In this document: piece after piece, positions 1 through 64,000 of the stretch
Layout: each line of letters opens with the position of its first letter
Position numbering within the stretch: the stretch's first letter is position 1
Source of the DNA: Flavobacteriales bacterium
Lineage (GTDB): Bacteria > Bacteroidota > Bacteroidia > Flavobacteriales > BACL11
NCBI GenBank assembly: GCA_002705205.1
Contig: PAHP01000005.1
Coordinates: forward strand, 1-64,000
Reading direction: 5' to 3'
DNA length: 64,000 nucleotides
Notes under the pieces: model-generated
What the model saw: only the letters and a program-made list of their open reading frames with translations
Databases searched by the model: none
What the model was told of the DNA's origin: nothing
Made by a program: the position numbers and the translations under genes

Positions 1-123
1 ATTCCATATAAATATCAGGAGTTGCATAATAATCTCCTGAACTAGATACAAGTGAAGGTGTATTGTTCTGCCCAAACCCAATCATAGGTAAGCAAAGTAA
101 TAAAAGGTAAAGTAGTTTTTTCA
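1..123 (-). CDS. N-terminal part of a secreted protein (truncated by window edge)
   Basis: Manual translation from ATG at 123: MKKLLYLLLLCLPMIGFGQNNTPSLVSSSGDYYATPDIYME...; signal peptide almost identical to the neighbouring genes. Confidence 0.7.
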
Positions 124-145
124 TTGTTAATCTATTGTTTTAATT

Positions 146-602
146 TTATCTTGTTGCATTTATTGTAATATCTATTGGAAAAACCATTCCACCTTCAAAA
201 GAGCCTTTTAATTCTAATTCATTTTTTGTTACCATAAATTTAAACACTTCTGATTCGATATATAATGAGTCTCCATTAATATACCAATCATTAGTATCTG
301 CAGGAAATCCATTAATTGTTGTATATAAGTTATTATTGGTAATATGTAAAGAAGCAGGATCACCAAATCCTGGTGGTCCTGAACTAAAGTATAAAGTATC
401 TGAATTGACTATCGCACTTTTTTCAATATAATCTACAAGCCAGACATCCCCTATAAGACCAAAAGTACACGAACCATCATCTTCTTCTGCTTCTGAATTG
501 TAATTTATTGCTATTGGATCAGTACATCCTTCAATAATCTCTTTTTTACAACTAGTAAAAAGCAAAGGCAAGCAAAGTAATATAAGTAGTATTTTTTTGA
601 TT
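146..602 (-). CDS. Small lipoprotein with GCTDP-A-NYN-A--DDGSC motif; canonical ATG absent (ATC at 600-602)
   Basis: The ORF track begins at an internal TTG (571). Reading 5' of it in frame gives IKKILLILLCLPLLFTSCKKEIIEGC, a complete SPII signal peptide aligned with its paralogues, but with ATC where they have ATG. Confidence 0.6.
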
Positions 603-603
603 G

Positions 604-1593
604 TTAATCTATTGTTATTCTTTTCTCTACTGTTCCATCATCGTATAAGTAGAGTAGAGGCTGATTTGTTTGTTTTGCTTCTCTACCTAATAGGTCTGTT
701 ACTTTAATAAGATTTTTATTTTTTGAAAGATTAATATTCTCAATAATAGAGACAGAATTAATACTAATATTTATGTTAACAGAATCACCAACACAACCGC
801 TACTATCAGTTTCTATAATATATAAATCATAATTACCACTATTATTACCCCACTGAACCTGTATGGAGTTTGTGTTCTGACCTGAGATAATAATTCCTCC
901 GCTATTAAGATACCAATTAAATGTTGAACCAATATTTTGGGCTACATTATATGTTTCGATTGACAAATAATTTACTTGCGTATTACCTAGGATGATTGAA
1001 GTATTTGGACTTGTATTAATATTTAGATTAAGTGTATGAAGACTATCACAACTATTAATATTACTATACGTATTAGTATAAGCACCACTATTGGTATATA
1101 CTATTCCATCCCAAGTATAACTATTACAAGAAGAAATAAATGTTGATGTAGAATCTGATTCATTGATAGTTAAGTTAAGTGTTGCAGTACTGTCACAACC
1201 ATTAACATTAGTATATGTAGTATCAGTATAACTCCCACTTGTTGTATAAAGATTTCCATTCCAAGTATAACTATTACAAGAAGAAATGCTGGATGAGCCG
1301 GCTGTACTATTACTAATAAACACATACTCATAAATCTCATCCATCACACCATACCAATCATAACAATGAGTCATCACCCAGCCTGAACTAGTTACATTAA
1401 TATAACCAGAAAATCCAGTGCAGTAATCATCTTGCCACATTAATAAAGCATCGCAACCGCAATAATTAGTACATGTGCCATCATCAATAGTTGCATTTGC
1501 ATTATAATTACAGTATACTGAGTCAGTACATCCCGAAATTTGCCCAAATCCAATAAAGGGTAAGCAAAGTAATATAAGTAGTAGTTTTTTCAT
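604..1593 (-). CDS. Secreted T9SS-type protein with GCTDS-YCNYN-NATIDDGTC motif and two ~45-aa SCNSYTW..GCDS repeats
   Basis: Signal peptide MKKLLLILLCLPFIGFGQ; C-terminus DLLGREAKQTNQPLLYLYDDGTVEKRITID resembles Bacteroidota sorting tails. Confidence 0.75.
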   Translation of the reverse strand: MKKLLLILLCLPFIGFGQISGCTDSVYCNYNANATIDDGTCTNYCGCDALLMWQDDYCTGFSGYINVTSSGWVMTHCYDWYGVMDEIYEYVFISNSTAGSSSISSCNSYTWNGNLYTTSGSYTDTTYTNVNGCDSTATLNLTINESDSTSTFISSCNSYTWDGIVYTNSGAYTNTYSNINSCDSLHTLNLNINTSPNTSIILGNTQVNYLSIETYNVAQNIGSTFNWYLNSGGIIISGQNTNSIQVQWGNNSGNYDLYIIETDSSGCVGDSVNINISINSVSIIENINLSKNKNLIKVTDLLGREAKQTNQPLLYLYDDGTVEKRITID

Positions 1594-2051
1594 CTTATTG
1601 CTTTTATTATAGATTTAAAATCTACAGAAAATCCTGAAAAAAATTTTCCTTCTAATTTTAATTCATTTTTTGAAACGATATACTTAAATACATCTGCACC
1701 AACATACAATGAATCGTTTTCTATAAACCACCCGTGTATAGTATCAATTTGAGTAGTGCTATCAGGCTGAATCTGTCCTAATAAACCAAAATTATCATAA
1801 AATTGCAAGCTTACAGGAGCTGGATATTCCAACGGGGGACCAGAGTAAGTTAAGCTATCATTCAGAAAATATTCAATATTATATACATTCCAAATCCCAC
1901 CAATAACACTAAATAAGCAAGACCCATCATCTTCTTCAGCATCAGAATTATAGTTGACAGCTAAAGATTCGGTGCATCCATCAGTAATCTCTTTTTTACA
2001 ACTAGTAAAAAGCAAAGGCAAGCAAAGTAATATAAGCAGTAGTTTTTTCAT
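1590..2051 (-). CDS. Small lipoprotein, paralogue of 146-602
   Basis: MKKLLLILLCLPLLFTSCKKEITDGCTESLAVNYNSDAEEDDGSC; lipobox FTSC; similar C-terminal half (W..ENDSLYVGADVFKYIVSKNELKLEGKF). Confidence 0.75.
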   Translation of the reverse strand: MKKLLLILLCLPLLFTSCKKEITDGCTESLAVNYNSDAEEDDGSCLFSVIGGIWNVYNIEYFLNDSLTYSGPPLEYPAPVSLQFYDNFGLLGQIQPDSTTQIDTIHGWFIENDSLYVGADVFKYIVSKNELKLEGKFFSGFSVDFKSIIKAIR

Positions 2052-2053
2052 TG

Positions 2054-2506
2054 TTAATCTATTGTTTTAAAATCTGAAATCACAAAATTCATTGAATTTA
2101 CTTTAATTAGTGTCATCCCAGAAACCTCAAAACTATCTCCAGCAATAAAAGTATTTATACCATCTCCATTTGGAGGCATACTCATAACAGATAATTTAGT
2201 TGGAGTATTACACATTAGGGTCCCGTTATCTATGTAAAAGTTTAAAGCGTCATCAACTTTATTATCTAAAGTGAAATTAAAAGTCTTAAACAGAATTTTA
2301 TCTCCAGATTTAACATTTATGGTTGTCATTTCATTTAATGAGACATCTTGTCCTGATTTTGAAGTTAATGCAGGATTTTTTGAAGTCACATTAAAGCTAA
2401 ATACAGCATCTGTAATAGAAACTTGACTTTTATTTTGCTGAGAATTATTTAAACAAGAGCTAAATAGCAAAGGCAAGCAAAGTAATATAAGTAGTAGTTT
2501 TTTCAT
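2054..2506 (-). CDS. Small lipoprotein, same signal cassette but unrelated mature sequence
   Basis: MKKLLLILLCLPLLFSSCLNNSQQNKS..; lipobox FSSC. Confidence 0.7.
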   Translation of the reverse strand: MKKLLLILLCLPLLFSSCLNNSQQNKSQVSITDAVFSFNVTSKNPALTSKSGQDVSLNEMTTINVKSGDKILFKTFNFTLDNKVDDALNFYIDNGTLMCNTPTKLSVMSMPPNGDGINTFIAGDSFEVSGMTLIKVNSMNFVISDFKTID

Positions 2507-2519
2507 ATTCTTAGTTTAT

Positions 2520-2660
2520 TTAGTGTGTCTCTATTTTTATTTGTTCAATATACAAAGTATCCGTGGCAATAATAACCTCCTCCTGATATGATTTTATCTC
2601 TCTAGACTGGCAAGAATAAACTAAAAGTACGATAAGTAATAAGAATAGTAGTTTTTGCAT
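2520..2660 (-). CDS. 46-aa putative micro-lipoprotein (absent from the supplied ORF track)
   Basis: Manual translation: MQKLLFLLLIVLLVYSCQSREIKSYQEEVIIATDTLYIEQIKIETH*; hydrophobic stretch followed by lipobox-like VYSC. Confidence 0.55.
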   Translation of the reverse strand: MQKLLFLLLIVLLVYSCQSREIKSYQEEVIIATDTLYIEQIKIETH

Positions 2661-2683
2661 CATGAATTAAATTCCATATTAAA

Positions 2684-3679
2684 CTAATCAAGCAATTCAA
2701 ATAAATCATCTAAATTAGGAGACAGTATCATCTCAATTCTTCTATTCACTCCTCTGCCTTCTTGTGTTTTATTAGTTGCTATTGGAAGGAACTCAGCTCT
2801 TCCTGCTGCAGTTAATTGTAACGGATCTAACAAAGGATTTTGCAATAATACTTTTACAACATTAGTAGCACGCATCACACTTAAATCCCAATTATCTTTT
2901 ACTAAACCTCTTCCGCTTAATGGAATACTATCAGTATGCCCCTCAACCAGAATCTCTAGCTTTTTTTGACTTGCCAATGCGTCTGCTAATTTTCTTAATG
3001 CATTAATCCCCCCGATATTTACTTCATATTTTCCAGAAGCAAAAAGCAAGTCCTCTTCTAATGAAATATATACTTTGCCATTTTTCTGCACAACTGTAAG
3101 GCCTTCTCCCTCCAAGCCAATTAATGCCTTAGAAATTGATCTTTTTAATGCTGTTACTAAACTATCCTTATTATTAATAATAGACTCTAATTCAGTAACT
3201 CGAATTGATCTTGCATCTAGCTCTTCTTGAGCTAACTTCAATTCCTCTTCTTTTGAACCCAAGGATGCTGATAATTTATTTAGTTCATCCTCTTTCATAA
3301 AGAGTTCTGTTTGTGCCTGTTCTAATTGTTCAAGTAATTTTTTTGTTTCTTTAGCTTTGTCAGCCATATAACGGCTATTTTTTGAGGCAAGCAAATCATA
3401 AGCTTCACTTAATTCATCATATTTATTCTGTAAAGCAATTAACGCTCCTCCATTTTGAATCGAGTCATTTTTTAAATCAAAAATCTTTTTTTCTATTGCT
3501 TTAATAGTTCCTTCAAGTTCCTCAATTTCAGTTTGTAATTTTAGAGCTTTCCGCTCTTGATCATATAGAGCAGATTGTGTTGTCTCATGCTCTAAAATCA
3601 AAGCATTGTGCAATTTAGGAGTTACACAGGAAGTTAGTAAAAATAAGATCCCACAAAAAAGTAAAATTAATTTTTGCAT
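2684..3679 (-). CDS. OmpA family lipoprotein with coiled-coil and C-terminal peptidoglycan-binding domain
   Basis: Lipobox LTSC; long coiled coil; C-terminal LEILVEGHTDSIPL...NWDLSVMRATNVVKVLL...GRAEFLPIATNKTQEGRGVNRRIEMIL. Confidence 0.9.
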   Translation of the reverse strand: MQKLILLFCGILFLLTSCVTPKLHNALILEHETTQSALYDQERKALKLQTEIEELEGTIKAIEKKIFDLKNDSIQNGGALIALQNKYDELSEAYDLLASKNSRYMADKAKETKKLLEQLEQAQTELFMKEDELNKLSASLGSKEEELKLAQEELDARSIRVTELESIINNKDSLVTALKRSISKALIGLEGEGLTVVQKNGKVYISLEEDLLFASGKYEVNIGGINALRKLADALASQKKLEILVEGHTDSIPLSGRGLVKDNWDLSVMRATNVVKVLLQNPLLDPLQLTAAGRAEFLPIATNKTQEGRGVNRRIEMILSPNLDDLFELLD

Positions 3680-3957
3680 AGTATTTATATTTTATCTAAT
3701 ATCAAAACTACAAAGTATGGCACAGGATTATACATAAGTCTTTATTACTTTTCAACAGCAAAACATTAATTCTAATTAAAGCAACTCAATTAATATAGGG
3801 CTTTAAAATTGTACTTTAATTTAGTTCTGATCCTCAAAATATACTACTAATAACAAGATTTAGCAATAAGATTTTACTAAAAAATCTGTTTTCTATGCCT
3901 ATTGTTTGTAAGATTAGTATTTTTATGACTTAAAATAATGACTAATATTTTAACAAT

Positions 3958-4554
3958 ATGAAGAAATATATAAATTACTTTTTACAAGGACTATTATATA
4001 TAGTTCCTATAGCGGTAACAGGGGCTGTTGTAGTGTGGGCTTTTAATAAGATTGATCAAATTATCCCCAGCCTATTAGACAGATTAGGTGTTGACTTACA
4101 TATTCCTGGGCTAGGATTAATTATCATGATTGTTTTAATAACAATAATTGGTTTCGCTGGCTCAACAATTATTAAAAGTCCTATAAATTCTTTTTTTCAG
4201 AATTTACTAAAAAAAGCACCATTATTGCAAACTATTTACTCATCTGTAAAAGATTTAATGAATACTTTTGTTGGCAATAAAAAAGGATTTGATCAAGCTG
4301 TTTTTGTAAAAATATTTGACAATTCTACTATAGAAAGAATTGGGTTTATTACTAACAAAGATCTCGCTTCTTTAAATATTAATGAAAATAGAGTTTTGGT
4401 ATACATCCCTCATTCATATAATTTTTCAGGCAATTTATTTGTAGTGGAAAAAAAGTATATTACACCAATTAATGCCCCTTCAAGTGAGATAATGAAATTA
4501 ATTGTTTCAGGAGGTGTTGCTGAATTTAATACCCCCTCTGAAAAAACTAAATAA
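3958..4554 (+). CDS. DUF502 family membrane protein
   Basis: FLQGLLYIVPIAVTGAVVVWAFNKID...PGLGLIIMIVLITIIGF pattern typical of DUF502. Confidence 0.8.
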   Translation: MKKYINYFLQGLLYIVPIAVTGAVVVWAFNKIDQIIPSLLDRLGVDLHIPGLGLIIMIVLITIIGFAGSTIIKSPINSFFQNLLKKAPLLQTIYSSVKDLMNTFVGNKKGFDQAVFVKIFDNSTIERIGFITNKDLASLNINENRVLVYIPHSYNFSGNLFVVEKKYITPINAPSSEIMKLIVSGGVAEFNTPSEKTK

Positions 4555-4555
4555 A

Positions 4556-7500
4556 ATGAGAAAATTATTTTACTTACTCATCTCGATATGTGTCATTCTA
4601 GAAGTCTCTGCTCAAAATACTGGTGACACTATTATTGTACAAACTTTCGTTCATGATGCTTGGACTGATGGAAATGGAAACACTACAATATCACTGTCTG
4701 CGCCAAGAGATACTATCGGTTATTTTCCTAATAATCCTAGTTTAACATTTGAGAAAATAATTATGCGTTACAACATGAGGTGTAAAGATAATGTTAACAC
4801 TAACCCAGGAGGGACCTCAAGAATTGGTTGTGGAGCATATGACTATAGTTGCCAAACATATGTACATGACTCTACTCGAATAGATTCTGTGCTGAATTTT
4901 ACTCCAGATCACATAATCTCAAATTTCTCAGGAAACACATATAATTATTCTAATAATCCCGTTTACAACTATTATCATTATCTCTTTAATTATATCCAAT
5001 ATAATACAGTAATTGATTCTATTATTCAGGAAGATTCTATTATCCTTGGAACTGGAAATATTAACTCAGATATTGTTATAAACTGTAATGAACTAGCAGG
5101 CAAATCTCAATTTTTATATTTAGCAGATGAATTGAATGCTCTGTCATTAAATGATACTATAATAAATGGCATATCTATATATAGTAGTGGGAATAATCCG
5201 CAAGAAGTAAATTTCTTAAAGGTAAAGCTAAAGCTTACAAGCGACTCTATTATGGATCCTTCTAATCCACATGCTAATGGGTTTACAGAGGTTTATCATT
5301 CAAATACTATATTAAATTCTGGAATGAATAGATTGCAGTTTAATGATCCTTTTACATGGGATTCTGTCTCAAATATCATTGTAGAATTTTCTTTTACAGA
5401 TTCATTAAATACAAGTACTCCTTTAGTTTTAGGAGAAAATATTGCTGATAGTATGGGAATGTATACAAATGACGCTTCTTATATTCAAGTATATGGCAAT
5501 GAACATATAGATTTAGCTAGCTCATCATTAGCATTAATTAATGATGAAATTACGATATCATTCTGGGCAAATGGAGACGAAAATATTTTACCTGTTAATA
5601 CTTCTTTATTTGAAGCGTTAGATAATACTGGAGCTAGAACTGTAAACCTTCATTTTCCATGGAGTAATGGGAGAATCTATTGGGATTGTGGGAATAATTC
5701 TAGTTCTTATGATAGAATAGATAAAGCAGCTAGTATATCAGAGTATGCAGGAGCATGGAGCCATTGGACTTTTACAAAAAATACAGGCACAGGAAGTATG
5801 AAGATTTATCATAATGGTGTGCTATGGCATAGTGGAACAGGAAAAACAATGCCTATAAATATTGATAGTTTTAAATTAATGTCTAATGGAGCCGGCAATA
5901 ATAATTTTTGGAATGGGAAGCTTAAAGAATTAAGAATCTTTAATAAAGAAATATCTGACACAACAATTCAAAATTGGATACATAAAAGACTAAATTCAAA
6001 TCATCCAAATTACACGAACTTACTAGCCTATTACCCTTTTGATGAGGGGTCTGGGAATGTTGCAAATGATAATTCTTCTTATGCGCTACAAGCAAATTTT
6101 AATGGAAATGTAAAGTGGCGTACTAATGGTGAAGAAATTCCAACATTCTTTGCTTCAACATCATTTAGGCCAAACGTATCATTCTATCAAGGAGTATATA
6201 TAGACTCGACAATATCTGACACAATTATACACTTATTTATAGATTCATTATTTGCTACTCCTAATGTGGTAACATTAAGAGATGTCTTTGCAAATTATGG
6301 GACAATGCTACATGATAGCATTGGAATAGTGTATATAGATACCTTAGGATGGGAGGCGCTAAGTTATACATATAGTTATGACGCAAATGGAGTAACTATA
6401 ACCACTACCCCTACAAATATTGACAGTACAATTAATATTTCTGAATTAACATATTATACACGTTATCCTATGGCTTTCCAAATCATGTCATTTGTAACTC
6501 CATACGGAATGGGATTAAATTTTGGCGCTAATGGAGAAACCTGGGATTTTGACGTAACTGATTATTCCCCTATATTAAAAGGTAATAAACGAATTACAAT
6601 GAGTGGAGGAGGGCAATGGCAAGAAGATATAGATATTAAATTTCTATTTATTGTAGGTACTCCCCCAAGAGATGTATTAGAAATGCAGCAAATATGGAGA
6701 CCACAATATAAAGGATATGGGACAATTATGGATGATCGTGCATTTGAGCCAAGAGATGTGTTAATGCATCCAAATGCAACTGCTTATAATCTAAAAACCA
6801 CAATAACAGGGCATGGTCAAGAAGGCGAATTTATTCCTCAAAACCATACAATGAATATTGATGGCGGGTCAATTGATTATACCTGGCAAGTTTGGACTGA
6901 ATGTGCTGAAAATCCAATCTTTCCACAAGGAGGAACATGGATTTATGATAGAGCTGGATGGTGCCCTGGACAAGCCTCTGATATATTCAAATCAGATATC
7001 ACTTCATTAGTTAATCCAGGACAAATACACAACATCGATTATGGAATTGTTAATGCTACTGGCAGCTCCAATTATTGGGTAAGCTCACAGCTTGTTAGTT
7101 ATGATGAAGCAAATTTTACATTAGATGCTGCGATAATTGATATTTTATCTCCTACTAATAAAGTAAATTATCAGAAAAAAAATCCTATTTGCTCTAAACC
7201 AGAAATTATTATTCAAAATACGGGAAGCACTGCTATAACATCATTAACTATTGAATATTGGATTAATAATGCTGCTTCTAAAGAATCATTTACTTGGACA
7301 GGAAGTCTTGCTTTCTTAGAAAAGACTACTATAACATTGCCAGATCCAAATTCATTATGGGATAATATGAGTATTTCTAATAATTCATTTCATGTTGAAA
7401 TAATAACTGGTAATGGGGTTACAGATCAGTATATTCATAATAATAAGATGAGTTCAACTTTTGACCCTACACCTATTTACCCTAATACTTTTGTGTTATG

Positions 7501-8074
7501 GTTTACAACTAATAATGGCATAATACCTGGAACCCCTCAGATTTCAGAATCATCATGGGAATTCTTTGATAATGACGGAAATTCAATATATGCAAGTGGC
7601 GATCTAATCGCAAACACACAGTATAGAGATACCTTAACATTTAATGATGGGTGTTATAGCTTGAAAGTAACAGATACTGATGATGATGGATTAGATTTTT
7701 GGGCAAACAATGACGGTGGTGGAATGGCTCGATTCCGTGAACTTGGCGCAAGTTGGCTAAAAGTATTTGAATTAGATTTTGGAAGATTCATTCATCATGA
7801 ATTTAGAGCTGAAAATATCTCATCAACCACGGACATAAGAAATAAAACTATTAATATCTACCCAAATCCTGCGACTAATGAAATTACAGTAATTGGCAAT
7901 TTAGCAACATCATCCAAGATTATTTTAACTGATAATATTGGGAAAATTGTAAGTATCACTAATGTTGAAAATAATAGAAATACGCATAAAATTGATATTA
8001 GTAATTTATCAAAAGGCATCTATTTCATCTCGCTTGATAATCATAATATAATCAAAAAAGTAGTAAAACAATAA
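4556..8074 (+). CDS. Peptide-N-glycosidase F-like protein with inserted LamG/ConA-like domain and T9SS C-terminal domain
   Basis: ATG at 4556 directly after the DUF502 stop gives signal peptide MRKLFYLLISICVILEVSAQ. PNGase F-like blocks: GCGAYDYSCQTYVHDST and TGHGQEGEF...CAENPIFPQGGTWIYDRAGWCPG. LamG-like central block; C-terminal NIYPNPATNEITV...LSKGIYFISL. Confidence 0.82.
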   Translation: MRKLFYLLISICVILEVSAQNTGDTIIVQTFVHDAWTDGNGNTTISLSAPRDTIGYFPNNPSLTFEKIIMRYNMRCKDNVNTNPGGTSRIGCGAYDYSCQTYVHDSTRIDSVLNFTPDHIISNFSGNTYNYSNNPVYNYYHYLFNYIQYNTVIDSIIQEDSIILGTGNINSDIVINCNELAGKSQFLYLADELNALSLNDTIINGISIYSSGNNPQEVNFLKVKLKLTSDSIMDPSNPHANGFTEVYHSNTILNSGMNRLQFNDPFTWDSVSNIIVEFSFTDSLNTSTPLVLGENIADSMGMYTNDASYIQVYGNEHIDLASSSLALINDEITISFWANGDENILPVNTSLFEALDNTGARTVNLHFPWSNGRIYWDCGNNSSSYDRIDKAASISEYAGAWSHWTFTKNTGTGSMKIYHNGVLWHSGTGKTMPINIDSFKLMSNGAGNNNFWNGKLKELRIFNKEISDTTIQNWIHKRLNSNHPNYTNLLAYYPFDEGSGNVANDNSSYALQANFNGNVKWRTNGEEIPTFFASTSFRPNVSFYQGVYIDSTISDTIIHLFIDSLFATPNVVTLRDVFANYGTMLHDSIGIVYIDTLGWEALSYTYSYDANGVTITTTPTNIDSTINISELTYYTRYPMAFQIMSFVTPYGMGLNFGANGETWDFDVTDYSPILKGNKRITMSGGGQWQEDIDIKFLFIVGTPPRDVLEMQQIWRPQYKGYGTIMDDRAFEPRDVLMHPNATAYNLKTTITGHGQEGEFIPQNHTMNIDGGSIDYTWQVWTECAENPIFPQGGTWIYDRAGWCPGQASDIFKSDITSLVNPGQIHNIDYGIVNATGSSNYWVSSQLVSYDEANFTLDAAIIDILSPTNKVNYQKKNPICSKPEIIIQNTGSTAITSLTIEYWINNAASKESFTWTGSLAFLEKTTITLPDPNSLWDNMSISNNSFHVEIITGNGVTDQYIHNNKMSSTFDPTPIYPNTFVLWFTTNNGIIPGTPQISESSWEFFDNDGNSIYASGDLIANTQYRDTLTFNDGCYSLKVTDTDDDGLDFWANNDGGGMARFRELGASWLKVFELDFGRFIHHEFRAENISSTTDIRNKTINIYPNPATNEITVIGNLATSSKIILTDNIGKIVSITNVENNRNTHKIDISNLSKGIYFISLDNHNIIKKVVKQ

Positions 8075-9997
8075 ATGAAGTATTGCAATTCTTTAACTCA
8101 ATATTCACGATTTAAAACACGAGAAGTAAAAGTGGGAATTATAGGAATTGGAGGTGATAATCCTATTCGTATTCAATCCATGACAACGACAAATACTATG
8201 GACACCTTAGCTACTGTTGAAGAGTCAATAAGAATGATTAAGGCAGGATGTGAATTAGTCCGTATCACGGCTCCTAGCAGAAAGGAAGCTGAGAATCTGA
8301 AGAACATTAAAAAGGAACTTCGAAAAAGAGGCTATCAAACACCTATTATTGCTGATATACATTATACTCCAAATGCAGCAGAAATTGCTGCTACTATTAT
8401 TGAAAAGGTTAGAATCAATCCTGGAAACTATGCGGATAAGAAAAAGTTTGAAGAGATTGAATATACTGATGAAACTTATAATAAAGAACTAGATCGAATT
8501 AAAGAAAAATTCACGCCTCTTGTAAAAATTTGCAAAAAGCACGGTACTGCTATGAGAATTGGGACAAATCATGGATCTTTATCTGATAGGATCTTGAGTA
8601 GATATGGAGATACTCCAAAAGGAATGGTAGAATCTGCAATGGAATTCTTGCGTATTTGCCGTAATGAGAACTATCATAATATTATTCTTTCAATGAAAGC
8701 ATCGAATACCAGAGTCATGGTACAAGCCTACAGAATGTTAGTGGCAGAAATGATAGCAGAAAATATGGATTATCCTCTTCATTTGGGAGTAACAGAGGCA
8801 GGAGAAGGAGAAGATGGAAGAATAAAATCAGCAGTGGGTATTGGCGCACTATTAGCAGACGGAATAGGAGACACCATTAGAGTTTCATTAACTGAAGCTC
8901 CAGAATTTGAAATTCCAGTTGCTCAAAAATTACTTCATAATTTTAAAGAAATTGAAGGCCATCAAAAAATAGAAAAAATTACTAAAAACCCTCTGTATTC
9001 TTTTACTTATAAGAGGAGAAAAACAAATGAAGTGCTAAATATTGGCGGCAAAAATACCCCAATAGTAATAGCAGATTTTTGTTTGAAAAAGAAAATTACT
9101 CCAGCATCTTTTTTTGCATTAGGATATAATTATTCGGTCCCATTAGATAAATGGCATATCTCAGAAATGGCCGCCGATTATGTTTTTGTAGGGAACCATA
9201 ATATAGACTTTGAAGTTCCAGGGACTTTAGGTGTTATTTATAATTTTAAGAAGTGGAAAGAATATAAAAAAGGATATCCATTGTTAACGATAAACGACTA
9301 TTTGGATGAATCTGCAATTTCAGATAAACTTAATATTGTATACAGCTGTTTGGAAGACTTAAGTGAAGAGCTTTTTGCAAAACTAAAGACGGATAATACA
9401 GCTGTATTGATGATAGATACCTACAACCAAAATGGTGTTGCAGAACAAAGAAAACTATTTACTGATCTAATGAATAACAATATTAAAACGCCTGTAATAA
9501 TTGGAAGGGCTTATTGTGATTTTTTAGAAGAACAATTACAACTTTCTGCTAGCTCTGATTTTGGGACTTTACTTTTAGATGGATTAGGAGATGGAATATT
9601 TATTGCTGCAGAAAATTGTGGTTCAGATCAATCTATAAACTCATTGGCATTTGGGATACTACAAGCCAGCAGAACTAGAATTTCTAAAACAGAGTATATC
9701 TCTTGTCCTTCGTGTGGAAGAACTCTTTTTGACCTGCAAGAAACCACTGCAAAAATCCGAAAAGAAACTGATCATTTAAAAGGTGTAAAAATAGGAATAA
9801 TGGGCTGTATTGTAAATGGACCAGGAGAAATGGCAGATGCTGATTATGGATATGTTGGTACTGGTAAAGGGAAAATTACCCTTTATAAAGAGCAAACAGT
9901 TGTAGAAAAAAATATACAAGAAGACAAGGCTGTTACTGCATTAATTAACCTTATAAAAAAACATGGAGATTGGGTTGAAAAAACTAATCTACCTTGA
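8075..9997 (+). CDS. ispG: (E)-4-hydroxy-3-methylbut-2-enyl-diphosphate synthase, long form
   Basis: N-terminal [30 protein letters not shown]-terminal [13 protein letters not shown] and [22 protein letters not shown] Fe-S domain; ~640 aa with central insertion. Confidence 0.95.
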
Positions 9998-11144
9998 TTT
10001 TACTTGCAACCTCTTTTGCTTTTTCAACTAACTTAGAACAAGTTTCTGTCCCGTAAGCTAGAGCTACAGCCATTCTTCTATACCTCCTTGTACTTGGCTT
10101 GCCAAATATCTTAAAATCTGTATTATAAAATTTGACAGCTTCTTCTAAACCTGTGAAAGTTGGCCAATTGTTATTTTCTTTTTCAGCAAGGACCACTGCA
10201 GATGCGCCATTCCTTACAAGTGGAATATCCAAAACAGGAATTCCTAGAATAGCACGAGCGTGTAATTCAAATTCAGTAAAATCTTGGGTTCCTGCTAATG
10301 TTACCATCCCTGTGTCGTGTGGTCTTGGTGAGAGTTCAGAAAAATACACTCCATCTTTACCAATAAAAAATTCTACACCCCAAATTCCGCTACCACCCAA
10401 TGCTTTAGTTACTTTTTCAGCCATTTTTTGTGCTGTTTTTAAATAAACATCTTGCATAGCCATAGGCTGCCAGCTTTCTTGGTAATCACCTCTTTCTTGT
10501 CTATGTCCTATCGGAGGACAAAAAAGTGTATTCCCATTATTTTGAGTTAAAGTTAATAATGTTATTTCATAATCAAAATCAATAAAGGCCTCAACGATTA
10601 CTTCCATCAAATCTCCTCTTGAACCTTCTAGTGCATAATCCCATGCTTCTTGTATATCGGACTCTTTCTTTATTACAGATTGTCCCTTTCCAGAAGAAGA
10701 CATAAGTGGCTTTACTACACATGGCATACCAGTAAATTTAACTCCTTTTCTTAGTTCATCATAAGAAGTAGCATATTTGTATTTTACTGTTTTTACTCCT
10801 AAATCAATAGCTGCCAAATCACGAATTGCTTTTCGATTCATAGTAAAGTTTGCAGCCTTTGCTGATGGGATTACTGTATGCCCTTGCTTTTCATAATCGT
10901 AAAATCTTTCAGTACGAATACTCTCAACCTCAGGGACAATAAAATCAGGTCTATGTTTAGCAACAATTCTATCTAATTCTTTCCCATCCAGCATATTTAT
11001 TACTTCAAACTCATGCGCAACTTGCATTGCAGGCGCATCTTTGTAATTATCCACTGCAATTACATATTGCCCTAATCTTTGCATTGCAATCACTACTTCT
11101 TTTCCTAACTCACCCGACCCTAATAATAGTATCTTATTTCTCAT
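9984..11144 (-). CDS. purT: Formate-dependent phosphoribosylglycinamide formyltransferase
   Basis: [47 protein letters not shown]-grasp; start set at ATG 11144, overlapping the upstream stop as TAATG. Confidence 0.95.
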
Positions 11145-12043
11145 TATCGCCAAAGGTTTTTTGGATAAACACCATCAGCAATACATTTATTAATCGCAGC
11201 TACTGCCATAGGCTTGTCTTCTTTGTAAGTTACACCAAACCAATTATCATTAGTAGGAATAACACGCACAGCCATTTGTCCACTTACTATCATATCTGTA
11301 ACGATATTAGGGATATAGTACTCAGCAGTTGGATTATTAGTATTAGCCCTTATAAAATTATGTAACCCTTTTTCTAACTTATCAAAAATAGAAGGGTGAA
11401 AGCCCCAATAGTTCATAGATACGCTGGCATTTCTATCAACTGTTCCAAGAGGTTCATTAGCCCCAATATTATAATTTACGACCCCATCTTTTTCAGCAAT
11501 TTTAGTACGCTCAATAACCTCAACTAAATTATTTTTGGCATCAACTTGGCAAACACCTCTATTAACAGTTCCGTGCTCTGACAAAGTATTGTGTAAAGTA
11601 TAACCTACCATTGACATTAACGAGGAGGAGCACTCATTGATTAAAAAATCTGCTATCAATTTAAAAGAGCTTGCTCCATAATAATCATCAGCATTTATAA
11701 CTGCAAAAGGCTCCTTTATTACATCTTTTGCTACCAATACAGCATGCGAAGTTCCCCAAGGTTTTATACGCTCAACAGTTGTAATTCCAGGAATATTTAA
11801 ATTTACTGCTTGGTACACATATTCAATAGCTATTCTCTCAGAAAATTTATCAAACCGAGAACGAAATGCTTCATCAAATTCTCTTCTGATAACAAAAACT
11901 ATTTTGCCAAATCCTGATTTAATTGCATCATATATAGAGTATTCAATTATTGGCTCTTCATTTGGTCCTATCCCATCTATTTGTTTTAATCCGCCATAAC
12001 GGCTTCCCATTCCTGCTGCTAAAATTAATAATGTTGGTTTCAT
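11144..12043 (-). CDS. Nucleotidyltransferase (sugar-phosphate / MobA-like NTP transferase)
   Basis: N-terminal [23 protein letters not shown] nucleotidyltransferase motif. Confidence 0.8.
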
Positions 12044-12048
12044 TTTTC

Positions 12049-12636
12049 TTATAAATCGTTAATAAACATTTTTGCAATATACTTACCTAGTATATCAAAT
12101 TCTATATTCACTACTGTTCCTATTTTAAAAGCATGAAAATTTGTGTGTTCAAAAGTGTAAGGAATTATTGCAACTGAAAAAGAAGTATCCTTAGAATTAA
12201 CAACTGTTAAGCTCACCCCATTTATACATATAGACCCTTTCTCAACTGTAATATTATCTAATTTTTCATGCTTAAAGGTAAGTCTATAAGAGCCCTCTTC
12301 TTCTTCTATATCAGTGCAAATTGCTGTTTGATCCACATGGCCCTGAACCATATGGCCATCAATCCTTGCTCCTATCTTCATACTCCTCTCTAAATTAACT
12401 TTACTCCCAACTTGCAATAAACTTAAATTACTTTTTTTTAAGGTCTCATTGATGGCTGTAACTATATATCCATCATCTTTTATATCTACTACCGTAAGAC
12501 ACACTCCATTATGTGCTATTGATTGATCAATTTTTAATTCATTTGTTATTGCTGATTTTAAAGACAAATGCACATTTTTTCCTTCTTTTTTTAAAGCAAC
12601 AACTTCACCTAATTGTTCTATTATTCCTGTAAACAT
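12049..12636 (-). CDS. ribE: Riboflavin synthase alpha subunit
   Basis: MFTGIIEQLGEV; duplicated lumazine-binding repeats (NGVCLTV, NGVSLTVV); RIDGHMVQGHVD. Confidence 0.95.
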   Translation of the reverse strand: MFTGIIEQLGEVVALKKEGKNVHLSLKSAITNELKIDQSIAHNGVCLTVVDIKDDGYIVTAINETLKKSNLSLLQVGSKVNLERSMKIGARIDGHMVQGHVDQTAICTDIEEEEGSYRLTFKHEKLDNITVEKGSICINGVSLTVVNSKDTSFSVAIIPYTFEHTNFHAFKIGTVVNIEFDILGKYIAKMFINDL

Positions 12637-12637
12637 T

Positions 12638-13759
12638 TTAATAATTTATTATTTGCTCTACCATTGCTGGCATTTTTCTTTCTTGGTATAATTGATTCCT
12701 AAGTTGAGGTACGAAACCAGCTTCTTTTATACAATTTTGTATGCTATTAGCAGTGAACCTATGTGGTGCCCCAGCAACTGAAACTACATTTTCCTCAATC
12801 ATGATAGAGCCCATATCGTTAGCTCCTCCATGCAATGTAAGTTGAGCAGTATCTGCCCCAACTGTCAGCCAAGATGTTTGTATATTTTTAATATTTGGAA
12901 GCATTATTCTGCAAATAGCTACCATTCTCAAATATTCATCAGCTGTTACATTATTCTTAATGCCTTTTACTCTTTTCAGTAGCGTACCATCATCCATAAA
13001 CGGCCAAGCAATAAATGCTAAAAATCCATTCTCACCATTAGGTTTATCTGATTGAACCTGTCGTATTCTTACCAAATGATCAAAACGTTCTTCTATAGTT
13101 TCAATGTGCCCAAACATCATCGTTGCTGATGTTGTAAGTCCAATTTGATGAGCCGTCTTCATTATGTTTAACCATTCCTGTCCTGTGCATTTACCTTTAG
13201 AGATAAGTCTTCTTACTCTATCACTCAAAATTTCTGCTCCAGCACCTGGCATACTATCCATTCCGGCTTCTTTAAGTGCAGTAAGAGCTTCAACGTGAGT
13301 ATATCCTCCGATTTTACAGATATGCGCTACTTCTGGCGGTCCTAGTGCATGTAGCCTTATATTAGGAAATAATCTTTTTAATTCCATAAAGAGATTAGTA
13401 TAATATTCTAATCCTAAATCAGGGTTATGTCCCCCTTGCAATAACAATTGATCGCCACCATATTTAATAGTTTCAGCAATTTTTGTTTTATATGTTTCAA
13501 TATCTGTAACATATACTTCTTCATGATTAGGGTGTCGGAAAAAGTTACAAAACTTACAATTTGCAGTACATGCATTTGTAGTGTTAACATTTCTATCTAT
13601 TTGCCAAGTAATTTTACTGCCAGGAACTTGCATTTTCTTAAGTTCATTTGCAACAAACATAAGTTCGGCAGTTGGAATATTTTCAAATAAAAACTGGCCC
13701 TCTTCTGCAGATAAAAATTCTTTTTTTAATGCTCTAGCCAGCAATTGCTTACTATCCAT
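12638..13759 (-). CDS. mqnC: Cyclic dehypoxanthinyl futalosine synthase (radical SAM, menaquinone biosynthesis)
   Basis: NTTNACTANCKFCNFFR radical-SAM CxxxCxxC; GGDQLLLQGGHNPDLGLEYY; SMPGAGAEILSDRVR. Confidence 0.88.
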   Translation of the reverse strand: MDSKQLLARALKKEFLSAEEGQFLFENIPTAELMFVANELKKMQVPGSKITWQIDRNVNTTNACTANCKFCNFFRHPNHEEVYVTDIETYKTKIAETIKYGGDQLLLQGGHNPDLGLEYYTNLFMELKRLFPNIRLHALGPPEVAHICKIGGYTHVEALTALKEAGMDSMPGAGAEILSDRVRRLISKGKCTGQEWLNIMKTAHQIGLTTSATMMFGHIETIEERFDHLVRIRQVQSDKPNGENGFLAFIAWPFMDDGTLLKRVKGIKNNVTADEYLRMVAICRIMLPNIKNIQTSWLTVGADTAQLTLHGGANDMGSIMIEENVVSVAGAPHRFTANSIQNCIKEAGFVPQLRNQLYQERKMPAMVEQIINY

Positions 13760-13796
13760 AAATTTACTTAGTTTTGTTCAAAATTACAAATTTTAT

Positions 13797-15215
13797 ATGA
13801 AGACTCTGATCAAAAAGAAAATAACAATCTCTGATAAAGATAATTTAATCCTTTTATGTGATAAAAAAAGTAAATTATCTGACTTTAATCTATCTAAACA
13901 AGAATTAGAATACATTAAAAAAGAGCAAAAAGACAACAAAGAAATTATTGCTATTAATCAATATAGTAGACACATTTTTATAATTCTTCCCAAGAAAGAA
14001 AAAGACCCCAATAAACATGCAGAAAATTGCAGATTAATTGGAGATATTTTAGCGGGGAAACTAAAGGATATGAAATCATCTTTAATTATTGATGTAAAAG
14101 AAAATCAAACTGAAGCTATGCAAATTGCTGAGGGAATGGCACTATCAAATTATACTTTTATAAAACACAAAGCAGAAGGAAATGCTAACAAATTGGAGAC
14201 AATTTATATGTGTAAGAATTCTAACAAGAAGAACTTAACTGAATTGCAAAATATTGTTGATGCGGTTTATTTAACCAGAGATCTAATTAATGAACCCTTC
14301 TCACATCTTACGGCAAAAGATTTAGCAACTGCTGCAATAAAATCAGGGAAGAAATATGGTATTAAAACTACTGTCTTTAATAAAAAGAAAATTGAATCTT
14401 TAAAAATGGGGGGTCTATTAGCTGTCAATAAAGGAAGTATTGACGAGCCAACTTTCACAATAATGGAATGGAACCCTAGCAAGGCAAAGAATAAAAATCC
14501 TATTGTTTTAGTTGGAAAAGGAATTGTATATGACACAGGAGGGTTAAGTTTAAAACCAACTGCAAACTCTATGGATTTAATGAAAATTGACATGGGAGGA
14601 GCCGGCACTGTAATTGGCGCTATGCAAGCAATCGCATCTAATAATTTGCCATATCACGTTATAGGGTTAGCTCCGGCTACAGATAATAGACCTTCAGGAA
14701 ATGCTTATGCCCCTGGAGATGTAATTACAATGCATGACGGCACTACTGTTGAAGTATTAAATACTGACGCTGAAGGTAGGCTTATCCTTGCTGACGCTCT
14801 TAGTTTTGCAAAAAAATATAACCCAGAGTTAGTAATTGATTTAGCAACGCTAACAGGAGCTGCTGTAGCTGCAATTGGACATTATGGCTTTGTAAGCATG
14901 CATGATGGCGCAATAAAAGATCATGCAAAACTTAAAGAAATAGGCGATAAAGTACATGAAAGATTAGCTGAATTTCCTTTTTGGTCAGATTATGATGAGT
15001 TAATAAAATCTGATATTGCTGATATTAAAAATCTAGGAGGCCCTTATGGAGGGGCAATCACTGCAGGTAAATTTTTAGCTCATTTTGCGGACTATCCATT
15101 TATTCATATTGATTTACCAGGAGTATACTCAAAATCAAAATATGGATACAGAGGGAAAGGAGCTACAGGGATGGGAGTTAGATTATTATACCAATTCATT
15201 AAAAATAAAGTATAA
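13797..15215 (+). CDS. Leucyl aminopeptidase family (M17)
   Basis: NTDAEGRLILADAL and KIDMGGAGTV M17 signatures; start set at ATG 13797 (MKTLIKKK) because the 5' extension is antisense to mqnC. Confidence 0.93.
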   Translation: MKTLIKKKITISDKDNLILLCDKKSKLSDFNLSKQELEYIKKEQKDNKEIIAINQYSRHIFIILPKKEKDPNKHAENCRLIGDILAGKLKDMKSSLIIDVKENQTEAMQIAEGMALSNYTFIKHKAEGNANKLETIYMCKNSNKKNLTELQNIVDAVYLTRDLINEPFSHLTAKDLATAAIKSGKKYGIKTTVFNKKKIESLKMGGLLAVNKGSIDEPTFTIMEWNPSKAKNKNPIVLVGKGIVYDTGGLSLKPTANSMDLMKIDMGGAGTVIGAMQAIASNNLPYHVIGLAPATDNRPSGNAYAPGDVITMHDGTTVEVLNTDAEGRLILADALSFAKKYNPELVIDLATLTGAAVAAIGHYGFVSMHDGAIKDHAKLKEIGDKVHERLAEFPFWSDYDELIKSDIADIKNLGGPYGGAITAGKFLAHFADYPFIHIDLPGVYSKSKYGYRGKGATGMGVRLLYQFIKNKV

Positions 15216-16240
15216 TGTCAAAAATTAAGGTTGGTATTTCAATAGGAGATTTAAACGGGATTGGTTTAGAAATCATTATTAAAACTTTTAAAGATAGCAG
15301 AATGATGGAGTTCTGTACTCCAATAGTATTTGGGGGAACAAAAGTAGCTTCTAAGCATAGAAAAGCAATTGAGATGCAAGATTTTAATTTTAATATTATT
15401 CAAAGTGTAGAAGATGCGAATCCTAAAAAAGCAAATATGATAAATCTTTGGGATGATGATATTGAGATAAAATTTGGAGAAGCAACTTCTAAATCAGGTG
15501 AATTAGCTTTTGCGTCTATGAAAGAAGCTTCAAATGCCTTAAAGAATAAAGATATTGATGTATTGGTGACAGCGCCTATAAATAAAGCATCTATTCAAGA
15601 GAGAGTAAGTACCTTTATTGGGCATACTGAATTTTTGTCAGGGAATTTTGAAGGAGAGGCTTTAATGATAATGGTAAGTGAAATCATGAAAATTGCTTTT
15701 GTTACTGGGCATGTGCCATTATCAGAAATAAAAAAATCAATAACTATTAACAATATTATTAAAAAAAGCCGTCAACTAAATACCTCCTTAATAGAAGATT
15801 TTGGTGTCAGAAAACCAAAAATTGCTATTCTTGGATTAAATCCGCATGCAGGAGAAGAAGGATTATTAGGGAATGAAGAAAATGAAAGTATTATTCCTGC
15901 AATTAAGAAATTAAAAGAAAGCGGAGTGCTAGCATTTGGACCCTACCCTGCAGACAGTTTCTTTACGAATAAGAATCTTCAGAAATTTGATGGAATTTTA
16001 TCAATGTATCACGATCAAGGCCTAACTGCTTTTAAAACATTATCTTTTTCTGATGGTATAAATTATACCGCAGGACTAAAAATTATAAGAACATCCCCTG
16101 TACATGGAACCGCTTACGAAATTGCTGGAAAAGGCATTGCTAATGAACAATCTTTTAGGGAAGCTGTTTTCTTAGCTTGTAATATTCATAAAAAAAGAAA
16201 AGAATATATTGAGCTAAATACTAATCCTCTATCTATATAA
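15215..16240 (+). CDS. pdxA: 4-hydroxythreonine-4-phosphate dehydrogenase
   Basis: VGISIGDLNGIGLEIIIKTF; VLVTAPINKASI; LGLNPHAGEEGLLGNEE; MYHDQGLTAFKTLSF. Confidence 0.95.
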   Translation: MSKIKVGISIGDLNGIGLEIIIKTFKDSRMMEFCTPIVFGGTKVASKHRKAIEMQDFNFNIIQSVEDANPKKANMINLWDDDIEIKFGEATSKSGELAFASMKEASNALKNKDIDVLVTAPINKASIQERVSTFIGHTEFLSGNFEGEALMIMVSEIMKIAFVTGHVPLSEIKKSITINNIIKKSRQLNTSLIEDFGVRKPKIAILGLNPHAGEEGLLGNEENESIIPAIKKLKESGVLAFGPYPADSFFTNKNLQKFDGILSMYHDQGLTAFKTLSFSDGINYTAGLKIIRTSPVHGTAYEIAGKGIANEQSFREAVFLACNIHKKRKEYIELNTNPLSI

Positions 16241-16281
16241 GCAACATATAGATGCTAAGTCTTTAGGTATAAATAAATTTG

Positions 16282-16289
16282 TATCTTTG
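16282..16289 (+). promoter_or_regulatory. Putative Bacteroidota -7 element TATCTTTG upstream of DUF177-rpmF-plsX-fabH
   Basis: Exact TAnnTTTG in the short intergenic region, 21 nt before ATG 16311. Confidence 0.6.
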
Positions 16290-16310
16290 CGCGCCTTTTA
16301 ATTCAAGAGC

Positions 16311-16829
16311 ATGAGTGATTTTAAGATTAATCTAGGAGCGATTACTAATGGAAGCAGTCTATTCTCATTTGAAATAAAGGATACGTTCTTTGAAGCTTAT
16401 ACATTTTCGGAAGTACGCAATGCAGATATTACTGCAACTGCTTTGCTAGAGAAAAATAGTAAAAAATTAGAGCTTAACTTAAGTATTGATGGCCAAATAC
16501 ATAAATTACTTTGTGATATATGTGCTGAGGAGTTATCAATAGATATTTCAGCTGAGACCAAAGTAATTATTCAAAAAACCAATGATGATTTAATCTCTAC
16601 AGATGAAATATTTTATGTAAAAATAAATGAGAACTCTATTGATTTAAAACAACTAATTTTCGAATTAATTGTCCTAAATATTCCAAAAAAAAGACAGCAT
16701 ACTTTAAATAATAAAAGAAATAGTATATGCAATAAAGAAATGATCAATTTAGTAAACAAGTACACTAAGAAAAAAGAAAATACATCTGACGATATGTGGG
16801 ATGCATTAAAAGATTTAAATTTAAAATAG
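16311..16829 (+). CDS. DUF177 (YceD-like) protein
   Basis: [17 protein letters not shown] near the middle; directly upstream of rpmF (typical synteny). Confidence 0.8.
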
Positions 16830-16842
16830 TAAACAAAACAGA

Positions 16843-17031
16843 ATGGCACATCCAAAAAGAAAAATCTCTAAAACTAGAAGAGACAAGAGAAGAACTCACT
16901 ATAAAGCGAGTACGCAGACAATTAAAATCTGTCAAGAAACTGGAGAATCTCATTTATATCATCATGCTCATGAGCATGAAGGGAAACTCTACTATAGAGG
17001 GAAATTAGTTTCTTCGAATGCCCCTAAATAG
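16843..17031 (+). CDS. rpmF: 50S ribosomal protein L32
   Basis: [22 protein letters not shown]...[27 protein letters not shown]. Confidence 0.95.
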
Positions 17032-17071
17032 ATTTTTGTAGCTTTACACCTATTAAAGCTTCAGCCTATTT

Positions 17072-18010
17072 ATGAGAATCGGTATAGATATTATGGGAGG
17101 AGATTATGCTCCTAAGAAAACAATTCATGGAGCAATTCTTGCCTTAAAGGAAACCCCAAAAGATGTCAAAATAGTTCTGTTTGGGGAAAAGACTGAAATT
17201 CTTAACGAACTAAAAAAACATAATTGCAGCCCAAATAATTTTGAGATAATTGATTGTTCTCAGGTTATTACTATGGAAGAAAATCCAACAAAAGCATTTA
17301 GATCTAAAGCTGACTCATCAATTGCTAAAGGTTTTATAGCATTATCAGAAGGGAAAATTGATGGCTTTGCTTCAGCAGGAAATACAGGCGCTATGTTTGT
17401 TGGTGGATTCTACTCAGTAAAAGCTATTGCAGGCATTATACGGCCTGCAATTTCTACTTTAATGCCTAGAGAGGATGGAGGTGTAACAGTGTTGCTTGAT
17501 GTTGGAGCAAATGCAGACTGCAAACCTGATATTTTATATCAATTTGGTATTTTAGGGTCATTATTTTCGGAACATATTTGTAACGTCAAAAAACCAAAAG
17601 TTGGCTTATTAAACCTTGGGAAAGAGAAATCCAAAGGCAATATGCTTACTCAAGCAGCTTATTCTATGATGTTAAATAATCCAGACTATAACTTTGTCGG
17701 AAATATCGAAGGAACAGATATATTTGACTCCGACATAGATGTAATCGTTTGTGATGGATTTACAGGTAATATTGTTCTGAAGGAGGCTGAAGGTATTTTT
17801 AAACTAATGAGCAAAAGAGGGCTCTTAGATGAGTATTTTAAGAGATTTAATTACGAAAATTATGGGGGAACTCCTATTCTAGGACTAAATAAGACTGTTA
17901 TAATTGGGCATGGTATTTCTAATGAGATTGCAATAAAGAATATGATTATACTTACAAAGGAGATTGTAGAGACAGACTTAGCAAGTAAAATAAAAATGAA
18001 TATTACATGA
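17072..18010 (+). CDS. plsX: Phosphate acyltransferase
   Basis: MRIGIDIMGGDYAPKKTIHGAILAL; SAGNTGAMFVGG; DGFTGNIVLKEAEG. Confidence 0.95.
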   Translation: MRIGIDIMGGDYAPKKTIHGAILALKETPKDVKIVLFGEKTEILNELKKHNCSPNNFEIIDCSQVITMEENPTKAFRSKADSSIAKGFIALSEGKIDGFASAGNTGAMFVGGFYSVKAIAGIIRPAISTLMPREDGGVTVLLDVGANADCKPDILYQFGILGSLFSEHICNVKKPKVGLLNLGKEKSKGNMLTQAAYSMMLNNPDYNFVGNIEGTDIFDSDIDVIVCDGFTGNIVLKEAEGIFKLMSKRGLLDEYFKRFNYENYGGTPILGLNKTVIIGHGISNEIAIKNMIILTKEIVETDLASKIKMNIT

Positions 18011-19008
18011 AGAAAAATACAGCAGCAATAACTGGTGTTCAAGGATACGTCCCAGATTATATTCTAACTAATCAAGAGTTAGAAACAATGGTTGACACAA
18101 ATGATGAGTGGATTACCAGTAGAACTGGTATTAAGGAGAGACGTATTTTAAAAGCTGAAGGCAAAGCAACTTCTGACATGGCAGCTGAGGCTGTTAGAGG
18201 TCTGTTAGAAAAAACAAACACAAATGCTGATGAAATTGATTTAATTATTTGCGCTACAAGTACTCCTGACATGATGGTAGCTTCAACAGCTTGTATTGTG
18301 GGCGATAAAGTGGGGGCAAAGAATGCATTTGGATATGATTTAATGGCGGCATGCTCAGGTTTTTTATACGCTCTATCAACTGGATCAAAATTTATTGAGA
18401 CTGGTACTTATAAAAAAATTATAATAATAGGCGTTGATATGATGTCTTCAATAATTGACTATACCGATAGATCTACTTGTATTATATTTGGAGATGGAGC
18501 TGGAGCTGTAATGTTAGAGCCCGACACAGAAGGTTATGGAGTGCAAGATGCAATATTAAAAAGTGATGGGTCTGGAAGAGAATATTTACACATAAAAGCA
18601 GGGGGATCGTTAAGTCCTTCAACTCATAAAACAGTAGATGCTAGAGAGCATTATGTTTTTCAAGACGGTCAGCCAGTATTTAAAGCTGCTGTAAAGAATA
18701 TGGCTGATGTTTCTGCTGAAATAATGGAAAGAAACTGTTTGACATCTGATGATGTTTCTTGGTTAGTCCCTCATCAAGCAAATAAAAGAATTATTAATGC
18801 TACAGCAAAAAGAATGGGGCTTGGCGAAGAAAGAGTTATGTTAAATATCCAAAAATACGGCAACACAACAGCTGGGACAATCCCATTATGCCTATGGGAT
18901 TACGAGAATCAACTTAATAAAGGAGACAATATTATACTTGCTGCATTTGGAGGAGGATTTACTTGGGGGTCAATTTATTTAAAATGGGCTTACAACTCAA
19001 AGAAATAA
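18007..19008 (+). CDS. fabH: 3-oxoacyl-ACP synthase III
   Basis: TSRTGIKERRI; DLMAACSGFLYAL (active-site Cys); VPHQANKRIINATAKRMGL; GNTTAGTIPLCL. Confidence 0.95.
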   Translation: MKKNTAAITGVQGYVPDYILTNQELETMVDTNDEWITSRTGIKERRILKAEGKATSDMAAEAVRGLLEKTNTNADEIDLIICATSTPDMMVASTACIVGDKVGAKNAFGYDLMAACSGFLYALSTGSKFIETGTYKKIIIIGVDMMSSIIDYTDRSTCIIFGDGAGAVMLEPDTEGYGVQDAILKSDGSGREYLHIKAGGSLSPSTHKTVDAREHYVFQDGQPVFKAAVKNMADVSAEIMERNCLTSDDVSWLVPHQANKRIINATAKRMGLGEERVMLNIQKYGNTTAGTIPLCLWDYENQLNKGDNIILAAFGGGFTWGSIYLKWAYNSKK

Positions 19009-19040
19009 CTATTTTTGCATCATAAATAAAACGTAACTAC

Positions 19041-19556
19041 ATGAATCTAAAAGACATTCAAGAATTAATAAAGTTTGTTGCTAAATCAGGTGCAACAGAA
19101 GTAGATCTAGAAATTGATAATGTAAAAATATCAATCAAATCACCACCTAAAAAAAGAAGAGGTGAAGTTGATGAGGTAACTACAATTATTCAACAACAGG
19201 CTCCTCCTCAGGTAGTAGCCACACCTACTCAGCCAATACCCCCCCCATTAGCGCCAGAAACAGAAAATTCTGTCGTAAATACTAATTCAGATAACTCGTC
19301 AACTGATGAAGAAAACTATATTACAATTAAAGCATCAATGATTGGGACATTTTATCGTTCATCATCTCCTGAAAAACCTCCATTTATCAATGTTGGAGAT
19401 ACAATAAAGGAAGGGGACACGCTTTGCATTATTGAAGCAATGAAATTATTCAATGAAATTGAGTCAGAATTTTCAGGAAAAATAATAAAAGTATTGGTAG
19501 ATGATTCAACTCCTATTGAGTTTGACCAACCATTATTCTTAATAGATCCTTCATAA
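19041..19556 (+). CDS. accB: Acetyl-CoA carboxylase biotin carboxyl carrier protein
   Basis: Pro-rich linker and biotinylation motif IIEAMKLFNEIES. Confidence 0.95.
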   Translation: MNLKDIQELIKFVAKSGATEVDLEIDNVKISIKSPPKKRRGEVDEVTTIIQQQAPPQVVATPTQPIPPPLAPETENSVVNTNSDNSSTDEENYITIKASMIGTFYRSSSPEKPPFINVGDTIKEGDTLCIIEAMKLFNEIESEFSGKIIKVLVDDSTPIEFDQPLFLIDPS

Positions 19557-19577
19557 TTTCAAAATTTATTACTTACT

Positions 19578-20915
19578 ATGTTTAAGAAAATTTTAATTGC
19601 AAATAGAGGCGAAATTGCTCTAAGGATTATTCGTACTTGTAAAGAAATGGGGATAAAGACAGTCGCTGTCTACTCAAAAGCTGATGCCGATAGTTTACAT
19701 GTAAGATTTGCTGATGAAGCAGTTTGTATTGGGCCTGCTGAAAGTTCAGAATCTTACCTTAAGATTCCTAATATTATTGCTGCTGCAGAAATTACAAATG
19801 CTGACGCAATACATCCTGGATACGGGTTTCTTGCTGAAAATGCACACTTCTCAAAAATCTGTAGTGAAAATGATATTAAATTTATTGGAGCCTCACCAAA
19901 AATGATTGACAGAATGGGGGATAAAGCTGCTGCAAAAAAAACAATGCAAAAAGCAGGCGTCCCTACAATACCTGGTTCTGATGGGTTAATAAAAGACTTT
20001 AAAGAATGTAAAAAACTGGCTGCAGATTTAGTTGGATATCCAGTAATGCTTAAAGCAACAGCGGGAGGTGGCGGTAAAGGTATGCGTTTAGTTTGGGAGG
20101 AAAGTAACCTTGAAGAGGCATGGAATAGTGCAAGACAAGAAGCTAAAGCAGCTTTTGGAAATGATGGAATGTATATGGAAAAGTTTATTCAGGATCCTAG
20201 GCATATTGAAATTCAGATAATTGGAGATTGCAACGGGAAAGCTGCCCATTTATCAGAAAGGGATTGCTCTATACAAAGAAGGCATCAAAAATTAGCTGAA
20301 GAAACTCCCTCTCCGTTTATGACTAAAAAATTAAGAAAAGAAATGGGAGAGGCTGCTATTTTAGCAGCAGAGGCTGTTAAGTACGAGGGTGTTGGTACAG
20401 TTGAATTCCTTGTTGATAAAAACAGAGATTTCTACTTTATGGAGATGAATACACGTATTCAAGTTGAACATCCAATCACTGAAGAAGTAGTAGATTATGA
20501 TTTGATCCGTGAGCAAATAAAAGTAGCGGCGGGCGTTAAAATATCAGGGAAAAATTATACCCCCCAATTGCATGCTATTGAATGCAGAATAAATGCAGAA
20601 GATCCTGAGAAGGATTTTAGGCCTTGTCCTGGTATGATTACTAATTTTCATGCTCCAGGAGGCCATGGGATAAGAATAGACACCCATGTTTATGCAAACT
20701 ACATGATTCCTCCATTTTATGACTCAATGATTGCTAAAGTAATTACTGTTGCCCAGACAAGAGAAGAAGCCATTGGAAAAATGGAAAGAGCATTAGATGA
20801 ATTTATTATCGAAGGGATCAAAACAACCATCCCATTTCATCAAAAGCTTATGAAAAATGAAGATTTCCGAAAAGGAAATTATACAACTAAATTCATGGAA
20901 ACATTTGAAATGTAA
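19578..20915 (+). CDS. accC: Acetyl-CoA carboxylase, biotin carboxylase subunit
   Basis: [66 protein letters not shown]. Confidence 0.97.
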
Positions 20916-20916
20916 A

Positions 20917-20959
20917 ATAAAAGAGGGCGCTTAAAGCGATGCTTTTATTAGCTCTTTTT
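20917..20959 (+). terminator. Imperfect hairpin followed by T-run after accC
   Basis: AATAAAAG (20917-20924) pairs with CTTTTATT (20942-20949), with inner CGCT/AGCG, followed by CTCTTTTTT. Confidence 0.45.
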
Positions 20960-20973
20960 TATACATTTAACGC

Positions 20974-21663
20974 ATGAACAACTTGCTTATAGAATGTTGT
21001 GCAAATAGTGTGCAATCTGCAATAAATGGAGCCCAAGGAGGTGCAAACAGAATTGAGCTTTGTTGCAGCTTACCCTCTGGAGGTCTGACTCCAAAATATG
21101 AAGAAATTATTAAAGCAAAAGAAAACTTAACTGTCCCTCTACATATTTTAATCAGGCCAAGAAAAGGAGATTTCATATATACTCACACTGAATTTAACGA
21201 AATGCTGCATGATATTGCTTTTTGTAAAGATGTAGGTTGTTCAGGGGTCGTAATTGGCTGTCTAAATATAGACAAATCTATAAATAAAAAACAAACAAAA
21301 GTATTAGTAGATTCTGCAAGACCGATGCATGTTACTTTTCATAGAGCATTTGATGAGGGGAATAATTTAGAACAAAATTTAGAAGATGTAATCCAATGTG
21401 GCTGTGACACTATATTAACAGCTGGGCAGCATGACACTGTAAATAACGGGATTACTAATCTGAAAAAACTTGTGTCTCTAGCAAACAATCGTATCAAAAT
21501 TTTGGCAGGTAGTGGTTTGAATTCCACCAATATAAAGTCCCTTTATGAAATTGGCATTCGAAATTTTCATCTTTCAGGTAGTGTAAAAAATCAAAAAAAG
21601 GAACTTGTAACTGACTCTCTACTTATTAAAGCAGTAATTGATAAACTAAAAGAAATTGTATAA
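20974..21663 (+). CDS. cutC: CutC family TIM-barrel protein
   Basis: IECCANSVQSAINGAQGGANRIELCCSLPSGGLTPKYEEI...PLHILIRPRKGDFIYT...VTFHRAFD; strong CutC signature. Confidence 0.9.
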   Translation: MNNLLIECCANSVQSAINGAQGGANRIELCCSLPSGGLTPKYEEIIKAKENLTVPLHILIRPRKGDFIYTHTEFNEMLHDIAFCKDVGCSGVVIGCLNIDKSINKKQTKVLVDSARPMHVTFHRAFDEGNNLEQNLEDVIQCGCDTILTAGQHDTVNNGITNLKKLVSLANNRIKILAGSGLNSTNIKSLYEIGIRNFHLSGSVKNQKKELVTDSLLIKAVIDKLKEIV

Positions 21664-24088
21664 ATACTTACTTCTAATATTTCTAGCTCTTGCTTCTTGC
21701 AAAAGACAAGAGCCAGGTGTCTTATCTAAAGAATTAACTGATTGGGAATTTGAGTATGAAGGAGAATGGCATGCAGCAAAAGTACCCGGGAATAATTTCT
21801 CTGACTTATTAAATCATAGTTTTATTAAAGATCCTTTTTATGGAACTAATGAAGACTCAGTACAGTGGATATCTGAGAATGATTGGCAATATCGCTCAAA
21901 TTTTATCTTATCTGAAAATATACTAAAAAAAACTAACCATCTTTTATGCTTTGAAGGAATAGACACTTATGCAAAGATATACTTGAATGATTCCTTACTA
22001 TTATACGCTGATAATATGTTCAGGAAGTGGGAGATAAATCTAAACCAACTCTTAAAGAAAGAAAATACACTATTAGTTAAATTTGATCCCGTTTCAAAAA
22101 TTGAACAACAAAAACAAAAAATGTTAGGCTATAGCCTGCCTGGGGGAGACAGGGTGTTCACAAGAAAATCTGGATTTCATTACGGCTGGGATTGGGGAGC
22201 AAAGATATTGCCAACAGGAATCTGGCGGAAAGTTCAACTTAAAAGTTGGGATGATTGTAAAATAAAAGATCTGCATGTATTACAAGATCTTTTAACTGAC
22301 TCTGTTGCAAGTTTAATCGTTAAGGTTGAAATTGAATCTTCAATAAAAAAATCAATTACTCTTAAAACTTATAATAACTTCTCGGAAAATTTTAAACTAA
22401 AAAAAGGTAATAACAAATTATCCCTTCGCATTGACATCCCAAATCCTGAATTATGGTGGCCAAATGGCTATGGAAAGCAAAAACTATATAATATCTCTGT
22501 TTCCATATCTGATAAAAATGGGGTAATTGACAGCCAGAAAAAAAAGATTGGCTTACGAAAAATAGAATTAATTACTACGAAAGATTTAATAGGAGAAAAT
22601 TTTTATTTCAAAGTAAATAATAAACCTATTTTCATGAAAGGTGCAAATTATATTCCTCAAGATAATCTACAAAATAGAGTAGTAAACAAGAAATATTATA
22701 ACCTGCTTAATGATATAACAGCTGCAAACATGAACATGCTAAGAGTTTGGGGTGGAGGTATCTATGAAGAAGATATTTTTTATGATTTATGTGATTCCCT
22801 TGGAATCTTAGTCTGGCAAGATTTTATGTTTGCGTGCGCCATGTATCCTTTTGATTCATTATTCCTGAAAAACATCGAGCAAGAGGCAATTGATAATGTC
22901 AAAAGATTACGTCATCATGCATCAATTGCTCTTTGGTGTGGAAATAATGAGAGTTCTGAAGGATGGCACAGATGGAATTGGCAAGATTCTTATACAGAAA
23001 AACAGAAATTAGAAATTTGGAATGGGTATCAAAAAGTATTTCAAAAAATACTACCGGCCATAGTATCTGAAAATTCTCAAACTAATTATTGGGAAAGCTC
23101 TCCTAAATTTGGAAGAGGAAATCCTAAGCATCAATTTGAAGGAGATGCTCATTATTGGGGAGTTTGGCATGATGCAGAGCCTTTTGAAAATCTAGAGAAT
23201 AAAGTCCCAAGATTTATGAGTGAATTTGGCTTTCAGTCTTTTCCTGAAATATCAACAATATCTACTTTCTCAGATTCTGGTGATTGGAGTTTAAGTTCTG
23301 ATGTTATGAGAAGTCACCAAAAACATCCTAGAGGGAATGAGTTAATTACAGAATATATGCAAAGAGAATTCAATGTCCCAAAAGATTTTAAAAAGTTTAT
23401 TTATGCAAGTCAAATTCTGCAAGCTGAAGGGATACGAATAGGGTTAGAAGCGCATAGGCGAAGCCAGCCTTACTGTATGGGGACACTGTATTGGCAATTA
23501 AACGATTGCTGGCCTGTAGCCTCTTGGAGCAGTATAGATTATTATGGTAATTGGAAAGCTCTTCACTACACCGTACAAGATGTTTTTAATCCAGTGTCTA
23601 TCTCTTTAGAAAAAACTAAAAACAATAACTTTAACATATGGATCATCTCTGATACTGCAAATTTTATTGATACTTTGATTATTAATACTTATTGCTTAGA
23701 AGGAAGATTATTATCTTCCAGTAAGAAACTTATAAAAATTCAGGCTAAATCACAATTAATTGATTCTATCCCTTTTTGTAAAGAAAATGAATTTATCATT
23801 TGTAAATTAAAACAAAGAAAAATAGAATCCCCCGTTGGGTTTACAAAAGCAATGAAGAATTATAATTTTCCAGCTCCAACTATTCAGTATCATTACAATG
23901 GAAATCAACTCAAAATCAGCACAGATATACCGGCTTTTCAAATTTATTTACATGAATCAAAGGCAAAGTTTTCTGATAATTTTTTTACTATAATTCCTGG
24001 AGAAGAAAAAAGAATACAAGTTGAGACTGTAGGATTTAACCCAAATAATTTAGTAATTTGGTCGCTATATGATTTAAATAAACATTAA
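21656..24088 (+). CDS. GH2 family beta-mannosidase (lipoprotein)
   Basis: Lipobox ALASC; FEGIDTYAKIYLN; ELWWPNGYGKQKLY; MLRVWGGGIYEEDIFYDLCDSLGILVWQDFMFACAMYP; LWCGNNESSEGW; MSEFGFQSFPE. Starts at TTG, overlapping the cutC stop. Confidence 0.9.
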   Translation: MYKYLLLIFLALASCKRQEPGVLSKELTDWEFEYEGEWHAAKVPGNNFSDLLNHSFIKDPFYGTNEDSVQWISENDWQYRSNFILSENILKKTNHLLCFEGIDTYAKIYLNDSLLLYADNMFRKWEINLNQLLKKENTLLVKFDPVSKIEQQKQKMLGYSLPGGDRVFTRKSGFHYGWDWGAKILPTGIWRKVQLKSWDDCKIKDLHVLQDLLTDSVASLIVKVEIESSIKKSITLKTYNNFSENFKLKKGNNKLSLRIDIPNPELWWPNGYGKQKLYNISVSISDKNGVIDSQKKKIGLRKIELITTKDLIGENFYFKVNNKPIFMKGANYIPQDNLQNRVVNKKYYNLLNDITAANMNMLRVWGGGIYEEDIFYDLCDSLGILVWQDFMFACAMYPFDSLFLKNIEQEAIDNVKRLRHHASIALWCGNNESSEGWHRWNWQDSYTEKQKLEIWNGYQKVFQKILPAIVSENSQTNYWESSPKFGRGNPKHQFEGDAHYWGVWHDAEPFENLENKVPRFMSEFGFQSFPEISTISTFSDSGDWSLSSDVMRSHQKHPRGNELITEYMQREFNVPKDFKKFIYASQILQAEGIRIGLEAHRRSQPYCMGTLYWQLNDCWPVASWSSIDYYGNWKALHYTVQDVFNPVSISLEKTKNNNFNIWIISDTANFIDTLIINTYCLEGRLLSSSKKLIKIQAKSQLIDSIPFCKENEFIICKLKQRKIESPVGFTKAMKNYNFPAPTIQYHYNGNQLKISTDIPAFQIYLHESKAKFSDNFFTIIPGEEKRIQVETVGFNPNNLVIWSLYDLNKH

Positions 24089-24092
24089 CCCT

Positions 24093-25073
24093 ATGTCTAA
24101 CAGAAGAAGTTTTATAAAAGGAGGTGTTTTAGGAATGGTTGGAACAGCTATTTTACCTAAACTACTTTCTCCTAAAATAGAGAAAAAAAACCCTAATTCT
24201 AATAAAGGGTTCCCAATGGTTATTTCTACTTGGGAACATGGAATGCCCGCTAATGTAGCTGCCATGGAGATACTAAAAGGCGGAGGAAAGGCAATTGATG
24301 CTGTAGAGGCTGGTGTGAAAATACCAGAAGCTGATCCGGAATCTATGTCTGTTGGATTTGGAGGGCTACCAGATAGAGAGGGGAATGTCACACTTGACGC
24401 TTGTATTATGGATGAAACAGGCAATTGTGGTTCAGTAAGTTTCTTACAGCATATAAAACACCCAATCTCTGTTGCTAGAAAAGTTATGGATGAAACACCT
24501 CATGTAATGCTTTCTGGAGAAGGCGCATTACAATTTGCATTACAAAAAGGGTTCCCTAAAGAAGATTTACTTACTGAAAAAGCAAAAAAAAGATGGAAGG
24601 AATGGTTAAAAGAATCAAAATATGAGCCAATAATAAATGTAGAAAACCATGATACTATTGGGCTATTGGCATTAGATAAAAGAGGAGACATTTCTGGGGC
24701 TTGCACTACATCTGGCCTTTCTTGGAAAATGCATGGAAGAGTTGGAGATTCTCCAGTGATTGGCGCAGGAATGTTTGTAGATAATGAAGTTGGTGGCTGC
24801 TGTGCTACTGGTGTTGGAGAAGCTGTTCTTAAAACTTTAGGTTCTTTTTTAATTGTTGAGCTAATGCGACAAGGCGCAAGTCCTCAAGAAGCATGTGAAG
24901 AAGGAATTGCTCGAATTGTAAAAAATCAAAATTATACGGATATGCAAATTGGCTATTTGGCTATAAATAAAAAAGGTGAACATGGTGCTTATGCTGTACA
25001 TCCTTGGTTTAATTATGCTTTACATCAAGGAGGTAAAAACCGTATGATTGATTCATTATCTTATTTAAAATAA
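24093..25073 (+). CDS. N4-(beta-N-acetylglucosaminyl)-L-asparaginase (glycosylasparaginase, Ntn-hydrolase)
   Basis: Autocleavage motif ENHDTIGLLALDKRGDISGACTTSGLSWKMHGRVGDSPVIGAGMFVDNEVGGCCATG; N-terminal Tat-like NRRSFIKGG followed by a hydrophobic stretch. Confidence 0.92.
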   Translation: MSNRRSFIKGGVLGMVGTAILPKLLSPKIEKKNPNSNKGFPMVISTWEHGMPANVAAMEILKGGGKAIDAVEAGVKIPEADPESMSVGFGGLPDREGNVTLDACIMDETGNCGSVSFLQHIKHPISVARKVMDETPHVMLSGEGALQFALQKGFPKEDLLTEKAKKRWKEWLKESKYEPIINVENHDTIGLLALDKRGDISGACTTSGLSWKMHGRVGDSPVIGAGMFVDNEVGGCCATGVGEAVLKTLGSFLIVELMRQGASPQEACEEGIARIVKNQNYTDMQIGYLAINKKGEHGAYAVHPWFNYALHQGGKNRMIDSLSYLK

Positions 25074-27238
25074 TGAACTATTGGTTAGCATTATTTTGTT
25101 TACTATTTGCTTGCAATAAGCCAACTATAAATGAAGTAAATCTTATCCCAAAGCCACAAAAAATTGTATTATCTGATGGATTTTTTTCACTTAGCTTTAA
25201 TACAAATTTGATACTTGACAGTTTATTTTATGAAGAGTCAAACTACTTAAAAGAAATTCTAAATCTTAAATTAACAGGCAGTGGAAATACAATTAAATTA
25301 TTAAAAAAAGAAGGATTGCAAGAAGAAGAATTTTTGTTAAATATTACTAAAGAACACTTAAAAATAGAAGCTTCTACTAAAAAAGGAATAATGAGAGGAA
25401 TACAAACTTTAAGACAGTTGCTGCCAACTACAAAAGGAGTATTAGCGACAAAGATTCCTTGCTTAAGGGTTCATGATTTCCCTCGATTTTCTTGGAGAGG
25501 AATGCTGCTAGATTGTTGCCGTCATTTTATGGATAAAAAATTTGTAATGCGCTATATTGATCTGCTAGCTTATCATAAAATGAATGTTTTGCATTGGCAC
25601 CTTACAGAAGATCAAGGTTGGAGAATTGAAATTGATAAATATCCAAAACTAACAGATATAGGCGCTTGGCGTACAGAAAAAGATGGTAGTAATTATGGTG
25701 GTTTTTATAGCAAAGAAGATATTAAAGAAATTTTAAATTACGCTAAAAAAAGGCATATTACAATAGTTCCTGAAATTGAGTTCCCAGGTCATAGTGTTGC
25801 TGCAATTGCCTCCTATCCCTACCTTTCTTGCACCGGAGACAGCATAGCAGTAGCTACAGAATGGGGTGTTTATAAAGATATTTATTGTGCTGGAAACGAT
25901 ACAGTTTTTACTTTTATGGAAGATATATTGACAGAAGTTATGGAATTGTTCCCTTCTGAATACATTCATATTGGCGGAGATGAGGCTCCAAAATACAGAT
26001 GGGAAAATTGTAAAAAATGTCAGCAAAGAATCAAACAAGAGAATTTACATGACACACACGAATTACAATCCTATTTTATTACAAGAATTGAAAAATTCTT
26101 GACCAAAAATGGACGAAAACTAATAGGATGGGATGAAATATTAGAGGGAGGATTAGCCTCATCTGCAACAGTCCAATCTTGGAGAGGAGAAGAAGGTGGA
26201 ATTACTGCAGCCAAGAATGGGCATGACGCTATTATGTCGCCAACTTCACATTGCTATTTTGATTACGGATTAGATGCTACTGATTTAAAAAAAGTTTATC
26301 ATTATGAGCCAATACCTGCAGAATTAACACCAGAAGAATCGAAACACATTTTAGGTGGAGAATGTAATATGTGGAGTGAAAGGGCACCACAAAAATTGAT
26401 AGATAATAAAGTATTTCCAAGGATTTTAGCTATGTCTGAAGTACTTTGGAGTTCTGCTGAAAAAGATTATACTAATTTTTATTCTCGTGTACAAAAGCAC
26501 TACCCTAAACTAGATGCTCTATCAGTAAATTATGGATTTGAAAGTGTTCCTATCACCTCAAATATTGTTTTTAATGTTGACAGTTTTACTGTGTCTCTTT
26601 TTAAAGGAAGTCCTAATATGAGGTTACAGTATAACCTCAATAATAAAGAATGGCAAACTTACAACACTCCTTTTAGTATAAATGAAACTAGCACTCTAAG
26701 AGCCAGAGGATTTAAAAATAAAAAAGCCTATGGAGAATTTGAGCAGGAAATCATAAAGCATAAAGCTACTGGCAAAAAAGTAACTTATAAAGCTCCGTAT
26801 AATAAAAGTTATACAGGAACAGGCGAGTATAATTTGACAGATGGATTATTAGGAAGTTCAGAAAATTTTAGAGATGGATACTATCAAGGATTCTCAGGCA
26901 CTGATATTGAAGTGGTTCTTGATTTCGGTCAGCATACTTCTTTCTCAAATATTACAACTAGTTTTTTTCAATACTATTTATCTTGGATAGTCTTGCCAAA
27001 TTCTGTGAGTTATGCAATTTCTAATGATGGAGAAAACTTTACTGCACTTGCCAACTTAACGCATAACATACCTCTTATGAAAGAGGGTAAATTTAAACAC
27101 TCTTTTACGTTTGAAAAAGAAAATATAAAAGCAAAATATATAAAAGTAGTTGCTAAAACAGTTGGGAAACTACCAGAAGAACACCCTGCAACTGGATCAG
27201 ATTCTTGGATTTTTATAGATGAAATAATTGTAAATTAA
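25073..27238 (+). CDS. GH20 beta-N-acetylhexosaminidase (lipoprotein) with CHB_HEX_C-like and F5/8 type C-like C-terminal modules
   Basis: Lipobox LFAC; FSWRGMLLDCCRHFMDKKFV; LHWHLTEDQGWRIEI; catalytic EYIHIGGDEAPK; C-terminal YAISNDGENFTAL...SDSWIFIDEIIVN. Confidence 0.93.
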   Translation: MNYWLALFCLLFACNKPTINEVNLIPKPQKIVLSDGFFSLSFNTNLILDSLFYEESNYLKEILNLKLTGSGNTIKLLKKEGLQEEEFLLNITKEHLKIEASTKKGIMRGIQTLRQLLPTTKGVLATKIPCLRVHDFPRFSWRGMLLDCCRHFMDKKFVMRYIDLLAYHKMNVLHWHLTEDQGWRIEIDKYPKLTDIGAWRTEKDGSNYGGFYSKEDIKEILNYAKKRHITIVPEIEFPGHSVAAIASYPYLSCTGDSIAVATEWGVYKDIYCAGNDTVFTFMEDILTEVMELFPSEYIHIGGDEAPKYRWENCKKCQQRIKQENLHDTHELQSYFITRIEKFLTKNGRKLIGWDEILEGGLASSATVQSWRGEEGGITAAKNGHDAIMSPTSHCYFDYGLDATDLKKVYHYEPIPAELTPEESKHILGGECNMWSERAPQKLIDNKVFPRILAMSEVLWSSAEKDYTNFYSRVQKHYPKLDALSVNYGFESVPITSNIVFNVDSFTVSLFKGSPNMRLQYNLNNKEWQTYNTPFSINETSTLRARGFKNKKAYGEFEQEIIKHKATGKKVTYKAPYNKSYTGTGEYNLTDGLLGSSENFRDGYYQGFSGTDIEVVLDFGQHTSFSNITTSFFQYYLSWIVLPNSVSYAISNDGENFTALANLTHNIPLMKEGKFKHSFTFEKENIKAKYIKVVAKTVGKLPEEHPATGSDSWIFIDEIIVN

Positions 27239-27241
27239 AAG

Positions 27242-30112
27242 ATGAAAAAAATGAAAAATTTACTACCTTTTATAGTTCTAATTTTTGTTGCTTGTCAGAA
27301 AGAGAAAAAGGACTTAACTGATTATGTAAATCCGTTTATTGGTACTGGTGGGCACGGTCATACATATCCGGGAGCAAGTCTCCCTTTTGGTATGGTACAG
27401 CTTAGTCCAGATAGTCGCTTAGAAGGGTGGGATGGTTGTGGTGGTTATCATTACTCTGATTCTATTTTGTATGGATTTTCACACACACACCTTAGTGGAA
27501 CTGGTGTTTCAGACTATGGTGATGTTTTACTAATGCCAACAATAGGAGATTTATTATTAACAAATGGCAGTGATGGATTGCCTGGCTATAGCTCAAAATT
27601 TTCTCATAAAAATGAAAAAGCAACAACTGGTTATTATAATGTATTACTCGAGGATTATAATGTCTTTGCAGAACTAACTGTAAGTCAAAGAGCAGGTTTT
27701 CATAAGTATACTTTCCCTAAAAATGAAGAGGCTCATGTTGTCCTCGATTTAGAACATAGAGATAAATTATTAGATTATGCTATTGAAATACTAGACAGCA
27801 ATACAGTACAAGGAATCCGCTATTCGGACAATTGGGCAAGAAAGCAGAAAATTCATTTTTATATGGAATTCTCTAAGTCCTTTAAAAATGTAACTTTTAA
27901 TAAAAAACAATCTGTTGTAGGCATTTCTTTTGGAAAATTGACAGAACCTCTTCTAATAAAAATAGGTATCTCAGCCGTGACAACAAATGGAGCCAAAATG
28001 AATTTAGAGGCTGAAATACCCCATTGGGATTTTGAAAAAACTAAAGAGCAAAGCAAAAAAGTTTGGGAAAAGGAGCTTAGTAAAATTATAGTTGAAGGTA
28101 AATCAGAAGAACAAAAAGAAATTTTCTATACTGCACTTTATCATTCCTTACTCAACCCTAACTTGTATATAGATGTAGATGGGAATTATAATGGTACTGA
28201 CTTACAAAAACATCATACAAGAGATAAACACTATACTGTCTTTTCTCTTTGGGATACTTTTAGGGCTACCCATCCTCTTTTTACACTTATTCAGCAAAAA
28301 CGAACTAATGAATTTATTCGCACCTTTCTAAGACAATATCAAGAGGGGGGGCAATTACCTATTTGGGAACTAGCCGCTAACTATACTGGCTGTATGATTG
28401 GATATCATGCTATTCCGGTAATTACAGATAGCTATATAAAAGGCATTAGAGATTATGATGCTAATTTGGCATTAGAAGCCATGATAAACTCTGCAAATCA
28501 AGATCATTTAGGTTTATCCTCATATAAAAAAAATGGCTTTATTGCTGCTTCTGACGAACCAGAATCTGTCTCAAAAAATCTAGAATATTCTTATGATGAT
28601 TGGTGTATTGCAGTGCTTGCAGATTCTTTAAAAAAAGAAGAAATCTCAACTATTTTTTATAAGCGAGGCCAATATTACAAAAATTTATTTGATCCTTCTA
28701 CTGGATTTTTTAGAGCTAAAAAAAGTCATACTTGGTTTGCTCCATTTAAAGCTGAAGAAGTTAATTTCAATTATACAGAAGCTAATGCATGGCAATACTC
28801 TTTATTTGTTCCTCAAGATATTAGTGGTCATATTAAACTTATGGGCGGCGCAAAAAACTATGAGAAACACTTAGATAATATGTTTAATGCATCAAGTAAA
28901 ACTTCTGGTAGAGAACAACCTGATGTTACTGGCTTAATTGGGCAATATGCACACGGGAATGAACCAAGCCATCACATGGCTTATTTATATAATTATATAG
29001 GAGCTCCTCATAAAACGCAAAAAATAGTTAGGAAGATTTTAGACGAGCAATATACTCATCTACCAGATGGATTATCTGGCAATGAAGACTGTGGGCAAAT
29101 GTCAGCTTGGTATGTACTAAGTGCAATGGGGTTTTATTCAGTAACTCCAGGACTTAATTATTATACAATTGGGACACCTCTTTTTAAAAAGGCCACGCTT
29201 AATTTAGAAAATGGGAATACATTTACAATAAGTGCAGAGAATATCTCTAAAAAAAATATCTACATCCAATCTGCTACTTTAAATGGAGAAATATTTGAGA
29301 CTAGTTTTATTAAACACGCTGACATTATTAAAGGAGGGAATTTAATCTTTAAAATGGGCAGTGTGGCTAGCAATTGGGGAAGTAAAAGCATTCCAATATC
29401 TGAAATTACAAAAGATGAAATAGTACCTGTCCCTTATTTTCAAGCAGAGAGTCAGACATTTACTGAAAAGCTAAGTATTATATTAGGATCAGCTGTTGGC
29501 GGAGATATTTATTACAGCATTAATAATGATAAAGAAAGAATATATGAAGCTCCAATAGTCATTACTAATAATGTTAATATAAGCTGTCGTATTAAAAAAG
29601 GAGAAAAATGGAGCAAAAAAGTTTCTGCTAAATATTACAAAACTGACAATACAAAGTCTATAAAAATAGAAAGTGTATATGCAAATCAATATGCAGCAGC
29701 AGGAGATAAAACACTTATTGATCATTTAAGAGGAGGGGGGAATTATCGAACTGGGAACTGGCAAGGATACAGAGAAAATTTAAGTGTTACTATTGATCTA
29801 GGAAAAGAAAAAGAAATTTCTAAAATTAGCCTCGGGTGTATGCAAGATATTAAGTCTTGGATTTTCTTCCCTAAAGAAGTAACCTATTTTGCTTCTTTAG
29901 ATGGAGAAAATTTTATACCCTTAGGTAATATACAAACTAGTTTCCCAGACAGTTTAGAAGGTAGTTTTATTAATGATTATACATTAAACACTTCAAAAAC
30001 CAAAGCCCAATATATTAAACTAGAAGCATCCAATTATGGCCTTTGCCCTGATTGGCACTTAGGTGCTGGTGGTAAAACATGGCTTTTTGTAGATGAAATA
30101 ATAATAAAATAA
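27242..30112 (+). CDS. GH92 family alpha-mannosidase (lipoprotein) with C-terminal CHB_HEX_C-like and F5/8 type C-like modules
   Basis: YVNPFIGTGGHGHTYPGASLPFGMVQLSPDSR; GYHYSDSILYGFSHTHLSGTG; GNEPSHHMAYLYNYIGAPHKTQ; GNEDCGQMSAWYVLSAMGFYSVTPG. Confidence 0.95.
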   Translation: MKKMKNLLPFIVLIFVACQKEKKDLTDYVNPFIGTGGHGHTYPGASLPFGMVQLSPDSRLEGWDGCGGYHYSDSILYGFSHTHLSGTGVSDYGDVLLMPTIGDLLLTNGSDGLPGYSSKFSHKNEKATTGYYNVLLEDYNVFAELTVSQRAGFHKYTFPKNEEAHVVLDLEHRDKLLDYAIEILDSNTVQGIRYSDNWARKQKIHFYMEFSKSFKNVTFNKKQSVVGISFGKLTEPLLIKIGISAVTTNGAKMNLEAEIPHWDFEKTKEQSKKVWEKELSKIIVEGKSEEQKEIFYTALYHSLLNPNLYIDVDGNYNGTDLQKHHTRDKHYTVFSLWDTFRATHPLFTLIQQKRTNEFIRTFLRQYQEGGQLPIWELAANYTGCMIGYHAIPVITDSYIKGIRDYDANLALEAMINSANQDHLGLSSYKKNGFIAASDEPESVSKNLEYSYDDWCIAVLADSLKKEEISTIFYKRGQYYKNLFDPSTGFFRAKKSHTWFAPFKAEEVNFNYTEANAWQYSLFVPQDISGHIKLMGGAKNYEKHLDNMFNASSKTSGREQPDVTGLIGQYAHGNEPSHHMAYLYNYIGAPHKTQKIVRKILDEQYTHLPDGLSGNEDCGQMSAWYVLSAMGFYSVTPGLNYYTIGTPLFKKATLNLENGNTFTISAENISKKNIYIQSATLNGEIFETSFIKHADIIKGGNLIFKMGSVASNWGSKSIPISEITKDEIVPVPYFQAESQTFTEKLSIILGSAVGGDIYYSINNDKERIYEAPIVITNNVNISCRIKKGEKWSKKVSAKYYKTDNTKSIKIESVYANQYAAAGDKTLIDHLRGGGNYRTGNWQGYRENLSVTIDLGKEKEISKISLGCMQDIKSWIFFPKEVTYFASLDGENFIPLGNIQTSFPDSLEGSFINDYTLNTSKTKAQYIKLEASNYGLCPDWHLGAGGKTWLFVDEIIIK

Positions 30113-30113
30113 T

Positions 30114-31415
30114 ATGGCGAAAAATAAATACCTTTTCCCTTTTATAGCTCTTACTTCTCTTTTCTTTTTATGGGGCTTTCTTACTGTATTAGTTGATTTT
30201 TTAATCCCCAGATTAAAAGAAATTTTTACACTGACTTATTTTCAAGCCGGATTGGTACAGTTTGCTTTTTTTATGGCCTACTTCTTGCTATCTATTCCTG
30301 CCGGATTTATCCTATCTAAAATTGGATATAAGAAAGGAATCGTTTTAGGGTTACTTACAATGGCCATCGGATGTTTCTTATTCTACCCTGCTGCTGAGTT
30401 TCGAACTTTTAGTATTTTTTTAATAGCTTATTTCATTTTAGCTGGAGGGATGACTATCTTGCAAGTAGCGGCTAATCCTTTTGTCGCAGTATTAGGAGAT
30501 CCAAAAGGAGCATCAAGCAGGCTCAATTTAGCACAAGCATTTAACTCATTAGGGACAGCTATTGCTCCAGCAATTGGAGCTTCATTTTTGTTAAGTGATA
30601 GTATAAAAACTAATACTGAAATAAATATTTTAAGTGAAATTGAAAAATCTGCTTATTATATTAAAGAAGCTATAGCTGTTCAAACACCATTCATTATATT
30701 GTCTCTTTCTATTGTTGCTTTAGCTATAATATTTACATTCATAAAATTACCTGCTATTATGAAAAAAGTAAGTAATCATGGGTATAAAGAAGTCCTTAAA
30801 AATAAAATCTTATTAATGGGTGCATTTGCAATTTTAGTTTATGTCGGAGCAGAAGTTACAATCGGAAGTTATTTAGTTAATTATTTTATTGATATGGATA
30901 TTCACTTAATTATCCAAAATACTACATGGATGAATAATCTTGCTGTAACTATTCTAAATGCTGATCTTTTAAACTTAGACAAAAGAGCAATAGTTGGAGC
31001 TTTTGTTACATTTTATTGGACTGGAGCTATGATAGGAAGATTTATTGGAGCTTATTTAACAAATAAAAATAATCCATCGAAAATTTTACTCTTTTTTTCC
31101 ATAGGTGCACTAATATTAATTCTTATTTCGATTAATACAATTGGGCTAATCTCGATGTGGAGTATCCTAGCTGTAGGCTTATTTAACTCTATCATGTTCC
31201 CAACTATATTCACCTTATCTATTCAAAATATAAACGAATTAAAACCACAAGCTTCTGGCATACTATGCACAATGATAGTAGGGGGTGCTATTATACCTCC
31301 TCTTTATGGATTATTAACAGACCTTTCTGGATTTAAAATAGCAATGCTACTACTTTTAGCCTGCTATGGATATATCTATTATTTTGCCAAATACTCATCA
31401 AATAATTTATCTTAA
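30114..31415 (+). CDS. Sugar MFS transporter, FucP (L-fucose:H+ / glucose-galactose) family
   Basis: 12-TM; FFLWGFLTVLVDFLIPRLKEIFTLTYFQAGLVQFAFFMAYFLLSIPAGFI; LQVAANPFVAVLGDPKGASSRLNLAQAFNSLGTAIAP. Confidence 0.92.
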   Translation: MAKNKYLFPFIALTSLFFLWGFLTVLVDFLIPRLKEIFTLTYFQAGLVQFAFFMAYFLLSIPAGFILSKIGYKKGIVLGLLTMAIGCFLFYPAAEFRTFSIFLIAYFILAGGMTILQVAANPFVAVLGDPKGASSRLNLAQAFNSLGTAIAPAIGASFLLSDSIKTNTEINILSEIEKSAYYIKEAIAVQTPFIILSLSIVALAIIFTFIKLPAIMKKVSNHGYKEVLKNKILLMGAFAILVYVGAEVTIGSYLVNYFIDMDIHLIIQNTTWMNNLAVTILNADLLNLDKRAIVGAFVTFYWTGAMIGRFIGAYLTNKNNPSKILLFFSIGALILILISINTIGLISMWSILAVGLFNSIMFPTIFTLSIQNINELKPQASGILCTMIVGGAIIPPLYGLLTDLSGFKIAMLLLLACYGYIYYFAKYSSNNLS

Positions 31416-31435
31416 TCAATTATTTGAAGTAACTT

Positions 31436-33577
31436 CTAATCTACAATTATAGATTTCTGAATCTCTCCCAATTCAGTAACGACCTTAACAGTATATACGC
31501 CTGGATTTAATTTTGACGTATTTACCCTAACTAAAGTAGCATTATTTACATCTTCACTTATAACGATACGCCCTAAATAATCTATTATCTGATAAGAAGA
31601 GATTGTTGTTGCATCAACATGTAGATTTAATTGATTATTACATGGATTGGGATATATTATGAATTGTTTACTTGATAGATCTTCAGTTGATGCCGTCATA
31701 CAAGCTAATGCATCATACGTCATGTCTGAAAAATTAATAAAACAAACATAGTCTATACTGTCAATAAAAGGATTTCGATTACCCTGTAGAGAATCAATAA
31801 AATCATTTCTTGCAATCTCCCAATTATCTGGAGGATCTTGAAAATGCCATTGCTTCAAGATCATCTGATCTTGACTTGACGGAAGGGCCCAACTATTGCC
31901 ACTTATTGTTGTGTAGCAAATAGCTTCATACATAATAGCTCTTGCTGCATCTCCTTTATGCCTATCTCTTGGTTCAAACACAGTCTCCCCATTAGCATTA
32001 GTCCCAAGTTTACATGCTAAAAAAGATGACGTTTGATTAACAACCTCACCTAACGGTTTATTACTCCTTAAAATATTTGCAGAGTTTAGATTTGCTGGGA
32101 ATAGATGATGATAATCACTGTATTCTGGCAATGAATAAGCTGGATTAGTAGGCATCCAACTATGACAATATGTATGTTCTCTACTATATCCATTTGCCGT
32201 AAAATCAAATGGCTCATTATATATTTTATTTTCACCACTATATACACAAGTAACAACTCGCCTATCTTCTGTTGTGTCTCTAGCTTCAAAAAATGCAATC
32301 ATTAAATCATCGTAATAACTATAATATTGCGTTTGATGAGGGTTAATTAATGCATGTAAATCATTCATAAATGTACTAGACGCTGTACTTAAATTACTGT
32401 AATAAGAGGCAGGCATCATTGAGTTAGGAGTTACAACATCTCCAACTAAAGGTGTGTTTGTAAGATAATTTCGGAAATTATCTGGGCCATTATAGCTATA
32501 TATAGCAAAATAATAGTTTGTGCCTGCAATAATATTATTAGGAGAAAAAGATGTTGCATTGCTGCTAAAAACTACTTGAGCATCACCAATAATATCCCCT
32601 CTTTGATAAACAGTCCCGTCTATAGGGGCTCCTGTTATTGGAGATCCTTTCTTTCTTAAAACTAAATAGCCTTCAACTGAATCTGTTGGAGAAAAAGCAG
32701 CATTCATCTTATACGTTTTTACATTTGAAAATAGTAAGTTTATTGGCTGATCTGTAGGTTCTGTTGCTAGATTTCCACCAATACCATAAAGGTTAATGAT
32801 ATATGTAGATTCATCCATATCATTACTAATAATATTCAAAACAGCATTCCTTGTTCCAGTAGCAGAAGGCGTAAAACTCAATAATAAATCTGCAGAATCA
32901 TTAGCAGCTACATTTGGGGGAAAAGAAACTAACCCAAAATCAGCTGCATTTGTTCCAGAAATAGTAGCAGAAGAAATCTGTAATGTATCTAAAGTTCCAA
33001 GATTCTCAATTAAAAGTGTTATTGGTATTGTTGTTAATACTGGAGCATCTACAATATAAGTCTCTCCACTAATTATAGTAGATCCTCCCGCCTTCACATT
33101 TATTTCCTGAGCTGGTGTTGCTGCGCCAACATCAATACTTACATCATCTATTCCAATATTTCCAGTTACTTTATTTGTATATATAAATCGTATAAATCTT
33201 GTTGTTGATTGCGGGGTATCTGTAAATGGCATATAAGTTGCATTTGGAGGAGAGGTATGTTCATGTAGAGTTGTCCAAGTAACACCAAAATCAGACTCTT
33301 CTATCGTAAAAGTTCCACCTGAGAACCCGTTTCCTGTAAGATAGTATGTTAAATCTCCAGGATTACTATTAATATTTATGATCAGATAATCTCCAGTGCC
33401 ATCAAATTTCATTGCTGGAGGTGTATTCCCAGAAGCTGTGTAAAAATTTGTTCCTGACTCTGTCCATCCATTTGGCAAATTAACAGTTGGGAAACTCCAA
33501 CTAGTTGGTAAAATAGCTTGCGAATAAGATGCTAATGTTAAAAAAACAACACTTACAATTAAAATTATTTTTTTCAT
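31436..33577 (-). CDS. Secreted endonuclease I family nuclease with choice-of-anchor/ASPM-like N-terminal domains and T9SS tail
   Basis: VVTCVYSGENKIYNEPFDFTANGYSREHTYCHSWMPTNPAY...YSDYHHLFPANLNSANILRSNKPLGEVV; C-terminal FIIYPNPCNNQLNL...LNPGVYTVKVV. Confidence 0.88.
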   Translation of the reverse strand: MKKIILIVSVVFLTLASYSQAILPTSWSFPTVNLPNGWTESGTNFYTASGNTPPAMKFDGTGDYLIININSNPGDLTYYLTGNGFSGGTFTIEESDFGVTWTTLHEHTSPPNATYMPFTDTPQSTTRFIRFIYTNKVTGNIGIDDVSIDVGAATPAQEINVKAGGSTIISGETYIVDAPVLTTIPITLLIENLGTLDTLQISSATISGTNAADFGLVSFPPNVAANDSADLLLSFTPSATGTRNAVLNIISNDMDESTYIINLYGIGGNLATEPTDQPINLLFSNVKTYKMNAAFSPTDSVEGYLVLRKKGSPITGAPIDGTVYQRGDIIGDAQVVFSSNATSFSPNNIIAGTNYYFAIYSYNGPDNFRNYLTNTPLVGDVVTPNSMMPASYYSNLSTASSTFMNDLHALINPHQTQYYSYYDDLMIAFFEARDTTEDRRVVTCVYSGENKIYNEPFDFTANGYSREHTYCHSWMPTNPAYSLPEYSDYHHLFPANLNSANILRSNKPLGEVVNQTSSFLACKLGTNANGETVFEPRDRHKGDAARAIMYEAICYTTISGNSWALPSSQDQMILKQWHFQDPPDNWEIARNDFIDSLQGNRNPFIDSIDYVCFINFSDMTYDALACMTASTEDLSSKQFIIYPNPCNNQLNLHVDATTISSYQIIDYLGRIVISEDVNNATLVRVNTSKLNPGVYTVKVVTELGEIQKSIIVD

Positions 33578-33593
33578 AGTTATATTATTTATA

Positions 33594-36392
33594 TTAAAAA
33601 TTAAATCTTGCTGATAAATTAACCCTTCTACCTAGTCCAAAAAATACAGAAGCTGATTTTGCATCAAAATCCTTTAAATCTAATGCTTGGTAGCCTGCAT
33701 TATTTTGTGCATCAGAAATATAAATCTCATTAAGAAGATTAAGAATACTAAGCTTAACGTCTAATTTATGCTTATCTGATAATTTTATTTTATAGCCACA
33801 ATGTAAATCTACTAATTGATATGCAGGAATTTTCCAACTTTCTCTGCCTGCATTATCCCCGCTTAAAGTCCCTGCATCAAAATCAGAATAATAATCAGAA
33901 AAATATGTTCCTCTTAGTTTAATATACGAATTATACGTTGGCTCATATCTAATACTTAAACCATATTGTGTTTGTGCTGCATCACCAACATGAACACCAT
34001 TTGCATTATACCTTAATGTATCTAAGTTAGCAAAGCCTTCCTCTGATGGAGAATTATTGCTACTATTAAGTATGACAGCTTCTCCCCCAGAAGTCCAAAT
34101 CCAATCCCCTATAGAAAGCAGCCCTTCAATACTAATTTTTTTATTGTATTTATATGCCCAATCTAATTCTAACCCTTTATGTCTGGCATCCATTGGAACC
34201 ACATCTGAATAAGTTATATTATCAATACTTTCTGAAACCACTGCCGGTTTATTTTTCCAAACAGTAAAATATGTATTTATATTTGCTGAAAATAAAGATG
34301 ACCTAAAAGAATACCCCCCTTCAATTGCCTTAACTTCTTCATTTTTAATATATTGTTGTAATGTATTGCTTCTTGTATAAATATTATCAAATCTAGGTGC
34401 TTTTGAAATATAACCAGTATTAAAAAATATATTATTATACTCATCTAGATTAATATTTGCTCCCATCTTTGCTGTATAGCCTCTTATCCACTTCCAATCA
34501 GTTGCAGCATATTTAGCTTCTTTAGAAAGAGAATTATAGACTTTGCCATTATGATGTATCTCATCATAAGTCAGCTGTTTCTTGCCATCAATTTCAATAA
34601 TTGATGTCCCTAATGCTTCATAATATGTTGTATCATCAAGAACTAAATCTTTTTTCTTGAAATAATCTATTCTTTTATAAGCAGAATTAGAAGCAGAAAT
34701 ATTAATAAAGGCACTCAAAATCCCATGACTATACTCAGCTTGAGAAAACACTCCACTCCACTTTACAATCCCGTCATAATGATAATCAATAATATCCCCC
34801 ACTCTTTTAATAGCTGAATTCTGTGTTTTATCTTTATACTGACCAGCCTTATCCACATTAATTGCATAATCTGCACCTAATAGATCATAAATTTCACTAT
34901 AATGTTCTCCTTTATAATAACGCATATCTATACCTCCTGAGAGAGCTACCTTATCATTTGCTTGATAATTCAATGTAGACAATCCTCCATACCAATAATG
35001 ATTATTTATTGATGATTGCAAATAACTTTCTGTTTTATGTTCCGTGTCCGAATACTCACTAATTATAGGAGGGAAAAGACCTGATCCAATATTTGCATCA
35101 TATGCTTCTTGCAAGTCTACTTGTCCATTTTTTTCTCCAAGTCCTGCTCCTCTTGTACCCCCACCATTTCCAATAGATGCATATAAAATATTAGAAACAT
35201 AAAACCTGTCATTCACAGTCCAAAAATCCCTTAAAGAAAATTGAGGCTTATGATAGTAATTTTGTCTTGTATTTAAAGTCTCTCTATTATGAATGGTGTC
35301 ACCATTATTATCTAAAGACCATCTATCTAGATATCCCCAATGCTCATTATAACTAATCCCCTTATTTGAAATTCTTCCAGTAAAATTTGATGTATCCCCC
35401 AGTGAACGAGCAATAGTAGTGTCAAAAGCAGAAATCCTATTTTTATATGTTCGCTGCCCATGTCTCTGTGGAGCTCCCATTGCTGATATGCTTAAGATAT
35501 GATTACCTATCTCTTTTTGGATTTTAGCATAATAGAAATATCCTTCACTCCATGTTTCATCTACAAAACCATTTCCTCTTTTGTAAGAGCCAGCTAAAGT
35601 AAACCCCCAACCCTTTTCAAGCCTCCCAGAATTATAGCCTACTGTTGTGCGTAATTTTCCATAGCTCCCCACAGATTGCTTGATTGTTCCACCAGCTTTA
35701 TTTCCTGTTCCTTTTGTAAGAATATTCATAGTACCGCCAACAGAAGGAATTGCAATTTTAGAAGCTCCTAATCCTCTTTGTACCTGAATATTTGAAGTAA
35801 CAGCATCCAGTCCAAACCAATTACTCCAATACACCCAGCCATTTTCCATATCATTAACTGGAACGCCATCAATCATGACAGCAACGTTTCTTTGATTAAA
35901 GCCTCTAATTGTAATTCTTGCATCTCCATCACCACCTCCACTTTGAGTAGCATAAACTCCTGGAGTGGAGTTAAGAACCATAGGTATATCTTGAGAAGCT
36001 AATTCTTCACTAATCTTTTTCATAGGAATAGTAGAAAATGCAACAGGCGTTTCTCTATCTATGGCAATATCAGCAACCACCTGAACTTCATTTAGTAAAA
36101 CTGTTTCTAAATTGAAATTTAGTACTTGGGGATTTAAACCAACAATAACGGTTTTACTAATTTCTTGATACCCTACATAAGAGACTTTTAAAACTCTCTC
36201 TCCAGCTTGAATAGTAAAAGAATAATTTCCTTCAAAATCTGTTGCAGTCCCCATTCCTTTTCCGTAAATAATAGTTGCGCCAATTAAAGCCTCTCCGGTA
36301 TTTGCATCTGTAATAGATCCGCTGATTTTAGTTTGAGCATAGCTCCCGTATACTATAAAAAATACTGCTATTAAAACTATTATTCTCTTCAT
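33594..36392 (-). CDS. TonB-dependent outer-membrane receptor with carboxypeptidase-regulatory-like N-terminal domain
   Basis: SGSITDANTGEALIGATIIYGKGMGTATDFEGNYSF; plug domain STPGVYATQSGGGDGDARITIRGFNQRNVAVMIDGVPVNDMENG; terminal FGLGRRVNLSARFNF. Confidence 0.93.
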   Translation of the reverse strand: MKRIIVLIAVFFIVYGSYAQTKISGSITDANTGEALIGATIIYGKGMGTATDFEGNYSFTIQAGERVLKVSYVGYQEISKTVIVGLNPQVLNFNLETVLLNEVQVVADIAIDRETPVAFSTIPMKKISEELASQDIPMVLNSTPGVYATQSGGGDGDARITIRGFNQRNVAVMIDGVPVNDMENGWVYWSNWFGLDAVTSNIQVQRGLGASKIAIPSVGGTMNILTKGTGNKAGGTIKQSVGSYGKLRTTVGYNSGRLEKGWGFTLAGSYKRGNGFVDETWSEGYFYYAKIQKEIGNHILSISAMGAPQRHGQRTYKNRISAFDTTIARSLGDTSNFTGRISNKGISYNEHWGYLDRWSLDNNGDTIHNRETLNTRQNYYHKPQFSLRDFWTVNDRFYVSNILYASIGNGGGTRGAGLGEKNGQVDLQEAYDANIGSGLFPPIISEYSDTEHKTESYLQSSINNHYWYGGLSTLNYQANDKVALSGGIDMRYYKGEHYSEIYDLLGADYAINVDKAGQYKDKTQNSAIKRVGDIIDYHYDGIVKWSGVFSQAEYSHGILSAFINISASNSAYKRIDYFKKKDLVLDDTTYYEALGTSIIEIDGKKQLTYDEIHHNGKVYNSLSKEAKYAATDWKWIRGYTAKMGANINLDEYNNIFFNTGYISKAPRFDNIYTRSNTLQQYIKNEEVKAIEGGYSFRSSLFSANINTYFTVWKNKPAVVSESIDNITYSDVVPMDARHKGLELDWAYKYNKKISIEGLLSIGDWIWTSGGEAVILNSSNNSPSEEGFANLDTLRYNANGVHVGDAAQTQYGLSIRYEPTYNSYIKLRGTYFSDYYSDFDAGTLSGDNAGRESWKIPAYQLVDLHCGYKIKLSDKHKLDVKLSILNLLNEIYISDAQNNAGYQALDLKDFDAKSASVFFGLGRRVNLSARFNF

Positions 36393-36400
36393 AATATTAG

Positions 36401-36430
36401 TAAAAAAATGCTGATGTAAACATCAGCATT
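36401..36430 (-). terminator. Perfect 10-bp stem hairpin followed by U-run, between the lamin-tail gene and the TonB receptor ATG
   Basis: AATGCTGATG (36407-36416) / loop TAAA / CATCAGCATT (36421-36430). On the minus strand it is followed by a T-tract ending at ~36402; the receptor ATG is at 36392. Confidence 0.75.
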
Positions 36431-36452
36431 ATAGTATTAATGATCTCTTTAA

Positions 36453-37343
36453 TTATTTAACTATTAACTTATCATTAACATGCCTTCCATCAAAGAAATT
36501 TATAGTTATAATATATTTTCCTTTTGCAAGATTAGCGGTAATAATTGCATTAGACTGTGTTGTCAAAACCGTCTCTCCTAACATATTAATAACTTCGATT
36601 TTCATAATTTTTTCAGTTGCTCTTACAATAACTGCAGAGTTATGCTGTGCAGGATTAGGGTATATAACATAAGAAATATTTTTAGCTTCATCTATTGTGG
36701 TAGCATTTTGACAATCACACGCATGATTTCCCAAATATAGCCAAGTATTCTCAGGTAATGAATCCCATTCCAAGCTTGGGTCAAATGCATCAATCCCATT
36801 AATATCCCCTTTTAAAACAGTGCTTTTTCTAATTAAGGTGTGATCGTTAGTCCACCAAGTACCACTAGCATCTGACCAAGCTTCACCAGGGTCTTCGCCT
36901 ATTCTTCCAAATACATCAACAATTGTAGTTCCACCATTCTTTGTTAAAACTATTGCATCATTACCATTCATATGCATTGGTGTGGGGTAAGATCCATTTG
37001 GCTCTGCTAAATCTCCTAAAGCAACAAGTATTGGATCACAATAACCAAACTGTGCAGTAGGATCTGTCTCTCCATTAGTTAACACAAACGCATCACCTGG
37101 AGCTAACATTCCACTTAATGTAGTAACACCTCCTCCACTAGAATTTGTTGCGCCATTTGAGAATCTTTCAACACGATAATCACTTAAATCGATTGTTGCT
37201 GTTGTTGGATTATAAATCTCAATTGCTTTATTTTGACTTGATCCTTCTACATACTCAGAGAAGAATAAATCGGAACAATCAAAAACCTGAGCATTCAAAG
37301 AAGCTGTAGCAATCAGAGCTAATAATAGTAAACTTTTTTTCAT
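36453..37343 (-). CDS. Secreted lamin-tail-domain protein with T9SS sorting domain
   Basis: DLFFSEYVEGSSQNKAIEIYNPTTATIDLSDYRVERFSNG...GDAFVLTNG; C-terminal YVIYPNPAQHNSAVIV...ITANLAKGKYIITI. Confidence 0.85.
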   Translation of the reverse strand: MKKSLLLLALIATASLNAQVFDCSDLFFSEYVEGSSQNKAIEIYNPTTATIDLSDYRVERFSNGATNSSGGGVTTLSGMLAPGDAFVLTNGETDPTAQFGYCDPILVALGDLAEPNGSYPTPMHMNGNDAIVLTKNGGTTIVDVFGRIGEDPGEAWSDASGTWWTNDHTLIRKSTVLKGDINGIDAFDPSLEWDSLPENTWLYLGNHACDCQNATTIDEAKNISYVIYPNPAQHNSAVIVRATEKIMKIEVINMLGETVLTTQSNAIITANLAKGKYIITINFFDGRHVNDKLIVK

Positions 37344-37421
37344 ATTTTAATTAATTATTATTTATGCCGCTAATCTACAAAAACTATCATAAAATATTTT
37401 ACAAAATATATTAAATAACTT

Positions 37422-37429
37422 TTATCTTT
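37422..37429 (+). promoter_or_regulatory. Putative -7 element TATCTTTG upstream of acs
   Basis: Exact TAnnTTTG, 22 nt before ATG 37452; it overlaps the first codon of the supplied ORF, supporting the downstream start. Confidence 0.55.
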
Positions 37430-37451
37430 GAAGAAAGATAGAACCATAAAT

Positions 37452-39347
37452 ATGGAAAAGAACATTGCAACATTTGAAGAGTACAAAAAAGAATATGATA
37501 AAAGCGTGACTAATCCAGAAGTTTTTTGGGAAGAAAAAGCACGGAATTTTATTTGGAGAAGGAAATGGGACAATATACTTAGCTGGGATTTCACTAAAGC
37601 AGAAATAAAATGGTTTGAAGGAGGCAAGCTTAATATTACTGAAAACTGTTTAGATCGTCATCTAGAAAAAATAGGGAATCAAACTGCTATAAAATGGATT
37701 GCAAATAATCCAAGTGAAAAGAGTAAATCTATTTCTTATAAAGAACTACACTTAGAAGTTTGTAAGTTTTCGAATGTATTAAAAAATAATGGGGCAAAAA
37801 AAGGTGATAGAATTTGCATTTATATGCCAATGGTCCCAGAGCTTGCAATTGCTGTTTTGGCTTGTGCCAGGATTGGAGCTATTCATTCTGTTGTCTTTGC
37901 AGGTTTCTCAGCAAAATCACTTTCTGATCGAATTAATGATGCTAGTTGCACTATTTTAATCACTGCTGATGGAAGCTTTAGAGGAGAAAAAGTTATTCCA
38001 CTAAAAAACATTTCTGATGAGGCAATGGACTCTACTCCTTCTGTTAAGAGATGTATTGTTTTGGAACGAACAAAAAGCAAAATAAACATGCAAAAGATAA
38101 GAGATGTTTGGTGGCATAATGAAATGAAAAAAGCAGATGAAGATTGTTCTATTGAAATGATGAATTCAGAAGATCCCCTTTTTATTTTATACACTTCAGG
38201 TTCTACAGGTAAACCAAAAGGCATTCAACATTCTATCGCAGGCTATATGATTTATACAGAATTTTCATTCAGAAATGTATTTCAATATAGCGAAGGAGAT
38301 ATTTATTGGTGTACTGCTGATATTGGCTGGATTACAGGGCACTCTTATATTCTTTACGGGCCGCTTCTATCTGGAGCAACAACAATGATGTTTGAAGGGG
38401 TTCCTTCTTATCCAGATAGTGGTAGGTTCTGGAAAATTATTGAAGACAATAACGTCAATATCTTTTACACTGCACCAACTGCAATTAGAGCATTAGAAGC
38501 AAAAGGAATGGAATTTGTAAAGCCTTATGATTTGTCTTCTTTAAAAGTTTTAGGCACAGTTGGGGAGCCCATTAATGAAGATGCTTGGCATTGGTACAAT
38601 AAAGAAATTGGGAATAGAAATGCCCCAATAGTAGATACCTGGTGGCAAACTGAAACAGGGGGCATTATGATATCTAACCTTGCAGGTGTAACTCCAGGAA
38701 AACCAACATTTGCAACGCTCCCATTACCAGGTATTCAGCCATGCCTAGTAGATGAACAAGGGAATGAGATCAAAGGAAATTCAGTTAAAGGAAGGCTATG
38801 TATAAAATATCCATGGCCTGCAATGGCACGCAGCATTTATGGCAATCATGAAAGATTTAAAAACACTTATTTTAATGCTTTTAAAAATAAATATTTTACA
38901 GGAGATGGATGTCTAAGAGATGAAAATGGCATGTATCGAATTACAGGCAGAGTAGATGACGTACTAATTGTATCTGGGCATAATTTGGGAACTGCTGAAA
39001 TCGAGAGCGCTATAGATCAGCATAAAAATGTATGTGAAACTGCAATTGTCGGCTATCCTCATCCAATAAAAGGGAATGGGATATATGCATATGTCATTTG
39101 CCATAAAAAACCTAAAAATAAGGATGCTTTAAGAATAGAAATAAATGAGCTCCTAACAAAAGAAGTTGGCCCTATCGCAAAAGCTGATAAAATTCTGTTT
39201 GTAAGCTGCTTGCCTAAAACACGTTCCGGGAAAATAATGAGAAGGATTCTTAGAAAAATTGCAGAAGGTGAAACGGAAAACCTTGGCGACACAAGTACTC
39301 TTTTGGATCCTGCTATAGTAGAAGAAATCAAAAAATTAGTACAATAA
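37452..39347 (+). CDS. acs: Acetate--CoA ligase (acetyl-CoA synthetase)
   Basis: GDRICIYMPMVPELAIAVLACARIGAIHSVVFAGFSAKSLSDRI; LYTSGSTGKPKGIQHS; WWQTETGGIMISNL; TRSGKIMRRILRKIAEG. Confidence 0.94.
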   Translation: MEKNIATFEEYKKEYDKSVTNPEVFWEEKARNFIWRRKWDNILSWDFTKAEIKWFEGGKLNITENCLDRHLEKIGNQTAIKWIANNPSEKSKSISYKELHLEVCKFSNVLKNNGAKKGDRICIYMPMVPELAIAVLACARIGAIHSVVFAGFSAKSLSDRINDASCTILITADGSFRGEKVIPLKNISDEAMDSTPSVKRCIVLERTKSKINMQKIRDVWWHNEMKKADEDCSIEMMNSEDPLFILYTSGSTGKPKGIQHSIAGYMIYTEFSFRNVFQYSEGDIYWCTADIGWITGHSYILYGPLLSGATTMMFEGVPSYPDSGRFWKIIEDNNVNIFYTAPTAIRALEAKGMEFVKPYDLSSLKVLGTVGEPINEDAWHWYNKEIGNRNAPIVDTWWQTETGGIMISNLAGVTPGKPTFATLPLPGIQPCLVDEQGNEIKGNSVKGRLCIKYPWPAMARSIYGNHERFKNTYFNAFKNKYFTGDGCLRDENGMYRITGRVDDVLIVSGHNLGTAEIESAIDQHKNVCETAIVGYPHPIKGNGIYAYVICHKKPKNKDALRIEINELLTKEVGPIAKADKILFVSCLPKTRSGKIMRRILRKIAEGETENLGDTSTLLDPAIVEEIKKLVQ

Positions 39348-39382
39348 TCATTTTCTAAATCAGTTTATCTATTTTTGTCCCC

Positions 39383-40114
39383 ATGTCAGATAGTTTAATC
39401 ATCATCCCAACTTATAATGAAAAAGAAAATATTGAAAAGATAATTCGTCAGATATTTTCTTTAGAGAAATCTTTTCATATTCTAGTAGTAGATGACGGAT
39501 CTCCTGATGGGACTTCTATTATTGTTAAGAAATTACAAAATGAATTTTCTGAAAAACTTCATATCCAAGAACGAACTCAAAAGTTAGGATTAGGGAGTGC
39601 TTATATTCATGGATTTAGATGGGCTTTAAATAGAACTTATCAGTTTATTTTTGAAATGGATGCGGATTTCTCACATAACCCTAATGACTTAATTAGGCTT
39701 TATGATGCAAATACAACTCAAGGAGGAGATTTGTCAATTGGCTCAAGATATGTAAAAGGAGTAAATATTGTCAATTGGCCAATGACTAGGCTGCTAATGT
39801 CGTTTTTTGCATCCAAATATGTAAAGTTAATTACTGGAATGCCTATTCATGATTCAACTGCTGGATTTAAATGCTACAAAAGAGAAGTTCTACAAACTAT
39901 AAATCTTAACAAGATTCAATTTGTAGGTTATGCTTTCCAAATTGAAATGAAATTTAAAGCCTGGAAGTATGGATTTAACATTATAGAAGTTCCTGTGATT
40001 TTCACTGATAGAACAGAAGGAGCCTCAAAAATGAGTAGTGGGATTTTTATGGAAGCTGTTCTTGGAGTTATGCAAATGAAACTCAAAAGTATAGTCAGAT
40101 CCTGGAAAAGATAA
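39383..40114 (+). CDS. Polyprenol monophosphomannose synthase-like GT2 glycosyltransferase
   Basis: IIIPTYNEKENIEKII; LVVDDGSPDGTSIIVKKLQ; FIFEMDADFSHNPNDLIRL; GGDLSIGSRYVKG. Confidence 0.9.
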   Translation: MSDSLIIIPTYNEKENIEKIIRQIFSLEKSFHILVVDDGSPDGTSIIVKKLQNEFSEKLHIQERTQKLGLGSAYIHGFRWALNRTYQFIFEMDADFSHNPNDLIRLYDANTTQGGDLSIGSRYVKGVNIVNWPMTRLLMSFFASKYVKLITGMPIHDSTAGFKCYKREVLQTINLNKIQFVGYAFQIEMKFKAWKYGFNIIEVPVIFTDRTEGASKMSSGIFMEAVLGVMQMKLKSIVRSWKR

Positions 40115-40116
40115 AT

Positions 40117-41448
40117 ATGCAAATACTTATTAAAAATGCACATATTGTAAATGAAGGAAGTATCTACAAATCAGATCTTTTAATTGAAAATCAGAAAATA
40201 AAGGAAATTGATGTTGAAATAATAATTGATGCAGATAAAATCATTAATGCAGAAGGCCTATACTTATTGCCTGGAGTAATTGATGATCAAGTTCATTTTA
40301 GAGAGCCAGGCCTAACACATAAAGCAAGTATCTATACAGAAAGTAAGGCAGCTGTAGCTGGAGGGATCACCTCTTTCATGGAAATGCCAAATACTAAACC
40401 TCAATCATTAACACAAAAATTATTAGAAGAGAAATATCTAATTGCCTCTGAAACATCAATTGCTAATTATTCATTCTTTATGGGGGCTAGTAATGACAAT
40501 TTAGAAGAGGTATTAAAAACAGATCCTAAAACTGTTGGAGGAATAAAAATTTTTATGGGCTCATCTACAGGAAATATGCTGGTGGACAGCAAAGATGTAT
40601 TAGAAAAAATTTTCTCTCAATCACGAATGTTAATTGCAGTGCATTGTGAAGACGAATCAATTATTAAACAAAATATTGAATCAGCTAAAAAAGAATATGG
40701 AGAGAATGTGCCTATTTCTGAACATCCAAAAATCAGAAGTGCTGAAGCTTGTTATAAATCTTCATCTCTAGCTGTAGCATTAGCAAAAAAATATAATACG
40801 CGTCTTCATGTTTTTCATCTTTCTACTGCGCAAGAAATAGAACTTTTTGATAATTCAATACCTCTCCAAGATAAAAAGATTACAGCTGAAGTTTGTATTC
40901 ATCACCTTTGGTTTGATGATAAAGATTATACAGAAAAAGGAGCTCTTATTAAATGGAATCCAGCAATAAAAACAAAAAGTGACAAAGAGGCTTTACTACA
41001 AGGGTTATTAGATGGAAATATCGATGTAATTGCTACTGATCATGCCCCACATACTTTTGAAGAGAAGTCAGACACTTACTTTAAATCGCCATCAGGAGGC
41101 CCACTTGTACAGCATGCGCTTCCTGCAATACTAGAATTTGTAAAGCAACAGAAAATGAGCTTAGAAAAAGTTGTAGAAAAAATGTGCCATAATCCTGCAA
41201 TTTGTTTTAACGTAGAAAAAAGAGGTTTTATAAGAAAAGGATATTTTGCTGATTTAGTCCTAATAGACCTAAATAATCCTTGGAAAATTAATAAAGAAAA
41301 CATTTTATATAAGTGTGGCTGGTCTCCTTTTGAAGGGGAAATATTTAATTCTAAAATTACTCATACCTTAGTGAATGGACATATTGCATATAAAAATGGT
41401 TCATTTGATGAAAGTAAAAAAGGAATGAGGCTAACCTTTGACAAATAA
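40117..41448 (+). CDS. pyrC: Dihydroorotase
   Basis: LLPGVIDDQVHFREPGLTHKASIYTESKAAVAGGITSFMEMPNT; IATDHAPHTFEEK. Confidence 0.93.
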   Translation: MQILIKNAHIVNEGSIYKSDLLIENQKIKEIDVEIIIDADKIINAEGLYLLPGVIDDQVHFREPGLTHKASIYTESKAAVAGGITSFMEMPNTKPQSLTQKLLEEKYLIASETSIANYSFFMGASNDNLEEVLKTDPKTVGGIKIFMGSSTGNMLVDSKDVLEKIFSQSRMLIAVHCEDESIIKQNIESAKKEYGENVPISEHPKIRSAEACYKSSSLAVALAKKYNTRLHVFHLSTAQEIELFDNSIPLQDKKITAEVCIHHLWFDDKDYTEKGALIKWNPAIKTKSDKEALLQGLLDGNIDVIATDHAPHTFEEKSDTYFKSPSGGPLVQHALPAILEFVKQQKMSLEKVVEKMCHNPAICFNVEKRGFIRKGYFADLVLIDLNNPWKINKENILYKCGWSPFEGEIFNSKITHTLVNGHIAYKNGSFDESKKGMRLTFDK

Positions 41449-41454
41449 AAACAT

Positions 41455-41485
41455 AAAAAAAGACAACCTAAGTTGTCTTTTTTTT
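41455..41485. terminator. Bidirectional intrinsic terminator between pyrC and the acidic lipoprotein
   Basis: AAAAAA-AGACAAC-CTAA-GTTGTCT-TTTTTTT: perfect 7-bp stem (41461-41467/41472-41478) flanked by A and T runs. Confidence 0.85.
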
Positions 41486-41503
41486 ATTCTAAATAAGCAT
41501 TAC

Positions 41504-41713
41504 TTACTCAGCTACTTCTTCAGTAGCTTCAGCTTCTTCAGTAGCTTCAGCTTCTTCAGCAGCAGCAGTGTCTTCAACTACAGCTTCTTCAACTACAGCT
41601 TCTTCAACTACAGCTTCTTCAGTTGCAGCTTCTTCAGTTGCAGTCTCTCCACCTCCACAAGCAGTGAAAGCAAACATTGCCCCAGCAACAAATAAATAAA
41701 TTAATTTCTTCAT
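41504..41713 (-). CDS. Small lipoprotein with acidic Ala/Glu/Val tandem-repeat tail
   Basis: MKKLIYLFVAGAMFAFTACGGGETATEEAATEEAVVEEAVVEEAVVEDTAAAEEAEATEEAEATEEVAE; TATATTTG (-7-like) on the minus strand at 41747-41754. Confidence 0.75.
   Translation of the reverse strand: MKKLIYLFVAGAMFAFTACGGGETATEEAATEEAVVEEAVVEEAVVEDTAAAEEAEATEEAEATEEVAE
41523..41645 (-). repeat. In-frame tandem repeats (18-bp units 41523-41558; 15-bp units ~41572-41645) in the acidic lipoprotein
   Basis: gtagcttcagcttcttca twice in tandem; cttcaactacagctt repeated, drifting to cttcagttgcagctt. Confidence 0.85.
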
Positions 41714-41790
41714 GACTTCTATTTTTGTATTGGTTAATAATTCAGGCAAATATACATAATTCCCTTATTATTTTACAATATATTTGCTTT

Positions 41791-42132
41791 ATGAAGTTAT
41801 ATTTATCAATACTATTATGTTTATTCTTAGCATGTAAAGAGCAAAAAGAAAATATACCTCAAGGAATTCTTCTCAAAAAAAATTTTGGTGTCATATTAAA
41901 AGATATCCATTTAGAAGAGGCTAAGTTTGAATTACAAAAAAACAAAGGCATGCAAAATACTAAAAATAAGCTTGAACATTCTTATAATCTAATTTACATA
42001 AAGCATCAGATATCTGAAGAAATATTTAAAAAAAATCTCAGATTTTACGCTAACAATCCAGATAAATTAGAGGAAATATATTCCACTGTTTTAGAACAGT
42101 TAACTAATGAGCAATCTAGATTAGGTCAGTAA
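41791..42132 (+). CDS. DUF4296-like small lipoprotein
   Basis: MKLYLSILLCLFLACKEQKENIPQGILLKKNFGVILKDIHLEEA; lipobox FLAC; location between pyrC and an epimerase gene. Confidence 0.65.
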   Translation: MKLYLSILLCLFLACKEQKENIPQGILLKKNFGVILKDIHLEEAKFELQKNKGMQNTKNKLEHSYNLIYIKHQISEEIFKKNLRFYANNPDKLEEIYSTVLEQLTNEQSRLGQ

Positions 42133-43120
42133 TAAACCAATCAGAATATTTTTTAATTGTACTATTTATTTCTGTAAATTTAAATCCAATTGCTTTTTCA
42201 ATTTTAGCAGAAGAAAACCTTCTATTTCTCATAGCATTATTAGCTGTTTCTTTTGTTAATAGCGGCCTTCTTCCTGAAAAAAAAGAAAGAATTGCTTCTA
42301 CCCTCCAAGCTATTTCTTTAATAAAAGGGGTAACTTTAATAGTTGCTTTTGGCCTTTTGAAATTTACAGCAATCATATCAAAGCAATCTCGGTATTTTAA
42401 ATTTGCACCATTTACAATAAATCTCTCATTATTAATGTCAGAAAACAATAGATGGAGTAATGATTCTGCAACATCATCTACATCAACATAACCTGTACTT
42501 CCGCTAGTATAATATTTTAGTCCATTATAGATTTTTTGAAAAATTTGAGAACTTCCTTTTTGCCAGTCACCGGGGCCTAAAATAACTGACGGATTTACAA
42601 TCACCGCATCCAACCCCTCAGCTACTGCTCGCCAAACCTCTTGCTCAGCATAATATTTACTGATCGCATAATTACTGTCTGACTTACTGGATTTAAAATA
42701 ACACTCTTCATCTACTATCTTTTCATTAGAATTACTGCCTAAAGTAGCAATAGAACTAATATATCCTAATTTCTTAATTTTATGTGATAATGCTACATTA
42801 ACAATATTTGCAGTTCCCTCAATATTTACTTTTTTTAAAAGGTCAAGATCAGAAGGTGCAAAAGAAACCAAACCAGCACAATGCAAAATCATGTCACAAT
42901 CTTTGACCCCAAGCTCCAATGATGGAATGTCATTTATATCTCCAACAACCCAATTTATTTGAGCAAATAAATCAGCTGAATTATAGTATGTAAAAATACG
43001 TTTACAGACTTCTAAAGATGAAGATGCTCTTTTTAGCGCCTTAAATTCTTTCCCCTGTTGACATAATTTTAGCAAAATATATGATCCTACCAATCCACTC
43101 CCTCCTGTAACAAATATCAT
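42116..43120 (-). CDS. NAD-dependent epimerase/dehydratase (extended SDR)
   Basis: MIFVTGGSGLVGSYILLKLCQQG; YAISKYYAEQEVW. Start set at 43120 because a TATCTTTG box (43125-43132) lies just upstream. Confidence 0.85.
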   Translation of the reverse strand: MIFVTGGSGLVGSYILLKLCQQGKEFKALKRASSSLEVCKRIFTYYNSADLFAQINWVVGDINDIPSLELGVKDCDMILHCAGLVSFAPSDLDLLKKVNIEGTANIVNVALSHKIKKLGYISSIATLGSNSNEKIVDEECYFKSSKSDSNYAISKYYAEQEVWRAVAEGLDAVIVNPSVILGPGDWQKGSSQIFQKIYNGLKYYTSGSTGYVDVDDVAESLLHLLFSDINNERFIVNGANLKYRDCFDMIAVNFKRPKATIKVTPFIKEIAWRVEAILSFFSGRRPLLTKETANNAMRNRRFSSAKIEKAIGFKFTEINSTIKKYSDWFITDLI

Positions 43121-43217
43121 AACACAAAGATACATTTAGTTAGTAGTTATCACTTATATGCAAACAGCTTTTAGCATATAAATCTAATAATTTTTCTATT
43201 TTTGAAAAAAATAAGCA

Positions 43218-44486
43218 ATGAACTTTGTAGAAGAATTAAGATGGAGAGGAATGATACACGATATCATGCCAGGAACTGAGGAGCAATTTGCAAAAGAAAT
43301 GACTTCTGCTTATATTGGTTTTGACCCTACATCTAACTCGCTTCATATTGGTAGTTTAGTACAGATTATGATATTAGTGCACTTACAAAAATCAGGGCAC
43401 AAACCTTTTGCTTTAATTGGAGGTGCGACAGGAATGGTTGGCGACCCTTCAGGAAAAAATAAAGAAAGAAACCTCCTAGATGAAAAAATATTACATGATA
43501 ATCTTGATTCTGTACAGAAACAATTAGAGAAATTCCTTGATTTTGATTGTGGTGAGAATTCTGCTGAAGTTGTAAATAACCACGATTGGATTAAACAAAT
43601 TACATTTTTAAATTTTATTAGAGATGTTGGGAAGCATATCTCAATTAATTATATGTTAGCTAAAGATTCGGTCAAATCACGATTAGATACGGGAATGAGT
43701 TTTACCGAATTCTCATATCAATTAGTACAAGGATATGATTTTTACTGGCTTTGGAAGAACAAAAATTGCAAAGTGCAATTGGGAGGATCTGATCAGTGGG
43801 GAAATATTGTAACTGGAACAGAACTTATTAGACGTAAAGGAGAAGGGCAAGCATTTGCAGTTACCACTCCTCTTATTAAAAAAGCAGATGGTGGCAAGTT
43901 TGGAAAAACAGAAAGCGGAAATATTTGGCTTGATAAAACAAAAACTTCTTGCTATAAATTTTACCAATTCTGGCTAAATTCTTCTGATGAAGATGCTAAA
44001 AATTACATAAAGATTTTCACCCTTAAAAATCAAGAAGAAATTGCTAAGCTTACCTCAAAACATGAATCAGAGCCTCATTTAAGAATATTACAGAAAGAAA
44101 TTGCTAAAGAAGTAACTATACGTGTACATAGTAAAGAAGATTTAGAAATGGCAATAAAAGCATCTTCTATACTATTTGGGAAATCAACTTCTAAAGATTT
44201 AAAAAGCTTAGATGAAAATACTTTCCTATCTGTATTTGAAGGAGTACCTCAGTTTCAAATAACTAAAGCAGATCTAAGATCAGGAATTTTAGATTTTCTT
44301 GCCGAAAAAACAAAAATCTTTGCAAGTAAAGGCGATGCAAGAAGAATGATTAAATCTAACGCTGTAAGTATTAATAAAGATAAGATTACAGAAAATTTTG
44401 AATTATCAGAAAATGATTTACTAAACGGAAAATATATTTTAGCACAAAAAGGTAAAAAGAACTATTTTCTGATTATTGTTTCTTAA
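43218..44486 (+). CDS. tyrS: Tyrosyl-tRNA synthetase
   Basis: [72 protein letters not shown]-terminal S4 domain. Confidence 0.96.
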
Positions 44487-44943
44487 TTTTCCTCAAGGCT
44501 TTCTCCATTTCTTTATATCTCTGACTGCCAAAAATAATAGTTCGTCCATTTGACAGGAAGATTTTTAATCCTTTATTCCCACTTACAGTATATGACTTTC
44601 CTTGAAATCCATATTTTATTCCCCATCCCCCTTGATCAAAAGGGCTGTATTGGACAGTCTCTATGTTTTTGATTTGCTTTGCTTTTATCATATAAACTTT
44701 GAGATGAAATGGAAAAAATTGATAATACAGTCCCTCTGGATTTATTTTTATTCTTAATTCCAAAAGAAAAAATAAGAGGAGTATTAATAATATCATTAAC
44801 ACATAATTATAGCCTACAGGGTTATTATCAAAGAAGATCATAGGTGTAATTAGAGAAAATAATAAAATAAGCCACAGCCACCATTGTCTAAACTTTTGAT
44901 TTTCTTCAAATAAATAATGCATCACTTCATTATTTTTTTGCAT
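44473..44943 (-). CDS. Two-TM membrane protein of unknown function (PH-like C-terminus?)
   Basis: 156 aa with two hydrophobic segments; no recognised family motif. Confidence 0.6.
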
Positions 44944-46328
44944 TAATAATATTTTACATAATTTGCAAAAAAGTGAGGAATTGTTTGGATCCCTTTTAAG
45001 TAGTTGAAGATCCCATAATGCTCATTTGGAGAATGGATTGCATCCGAATCTAATCCAAAACCAAGTAAGATAGATTTAACTTCTAATTCTTTCTCAAAAA
45101 GCGCTACAATAGGAATACTGCCTCCACTTCTAACAGGAACAGGTTTTTTTCCATAAGTAGTTTCCATAGCTTTGCTTGCTGCCAAATATGCAGGAATATC
45201 AGTTGGAGAAACATAAGGCTCTCCTCCATGATGAGGTCTTACCTTAACTCTTACTGAATCTGGAGCAATGCTCTTAAAATAGTTAGTAAATTTCTTTGTG
45301 ATTTCTTCATCTGATTGATTAGGGACTAATCTCATAGAGATTTTTGCAAATGCTTTAGATGCAATAACTGTCTTAGCTCCTTCTCCAGTATATCCTCCCC
45401 ATATACCATTAACATCTAAAGTTGGTCTTATTCCTGTCCTTTCCATTGTTGTAAAACCTTCTTCTCCATGAATATCTGAAAGATCAAGCTCTTTTTTATA
45501 TTGATCTAAAGAGAAAGGAGCTCTTGCAATATCAGCTCTTTCATCTTCTGATAAATCTAGAACATCATCATAAAATCCAGGAATAGTAATGCGATTATCT
45601 TTATCTTTCATGCTTGCAATCATTTCACACAAAATATTAATAGGATTTGCAACTGCACCTCCATACAGCCCGGAATGTAAATCCCGATTAGGACCTGTAA
45701 CTTCTACCTCAAGATAACTCAACCCTTTAAGTCCTGTAGTAATAGATGGCGTATCATTTGAAATAACTCCAGTATCTGAAATTAAAATAGTGTCCGATTT
45801 TAGTCTCTCTTTATTTTCTTTTACAAAAACTCCTAAGTTTTCTGATCCAACCTCTTCCTCTCCCTCAATCATAAATTTCACATTGCATGATAAGGTCCCA
45901 GTATTCATCATAGTTTCAAAAGCCTTTACATGAGAATAAAACTGCCCCTTATCATCACATGCCCCTCTGGCAAAAATTGCTCCATCAGGATGTTTATCTG
46001 TTTTTTTAATAACTGGTTCGAAAGGCCCACTATCCCATAATTCCAAAGGATCTGCAGGCTGAACATCATAGTGTCCATAAATTAATACTGTTGGCAAACT
46101 AGAATCAATAATCTTTTCTGCATAAACAATTGGATGTCCTGCAGTTTTACAAACCTCTACATTATCTGCCCCTGCATCAGTTAATGATTTTGCAACTGCA
46201 TTAGCACAATTTGCTACTTCTTTAGTATATTCTGGATCTGCAGAAATAGAAGGAATTCTTAATAGTTCTATGAGTTCAGCAATAAACCTCTCTTTGTTTT
46301 CACTTATGTATTTGTTAATATGTTCCAT
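44943..46328 (-). CDS. M20 family dipeptidase/metallopeptidase
   Basis: PTVLIYGHYDVQPADPLELWDSGPFEP; GACDDKGQFYSHVKAFE; EGEEEVGSENL. Confidence 0.92.
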   Translation of the reverse strand: MEHINKYISENKERFIAELIELLRIPSISADPEYTKEVANCANAVAKSLTDAGADNVEVCKTAGHPIVYAEKIIDSSLPTVLIYGHYDVQPADPLELWDSGPFEPVIKKTDKHPDGAIFARGACDDKGQFYSHVKAFETMMNTGTLSCNVKFMIEGEEEVGSENLGVFVKENKERLKSDTILISDTGVISNDTPSITTGLKGLSYLEVEVTGPNRDLHSGLYGGAVANPINILCEMIASMKDKDNRITIPGFYDDVLDLSEDERADIARAPFSLDQYKKELDLSDIHGEEGFTTMERTGIRPTLDVNGIWGGYTGEGAKTVIASKAFAKISMRLVPNQSDEEITKKFTNYFKSIAPDSVRVKVRPHHGGEPYVSPTDIPAYLAASKAMETTYGKKPVPVRSGGSIPIVALFEKELEVKSILLGFGLDSDAIHSPNEHYGIFNYLKGIQTIPHFFANYVKYY

Positions 46329-46332
46329 TTTA

Positions 46333-47850
46333 TTATCTTATTAATATCTTCCCAGTCATTTCTTCTGGGACTTCTAATTCCATTATTTTTAATATTGTAG
46401 GAGCAATATCTCCTAACTTTCCATTTTCAATCTTTTCAAAGCCTGTATTAATTGCAAAACAAGGGACAGGATTAATACTATGTGCAGTATTTGGTGACCC
46501 ATCAGCATTTATTGCAAAATCAGCATTCCCATGATCTGAAATAATAAGAAGTGCATAGTTATTTTTCTTTCCTGATTCAACCACCGTTTTGACACATTTA
46601 TCTACTGCTTCCACTGCGTTGATTATTGCATTATAATCTCCAGTATGCCCAACCATATCAGCATTTGCAAAATTTAGGCATATAAAATCTGCTTCCCTTT
46701 TTTCTAATTCTGACACAATATTTGAAGTAACTTCTAGTGCACTCATCTCAGGCTGTAAATCATAAGTTCTAACTTTTGGGGAATTTACCATTAAGCGCTT
46801 TTCACCAATAAATTCTTTTTCCCTTCCTCCTGAAAAGAAAAAAGTAACATGAGGATATTTTTCTGTTTCAGCAATTCGAATTTGATTTTTACTATTCTGC
46901 TCCAAAACCTCTCCTAAAGTATTTTTAATATTTTCCTTATCGTAAATTACATGTATATTTTTAAAATCTTCATCATAATTTGTAAGGGTAGTATAATGTA
47001 AATCCAACGTCTTCATTTCGAATTCTAGCATGTCTTTCTGCGTCAATACTACGGTAATTTCTCTGCATCTATCGGTTCTGAAATTAAAACAGATCACGGC
47101 ATCACCTTCTTTTATTTTCGTAATTGGCTTATCGTTTTCATCAACTGAAATGATTGGCTTGATAAACTCATCTGTTACTCCATTATTATAAGATTTTTGA
47201 ATAGATTCAGATAGATTCTTAGATTTTTCTCCCTCACCATTTACCATCAAATTAAAAGCTAATTTTATCCTTTCCCATCTTTTATCTCTGTCCATTGCAT
47301 AATACCTGCCACAAACAGAAGCAATTTTTGCTCCAAATAAATTTCTCTCTAAATCTTTAATAAAATCTTTTCCACTTTTAGGGTCACAGTCTCTTCCATC
47401 TGTAAAGGCATGGATAAAAACATCTTTAACTCCAGCTTTATTTGCAAGTTCACATAATTTATAAAGATGATTTTGATGAGAATGAATTCCACCATCAGAA
47501 ACTAAGCCAATTAAATGAAGGGGCTTATTCTTTTCTTTTGCATAAATAAAAGATTTTTTTAAATTTTCCATATCTGCGATAGAATTATCATCACAAGCAA
47601 TATTAATCTTTTGTAAATCCTGATAGACAATTCTACCAGCACCAATATTAAGATGGCCTACTTCTGAATTTCCCATTTGCTCTTTAGGAAGCCCAACATC
47701 CTCTCCTGCTGTTAATAGTTCGCAATTAGGGTATTTATTATATAATGAATCGACAAAAGGAGTTCTGGCATTGTGTATGGCATCTGATTTTGTTTTATTG
47801 CCATGCCCCCAACCATCTAAAATAATAAGTACTGTTTTTTTACCCGCCAT
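46333..47850 (-). CDS. gpmI: 2,3-bisphosphoglycerate-independent phosphoglycerate mutase
   Basis: VLIILDGWGHG; EQMGNSEVGHLNIGAGRIVYQDL; FTDGRDCDPKSG; NADMVGHTGDYNAII. Confidence 0.96.
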   Translation of the reverse strand: MAGKKTVLIILDGWGHGNKTKSDAIHNARTPFVDSLYNKYPNCELLTAGEDVGLPKEQMGNSEVGHLNIGAGRIVYQDLQKINIACDDNSIADMENLKKSFIYAKEKNKPLHLIGLVSDGGIHSHQNHLYKLCELANKAGVKDVFIHAFTDGRDCDPKSGKDFIKDLERNLFGAKIASVCGRYYAMDRDKRWERIKLAFNLMVNGEGEKSKNLSESIQKSYNNGVTDEFIKPIISVDENDKPITKIKEGDAVICFNFRTDRCREITVVLTQKDMLEFEMKTLDLHYTTLTNYDEDFKNIHVIYDKENIKNTLGEVLEQNSKNQIRIAETEKYPHVTFFFSGGREKEFIGEKRLMVNSPKVRTYDLQPEMSALEVTSNIVSELEKREADFICLNFANADMVGHTGDYNAIINAVEAVDKCVKTVVESGKKNNYALLIISDHGNADFAINADGSPNTAHSINPVPCFAINTGFEKIENGKLGDIAPTILKIMELEVPEEMTGKILIR

Positions 47851-47857
47851 AGACGGA

Positions 47858-47865
47858 CAAAGATA
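47858..47865 (-). promoter_or_regulatory. Putative -7 element TATCTTTG directly upstream of gpmI
   Basis: Minus strand TATCTTTG, 7 nt before the gpmI ATG. Confidence 0.55.
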
Positions 47866-47883
47866 GAAAAAGTAGAGGCTTAA

Positions 47884-48624
47884 TTAGTTAGAAATAGCAC
47901 GGAAAAAACTAGAGCGCATCTGCTGATAAATTGCATTGTATTTTCCTAAGCGCTCAGGATGAAATTGGACCGCAATCATAAATGGATGAACAGAACTATT
48001 CATAACTACAGCCTCAGGCAAGCCATCATATGAACGTGCAATAATCCGTAAATCCTTAGAAATATCTTTAAGTCCTTGATGATGCCAAGAATTAACCATA
48101 AAATCATCTTTCCCATCTGGAAAAATCAAAGAAGATGTATCACAAAGTACAATCTCATGCATTACCTCTCCTTTATTACGATGAATAACTCCAGTTCCTA
48201 GCTGTGTTGGGATATCTCCATAAAGCGTTCCTCCCATTGCAACATTCATCATTTGCATCCCTCGGCAAACCCCTATAAGTGGTAATTTATTATTAAATGC
48301 AAAATCAAATAACTTTCTCTCTAATGTATCTCTTCTAAAATTAATTTTACCGCACAGCTTAATATTACTTGTATCATTATATTCAAGTGGATTTATATCT
48401 TCTCCCCCAGTTAAGATAATCCCATCTGCTAAGTCTAATATGCTATCGGTATTCTTAATAGTATAGGCGTCTAAAATAATTACATCTTCAGCTTCTATCC
48501 ATTTTATATAATTTAAAGATGCTTTAGATAAAATTATTGTTGTTTTTTTTGGCTCTTCTTGGCATGAAGATAGAATAGTCAAGAAAAGTGATACAGCTAA
48601 AAATACATAAATTATTTTTTGCAT
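47884..48624 (-). CDS. Gamma-glutamyl-gamma-aminobutyrate hydrolase family (peptidase C26), predicted lipoprotein
   Basis: Lipobox ILSSC; DGIILTGGEDINPLEY; LPLIGVCRGMQMMNVAMGGTLYGDIP; VQFHPER. Confidence 0.85.
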   Translation of the reverse strand: MQKIIYVFLAVSLFLTILSSCQEEPKKTTIILSKASLNYIKWIEAEDVIILDAYTIKNTDSILDLADGIILTGGEDINPLEYNDTSNIKLCGKINFRRDTLERKLFDFAFNNKLPLIGVCRGMQMMNVAMGGTLYGDIPTQLGTGVIHRNKGEVMHEIVLCDTSSLIFPDGKDDFMVNSWHHQGLKDISKDLRIIARSYDGLPEAVVMNSSVHPFMIAVQFHPERLGKYNAIYQQMRSSFFRAISN

Positions 48625-48745
48625 AATACTATTTTTAAAAACAAACTTAAGATTTATTTACTTAAAAGAAGATATCTTTTTAAGATTTATCCTATTCAAC
48701 ATGTAAATATAGACCGCACATCTTATATCTGCTAATTATTATGTT

Positions 48746-48800
48746 TTTTATTGCAAAAAAGTGCATTTTATTGCAAAAAAGTGCATTTTATTGCAAAAAA
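48746..48800. repeat. 20-bp direct repeat TTTTATTGCAAAAAAGTGCA, 2.75 copies
   Basis: Exact copies at 48746-48765 and 48766-48785; third partial copy 48786-48800. Confidence 0.95.
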
Positions 48801-48881
48801 ATATCATATTTATCCCTTTTTGTATTCTTGTTAAATCACGAAATACACTTATATGCATTTTTACTAAATAATAAAAATCCA

Positions 48882-48906
48882 TAAAATGCACTTTTTTGCA
48901 ATAAAA
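48882..48906. repeat. 25-bp exact inverted copy of the 48746 repeat, directly 3' of kmo
   Basis: TAAAATGCACTTTTTTGCAATAAAA is the exact reverse complement of TTTTATTGCAAAAAAGTGCATTTTA. Confidence 0.95.
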
Positions 48907-48916
48907 TGTAATAAAA

Positions 48917-50251
48917 TTACACTAAAAGAAGCATTTTCTGCATTATTTCATCGCTTTCCCATATTTTTTTAATATTAGGAATGCTCATGATACTTTGCAT
49001 AAGCTCTTCTTGCTTCATTCCAATTTCCCAAGCCTCGGAATAAGGTGTGTTTGTAAAACTAACCATAGAATAAAGAGGAACCCATTTATCTGGATATAGA
49101 TTAGCAAATTTTTGCTCTATTTTTTTCTGTAATAAAAACTCAGGATCAGCAGTTTTATCCCTCATTACTACATAATTTTGAATTGACAAATCCTGAAGCC
49201 CGTCCCCATTAGGCTTTCTATTTTGAGAATATTCAACAAAGCATGATTTTAAATCTTCTCCATGCTTATCTAATAACTCGTCTAATATTCTACAATCTTC
49301 AAGACTTGCATTCATCCCTTGACCATAAAAAGGAACCGTTGCATGAGCAGCATCACCTATCAATACAGCCGTGTCATTTATATGCCAAGGATATGTTTTT
49401 ACAATACCTAGCCCAGAAGTAGGGTTGTTAATCCACTGCTTATACAAATCAGGAACTAAGTCATAAAAATCAGGAAATATATTCCGAAAATAACTCTCCA
49501 CTTCATTCTTAGAATTTAATCTTTCAAAAGATTTTTCGCCATTTTTTGGGGCAAATAATGTGCACGTAAAACTACCATCTAAATTTGCCAGTGCAATTAA
49601 CATAAAATCTCCTCTTGGCCAAATATGAAGCGCATTCTTATCTAATAAAAAAGAATTCTTCGGTCCAGCTGCAATATGTAGCTCTTTATAATCATGATCA
49701 ATTTTTAAATAATTAAATTCATGATCATGATGCTCAACCATTTGCTTCCTAACGGCAGAAAATGTTCCATCTCCACCAATCACTAAATCAGATTGAATTC
49801 TTTGTCTTTTATTTGTGATTGTATTTTCAAAAACAACACTTGACTCTTCTAGATCAGCTTCTATACACTTCTCATTAAAATTAAGAGCCGCCCCATTCTC
49901 CTCAGCTAACCTCATCATTAATACATTTAATTGAGCTCTAGAAATAGAATAAATAGCCTGTCCTTTATTGCCATATGGCTGTTCTGTTAAGTTTCCTTTT
50001 TGATCATGCATTACTCGCTTATACATAGGAATAGCAATTTTCATCACCTCAGCATCTACCCCTACTTTTTTCAATGCCGTCAATCCTCTCTTAGAAAGTG
50101 CTAAATTGATAGATTTTCCTGCAGTAATGATTTCTGATCTTAAATCTTTTCTTCTTTCAAAAATAGTAACCTTAAATCCTCTTTTAGTAAGATATAAAGC
50201 ACACAAAGAGCCTGCCAATCCAGCCCCAACAATTGTAACGTCTTTTCTCAT
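48917..50251 (-). CDS. kmo: Kynurenine 3-monooxygenase
   Basis: VTIVGAGLAGSLCALYLTKRGFKVTIFERR; GKSINLALSKRGLTAL; VLIGDAAHATVPFYGQGMNASLEDC. Confidence 0.93.
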   Translation of the reverse strand: MRKDVTIVGAGLAGSLCALYLTKRGFKVTIFERRKDLRSEIITAGKSINLALSKRGLTALKKVGVDAEVMKIAIPMYKRVMHDQKGNLTEQPYGNKGQAIYSISRAQLNVLMMRLAEENGAALNFNEKCIEADLEESSVVFENTITNKRQRIQSDLVIGGDGTFSAVRKQMVEHHDHEFNYLKIDHDYKELHIAAGPKNSFLLDKNALHIWPRGDFMLIALANLDGSFTCTLFAPKNGEKSFERLNSKNEVESYFRNIFPDFYDLVPDLYKQWINNPTSGLGIVKTYPWHINDTAVLIGDAAHATVPFYGQGMNASLEDCRILDELLDKHGEDLKSCFVEYSQNRKPNGDGLQDLSIQNYVVMRDKTADPEFLLQKKIEQKFANLYPDKWVPLYSMVSFTNTPYSEAWEIGMKQEELMQSIMSIPNIKKIWESDEIMQKMLLLV

Positions 50252-51502
50252 TTATAAAGCATCTTTCAATATAGTGTAAAATTTAAATACGTCCTCAAAG
50301 CTATTATAAAGAGGCACAGGCGCTATTCGGATTACATCAGGATCCCTCCAATCTGCAATCACTCCTTTTTCTGTAATAGATCCAAACAATTTCTTATTCC
50401 CATTTTCAACCCTAATTGAAAGCTGGCATCCTCTTTCTTTAGGAGTAATGATGCTAATTCTTTCACTATTAATTGTAGACAATAAAAAGAGAAGATAGCC
50501 TGTAAGTTCTTTTGATTTATCCAGCAACTTGTCCATTCCTACTTCATCAAAAATGGAAAGTGACGCTCTTATTGCTGCTAAGGATAAAATTGGCGGATTA
50601 CTTAATTGCCAGCCCTCAGCTGTATTAATAGGAAGAAAACTATCGGGCATCTTAAATCTATCTTCTTTATTATGACCCCACCAACCTGCAAATCTGGGCA
50701 AATTACTATGATGATGCTTTTCATGAATAAAAGCTCCTGCAACTGATCCTGGGCCAGAATTTAAATACTTGTATGAGCACCACACTGCAAAATCAACCCC
50801 CCATTCATGCAATTCTAGTTTGATATTTCCAGCAGCATGAGCTAAATCAAAACCTACATTTATACCTTTACTGTGTGCTATTTTGGTGATTCTCTCAAAA
50901 TCAAACACTTGGCCAGTATAATAGTTCACCCCCCCCAGCATTATTAAAGCTATTTCTCCTTCATCTTTTGCTATTATTTCAGCGATATCTTCTGTTCTTA
51001 TTGAGGATTCCCCATCTCTTGATTTAAGTTTAATAAGCGAACTTGCAGCAGAGAACCCGTGATGCTCTATTTGAGATTCTACAGCATAAATATCTGATGG
51101 AAATGCATCTTCTTCAATTATAATTTTATGCTTTTTTGCAGTTGGTCGATAAAAAGAAACCATCATTAGATGAAGATTAACCGTTAATGTATTCATTGCC
51201 ACTACTTCTGATTGTTTTGCTCCTACAATTCTAGCATAGCTTTCTGTTAAGAATTCATGATACGGCATCCATGGATTTTTAGCCTGAAAATGTCCTTCGA
51301 CGCCAAAAGTAGCCCAATCATCTAGCTCTTGATTTAAAAAATCCTTTGTTATTTTAGGCTGCAATCCTAGAGAGTTTCCGCACATATAAATATGCTCCTC
51401 ACCATTTCTCTGTAAAGGGATATGAAATTGATTTCTATAACCTTTTAATTCATCTTTTGCATCTAAATATAATGCAAAATCTAATGTCTCTTTATAGTCC
51501 AT
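50252..51502 (-). CDS. kynU: Kynureninase
   Basis: IYMCGNSLGLQPK; VGFDLAHAAGNIKLELHEWGVDFAVWCSYKYLNSGPGSVAGAFIHEKH (PLP Lys). Confidence 0.95.
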   Translation of the reverse strand: MDYKETLDFALYLDAKDELKGYRNQFHIPLQRNGEEHIYMCGNSLGLQPKITKDFLNQELDDWATFGVEGHFQAKNPWMPYHEFLTESYARIVGAKQSEVVAMNTLTVNLHLMMVSFYRPTAKKHKIIIEEDAFPSDIYAVESQIEHHGFSAASSLIKLKSRDGESSIRTEDIAEIIAKDEGEIALIMLGGVNYYTGQVFDFERITKIAHSKGINVGFDLAHAAGNIKLELHEWGVDFAVWCSYKYLNSGPGSVAGAFIHEKHHHSNLPRFAGWWGHNKEDRFKMPDSFLPINTAEGWQLSNPPILSLAAIRASLSIFDEVGMDKLLDKSKELTGYLLFLLSTINSERISIITPKERGCQLSIRVENGNKKLFGSITEKGVIADWRDPDVIRIAPVPLYNSFEDVFKFYTILKDAL

Positions 51503-52292
51503 TGATCTTATAAATAATTGGCCTGCTTGGAGCAGCATCGGAAACAAATGGAGGTATCTGTAAGTTTAATATACAGCTACAATCCTCTAAAGAAGCAGGC
51601 GCAAAAATCATTTCTGTAATTGTTTTATTTTTAGTTTTTGCATTGAATTCCTTGTGTTCTGTTTGCCAGAATATATTGTGAGCTGAAAGATTCCCCTCAT
51701 CTAACAATCTGTCTACAGAAGGAGTGTCAACTAACAAATGCTGGACCCCTAAACTTACAATGTAATGCATTGCATCAATACTAAAAAAAGGAGTAGATAA
51801 ATTCATGTAATCTCTACTTTTCTTACTTTCAGAATTTGGCAAAGTGCGTATTATTAACCCTCTCAAAAAATGAACGTTTACACCCCTTAACTGACTCTCT
51901 AAATCTTCTTTTGTAATTACTAAATCTTCACTATTTAAACTAGGGATATATTTTTCATCCGTTGTTTTAGGGGTAATAGAAATAAGAGTAGAAGGTATCA
52001 TTTCATCTCTTAAGGATGATAAAATATCAATTCGCTCATTGGTAATATGACCAATGCACTCAGTATGCGTCCCATTACAATGAGGAGTAAAACTATATGT
52101 TTCAAAATTGCAAGGCCCCCCTTTTCTAGTATCACCAAAAAATTGCCCATCTTGATATGGTTTTGAAACTGCCCTGTCTACTCCATAAGTATTAGGCTGC
52201 TCTCCATTAAATTTTAGGGGAATAGAAATGTCAACTCCTTTTGAAAAATCAATACTATATTGTCTATCACCCACTTCAATATCTGCTCTCAT
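51492..52292 (-). CDS. Cyclase-family protein, probable kynurenine formamidase
   Basis: HCNGTHTECIGHI metal-binding-type motif; position in the kyn operon; ATG at 52292 overlaps the upstream stop (TAATG). Confidence 0.75.
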   Translation of the reverse strand: MRADIEVGDRQYSIDFSKGVDISIPLKFNGEQPNTYGVDRAVSKPYQDGQFFGDTRKGGPCNFETYSFTPHCNGTHTECIGHITNERIDILSSLRDEMIPSTLISITPKTTDEKYIPSLNSEDLVITKEDLESQLRGVNVHFLRGLIIRTLPNSESKKSRDYMNLSTPFFSIDAMHYIVSLGVQHLLVDTPSVDRLLDEGNLSAHNIFWQTEHKEFNAKTKNKTITEMIFAPASLEDCSCILNLQIPPFVSDAAPSRPIIYKINGL

Positions 52293-53332
52293 TATATTAA
52301 GTCTTCTTTTCTCATGCCTAACCAATCTAGCACATTTTTGTGCCAAATATCTTTTTCTTCCTGTTCGGAGAGAACTCCAATTTCCTTAGCATAATCTAAA
52401 ACTCTGCCAGGATATGAGGTGCCAACACCTTCAATTTCTCCTAATGGAAATGGATCATCTAATCCGGTTATTATTTGACTAGCCCCAACACGCTTCTTTA
52501 ATAAATCTAAAGTATGTGAGTCATGAACTAATGTGTCAAAATATAAATTTTTATGTCCCAATGTTTTTCTGGGATCTTGTAAGTTGTCAAATAGATCTGG
52601 CCGACCATCAAACCCTTGAATTCTTCTTCCGTAATTAGCAATAGCTAGCATTCCACCATGTGCAAAACAAGTCCTTAAGTTGGGATATCTATTTGGCAAA
52701 TCTCTAAGAGTGAATATATGTAATGCATCAGCACATTGCGCCATCATCCAAACTAGATGAAATCTCCAGTATTGGTTTCTTAAAGCAATCATCTTCTCAC
52801 CATCATAGGGGTGAATTTGAACTGCTAGGCTGTATTTATTGGCTAATTCAAATATGGGATCAACATTTACTTCTGCTATAGATAGCCAGTCTCCATTTGC
52901 ATTTAAAAAATGGGTAGGCAAACAAAGCACCTTTAATTTAAGCTGATTTACACATCGGTCAATCTCCTTAAGAGCATGGTTCATGTATAATGGCTGAACT
53001 ACAAAGCCACAAGTAAACTTTTCTGAATAATCAGCTTGAACAGAAGCATTGAAATCATTTTGAAACCGAATTGCATCAATACAATCTTTTTTTTCCCAAC
53101 CATTACAATATAACTGTGATAAACATAACATAACACCATGATCAATATTATGCTGATTCATCCATTCTATTTTTTCTTTAACAAAAAATCCAGGCCCATT
53201 AATTGGCCTTGACCAATCTCCTTGCCTCATGAATTTCTTATCTTCATCAATAGAAAAGAGCTTCTTTTCTTTCATGAAATTAGGAATCTGAGAAGGCTCC
53301 GGAAGTATATGTCCATGTCCATTTATTCTCAT
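52292..53332 (-). CDS. Amidohydrolase, 2-amino-3-carboxymuconate-6-semialdehyde decarboxylase (ACMSD)
   Basis: N-terminal NGHGHILP metal motif; FAHGGMLAIANYGRRIQGFDGRPDLF; ITGLDDPFPLGE; operon context. Confidence 0.88.
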   Translation of the reverse strand: MRINGHGHILPEPSQIPNFMKEKKLFSIDEDKKFMRQGDWSRPINGPGFFVKEKIEWMNQHNIDHGVMLCLSQLYCNGWEKKDCIDAIRFQNDFNASVQADYSEKFTCGFVVQPLYMNHALKEIDRCVNQLKLKVLCLPTHFLNANGDWLSIAEVNVDPIFELANKYSLAVQIHPYDGEKMIALRNQYWRFHLVWMMAQCADALHIFTLRDLPNRYPNLRTCFAHGGMLAIANYGRRIQGFDGRPDLFDNLQDPRKTLGHKNLYFDTLVHDSHTLDLLKKRVGASQIITGLDDPFPLGEIEGVGTSYPGRVLDYAKEIGVLSEQEEKDIWHKNVLDWLGMRKEDLI

Positions 53333-53406
53333 GATTTAAGAATTACCTTTTTTTAAATTTACTTTCATTTTAAATACGACTCGTAAATTAATCATAATCT
53401 ACTCAT

Positions 53407-53934
53407 CTAAATATACTTTTCATCAGCGTCCATAACTTCGCCTGTTTTAGGACACGTTCTAAGTTTTTCATCAGAATAAAACCTCTTAAAGACTGGCAAG
53501 AAATCCTTTTCTACATTCGTTAAATGAAAATATTCTTCATATAATAACTCGTTGGCAGTATCAGAAAACCACATTAAACCATCCTTATGCTGATCTGTTC
53601 TTTTTCTTTCAATTACTAAACCAATAGATCCTTCTGATCTAACTGGAGAATGTGGAATTTTTTCGGGTAAGAGAAATATCTCCCCCTCCTTAATCTCATA
53701 TTCAACCAATTTGCCTTTTTGCTGAGTTTTAACTATAATATCGCCTTCAATCTGATAGAATAGTTCTTCTGTCTCATTATAATGATAATCTTTTCTAGCA
53801 TTTGGGCCTCCAACTATCATTACAATATAGTCGCCAGATTCTACGTACAAATTTTTATTTCCTACTGGTGGCTTTAATAAATGTCTATTTTCATCAATCC
53901 ATTTATGTAAGCTAAAGGGAGCTTTTATTTTCAT
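53407..53934 (-). CDS. 3-hydroxyanthranilate 3,4-dioxygenase
   Basis: VMIVGGPNARKDYHYNETEELFYQIEGDIIVKTQQKGK; GEIFLLPEKIPHSPVR; C-terminal RTCPKTGEVMDA. Confidence 0.94.
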   Translation of the reverse strand: MKIKAPFSLHKWIDENRHLLKPPVGNKNLYVESGDYIVMIVGGPNARKDYHYNETEELFYQIEGDIIVKTQQKGKLVEYEIKEGEIFLLPEKIPHSPVRSEGSIGLVIERKRTDQHKDGLMWFSDTANELLYEEYFHLTNVEKDFLPVFKRFYSDEKLRTCPKTGEVMDADEKYI

Positions 53935-53945
53935 AATATTTATTT

Positions 53946-54362
53946 TTAAATTGTTGCTATTACTTTTAATTCTATTGCTATTGGAGTTGGCAAACTCTTT
54001 ATTTCAATTGTTGTTCTACAAGGCTGATTATCTTTAAAATATTCAGCATATATTTTATTATATATTTTAAAGTCATCTTTCATATTAGTAAGAAAGACCT
54101 GAACATCTACTATATTATCCCAAGAAGATCCAGCATCTTCTAGAATATATTTAATATTATTAAAAACAGAATGACATTGCTCTTCAATATTATAACTTTC
54201 AATTTCTCCTTTTGAATTCAGTTTTACTCCTGGAATATCAGTTTCTCCAGCTTTTCTAGGGCCAACGCCAGATAAATATAACATACCCTCAACCTTTCTG
54301 GCATGAGGATATAATCCTACTGCACCTGGGGCTCGATCAGAATTAAATTTCTCTCCGTTCAT
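53946..54362 (-). CDS. RidA-family protein, probable 2-aminomuconate deaminase
   Basis: YLSGVGPRKAG; VDVQVFLTNMKDDF; operon context between ACMSD/HAO and the aldehyde dehydrogenase. Confidence 0.82.
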   Translation of the reverse strand: MNGEKFNSDRAPGAVGLYPHARKVEGMLYLSGVGPRKAGETDIPGVKLNSKGEIESYNIEEQCHSVFNNIKYILEDAGSSWDNIVDVQVFLTNMKDDFKIYNKIYAEYFKDNQPCRTTIEIKSLPTPIAIELKVIATI

Positions 54363-54366
54363 CTAA

Positions 54367-54819
54367 TTAAATTTCTTTATACATATAATAATGAGGGCCT
54401 ATTATCTCTATATTAAACAATCCTCCCTTAGTCTTAAAGCCTACAGACTTATAAAAATCCAATGCGGCTAATCTTGCATTGCACCATAAAAAATCAGCTC
54501 CTATTGATTTAAGTTCTAAAAATGCTGACCTTATAAGATCTCTAGCATAGCCTTTTCTCTGCAAATTAGAATCAGTTGCCATGCCTCTTAACCTATAGGC
54601 ATTTACAGCATTTAATTTTGCAGATTGCTCTGGATAAAATGTAGCGCATGTCACAACATTTCCAGCTAAAATACTAGCCATATGGAAGGTGCTATCTTCA
54701 TTATCCTTCAAATAAGATGTTGTAGAAAAATCTTGCCCCTTTCTTAATTCAGCATGCCTTAAAGGTCTTATCATCTCGGCATCTACTGTCTTTATTTCTA
54801 TTGGTAATTCTAAGTCCAT
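54367..54819 (-). CDS. GNAT family N-acetyltransferase of unknown substrate
   Basis: YRLRGMATDSNLQRKGYARDLIRSAFLELKSIGADFLWCNARLAALDFYKSVGFKTKG. Confidence 0.88.
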   Translation of the reverse strand: MDLELPIEIKTVDAEMIRPLRHAELRKGQDFSTTSYLKDNEDSTFHMASILAGNVVTCATFYPEQSAKLNAVNAYRLRGMATDSNLQRKGYARDLIRSAFLELKSIGADFLWCNARLAALDFYKSVGFKTKGGLFNIEIIGPHYYMYKEI

Positions 54820-54821
54820 TT

Positions 54822-56264
54822 TTAAATTTTAACACAAATATTCTTTGGCTCTGTAAAAAAATCTAACGATTTAAAGCCTCCTTCTCTACCAACACCTGAC
54901 TGCTTCATGCCTCCAAAAGGTATTCTTAAATCCCGAAGCAACCATGTGTTTATCCATACTACTCCTGAATCAATATTTGCTGCCACTCTATGCCCTTTAC
55001 TAATATTTTCTGTAAAAATAGATGCCGACAATCCGTACTTTGTAGAATTTGCCATATCAATAACTTCAGCCTCTGTTTTAAAAGGAATTAGCGAAACAAC
55101 TGGGCCAAATATCTCTGTTTGATTAATATCACAATCAGATGATAGCCCTTCAATTATTGTGGGTTCAATATAATAACCATCTTTTAATTCTCCATCTAAA
55201 ATTACACGTTTTCCTCCAATAAGAATTTTGCCTCCTAGCTTCTTAGCCTCTTCAATCTTCGATAATATCTTATTCATATGTTCTTTAGAAACTATTGCTC
55301 CTAAATTTGAACTTATCTCTTTTGGATCGCCTACTTTTAATTTTTTAGTTTTCTCTATTAATGCAATCTTGAATTTTTTGTAGATCTCTTCTTGAATAAA
55401 AAGGCGAGATCCACACAAGCATATTTGTCCTTGATTTGTGAAAGCAGCACGTGCAGCGGTACTAACTGCCTTATCAAAATCAGCATCAGCAAAAATAATG
55501 TTTGGATTTTTACCCCCTAATTCTAACGAAACTTTTTTAAACATTGGAGCTGTTACTCTTGCGATATGTTTTCCTGTAACTGTCCCTCCAGTAAAAGAAA
55601 TAATTGGAGTGTCTATATGAGTGGTAAGCGGATCTCCTATTTTACTTCCTAAGCCATGTACAATATTTAATATCCCCTTTGGTAAGCCAGCCTCAATACA
55701 GATTTTACTTAACATAAAGGCAGTCATAGGAGTGATCTCAGAAGGCTTTGCAACTACAGTGTTACCAGAGGCTAAAGCTGGCGCAATCTTCCAAGTGAGC
55801 AAATAAAGTGGCAAATTCCAAGGAGAAATACAGGCTGCTACACCAACTGGTTGTCGAAGAGTATAATTTATTGCTACACCATCCATTTCATGCATCTGAG
55901 AGCTGTCATGTAGAATAGCTCCTGCAAAAAACCTTATATTAGCTGGTGCCCGTGGTATATCAACATGAGCAGCTAAATTTTCAGGCTTGCCATTATCTTT
56001 ACTTTCAGCTTTTATCAGTTCTGATGAATATTTCTCAATAGTATCTGCAAGTTTCATTAAAATATTTGCACGCTCTTGTTTTGGAGTTTTACTCCAACTA
56101 TTAAATGCTTCTTTTGCTGCTAAAACTGCATTATTTATATCTGACTCTTCAGAGTCAGGGACTAAAGAATATACCTGACCATTAGAAGGATTATAATTGT
56201 CTAAATAATTCCCACTTGTTGGCTCAACTAATTCTCCATTTATATAATTTAAAATCTTTTCCAT
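54822..56264 (-). CDS. Aldehyde dehydrogenase, probable 2-aminomuconate-6-semialdehyde dehydrogenase
   Basis: PWNLPLYLLTWKIAPALASGNTVVAKPSEITP; VSLELGGKNPNIIFADAD; NQGQICLCGSRL; kyn operon context. Confidence 0.88.
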   Translation of the reverse strand: MEKILNYINGELVEPTSGNYLDNYNPSNGQVYSLVPDSEESDINNAVLAAKEAFNSWSKTPKQERANILMKLADTIEKYSSELIKAESKDNGKPENLAAHVDIPRAPANIRFFAGAILHDSSQMHEMDGVAINYTLRQPVGVAACISPWNLPLYLLTWKIAPALASGNTVVAKPSEITPMTAFMLSKICIEAGLPKGILNIVHGLGSKIGDPLTTHIDTPIISFTGGTVTGKHIARVTAPMFKKVSLELGGKNPNIIFADADFDKAVSTAARAAFTNQGQICLCGSRLFIQEEIYKKFKIALIEKTKKLKVGDPKEISSNLGAIVSKEHMNKILSKIEEAKKLGGKILIGGKRVILDGELKDGYYIEPTIIEGLSSDCDINQTEIFGPVVSLIPFKTEAEVIDMANSTKYGLSASIFTENISKGHRVAANIDSGVVWINTWLLRDLRIPFGGMKQSGVGREGGFKSLDFFTEPKNICVKI

Positions 56265-57043
56265 TATAAACTCTGTGTCCTTCCTCCATCTACCGGAATA
56301 TTAACTCCATTAATATATGAGGCTGCAGGAGTGCATAAAAAAGCTATAGCGTTTGCGACTTCACTAGCTTCTCCAAATCGATTTGCTGGAACAGAAGCTC
56401 TCATAACAGCTGCAATCTCTTGCTCTTTCTTTCCTTGTTTTGCAGCTTTATTAGCAATGATACTTTTTAATCTATTTGTATTTGTAAATCCAGGTAAGAC
56501 ATTATTAACTGTAATCCCATGAGAGCCTAATTCAATAGATAAAGTTTTTGCCCAATTTGCGACTGCTGCTCGTATAGTATTAGAAACCCCTAATCCAGGG
56601 ATTGGGGCTTTTACTGATGTAGAAATAATATTTATAATTCTACCAAAACAGTCTTTCTTCATCCCTTCAACAACCTTCTGAACTAAGATTTGATTATTAA
56701 TCAAATGCATTTTAAATGCATTCTCAAAAGCATTAATATCCGCATCAACAATTGGGCCTCCAGCTGGACCTCCGGTATTATTAATTAAAATATTATAGCT
56801 ACCCTGTAATGAAGCTACAGCTATTTTTAATTTATCTGTATTGGAAAAATCTACACAGACAAAGCTATGCTTCTGACCTATTGATTTATCTAATTTACTT
56901 AACATATCAGAAAGCTTGCTCTCATTTCTAGCCATCAAAGTAATATTTGCCCCCAATTTTGCTAATGCAATCGCAGACGCCTCTCCAATTCCTTGAGTGC
57001 TACCACACACAATGGCATTTTTATTTTTTAAGTCTAAATTCAT
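56264..57043 (-). CDS. Short-chain dehydrogenase/reductase family protein lacking canonical YxxxK
   Basis: N-terminal VCGSTQGIGEASAIALAKLGANI Rossmann motif; LINNTGG; SNTIRAAV where YxxxKAA(V) is expected; VDGG near the C-terminus. Confidence 0.88.
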   Translation of the reverse strand: MNLDLKNKNAIVCGSTQGIGEASAIALAKLGANITLMARNESKLSDMLSKLDKSIGQKHSFVCVDFSNTDKLKIAVASLQGSYNILINNTGGPAGGPIVDADINAFENAFKMHLINNQILVQKVVEGMKKDCFGRIINIISTSVKAPIPGLGVSNTIRAAVANWAKTLSIELGSHGITVNNVLPGFTNTNRLKSIIANKAAKQGKKEQEIAAVMRASVPANRFGEASEVANAIAFLCTPAASYINGVNIPVDGGRTQSL

Positions 57044-58131
57044 ATATTATTATAGTTAAATGAAAGTTTATCTTTTATCTTTTTAGGCAGATCTGGCAAA
57101 TAAGATCTAGATATCATAAGTGTTGCAATATTTGCCAAATCTGTAAATAACTTATGCTTGTCTACAGTCTGCTTTAAATACCCCTGTCCAGAACTGCCTC
57201 CTGTGCCTATTTTTTGTCCAAGCATTTTTTCTACCATCTGGACATGTCTAAATCTCCAAGTAGCAATTTTATGATCAAGCTCAACTAAACTTCTAAGGAA
57301 TTGATATGGTAAATGTAAAATTGGTTGGTCTCTATATAAATTAATTAGTAGGGCAGACATTGTTGCTTTATAAGAAAGTTTTGTCTCTCCTTCTTTGATG
57401 GCTTTATTATGCTCCTCTTCATTTAATACTCGATCAAAATACTTTCTATTTTCATCAATCATTCGTATTCTAAGAGTTCTATCTTCCTCTGTTAAATTTG
57501 CTGATTTAATTCCTTCAATTTCTTTTTCCATCATTTGACTTACAGCTTCTTCATATTTTTTAGTAAAATCAAAACCTTCCATACTTAAAAACGGGATGCG
57601 CTCTAACCATTTCTCTAATAACGAAAATAAAGATTCATTCTCTTCAAGATTTAATATTTCTTCTTTCTTTTTCCCTTCAAACTGAGAGTGATAAGGGCAC
57701 CCTCCAAATTGATGTCTCTTTTCTATTTTTAGCCCTAACATTACCTCTATTTTTCTAAATTGATGCGATTGAAATCCAGAAGCAGGAGACAGATAATCCC
57801 TAAATTCTAAAAAATCTAAAGAAGTCATTGTCTCTAAAATATCTAACTGACCCACAAGAGTATTCATAATTTTATTCACTCTATCCATCCTTCTAACAAT
57901 AACTCCAATATTGCTCTCGTCAATCTGCTTAGCCCTAAATAAAACCATCGTCGAATCTAGCTCGTGTAATATCTGCTTAAACCATAATTCATAGGTTTGA
58001 TGAATAATAATAAAGAGCATCTCCTCATGAGCTGCTTTGCCTTTTTCTTTACTAACAAGATTTTGAGCATCTAATACCTTATCGAGTGAGAGGTAATTAA
58101 TATAGTGAACTGATGATGGTTTTTCTGACAT
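57040..58131 (-). CDS. Tryptophan 2,3-dioxygenase
   Basis: MLFIIIHQTYELWFKQILHELDS; FLEFRDYLSPASGFQSHQFRKIE; ATWRFRHVQMVEKMLGQKIGTGGSSGQGYLKQT. Confidence 0.96.
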   Translation of the reverse strand: MSEKPSSVHYINYLSLDKVLDAQNLVSKEKGKAAHEEMLFIIIHQTYELWFKQILHELDSTMVLFRAKQIDESNIGVIVRRMDRVNKIMNTLVGQLDILETMTSLDFLEFRDYLSPASGFQSHQFRKIEVMLGLKIEKRHQFGGCPYHSQFEGKKKEEILNLEENESLFSLLEKWLERIPFLSMEGFDFTKKYEEAVSQMMEKEIEGIKSANLTEEDRTLRIRMIDENRKYFDRVLNEEEHNKAIKEGETKLSYKATMSALLINLYRDQPILHLPYQFLRSLVELDHKIATWRFRHVQMVEKMLGQKIGTGGSSGQGYLKQTVDKHKLFTDLANIATLMISRSYLPDLPKKIKDKLSFNYNNI

Positions 58132-58171
58132 GAAAGATTTTTAATAAAGCAGTAAAAGTAAGAAATCTGAT

Positions 58172-58990
58172 TTAAAAAATCAATTCTGAAATAAGCAAAA
58201 GAAAATAACTAATAAGACTTAATGATTCCACCCAAAAAGAGAAATATCTTTCTCCTTTTCTTTTATCTGATTTTTGGATAAAAAATGAAGCTAAAATATA
58301 TAGTAAAAGTAATGCTAGTAAATTTGCTAAATTTAAAGTCATCTCAAGGTATTGAATAAAAGCAATTAGCCCACAAATAAAAAGCGCAAAAATAGCAATA
58401 TACTTAGCTCTTTTTACTCCAAAGAATAAAGGAATAGTTATGACATTGCGTAAGTCATACTCAACATCTCTAATGTCAAAAGGTATAGTTATCGAAAAAA
58501 TAAATAGAAAAAGAGACGCGAGTCTAAAAATAATATCTTGAGATATTTGAATGTTGTTTTCTAATACTAAAAGCAGCATAGTACTAACTGACCAAACAAA
58601 AGAAATAATAAAGATTTTTGCAAAAGGAATTTTTCTTATTCCAAATGGATACAAAATAGAAAGAGATCCGGCAAATAAAATAGCAATTTTTGTAGTTGAT
58701 CTAAAATCAAAAAAAAGATATGCACTTGCCGTTGCTGAGATCAACATTAAAAAATAAACTGCTTTTACATTCTTATATAGCCAATCTTTATAATAATGCT
58801 CATGGCCTTTTTTTAACCTAACTACTCTCTGGAAATTATATGCAAATATTGTAGATGAAAAAACAAACTGAGAAATTTTAAGATTAGTTGCTTCTAATAA
58901 TATCTCAGCACTAAATACAAGTCCTAAAACACAAAAAGCCACCCAAATATTACTATTTATAAAAAAACGAATTATTGATTGCACTGCCAA
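58172..58990 (-). CDS. Multi-TM protein, UbiA-prenyltransferase-like
   Basis: ~8 hydrophobic segments, second-motif-like ITIPFDIRDVEYDLRN; first Asp motif not obvious. Confidence 0.55.
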   Translation of the reverse strand: MAVQSIIRFFINSNIWVAFCVLGLVFSAEILLEATNLKISQFVFSSTIFAYNFQRVVRLKKGHEHYYKDWLYKNVKAVYFLMLISATASAYLFFDFRSTTKIAILFAGSLSILYPFGIRKIPFAKIFIISFVWSVSTMLLLVLENNIQISQDIIFRLASLFLFIFSITIPFDIRDVEYDLRNVITIPLFFGVKRAKYIAIFALFICGLIAFIQYLEMTLNLANLLALLLLYILASFFIQKSDKRKGERYFSFWVESLSLISYFLLLISELIF

Positions 58991-58996
58991 AAAGTA

Positions 58997-61765
58997 CTAA
59001 ATAACAATATTTACAATTCTTTTAGGCACAACAATAACTTTTTTAGGAGTTTTCCCTTGTAAATAATTAGCTGTTTTCTCATGCTTCAAAACCTCAACCT
59101 CAACCTGATCTTTGTTCATTTCAGAAGGCAATGTTATTTTAAAGCGGGTTTTACCATTAAAAGAAATAGGGTAGTTTATTTCATTCTCTATTAAATAGCT
59201 TGGATTAAATTTTGGAAAAGATGCAAATACAACTGAAGTTTTATTTCCTAATTTTTGCCATATTTCTTCTGAAATATGAGGTGCATATGAGGCTAAGAGT
59301 ATAGTAAATTCTGAAATAATTTCTCGGCTATTACAATTTTGATCTGCTAACTCATTTATACAAATCATAAAGGTACTTACAACAGTATTAAAAGAATGTC
59401 TTTCAATTTCTTCTTCTACCTTTTTGATAGTTTTGTGCAATGTTTTATAATTTTCCTTTGTTGGATTTTTTTCAGATACACTGAAGTTGTTTTCAGTATC
59501 ATGAACTAATCTCCAGTATTTTCTCAGAAAACTATGAACACCCGTAATCCCATTTACATCCCAAGGTTTAAACTGCTCTAAAGGTCCTAAAAACATTTCA
59601 TATAAACGCAAAGTATCTGCCCCAAAATTTTCAATCAAATTATCCGGAGTTTGTACATTATATTTTGACTTTGACATTTTTTCTACTTCATAACCACATA
59701 AATATTTTCCGTCATCGCTAAAAACAAACTCTGCGTCAGAATAATCTATATGCCAATTTCTAAATGCGTCAACATCCAAAATATCATTATCTACAAAACT
59801 AATATCTACATGTAAACGTGTTGTTTTGTAATCTTTTCTTTTGTCAAAGCTTACAAACGTATTCGTATCTTTAATTCTATAAACAAAAGAAGACCTTCCT
59901 AAAATCATCCCCTGATTTATAAGTTTTTTAAATGGCTCATCAAATGATATTAGCCCTCTATCGAATAAAAATTTTGTCCAAAAGCGAGAATATAGTAAGT
60001 GTCCTACAGCATGCTCTGCCCCTCCTATATATAAATCAACTTGACCCCAATATTCTGACTTTTCCTTTGCGCAGAATTCTCCTTTATTATTAGGATCCAT
60101 ATATCTTAAAAAATACCAAGAACTTCCAGCCCATCCTGGCATAATATTAGTTTCCATTCTATCGCCTTCATGCACATTCCAATCTTTCTTTTTTGCTCTT
60201 GCTAATGGGGGCTCTCCACTTGAAGTTGGCAAGTATTTATCGACTGGCGGAAGTGTTACACACTTGTCGTTATCTAAAATATAAGGGACATTGCCTTTAT
60301 AAAAAACTGGAAATGGTTCTCCCCAATATCTTTGTCTGCTAAAAATTGCGTCCCTTAATCTATAGTTTATTTTTCCTTTCCCAAATCCCCCTTCTTCAAT
60401 TTTATAAATAGCTAGACTAACAGCCTTTTTAACAGAAAGTCCATTTAAGAAATCTGAATTCGTAATGCATGCTTTTTTATCTTCATAAGCATTTTGGCTA
60501 ACATCAACATTTTCAAATATATTTAATATCTCTATATCAAAATGATTCGCAAAATCCCAATCTCTTTGATCTCCACATGGGACTGCCATAACTGCTCCTG
60601 TTCCATAAGATGCAAGCACATATTCTCCAATCCATATGGCAACTTTTTTTTCTGTAAATGGATGAATTGCATAAGATCCAGTAAATACCCCACTTACACT
60701 TTTATCTATCTGCCTATCTCTTTCAGATTTTAATTTTGTTTTGCTTACATATTCTATTACATGTGTTCTCTGAGATGGTATAGTGAGCTTATCTACTAAT
60801 GGATGTTCTGGAGACAAAACAATAAAATTAACTGCAAAAATAGTATCTGGCCTTGTAGTAAATACCTCTATCTTATCGTTAGAATTATCAATATTAAAAA
60901 TTACAGAAGCCCCTTTAGATCTCCCTATCCAATTTTTTTGAATATCCTTTATTGATTCTGACCATTCAATAGTTTCTAATCCAGAAATTAAACGATCTGC
61001 ATATGCAGTAATTCGTAAGGACCACTGCTTCATTAATTTTTGTTCTACTGGGTAGCCTCCTCTTTCTGAAAGCCCCTCCTTAACCTCATCGTTTGCAAGC
61101 ACTGTACCTAACTTTTCACACCAGTTTACCCATGTTTCAGACAGAAATGCTAGCCTGTAATTTAATAATATCTTTGCTTTTTCTTTTTCAGAAAAATTAT
61201 CCCATTCAGATGCTGAAAATTGTGGTGTGTTATCATCACAAACTGCATTGGTTTTAGCGTTGCCCGTCTTCTCAAAATCTTCAATTAATTCTGATATTTT
61301 TATAGCCTTATCTCTTTCAATACAATAATACGAATCAAATATCTGCTTAAAAATCCATTGTGTCCATTTATAATAATTTGGATCTGAAGTCTGAATTTCT
61401 CTACTCCAATCATACGAAAAACCAAGCTGATCAAATTGTTTTCTATATCTGTCTGTATTTTCTTTAGTTGCAATTTCTGGATGAATTCCTGTTTGAATTG
61501 CATATTGCTCTGTTGGCAAACCAAAAGAATCATACCCCATTGGATGTAATACGTTGAACCCTTTTGATCTTTTATATCTAGCAAAAATGTCAGATGCAAT
61601 ATAGCCTAGCGGATGACCAACATGCAGCCCTGCTCCAGAGGGATAAGGGAACATGTCTAAAACATAATATTTTTGTTTATTACAATCTTCTGAGACCTTA
61701 TATATTTCCTTTTTTCTCCAGTATTCCTGCCACTTTTCTTCTATTTCCGTAAAATTATATGTCAT
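58997..61765 (-). CDS. leuS: Leucyl-tRNA synthetase (start 61765 or 61780)
   Basis: YVLDMFPYPSGAGLHVGHPLGYIASDI; IFSRQRYWGEPFPV; VEKMSKSKYNV. Confidence 0.96.
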   Translation of the reverse strand: MTYNFTEIEEKWQEYWRKKEIYKVSEDCNKQKYYVLDMFPYPSGAGLHVGHPLGYIASDIFARYKRSKGFNVLHPMGYDSFGLPTEQYAIQTGIHPEIATKENTDRYRKQFDQLGFSYDWSREIQTSDPNYYKWTQWIFKQIFDSYYCIERDKAIKISELIEDFEKTGNAKTNAVCDDNTPQFSASEWDNFSEKEKAKILLNYRLAFLSETWVNWCEKLGTVLANDEVKEGLSERGGYPVEQKLMKQWSLRITAYADRLISGLETIEWSESIKDIQKNWIGRSKGASVIFNIDNSNDKIEVFTTRPDTIFAVNFIVLSPEHPLVDKLTIPSQRTHVIEYVSKTKLKSERDRQIDKSVSGVFTGSYAIHPFTEKKVAIWIGEYVLASYGTGAVMAVPCGDQRDWDFANHFDIEILNIFENVDVSQNAYEDKKACITNSDFLNGLSVKKAVSLAIYKIEEGGFGKGKINYRLRDAIFSRQRYWGEPFPVFYKGNVPYILDNDKCVTLPPVDKYLPTSSGEPPLARAKKKDWNVHEGDRMETNIMPGWAGSSWYFLRYMDPNNKGEFCAKEKSEYWGQVDLYIGGAEHAVGHLLYSRFWTKFLFDRGLISFDEPFKKLINQGMILGRSSFVYRIKDTNTFVSFDKRKDYKTTRLHVDISFVDNDILDVDAFRNWHIDYSDAEFVFSDDGKYLCGYEVEKMSKSKYNVQTPDNLIENFGADTLRLYEMFLGPLEQFKPWDVNGITGVHSFLRKYWRLVHDTENNFSVSEKNPTKENYKTLHKTIKKVEEEIERHSFNTVVSTFMICINELADQNCNSREIISEFTILLASYAPHISEEIWQKLGNKTSVVFASFPKFNPSYLIENEINYPISFNGKTRFKITLPSEMNKDQVEVEVLKHEKTANYLQGKTPKKVIVVPKRIVNIVI

Positions 61766-61787
61766 GTTAATAATATTCATCCGCTTG

Positions 61788-61795
61788 CAAAGTTA
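61788..61795 (-). promoter_or_regulatory. Putative -7 element TAACTTTG upstream of leuS
   Basis: Minus strand TAnnTTTG in the leuS/ftsX intergenic region. Confidence 0.5.
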
Positions 61796-61844
61796 ATGAA
61801 TAACATCAATTAATAATTTGTATTTTTATATTTTAGCACCCTAA

Positions 61845-62723
61845 ATGAGATTAGGCAAAAACAAATCATTAAATAGAAGAATAATTTCATCATCTGCATC
61901 AATAGTAATTAGTCTATCACTAGTTCTTTTTGTAGTAGGACTTCTTGCATTGGTGCTAATAAATGCACAAAGACTATCTGATTATGTGAAAGAAAATATT
62001 GGTTTCACAATAATGCTAGAAAATGATGCGAGTGAAATTGAAACTATCAAATTTGAAAAAGAATTAGATGCAGCTCAATTTGCTAAAAGCACTAGTTTTA
62101 TTACAAAAGAGCAAGCAACTAAAGATTTAAAAACTGACTTAGGAGAAGATTTTGTAGCCTTTTTAGGCTATAGCCCACTTTTAGCTTCAATCGATATAAA
62201 ACTTAATGCAGATTATGCTAATATTGATAGTTTGCAAAAAATTACCTCTGAATTAAATAGACACCCTGTAGTTTTTGAAGCTTATTATCAAAAAGATTTG
62301 GTAGATAAATTAAATAAAAATGTAACTAAACTATCATTCTTTTTATTACTGTTTTGCATACTTCTATTTTTTATTGCTTTTGCACTCATAAACAATACAA
62401 TACGACTTTCTGTTTACGCAAAACGATTCTTGATTAGAACGATGAGGCTAGTTGGAGCAACAAATAGTTTTATTCAAAAGCCTTTTTTAATCAATGGTAT
62501 ATACCAAGGGATCTACAGCTCAATATTTGCCATATTTATGCTTATTGGAACAATCCAATTAATACAAGGGGATACTGCTGAAATGCTTAATATTAATGAT
62601 TTAAAAATAATTGGAGTCGTATTCATTCTTATTTTCCTTTGCGGAATGATTATAAGCATATTGTCAACATTTTTTGCTGTAAAAAAATACATACAACTTA
62701 ACGAAAACGAACTATATAACTAA
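61845..62723 (+). CDS. ftsX: Cell division ABC transporter permease FtsX
   Basis: 4-TM topology; ALINNTIRLSVYAKRFLIRTMRLVGATNSFIQKPFLINGIYQG. Confidence 0.92.
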   Translation: MRLGKNKSLNRRIISSSASIVISLSLVLFVVGLLALVLINAQRLSDYVKENIGFTIMLENDASEIETIKFEKELDAAQFAKSTSFITKEQATKDLKTDLGEDFVAFLGYSPLLASIDIKLNADYANIDSLQKITSELNRHPVVFEAYYQKDLVDKLNKNVTKLSFFLLLFCILLFFIAFALINNTIRLSVYAKRFLIRTMRLVGATNSFIQKPFLINGIYQGIYSSIFAIFMLIGTIQLIQGDTAEMLNINDLKIIGVVFILIFLCGMIISILSTFFAVKKYIQLNENELYN

Positions 62724-62734
62724 AATACACTACT

Positions 62735-62956
62735 ATGGATTTTGCATTTAAAAAAGAGAATTATATTCTATTAATTGTTGGGCTAGCTTTTATAGCTAGC
62801 GGACTTATTTTAATGATTGGAGGCGGGGCAGAAGACCCTTCAGAATTTTCTGCGGAAATTTTTAATTTCCAAAGGTTAACCCTTGCACCTATTTTACTTG
62901 CAACCGGATTTATTATTGAACTATTTGCAATAATGTACAAAAGTAAAAATGCTTAA
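62735..62956 (+). CDS. DUF3098-like two-TM protein
   Basis: FAFKKENYILLIVGLAFIASGLILMIGGGAEDPSEF...IFNFQRLTLAPILLATGF; between ftsX and uppP. Confidence 0.8.
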   Translation: MDFAFKKENYILLIVGLAFIASGLILMIGGGAEDPSEFSAEIFNFQRLTLAPILLATGFIIELFAIMYKSKNA

Positions 62957-62959
62957 CAA

Positions 62960-63751
62960 ATGGACATAATCAGTGCGATTATACTTGGAATCATTCAAGG
63001 ACTAACAGAATTCCTTCCTGTAAGTAGTAGTGGTCATTTAGAGATAGCAAAAGCACTGCTAGGAGAAGGCAGGGTAGCTGAAAAAAGCCTACTAATGACC
63101 GTTGTGCTACATTTTGCAACAGCCTTATCAACAATAATCATTTTCCGTAAAGATTTATCAAAAATCTTTCTAGGATTATTTCAGTTTAAAAATAATGACT
63201 CTTTTCAGTATTCATTAAAAATCATTCTATCAATGATCCCAGCAATATTAGTTGGGACAATATTTAATGATGAAATTGAATCTTTATTTGGAGGTGATTT
63301 AGTTTTAGTTGGGGGTATGTTAGTAGTGACAGGACTATTACTTTTCCTTGCTGATAAAGCAAAGGCTTCAGATAAAAATATAGGAATAAAAGAAGCTGTA
63401 ATTATTGGTCTTTCTCAAGCAATAGCTATTCTTCCTGGGATATCAAGATCAGGGGCAACTATTTCAAGCTCTGTTTTACTTGGTGTTGACAAAGAAAAAT
63501 CTGCCCGCTTTTCATTCTTAATGGTAATTCCTTTAATTTTTGGTAAAATGGCTAAAGACATCTTATCTGGAGAAGTTAGTACGGATAGCGCTGATTTTGT
63601 ATCACTTTCTGTTGGGTTTATTTTTGCCTTTTTTACAGGGATGGTTGCATGTAAATGGATGATCAGGCTGGTTAAAAGAAGTCAATTAAAATACTTTTCT
63701 TACTATTGCTTTGCTATTGGTCTCTTAGTAACTGTAACCTCTTTATTATAA
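62960..63751 (+). CDS. uppP: Undecaprenyl-diphosphatase (BacA family)
   Basis: IIQGLTEFLPVSSSGHLEIAKALLG; AILPGISRSGATISSSVLLG. Confidence 0.95.
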   Translation: MDIISAIILGIIQGLTEFLPVSSSGHLEIAKALLGEGRVAEKSLLMTVVLHFATALSTIIIFRKDLSKIFLGLFQFKNNDSFQYSLKIILSMIPAILVGTIFNDEIESLFGGDLVLVGGMLVVTGLLLFLADKAKASDKNIGIKEAVIIGLSQAIAILPGISRSGATISSSVLLGVDKEKSARFSFLMVIPLIFGKMAKDILSGEVSTDSADFVSLSVGFIFAFFTGMVACKWMIRLVKRSQLKYFSYYCFAIGLLVTVTSLL

Positions 63752-63752
63752 A

Positions 63753-64000
63753 ATGAAATGCTTCCCTTCATCAGCTGATGAGTTTTTAAGCGGGCAAATT
63801 TTGTTAATCAATAAGCCTCTTGGCTGGTCTTCATTTGATGTTGTGAAAAAAATAAAAAACTTAATCCGAACAAAATACAAATTAAAAAAAATAAAAGTAG
63901 GTCATTCGGGAACCTTAGACCCATTAGCCACTGGGCTCTTAATAATTTGTACTGGTAAATTTACAAAAAGAATATCCGAAATTCAAGAGCAGAAAAAAAC
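63753..64000 (+). CDS. truB: tRNA pseudouridine synthase B, N-terminal part (truncated)
   Basis: Manual translation: MKCFPSSADEFLSGQILLINKPLGWSSFDVVKKIKNLIRTKYKLKKIKVGHSGTLDPLATGLLIICTGKFTK. Confidence 0.93.
   Translation, partial: MKCFPSSADEFLSGQILLINKPLGWSSFDVVKKIKNLIRTKYKLKKIKVGHSGTLDPLATGLLIICTGKFTKRISEIQEQKK

Follow-up and report, generated by a model that had tools for sequence, protein, structure and literature searches.

The gap after kmo and its repeat array

The window analysed here is a stretch of 64 kb from the draft genome (1.21 Mb, 73% complete) of a marine bacterium. Its minus strand carries kmo (48917..50251), coding for kynurenine 3-monooxygenase and named as such by an earlier note on this DNA and by its sequence family, and, further on, a C26-type (gamma-glutamyl-hydrolase-like) lipoprotein gene (47884..48624). 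Between the two lies a repeat array in two blocks, for which kmo is the anchor gene in the family; past the array comes the C26 gene, as it also does in many relatives. The distal block (48746..48800, plus strand) is made of 2.75 tandem copies of TTTTATTGCAAAAAAGTGCA, that is, two exact 20-bp units and a 15-bp partial one. Repeat finding and TRF (100% match, score 110) agree on this count, which is the one first reported. A spacer (48801..48880) follows, where the related motif TATGCATTTTTA is present as had been claimed. The proximal block (48881..48916, minus strand) comprises an exact inverted copy of the repeat and a decayed remainder reaching the kmo stop. The inverted copy, previously given as 25 bp, is indeed perfect and slightly longer: it extends over 28 bp (48764-48791 against 48881-48908), starts 8 bp past the kmo stop and leaves 89 nt between its arms, while a looser arm of 39 nt, at 85%, reaches 48919. 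An invertible promoter held between these arms, a candidate in view of the anatomy, was set aside; most relatives do not have the inverted layout.

The key feature of the array, missing from the earlier note, is its 10-bp helical phase. TGCA is spaced every 10 bp, so that the 20-bp unit spans two turns of the helix; an A-tract falls in one of them and a T-tract in the other, and the two kinds of turn alternate along the distal block. The pattern TGCAN6TGCA occurs five times in the array, where 1.7 occurrences are expected over the whole 64 kb, and the W/S autocorrelation of the region 48740-48916 at lag 10 has a z of 4.3.

Statements about the source genome are based on pattern searches, together with about 184 kb that were read directly. 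A search of the kind proposed in the earlier note found the exact 15-mer TTGCAAAAAAGTGCA at three places only in the 1.21-Mb draft, all of them in the window array, and a pattern of four copies of GCA, one every 10 bp, had its sole match in the draft at the kmo array locus. A copy with one mismatch near dnaA falls inside a coding sequence and was put down to chance. The suggestion that we are dealing with a small dispersed repeat, or with a mobile element, was given up: there are no further copies in the draft, phage and plasmid records do not match the array, and genomes have one strong array each, sometimes two or three. Two observations may be recorded separately. A viral contig (L338, 3000-3200) carries one exact 20-mer of the unit in an unrelated genetic context, and an AT-rich gap there has TGCA several times at intervals of 11-13 bp, which might be a different sort of iteron; and the window itself holds, at 41508-41637, a 15-bp tandem repeat, AGCTACAGCTTCTTC, in about seven copies, which on the minus strand seemingly codes for a short Glu/Ala-rich repeat protein.

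Arrays in the family: changing letters, constant period

At least 11 of the source family's 15 genera have arrays of period 10 in the kmo gap or in the gap next to it. Their place is shifted in G005, where the array is two genes further on, and in G007 and G027, where it stands past a small ORF. The earlier note would have counted absence of the motif from related genomes as a refutation, but a second genus (G017) has the exact 15-mer in the corresponding position, immediately downstream of kmo, and the distal block is 85% identical to that of G017 across 82 bp. The gap after kmo can be aligned in six genomes from at least four genera, with a mean identity of 59%. The 10-bp step is the same throughout, with a repeat unit that differs in most genomes of the family: the arrays after kmo are built from TTTTTGTGTC in G035, TTTTACGCAC in G002, TTTTAGCACA and GCATAAAAAA in G003, ATTTTTACAC in G010, TTTTTATGCG in G018 and AAAATGCACG in G016. 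When TRF was run over stretches of these family genomes, multi-copy arrays of this kind were seen only after kmo; that of G012, at 291.4-291.8 kb, is the sole one within 400 kb. The array is well supported, and so are its 10-bp period, its specificity for this locus and its conservation across genera.

Two genomes are particularly informative, as each has two arrays built from unlike units. In G035 the array after kmo repeats TTTTTGTGTC and the one between trxB and tgt repeats TTTTTTACAC; the two of G062, 53 kb apart, repeat TTTTATACAC and TTTTTATGTC. A binder of such variable letters is therefore unlikely to be the common factor, and it is the helical phase, rather than the sequence, that appears to be conserved. 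Of the three readings offered in the earlier note, a clustered binding site comes nearest, provided that the conserved property is taken to be the helical spacing of A/T-tracts and not a fixed word. Two further peculiarities were met in relatives. Two contigs of G003 (L138, 300-931, and L313, 1-470) start within the array, one with kmo and the other with the C26 gene; and in G026 (L314, G026:C2:32077-33465) the kmo reading frame continues through the array for another 18 codons, which makes the repeat part of the predicted protein end.

Helical phase and predicted curvature

Over 20 kmo gaps of the family, lag autocorrelation gives a mean z of 3.4 at lag 10, 3.1 at lag 20 and 1.9 at lag 30, against a mean of about zero for 215 gaps sampled elsewhere in the same genomes. 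Only three sampled gaps have a z above 4 at lag 10, and all three are kmo gaps (G035, G018 and G016) that happened to lie inside the sampled stretches. The kmo gaps of other families have no period-10 signal: among the 20 kmo gaps of a wider genome collection that were long enough, the array signal is confined to L048, taken as a contig of G035, and, more weakly, to L047, whose kmo is 80% identical. The unrelated kmo gap of L102 reaches a z of 2.8 without A/T tracts of the array kind.

Within the arrays, T-tract ends are 10, 20, 30-31 and 40-41 bp apart, and A/T runs of about 4-6 bp follow each other at a spacing of 10-11 bp over several turns, which is what characterizes phased A-tracts. A wedge model places the beginnings of the most bent arcs of 100 and 150 bp of the whole window at 48868 and 48827, respectively. 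Of 13 arrays, 10 have a predicted bend that none of their 60 shuffles reaches; among the others, shuffles are equally bent in 4/60 cases for the window array and 5/60 for G017 (a moderate excess), and in 40/60 for G009 (no excess). The curvature computed in this way should be taken as support and not as proof. With letters that vary from species to species and a spacing that does not, the array points to a curved DNA site wrapped by a putative protein, not to a coding or an RNA element.

A proposed curved DNA site and its rivals

We would give an even chance to the following account: the DNA of the locus is intrinsically curved, a putative architectural protein wraps or bridges it, and slippage renews the units while selection keeps their phase. 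Runs of A or T about 10.2 bp apart would share one face of the helix, in at least two blocks flanking a spacer; an architectural (nucleoid-associated) protein would recognize this shape and wrap or bridge the array; and the wrapped DNA may help to fold, or to insulate, the piece of chromosome that separates the kyn operon from the next gene. Replication slippage would multiply the unit and homogenise its copies locally, a turnover that would let the letters vary between lineages while selection holds the helical phase. Against this account, some arrays stand at quite different genes (trxB-tgt, the gene of a 467-aa secreted protein), so that a fixed local role remains putative. Phased A-tracts have been tied to intrinsic bends and, via comparative genomics, to DNA-bridging proteins (PMC3940949). 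The kmo array resembles them in its short A/T runs at the helical period; it differs in that theirs is a diffuse signal spread genome-wide, whereas the kmo array is dense, tandem, restricted to one or a few gaps, and syntenic across genera with lineage-specific units (PMC3940949). Among open-access papers, searches on phased A-tracts, curvature and kmo brought up no account of such an array for the source family.

Curved DNA upstream of bacterial promoters is a known feature, and the array might act in this way, activating the promoter of the next gene (here C26) via bending or an extra contact with RNA polymerase. As in that familiar situation, the phased A-tracts of the window are close upstream of a possible promoter, a weak site in the interval between the array and the C26 gene (48700..48735, minus strand, TTAGCA-18-TATATT); it aligns with similar sequence in two relatives, and most other arrays precede the start of one gene or more. 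The number of such sites, however, is no better than chance, promoter-like sites being as frequent in shuffles. Moreover, the array keeps to kmo while the downstream gene varies by genus (C26, GIY-YIG-like, MORN-like and others), and in G014 it lies between convergent genes, which is not what is known of curved promoters. We consider this role rather improbable.

A bolder conception, which we put forward tentatively and also hold to be rather improbable, is that of a chromosomal cis site coded by shape: there would be one main array per genome, mobile among the gaps of a neighbourhood, with letters that can be rewritten, and a putative protein reading the phase alone, for a role in folding or in segregation. 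Displaced arrays are found between fabH and accB (G013, G055, G104), at DUF502 (G015, G006, G031, G036) and at the end of leuS (G042), and in the window these flanking genes are at 18007-19041, 3958 and 61765, respectively. This clustering in the chromosomal neighbourhood of kmo is suggestive and was noted only post hoc, and there are arrays outside the neighbourhood: at trxB-tgt, at the 467-aa gene of genus g2, at uvrD-ribF in G014 and in family f9. Among the fabH-accB cases, G055 (L307, 48095-48338) belongs to a different family and its array is likewise phased, and G013 (L308, 31197-31267), without a detected kmo, has a unit, TTTTTTTGCTTAAAAATGCG, much like that of the window.

It may also be asked whether the array has any function at all. 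A slippage-prone AT-rich repeat in a weakly constrained gap would be homogenised locally and would change across lineages, as the units do, and the duplication of whole blocks of about 400 bp in G003, which seems to have broken the assembly there, is in keeping with such behaviour. Yet slippage alone should yield many periods at many loci, while the period never departs from one helical turn, most genera share one locus, the gaps sampled elsewhere are without an array, and the array can be aligned across genera. A neutral satellite is an unlikely explanation.

About as unlikely, or marginally more so, is a centromere-like site, at which a segregation protein would bind iterons of one turn arranged in blocks around a spacer, after the manner of parC, the type II plasmid centromere. 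ParR wraps the tandem repeats of parC, which can be split into two blocks; those of R1, pB171 and pSK41, continuous or in two blocks, have iterons of about one turn (PMC5016525). The kmo array, whose iterons also stand in tandem, measure about 10-11 bp and may form two blocks, has a similar layout. Wrapping by a protein, established for parC (PMC5016525), is for the kmo array what we infer. That most genomes have one main array, with alternative gaps in the same neighbourhood, fits this idea, as does the presence, in five genomes from four genera, of one parS-like palindrome about 44 kb (42-45 kb) from the kmo locus. Unlike parC, however, the array is chromosomal, and its unit varies within one genome (G035, G062), where one protein would be expected to bind one unit sequence; a chromosomal ParB and a parS-like site are located elsewhere; no par operon was seen by eye among the genes beside the window array (tyrS, a peptidase, gpmI, C26, kmo, kynU and others); the parS-like site of G010 is 343 kb from the kmo locus; and the clustering was spotted post hoc. 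The palindrome itself, TGTTTCAYRTGRAACA, occurs once in most genomes that were searched for it. It was located in L177 near 411031 of G009:C1, within a coding sequence and about 63 kb from the origin inferred from skew, with equivalents such as G000:C13:19255.

An RNA structure, that is, a long stem at the 3' end of the kyn transcript acting in attenuation, termination or stability, is very improbable. The stem suggested in the earlier note is strong in the source genome (minimum free energy of -47.9 kcal/mol, z = -6.4), and G030 also has a z of -3.9; in 13 other array gaps that were folded z goes from -2.1 to +1.2, and many relatives whose arrays are clear have values around zero or higher. 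No terminator-like site was found at the array, and Rfam gave nothing above the gathering score, two chance miRNA matches lying far below it. Since most relatives do not share the stem, the fold is in all likelihood not the conserved function, and it may be a side effect in the source species. Finally, a replication origin, with AT-rich repeats opened by DnaA, would fit the AT-rich iterons and their location in a conserved part of the chromosome, but it is hardly conceivable and was excluded by the strand-corrected GC3 skew, which flips in G009 at about 348 kb, 107 kb away from the array, and by the GC3 skew of G010, without a flip across 410-590 kb around an array at 521 kb. In addition, none of six genomes has DnaA boxes clustered near the array.

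We may thus come back to the intrinsically curved site, wrapped or bridged by a putative architectural protein, with a biological role and a selection on phase that we can only propose. In bacteria, phased A-tracts are mostly known as a faint signal spread over the genome, the purpose of which is unclear. A dense syntenic array, with letters that change and a phase that remains constant, provides a concrete place for testing selection on DNA shape alone, and the kmo array of this family also offers a place to ask which protein reads that shape.
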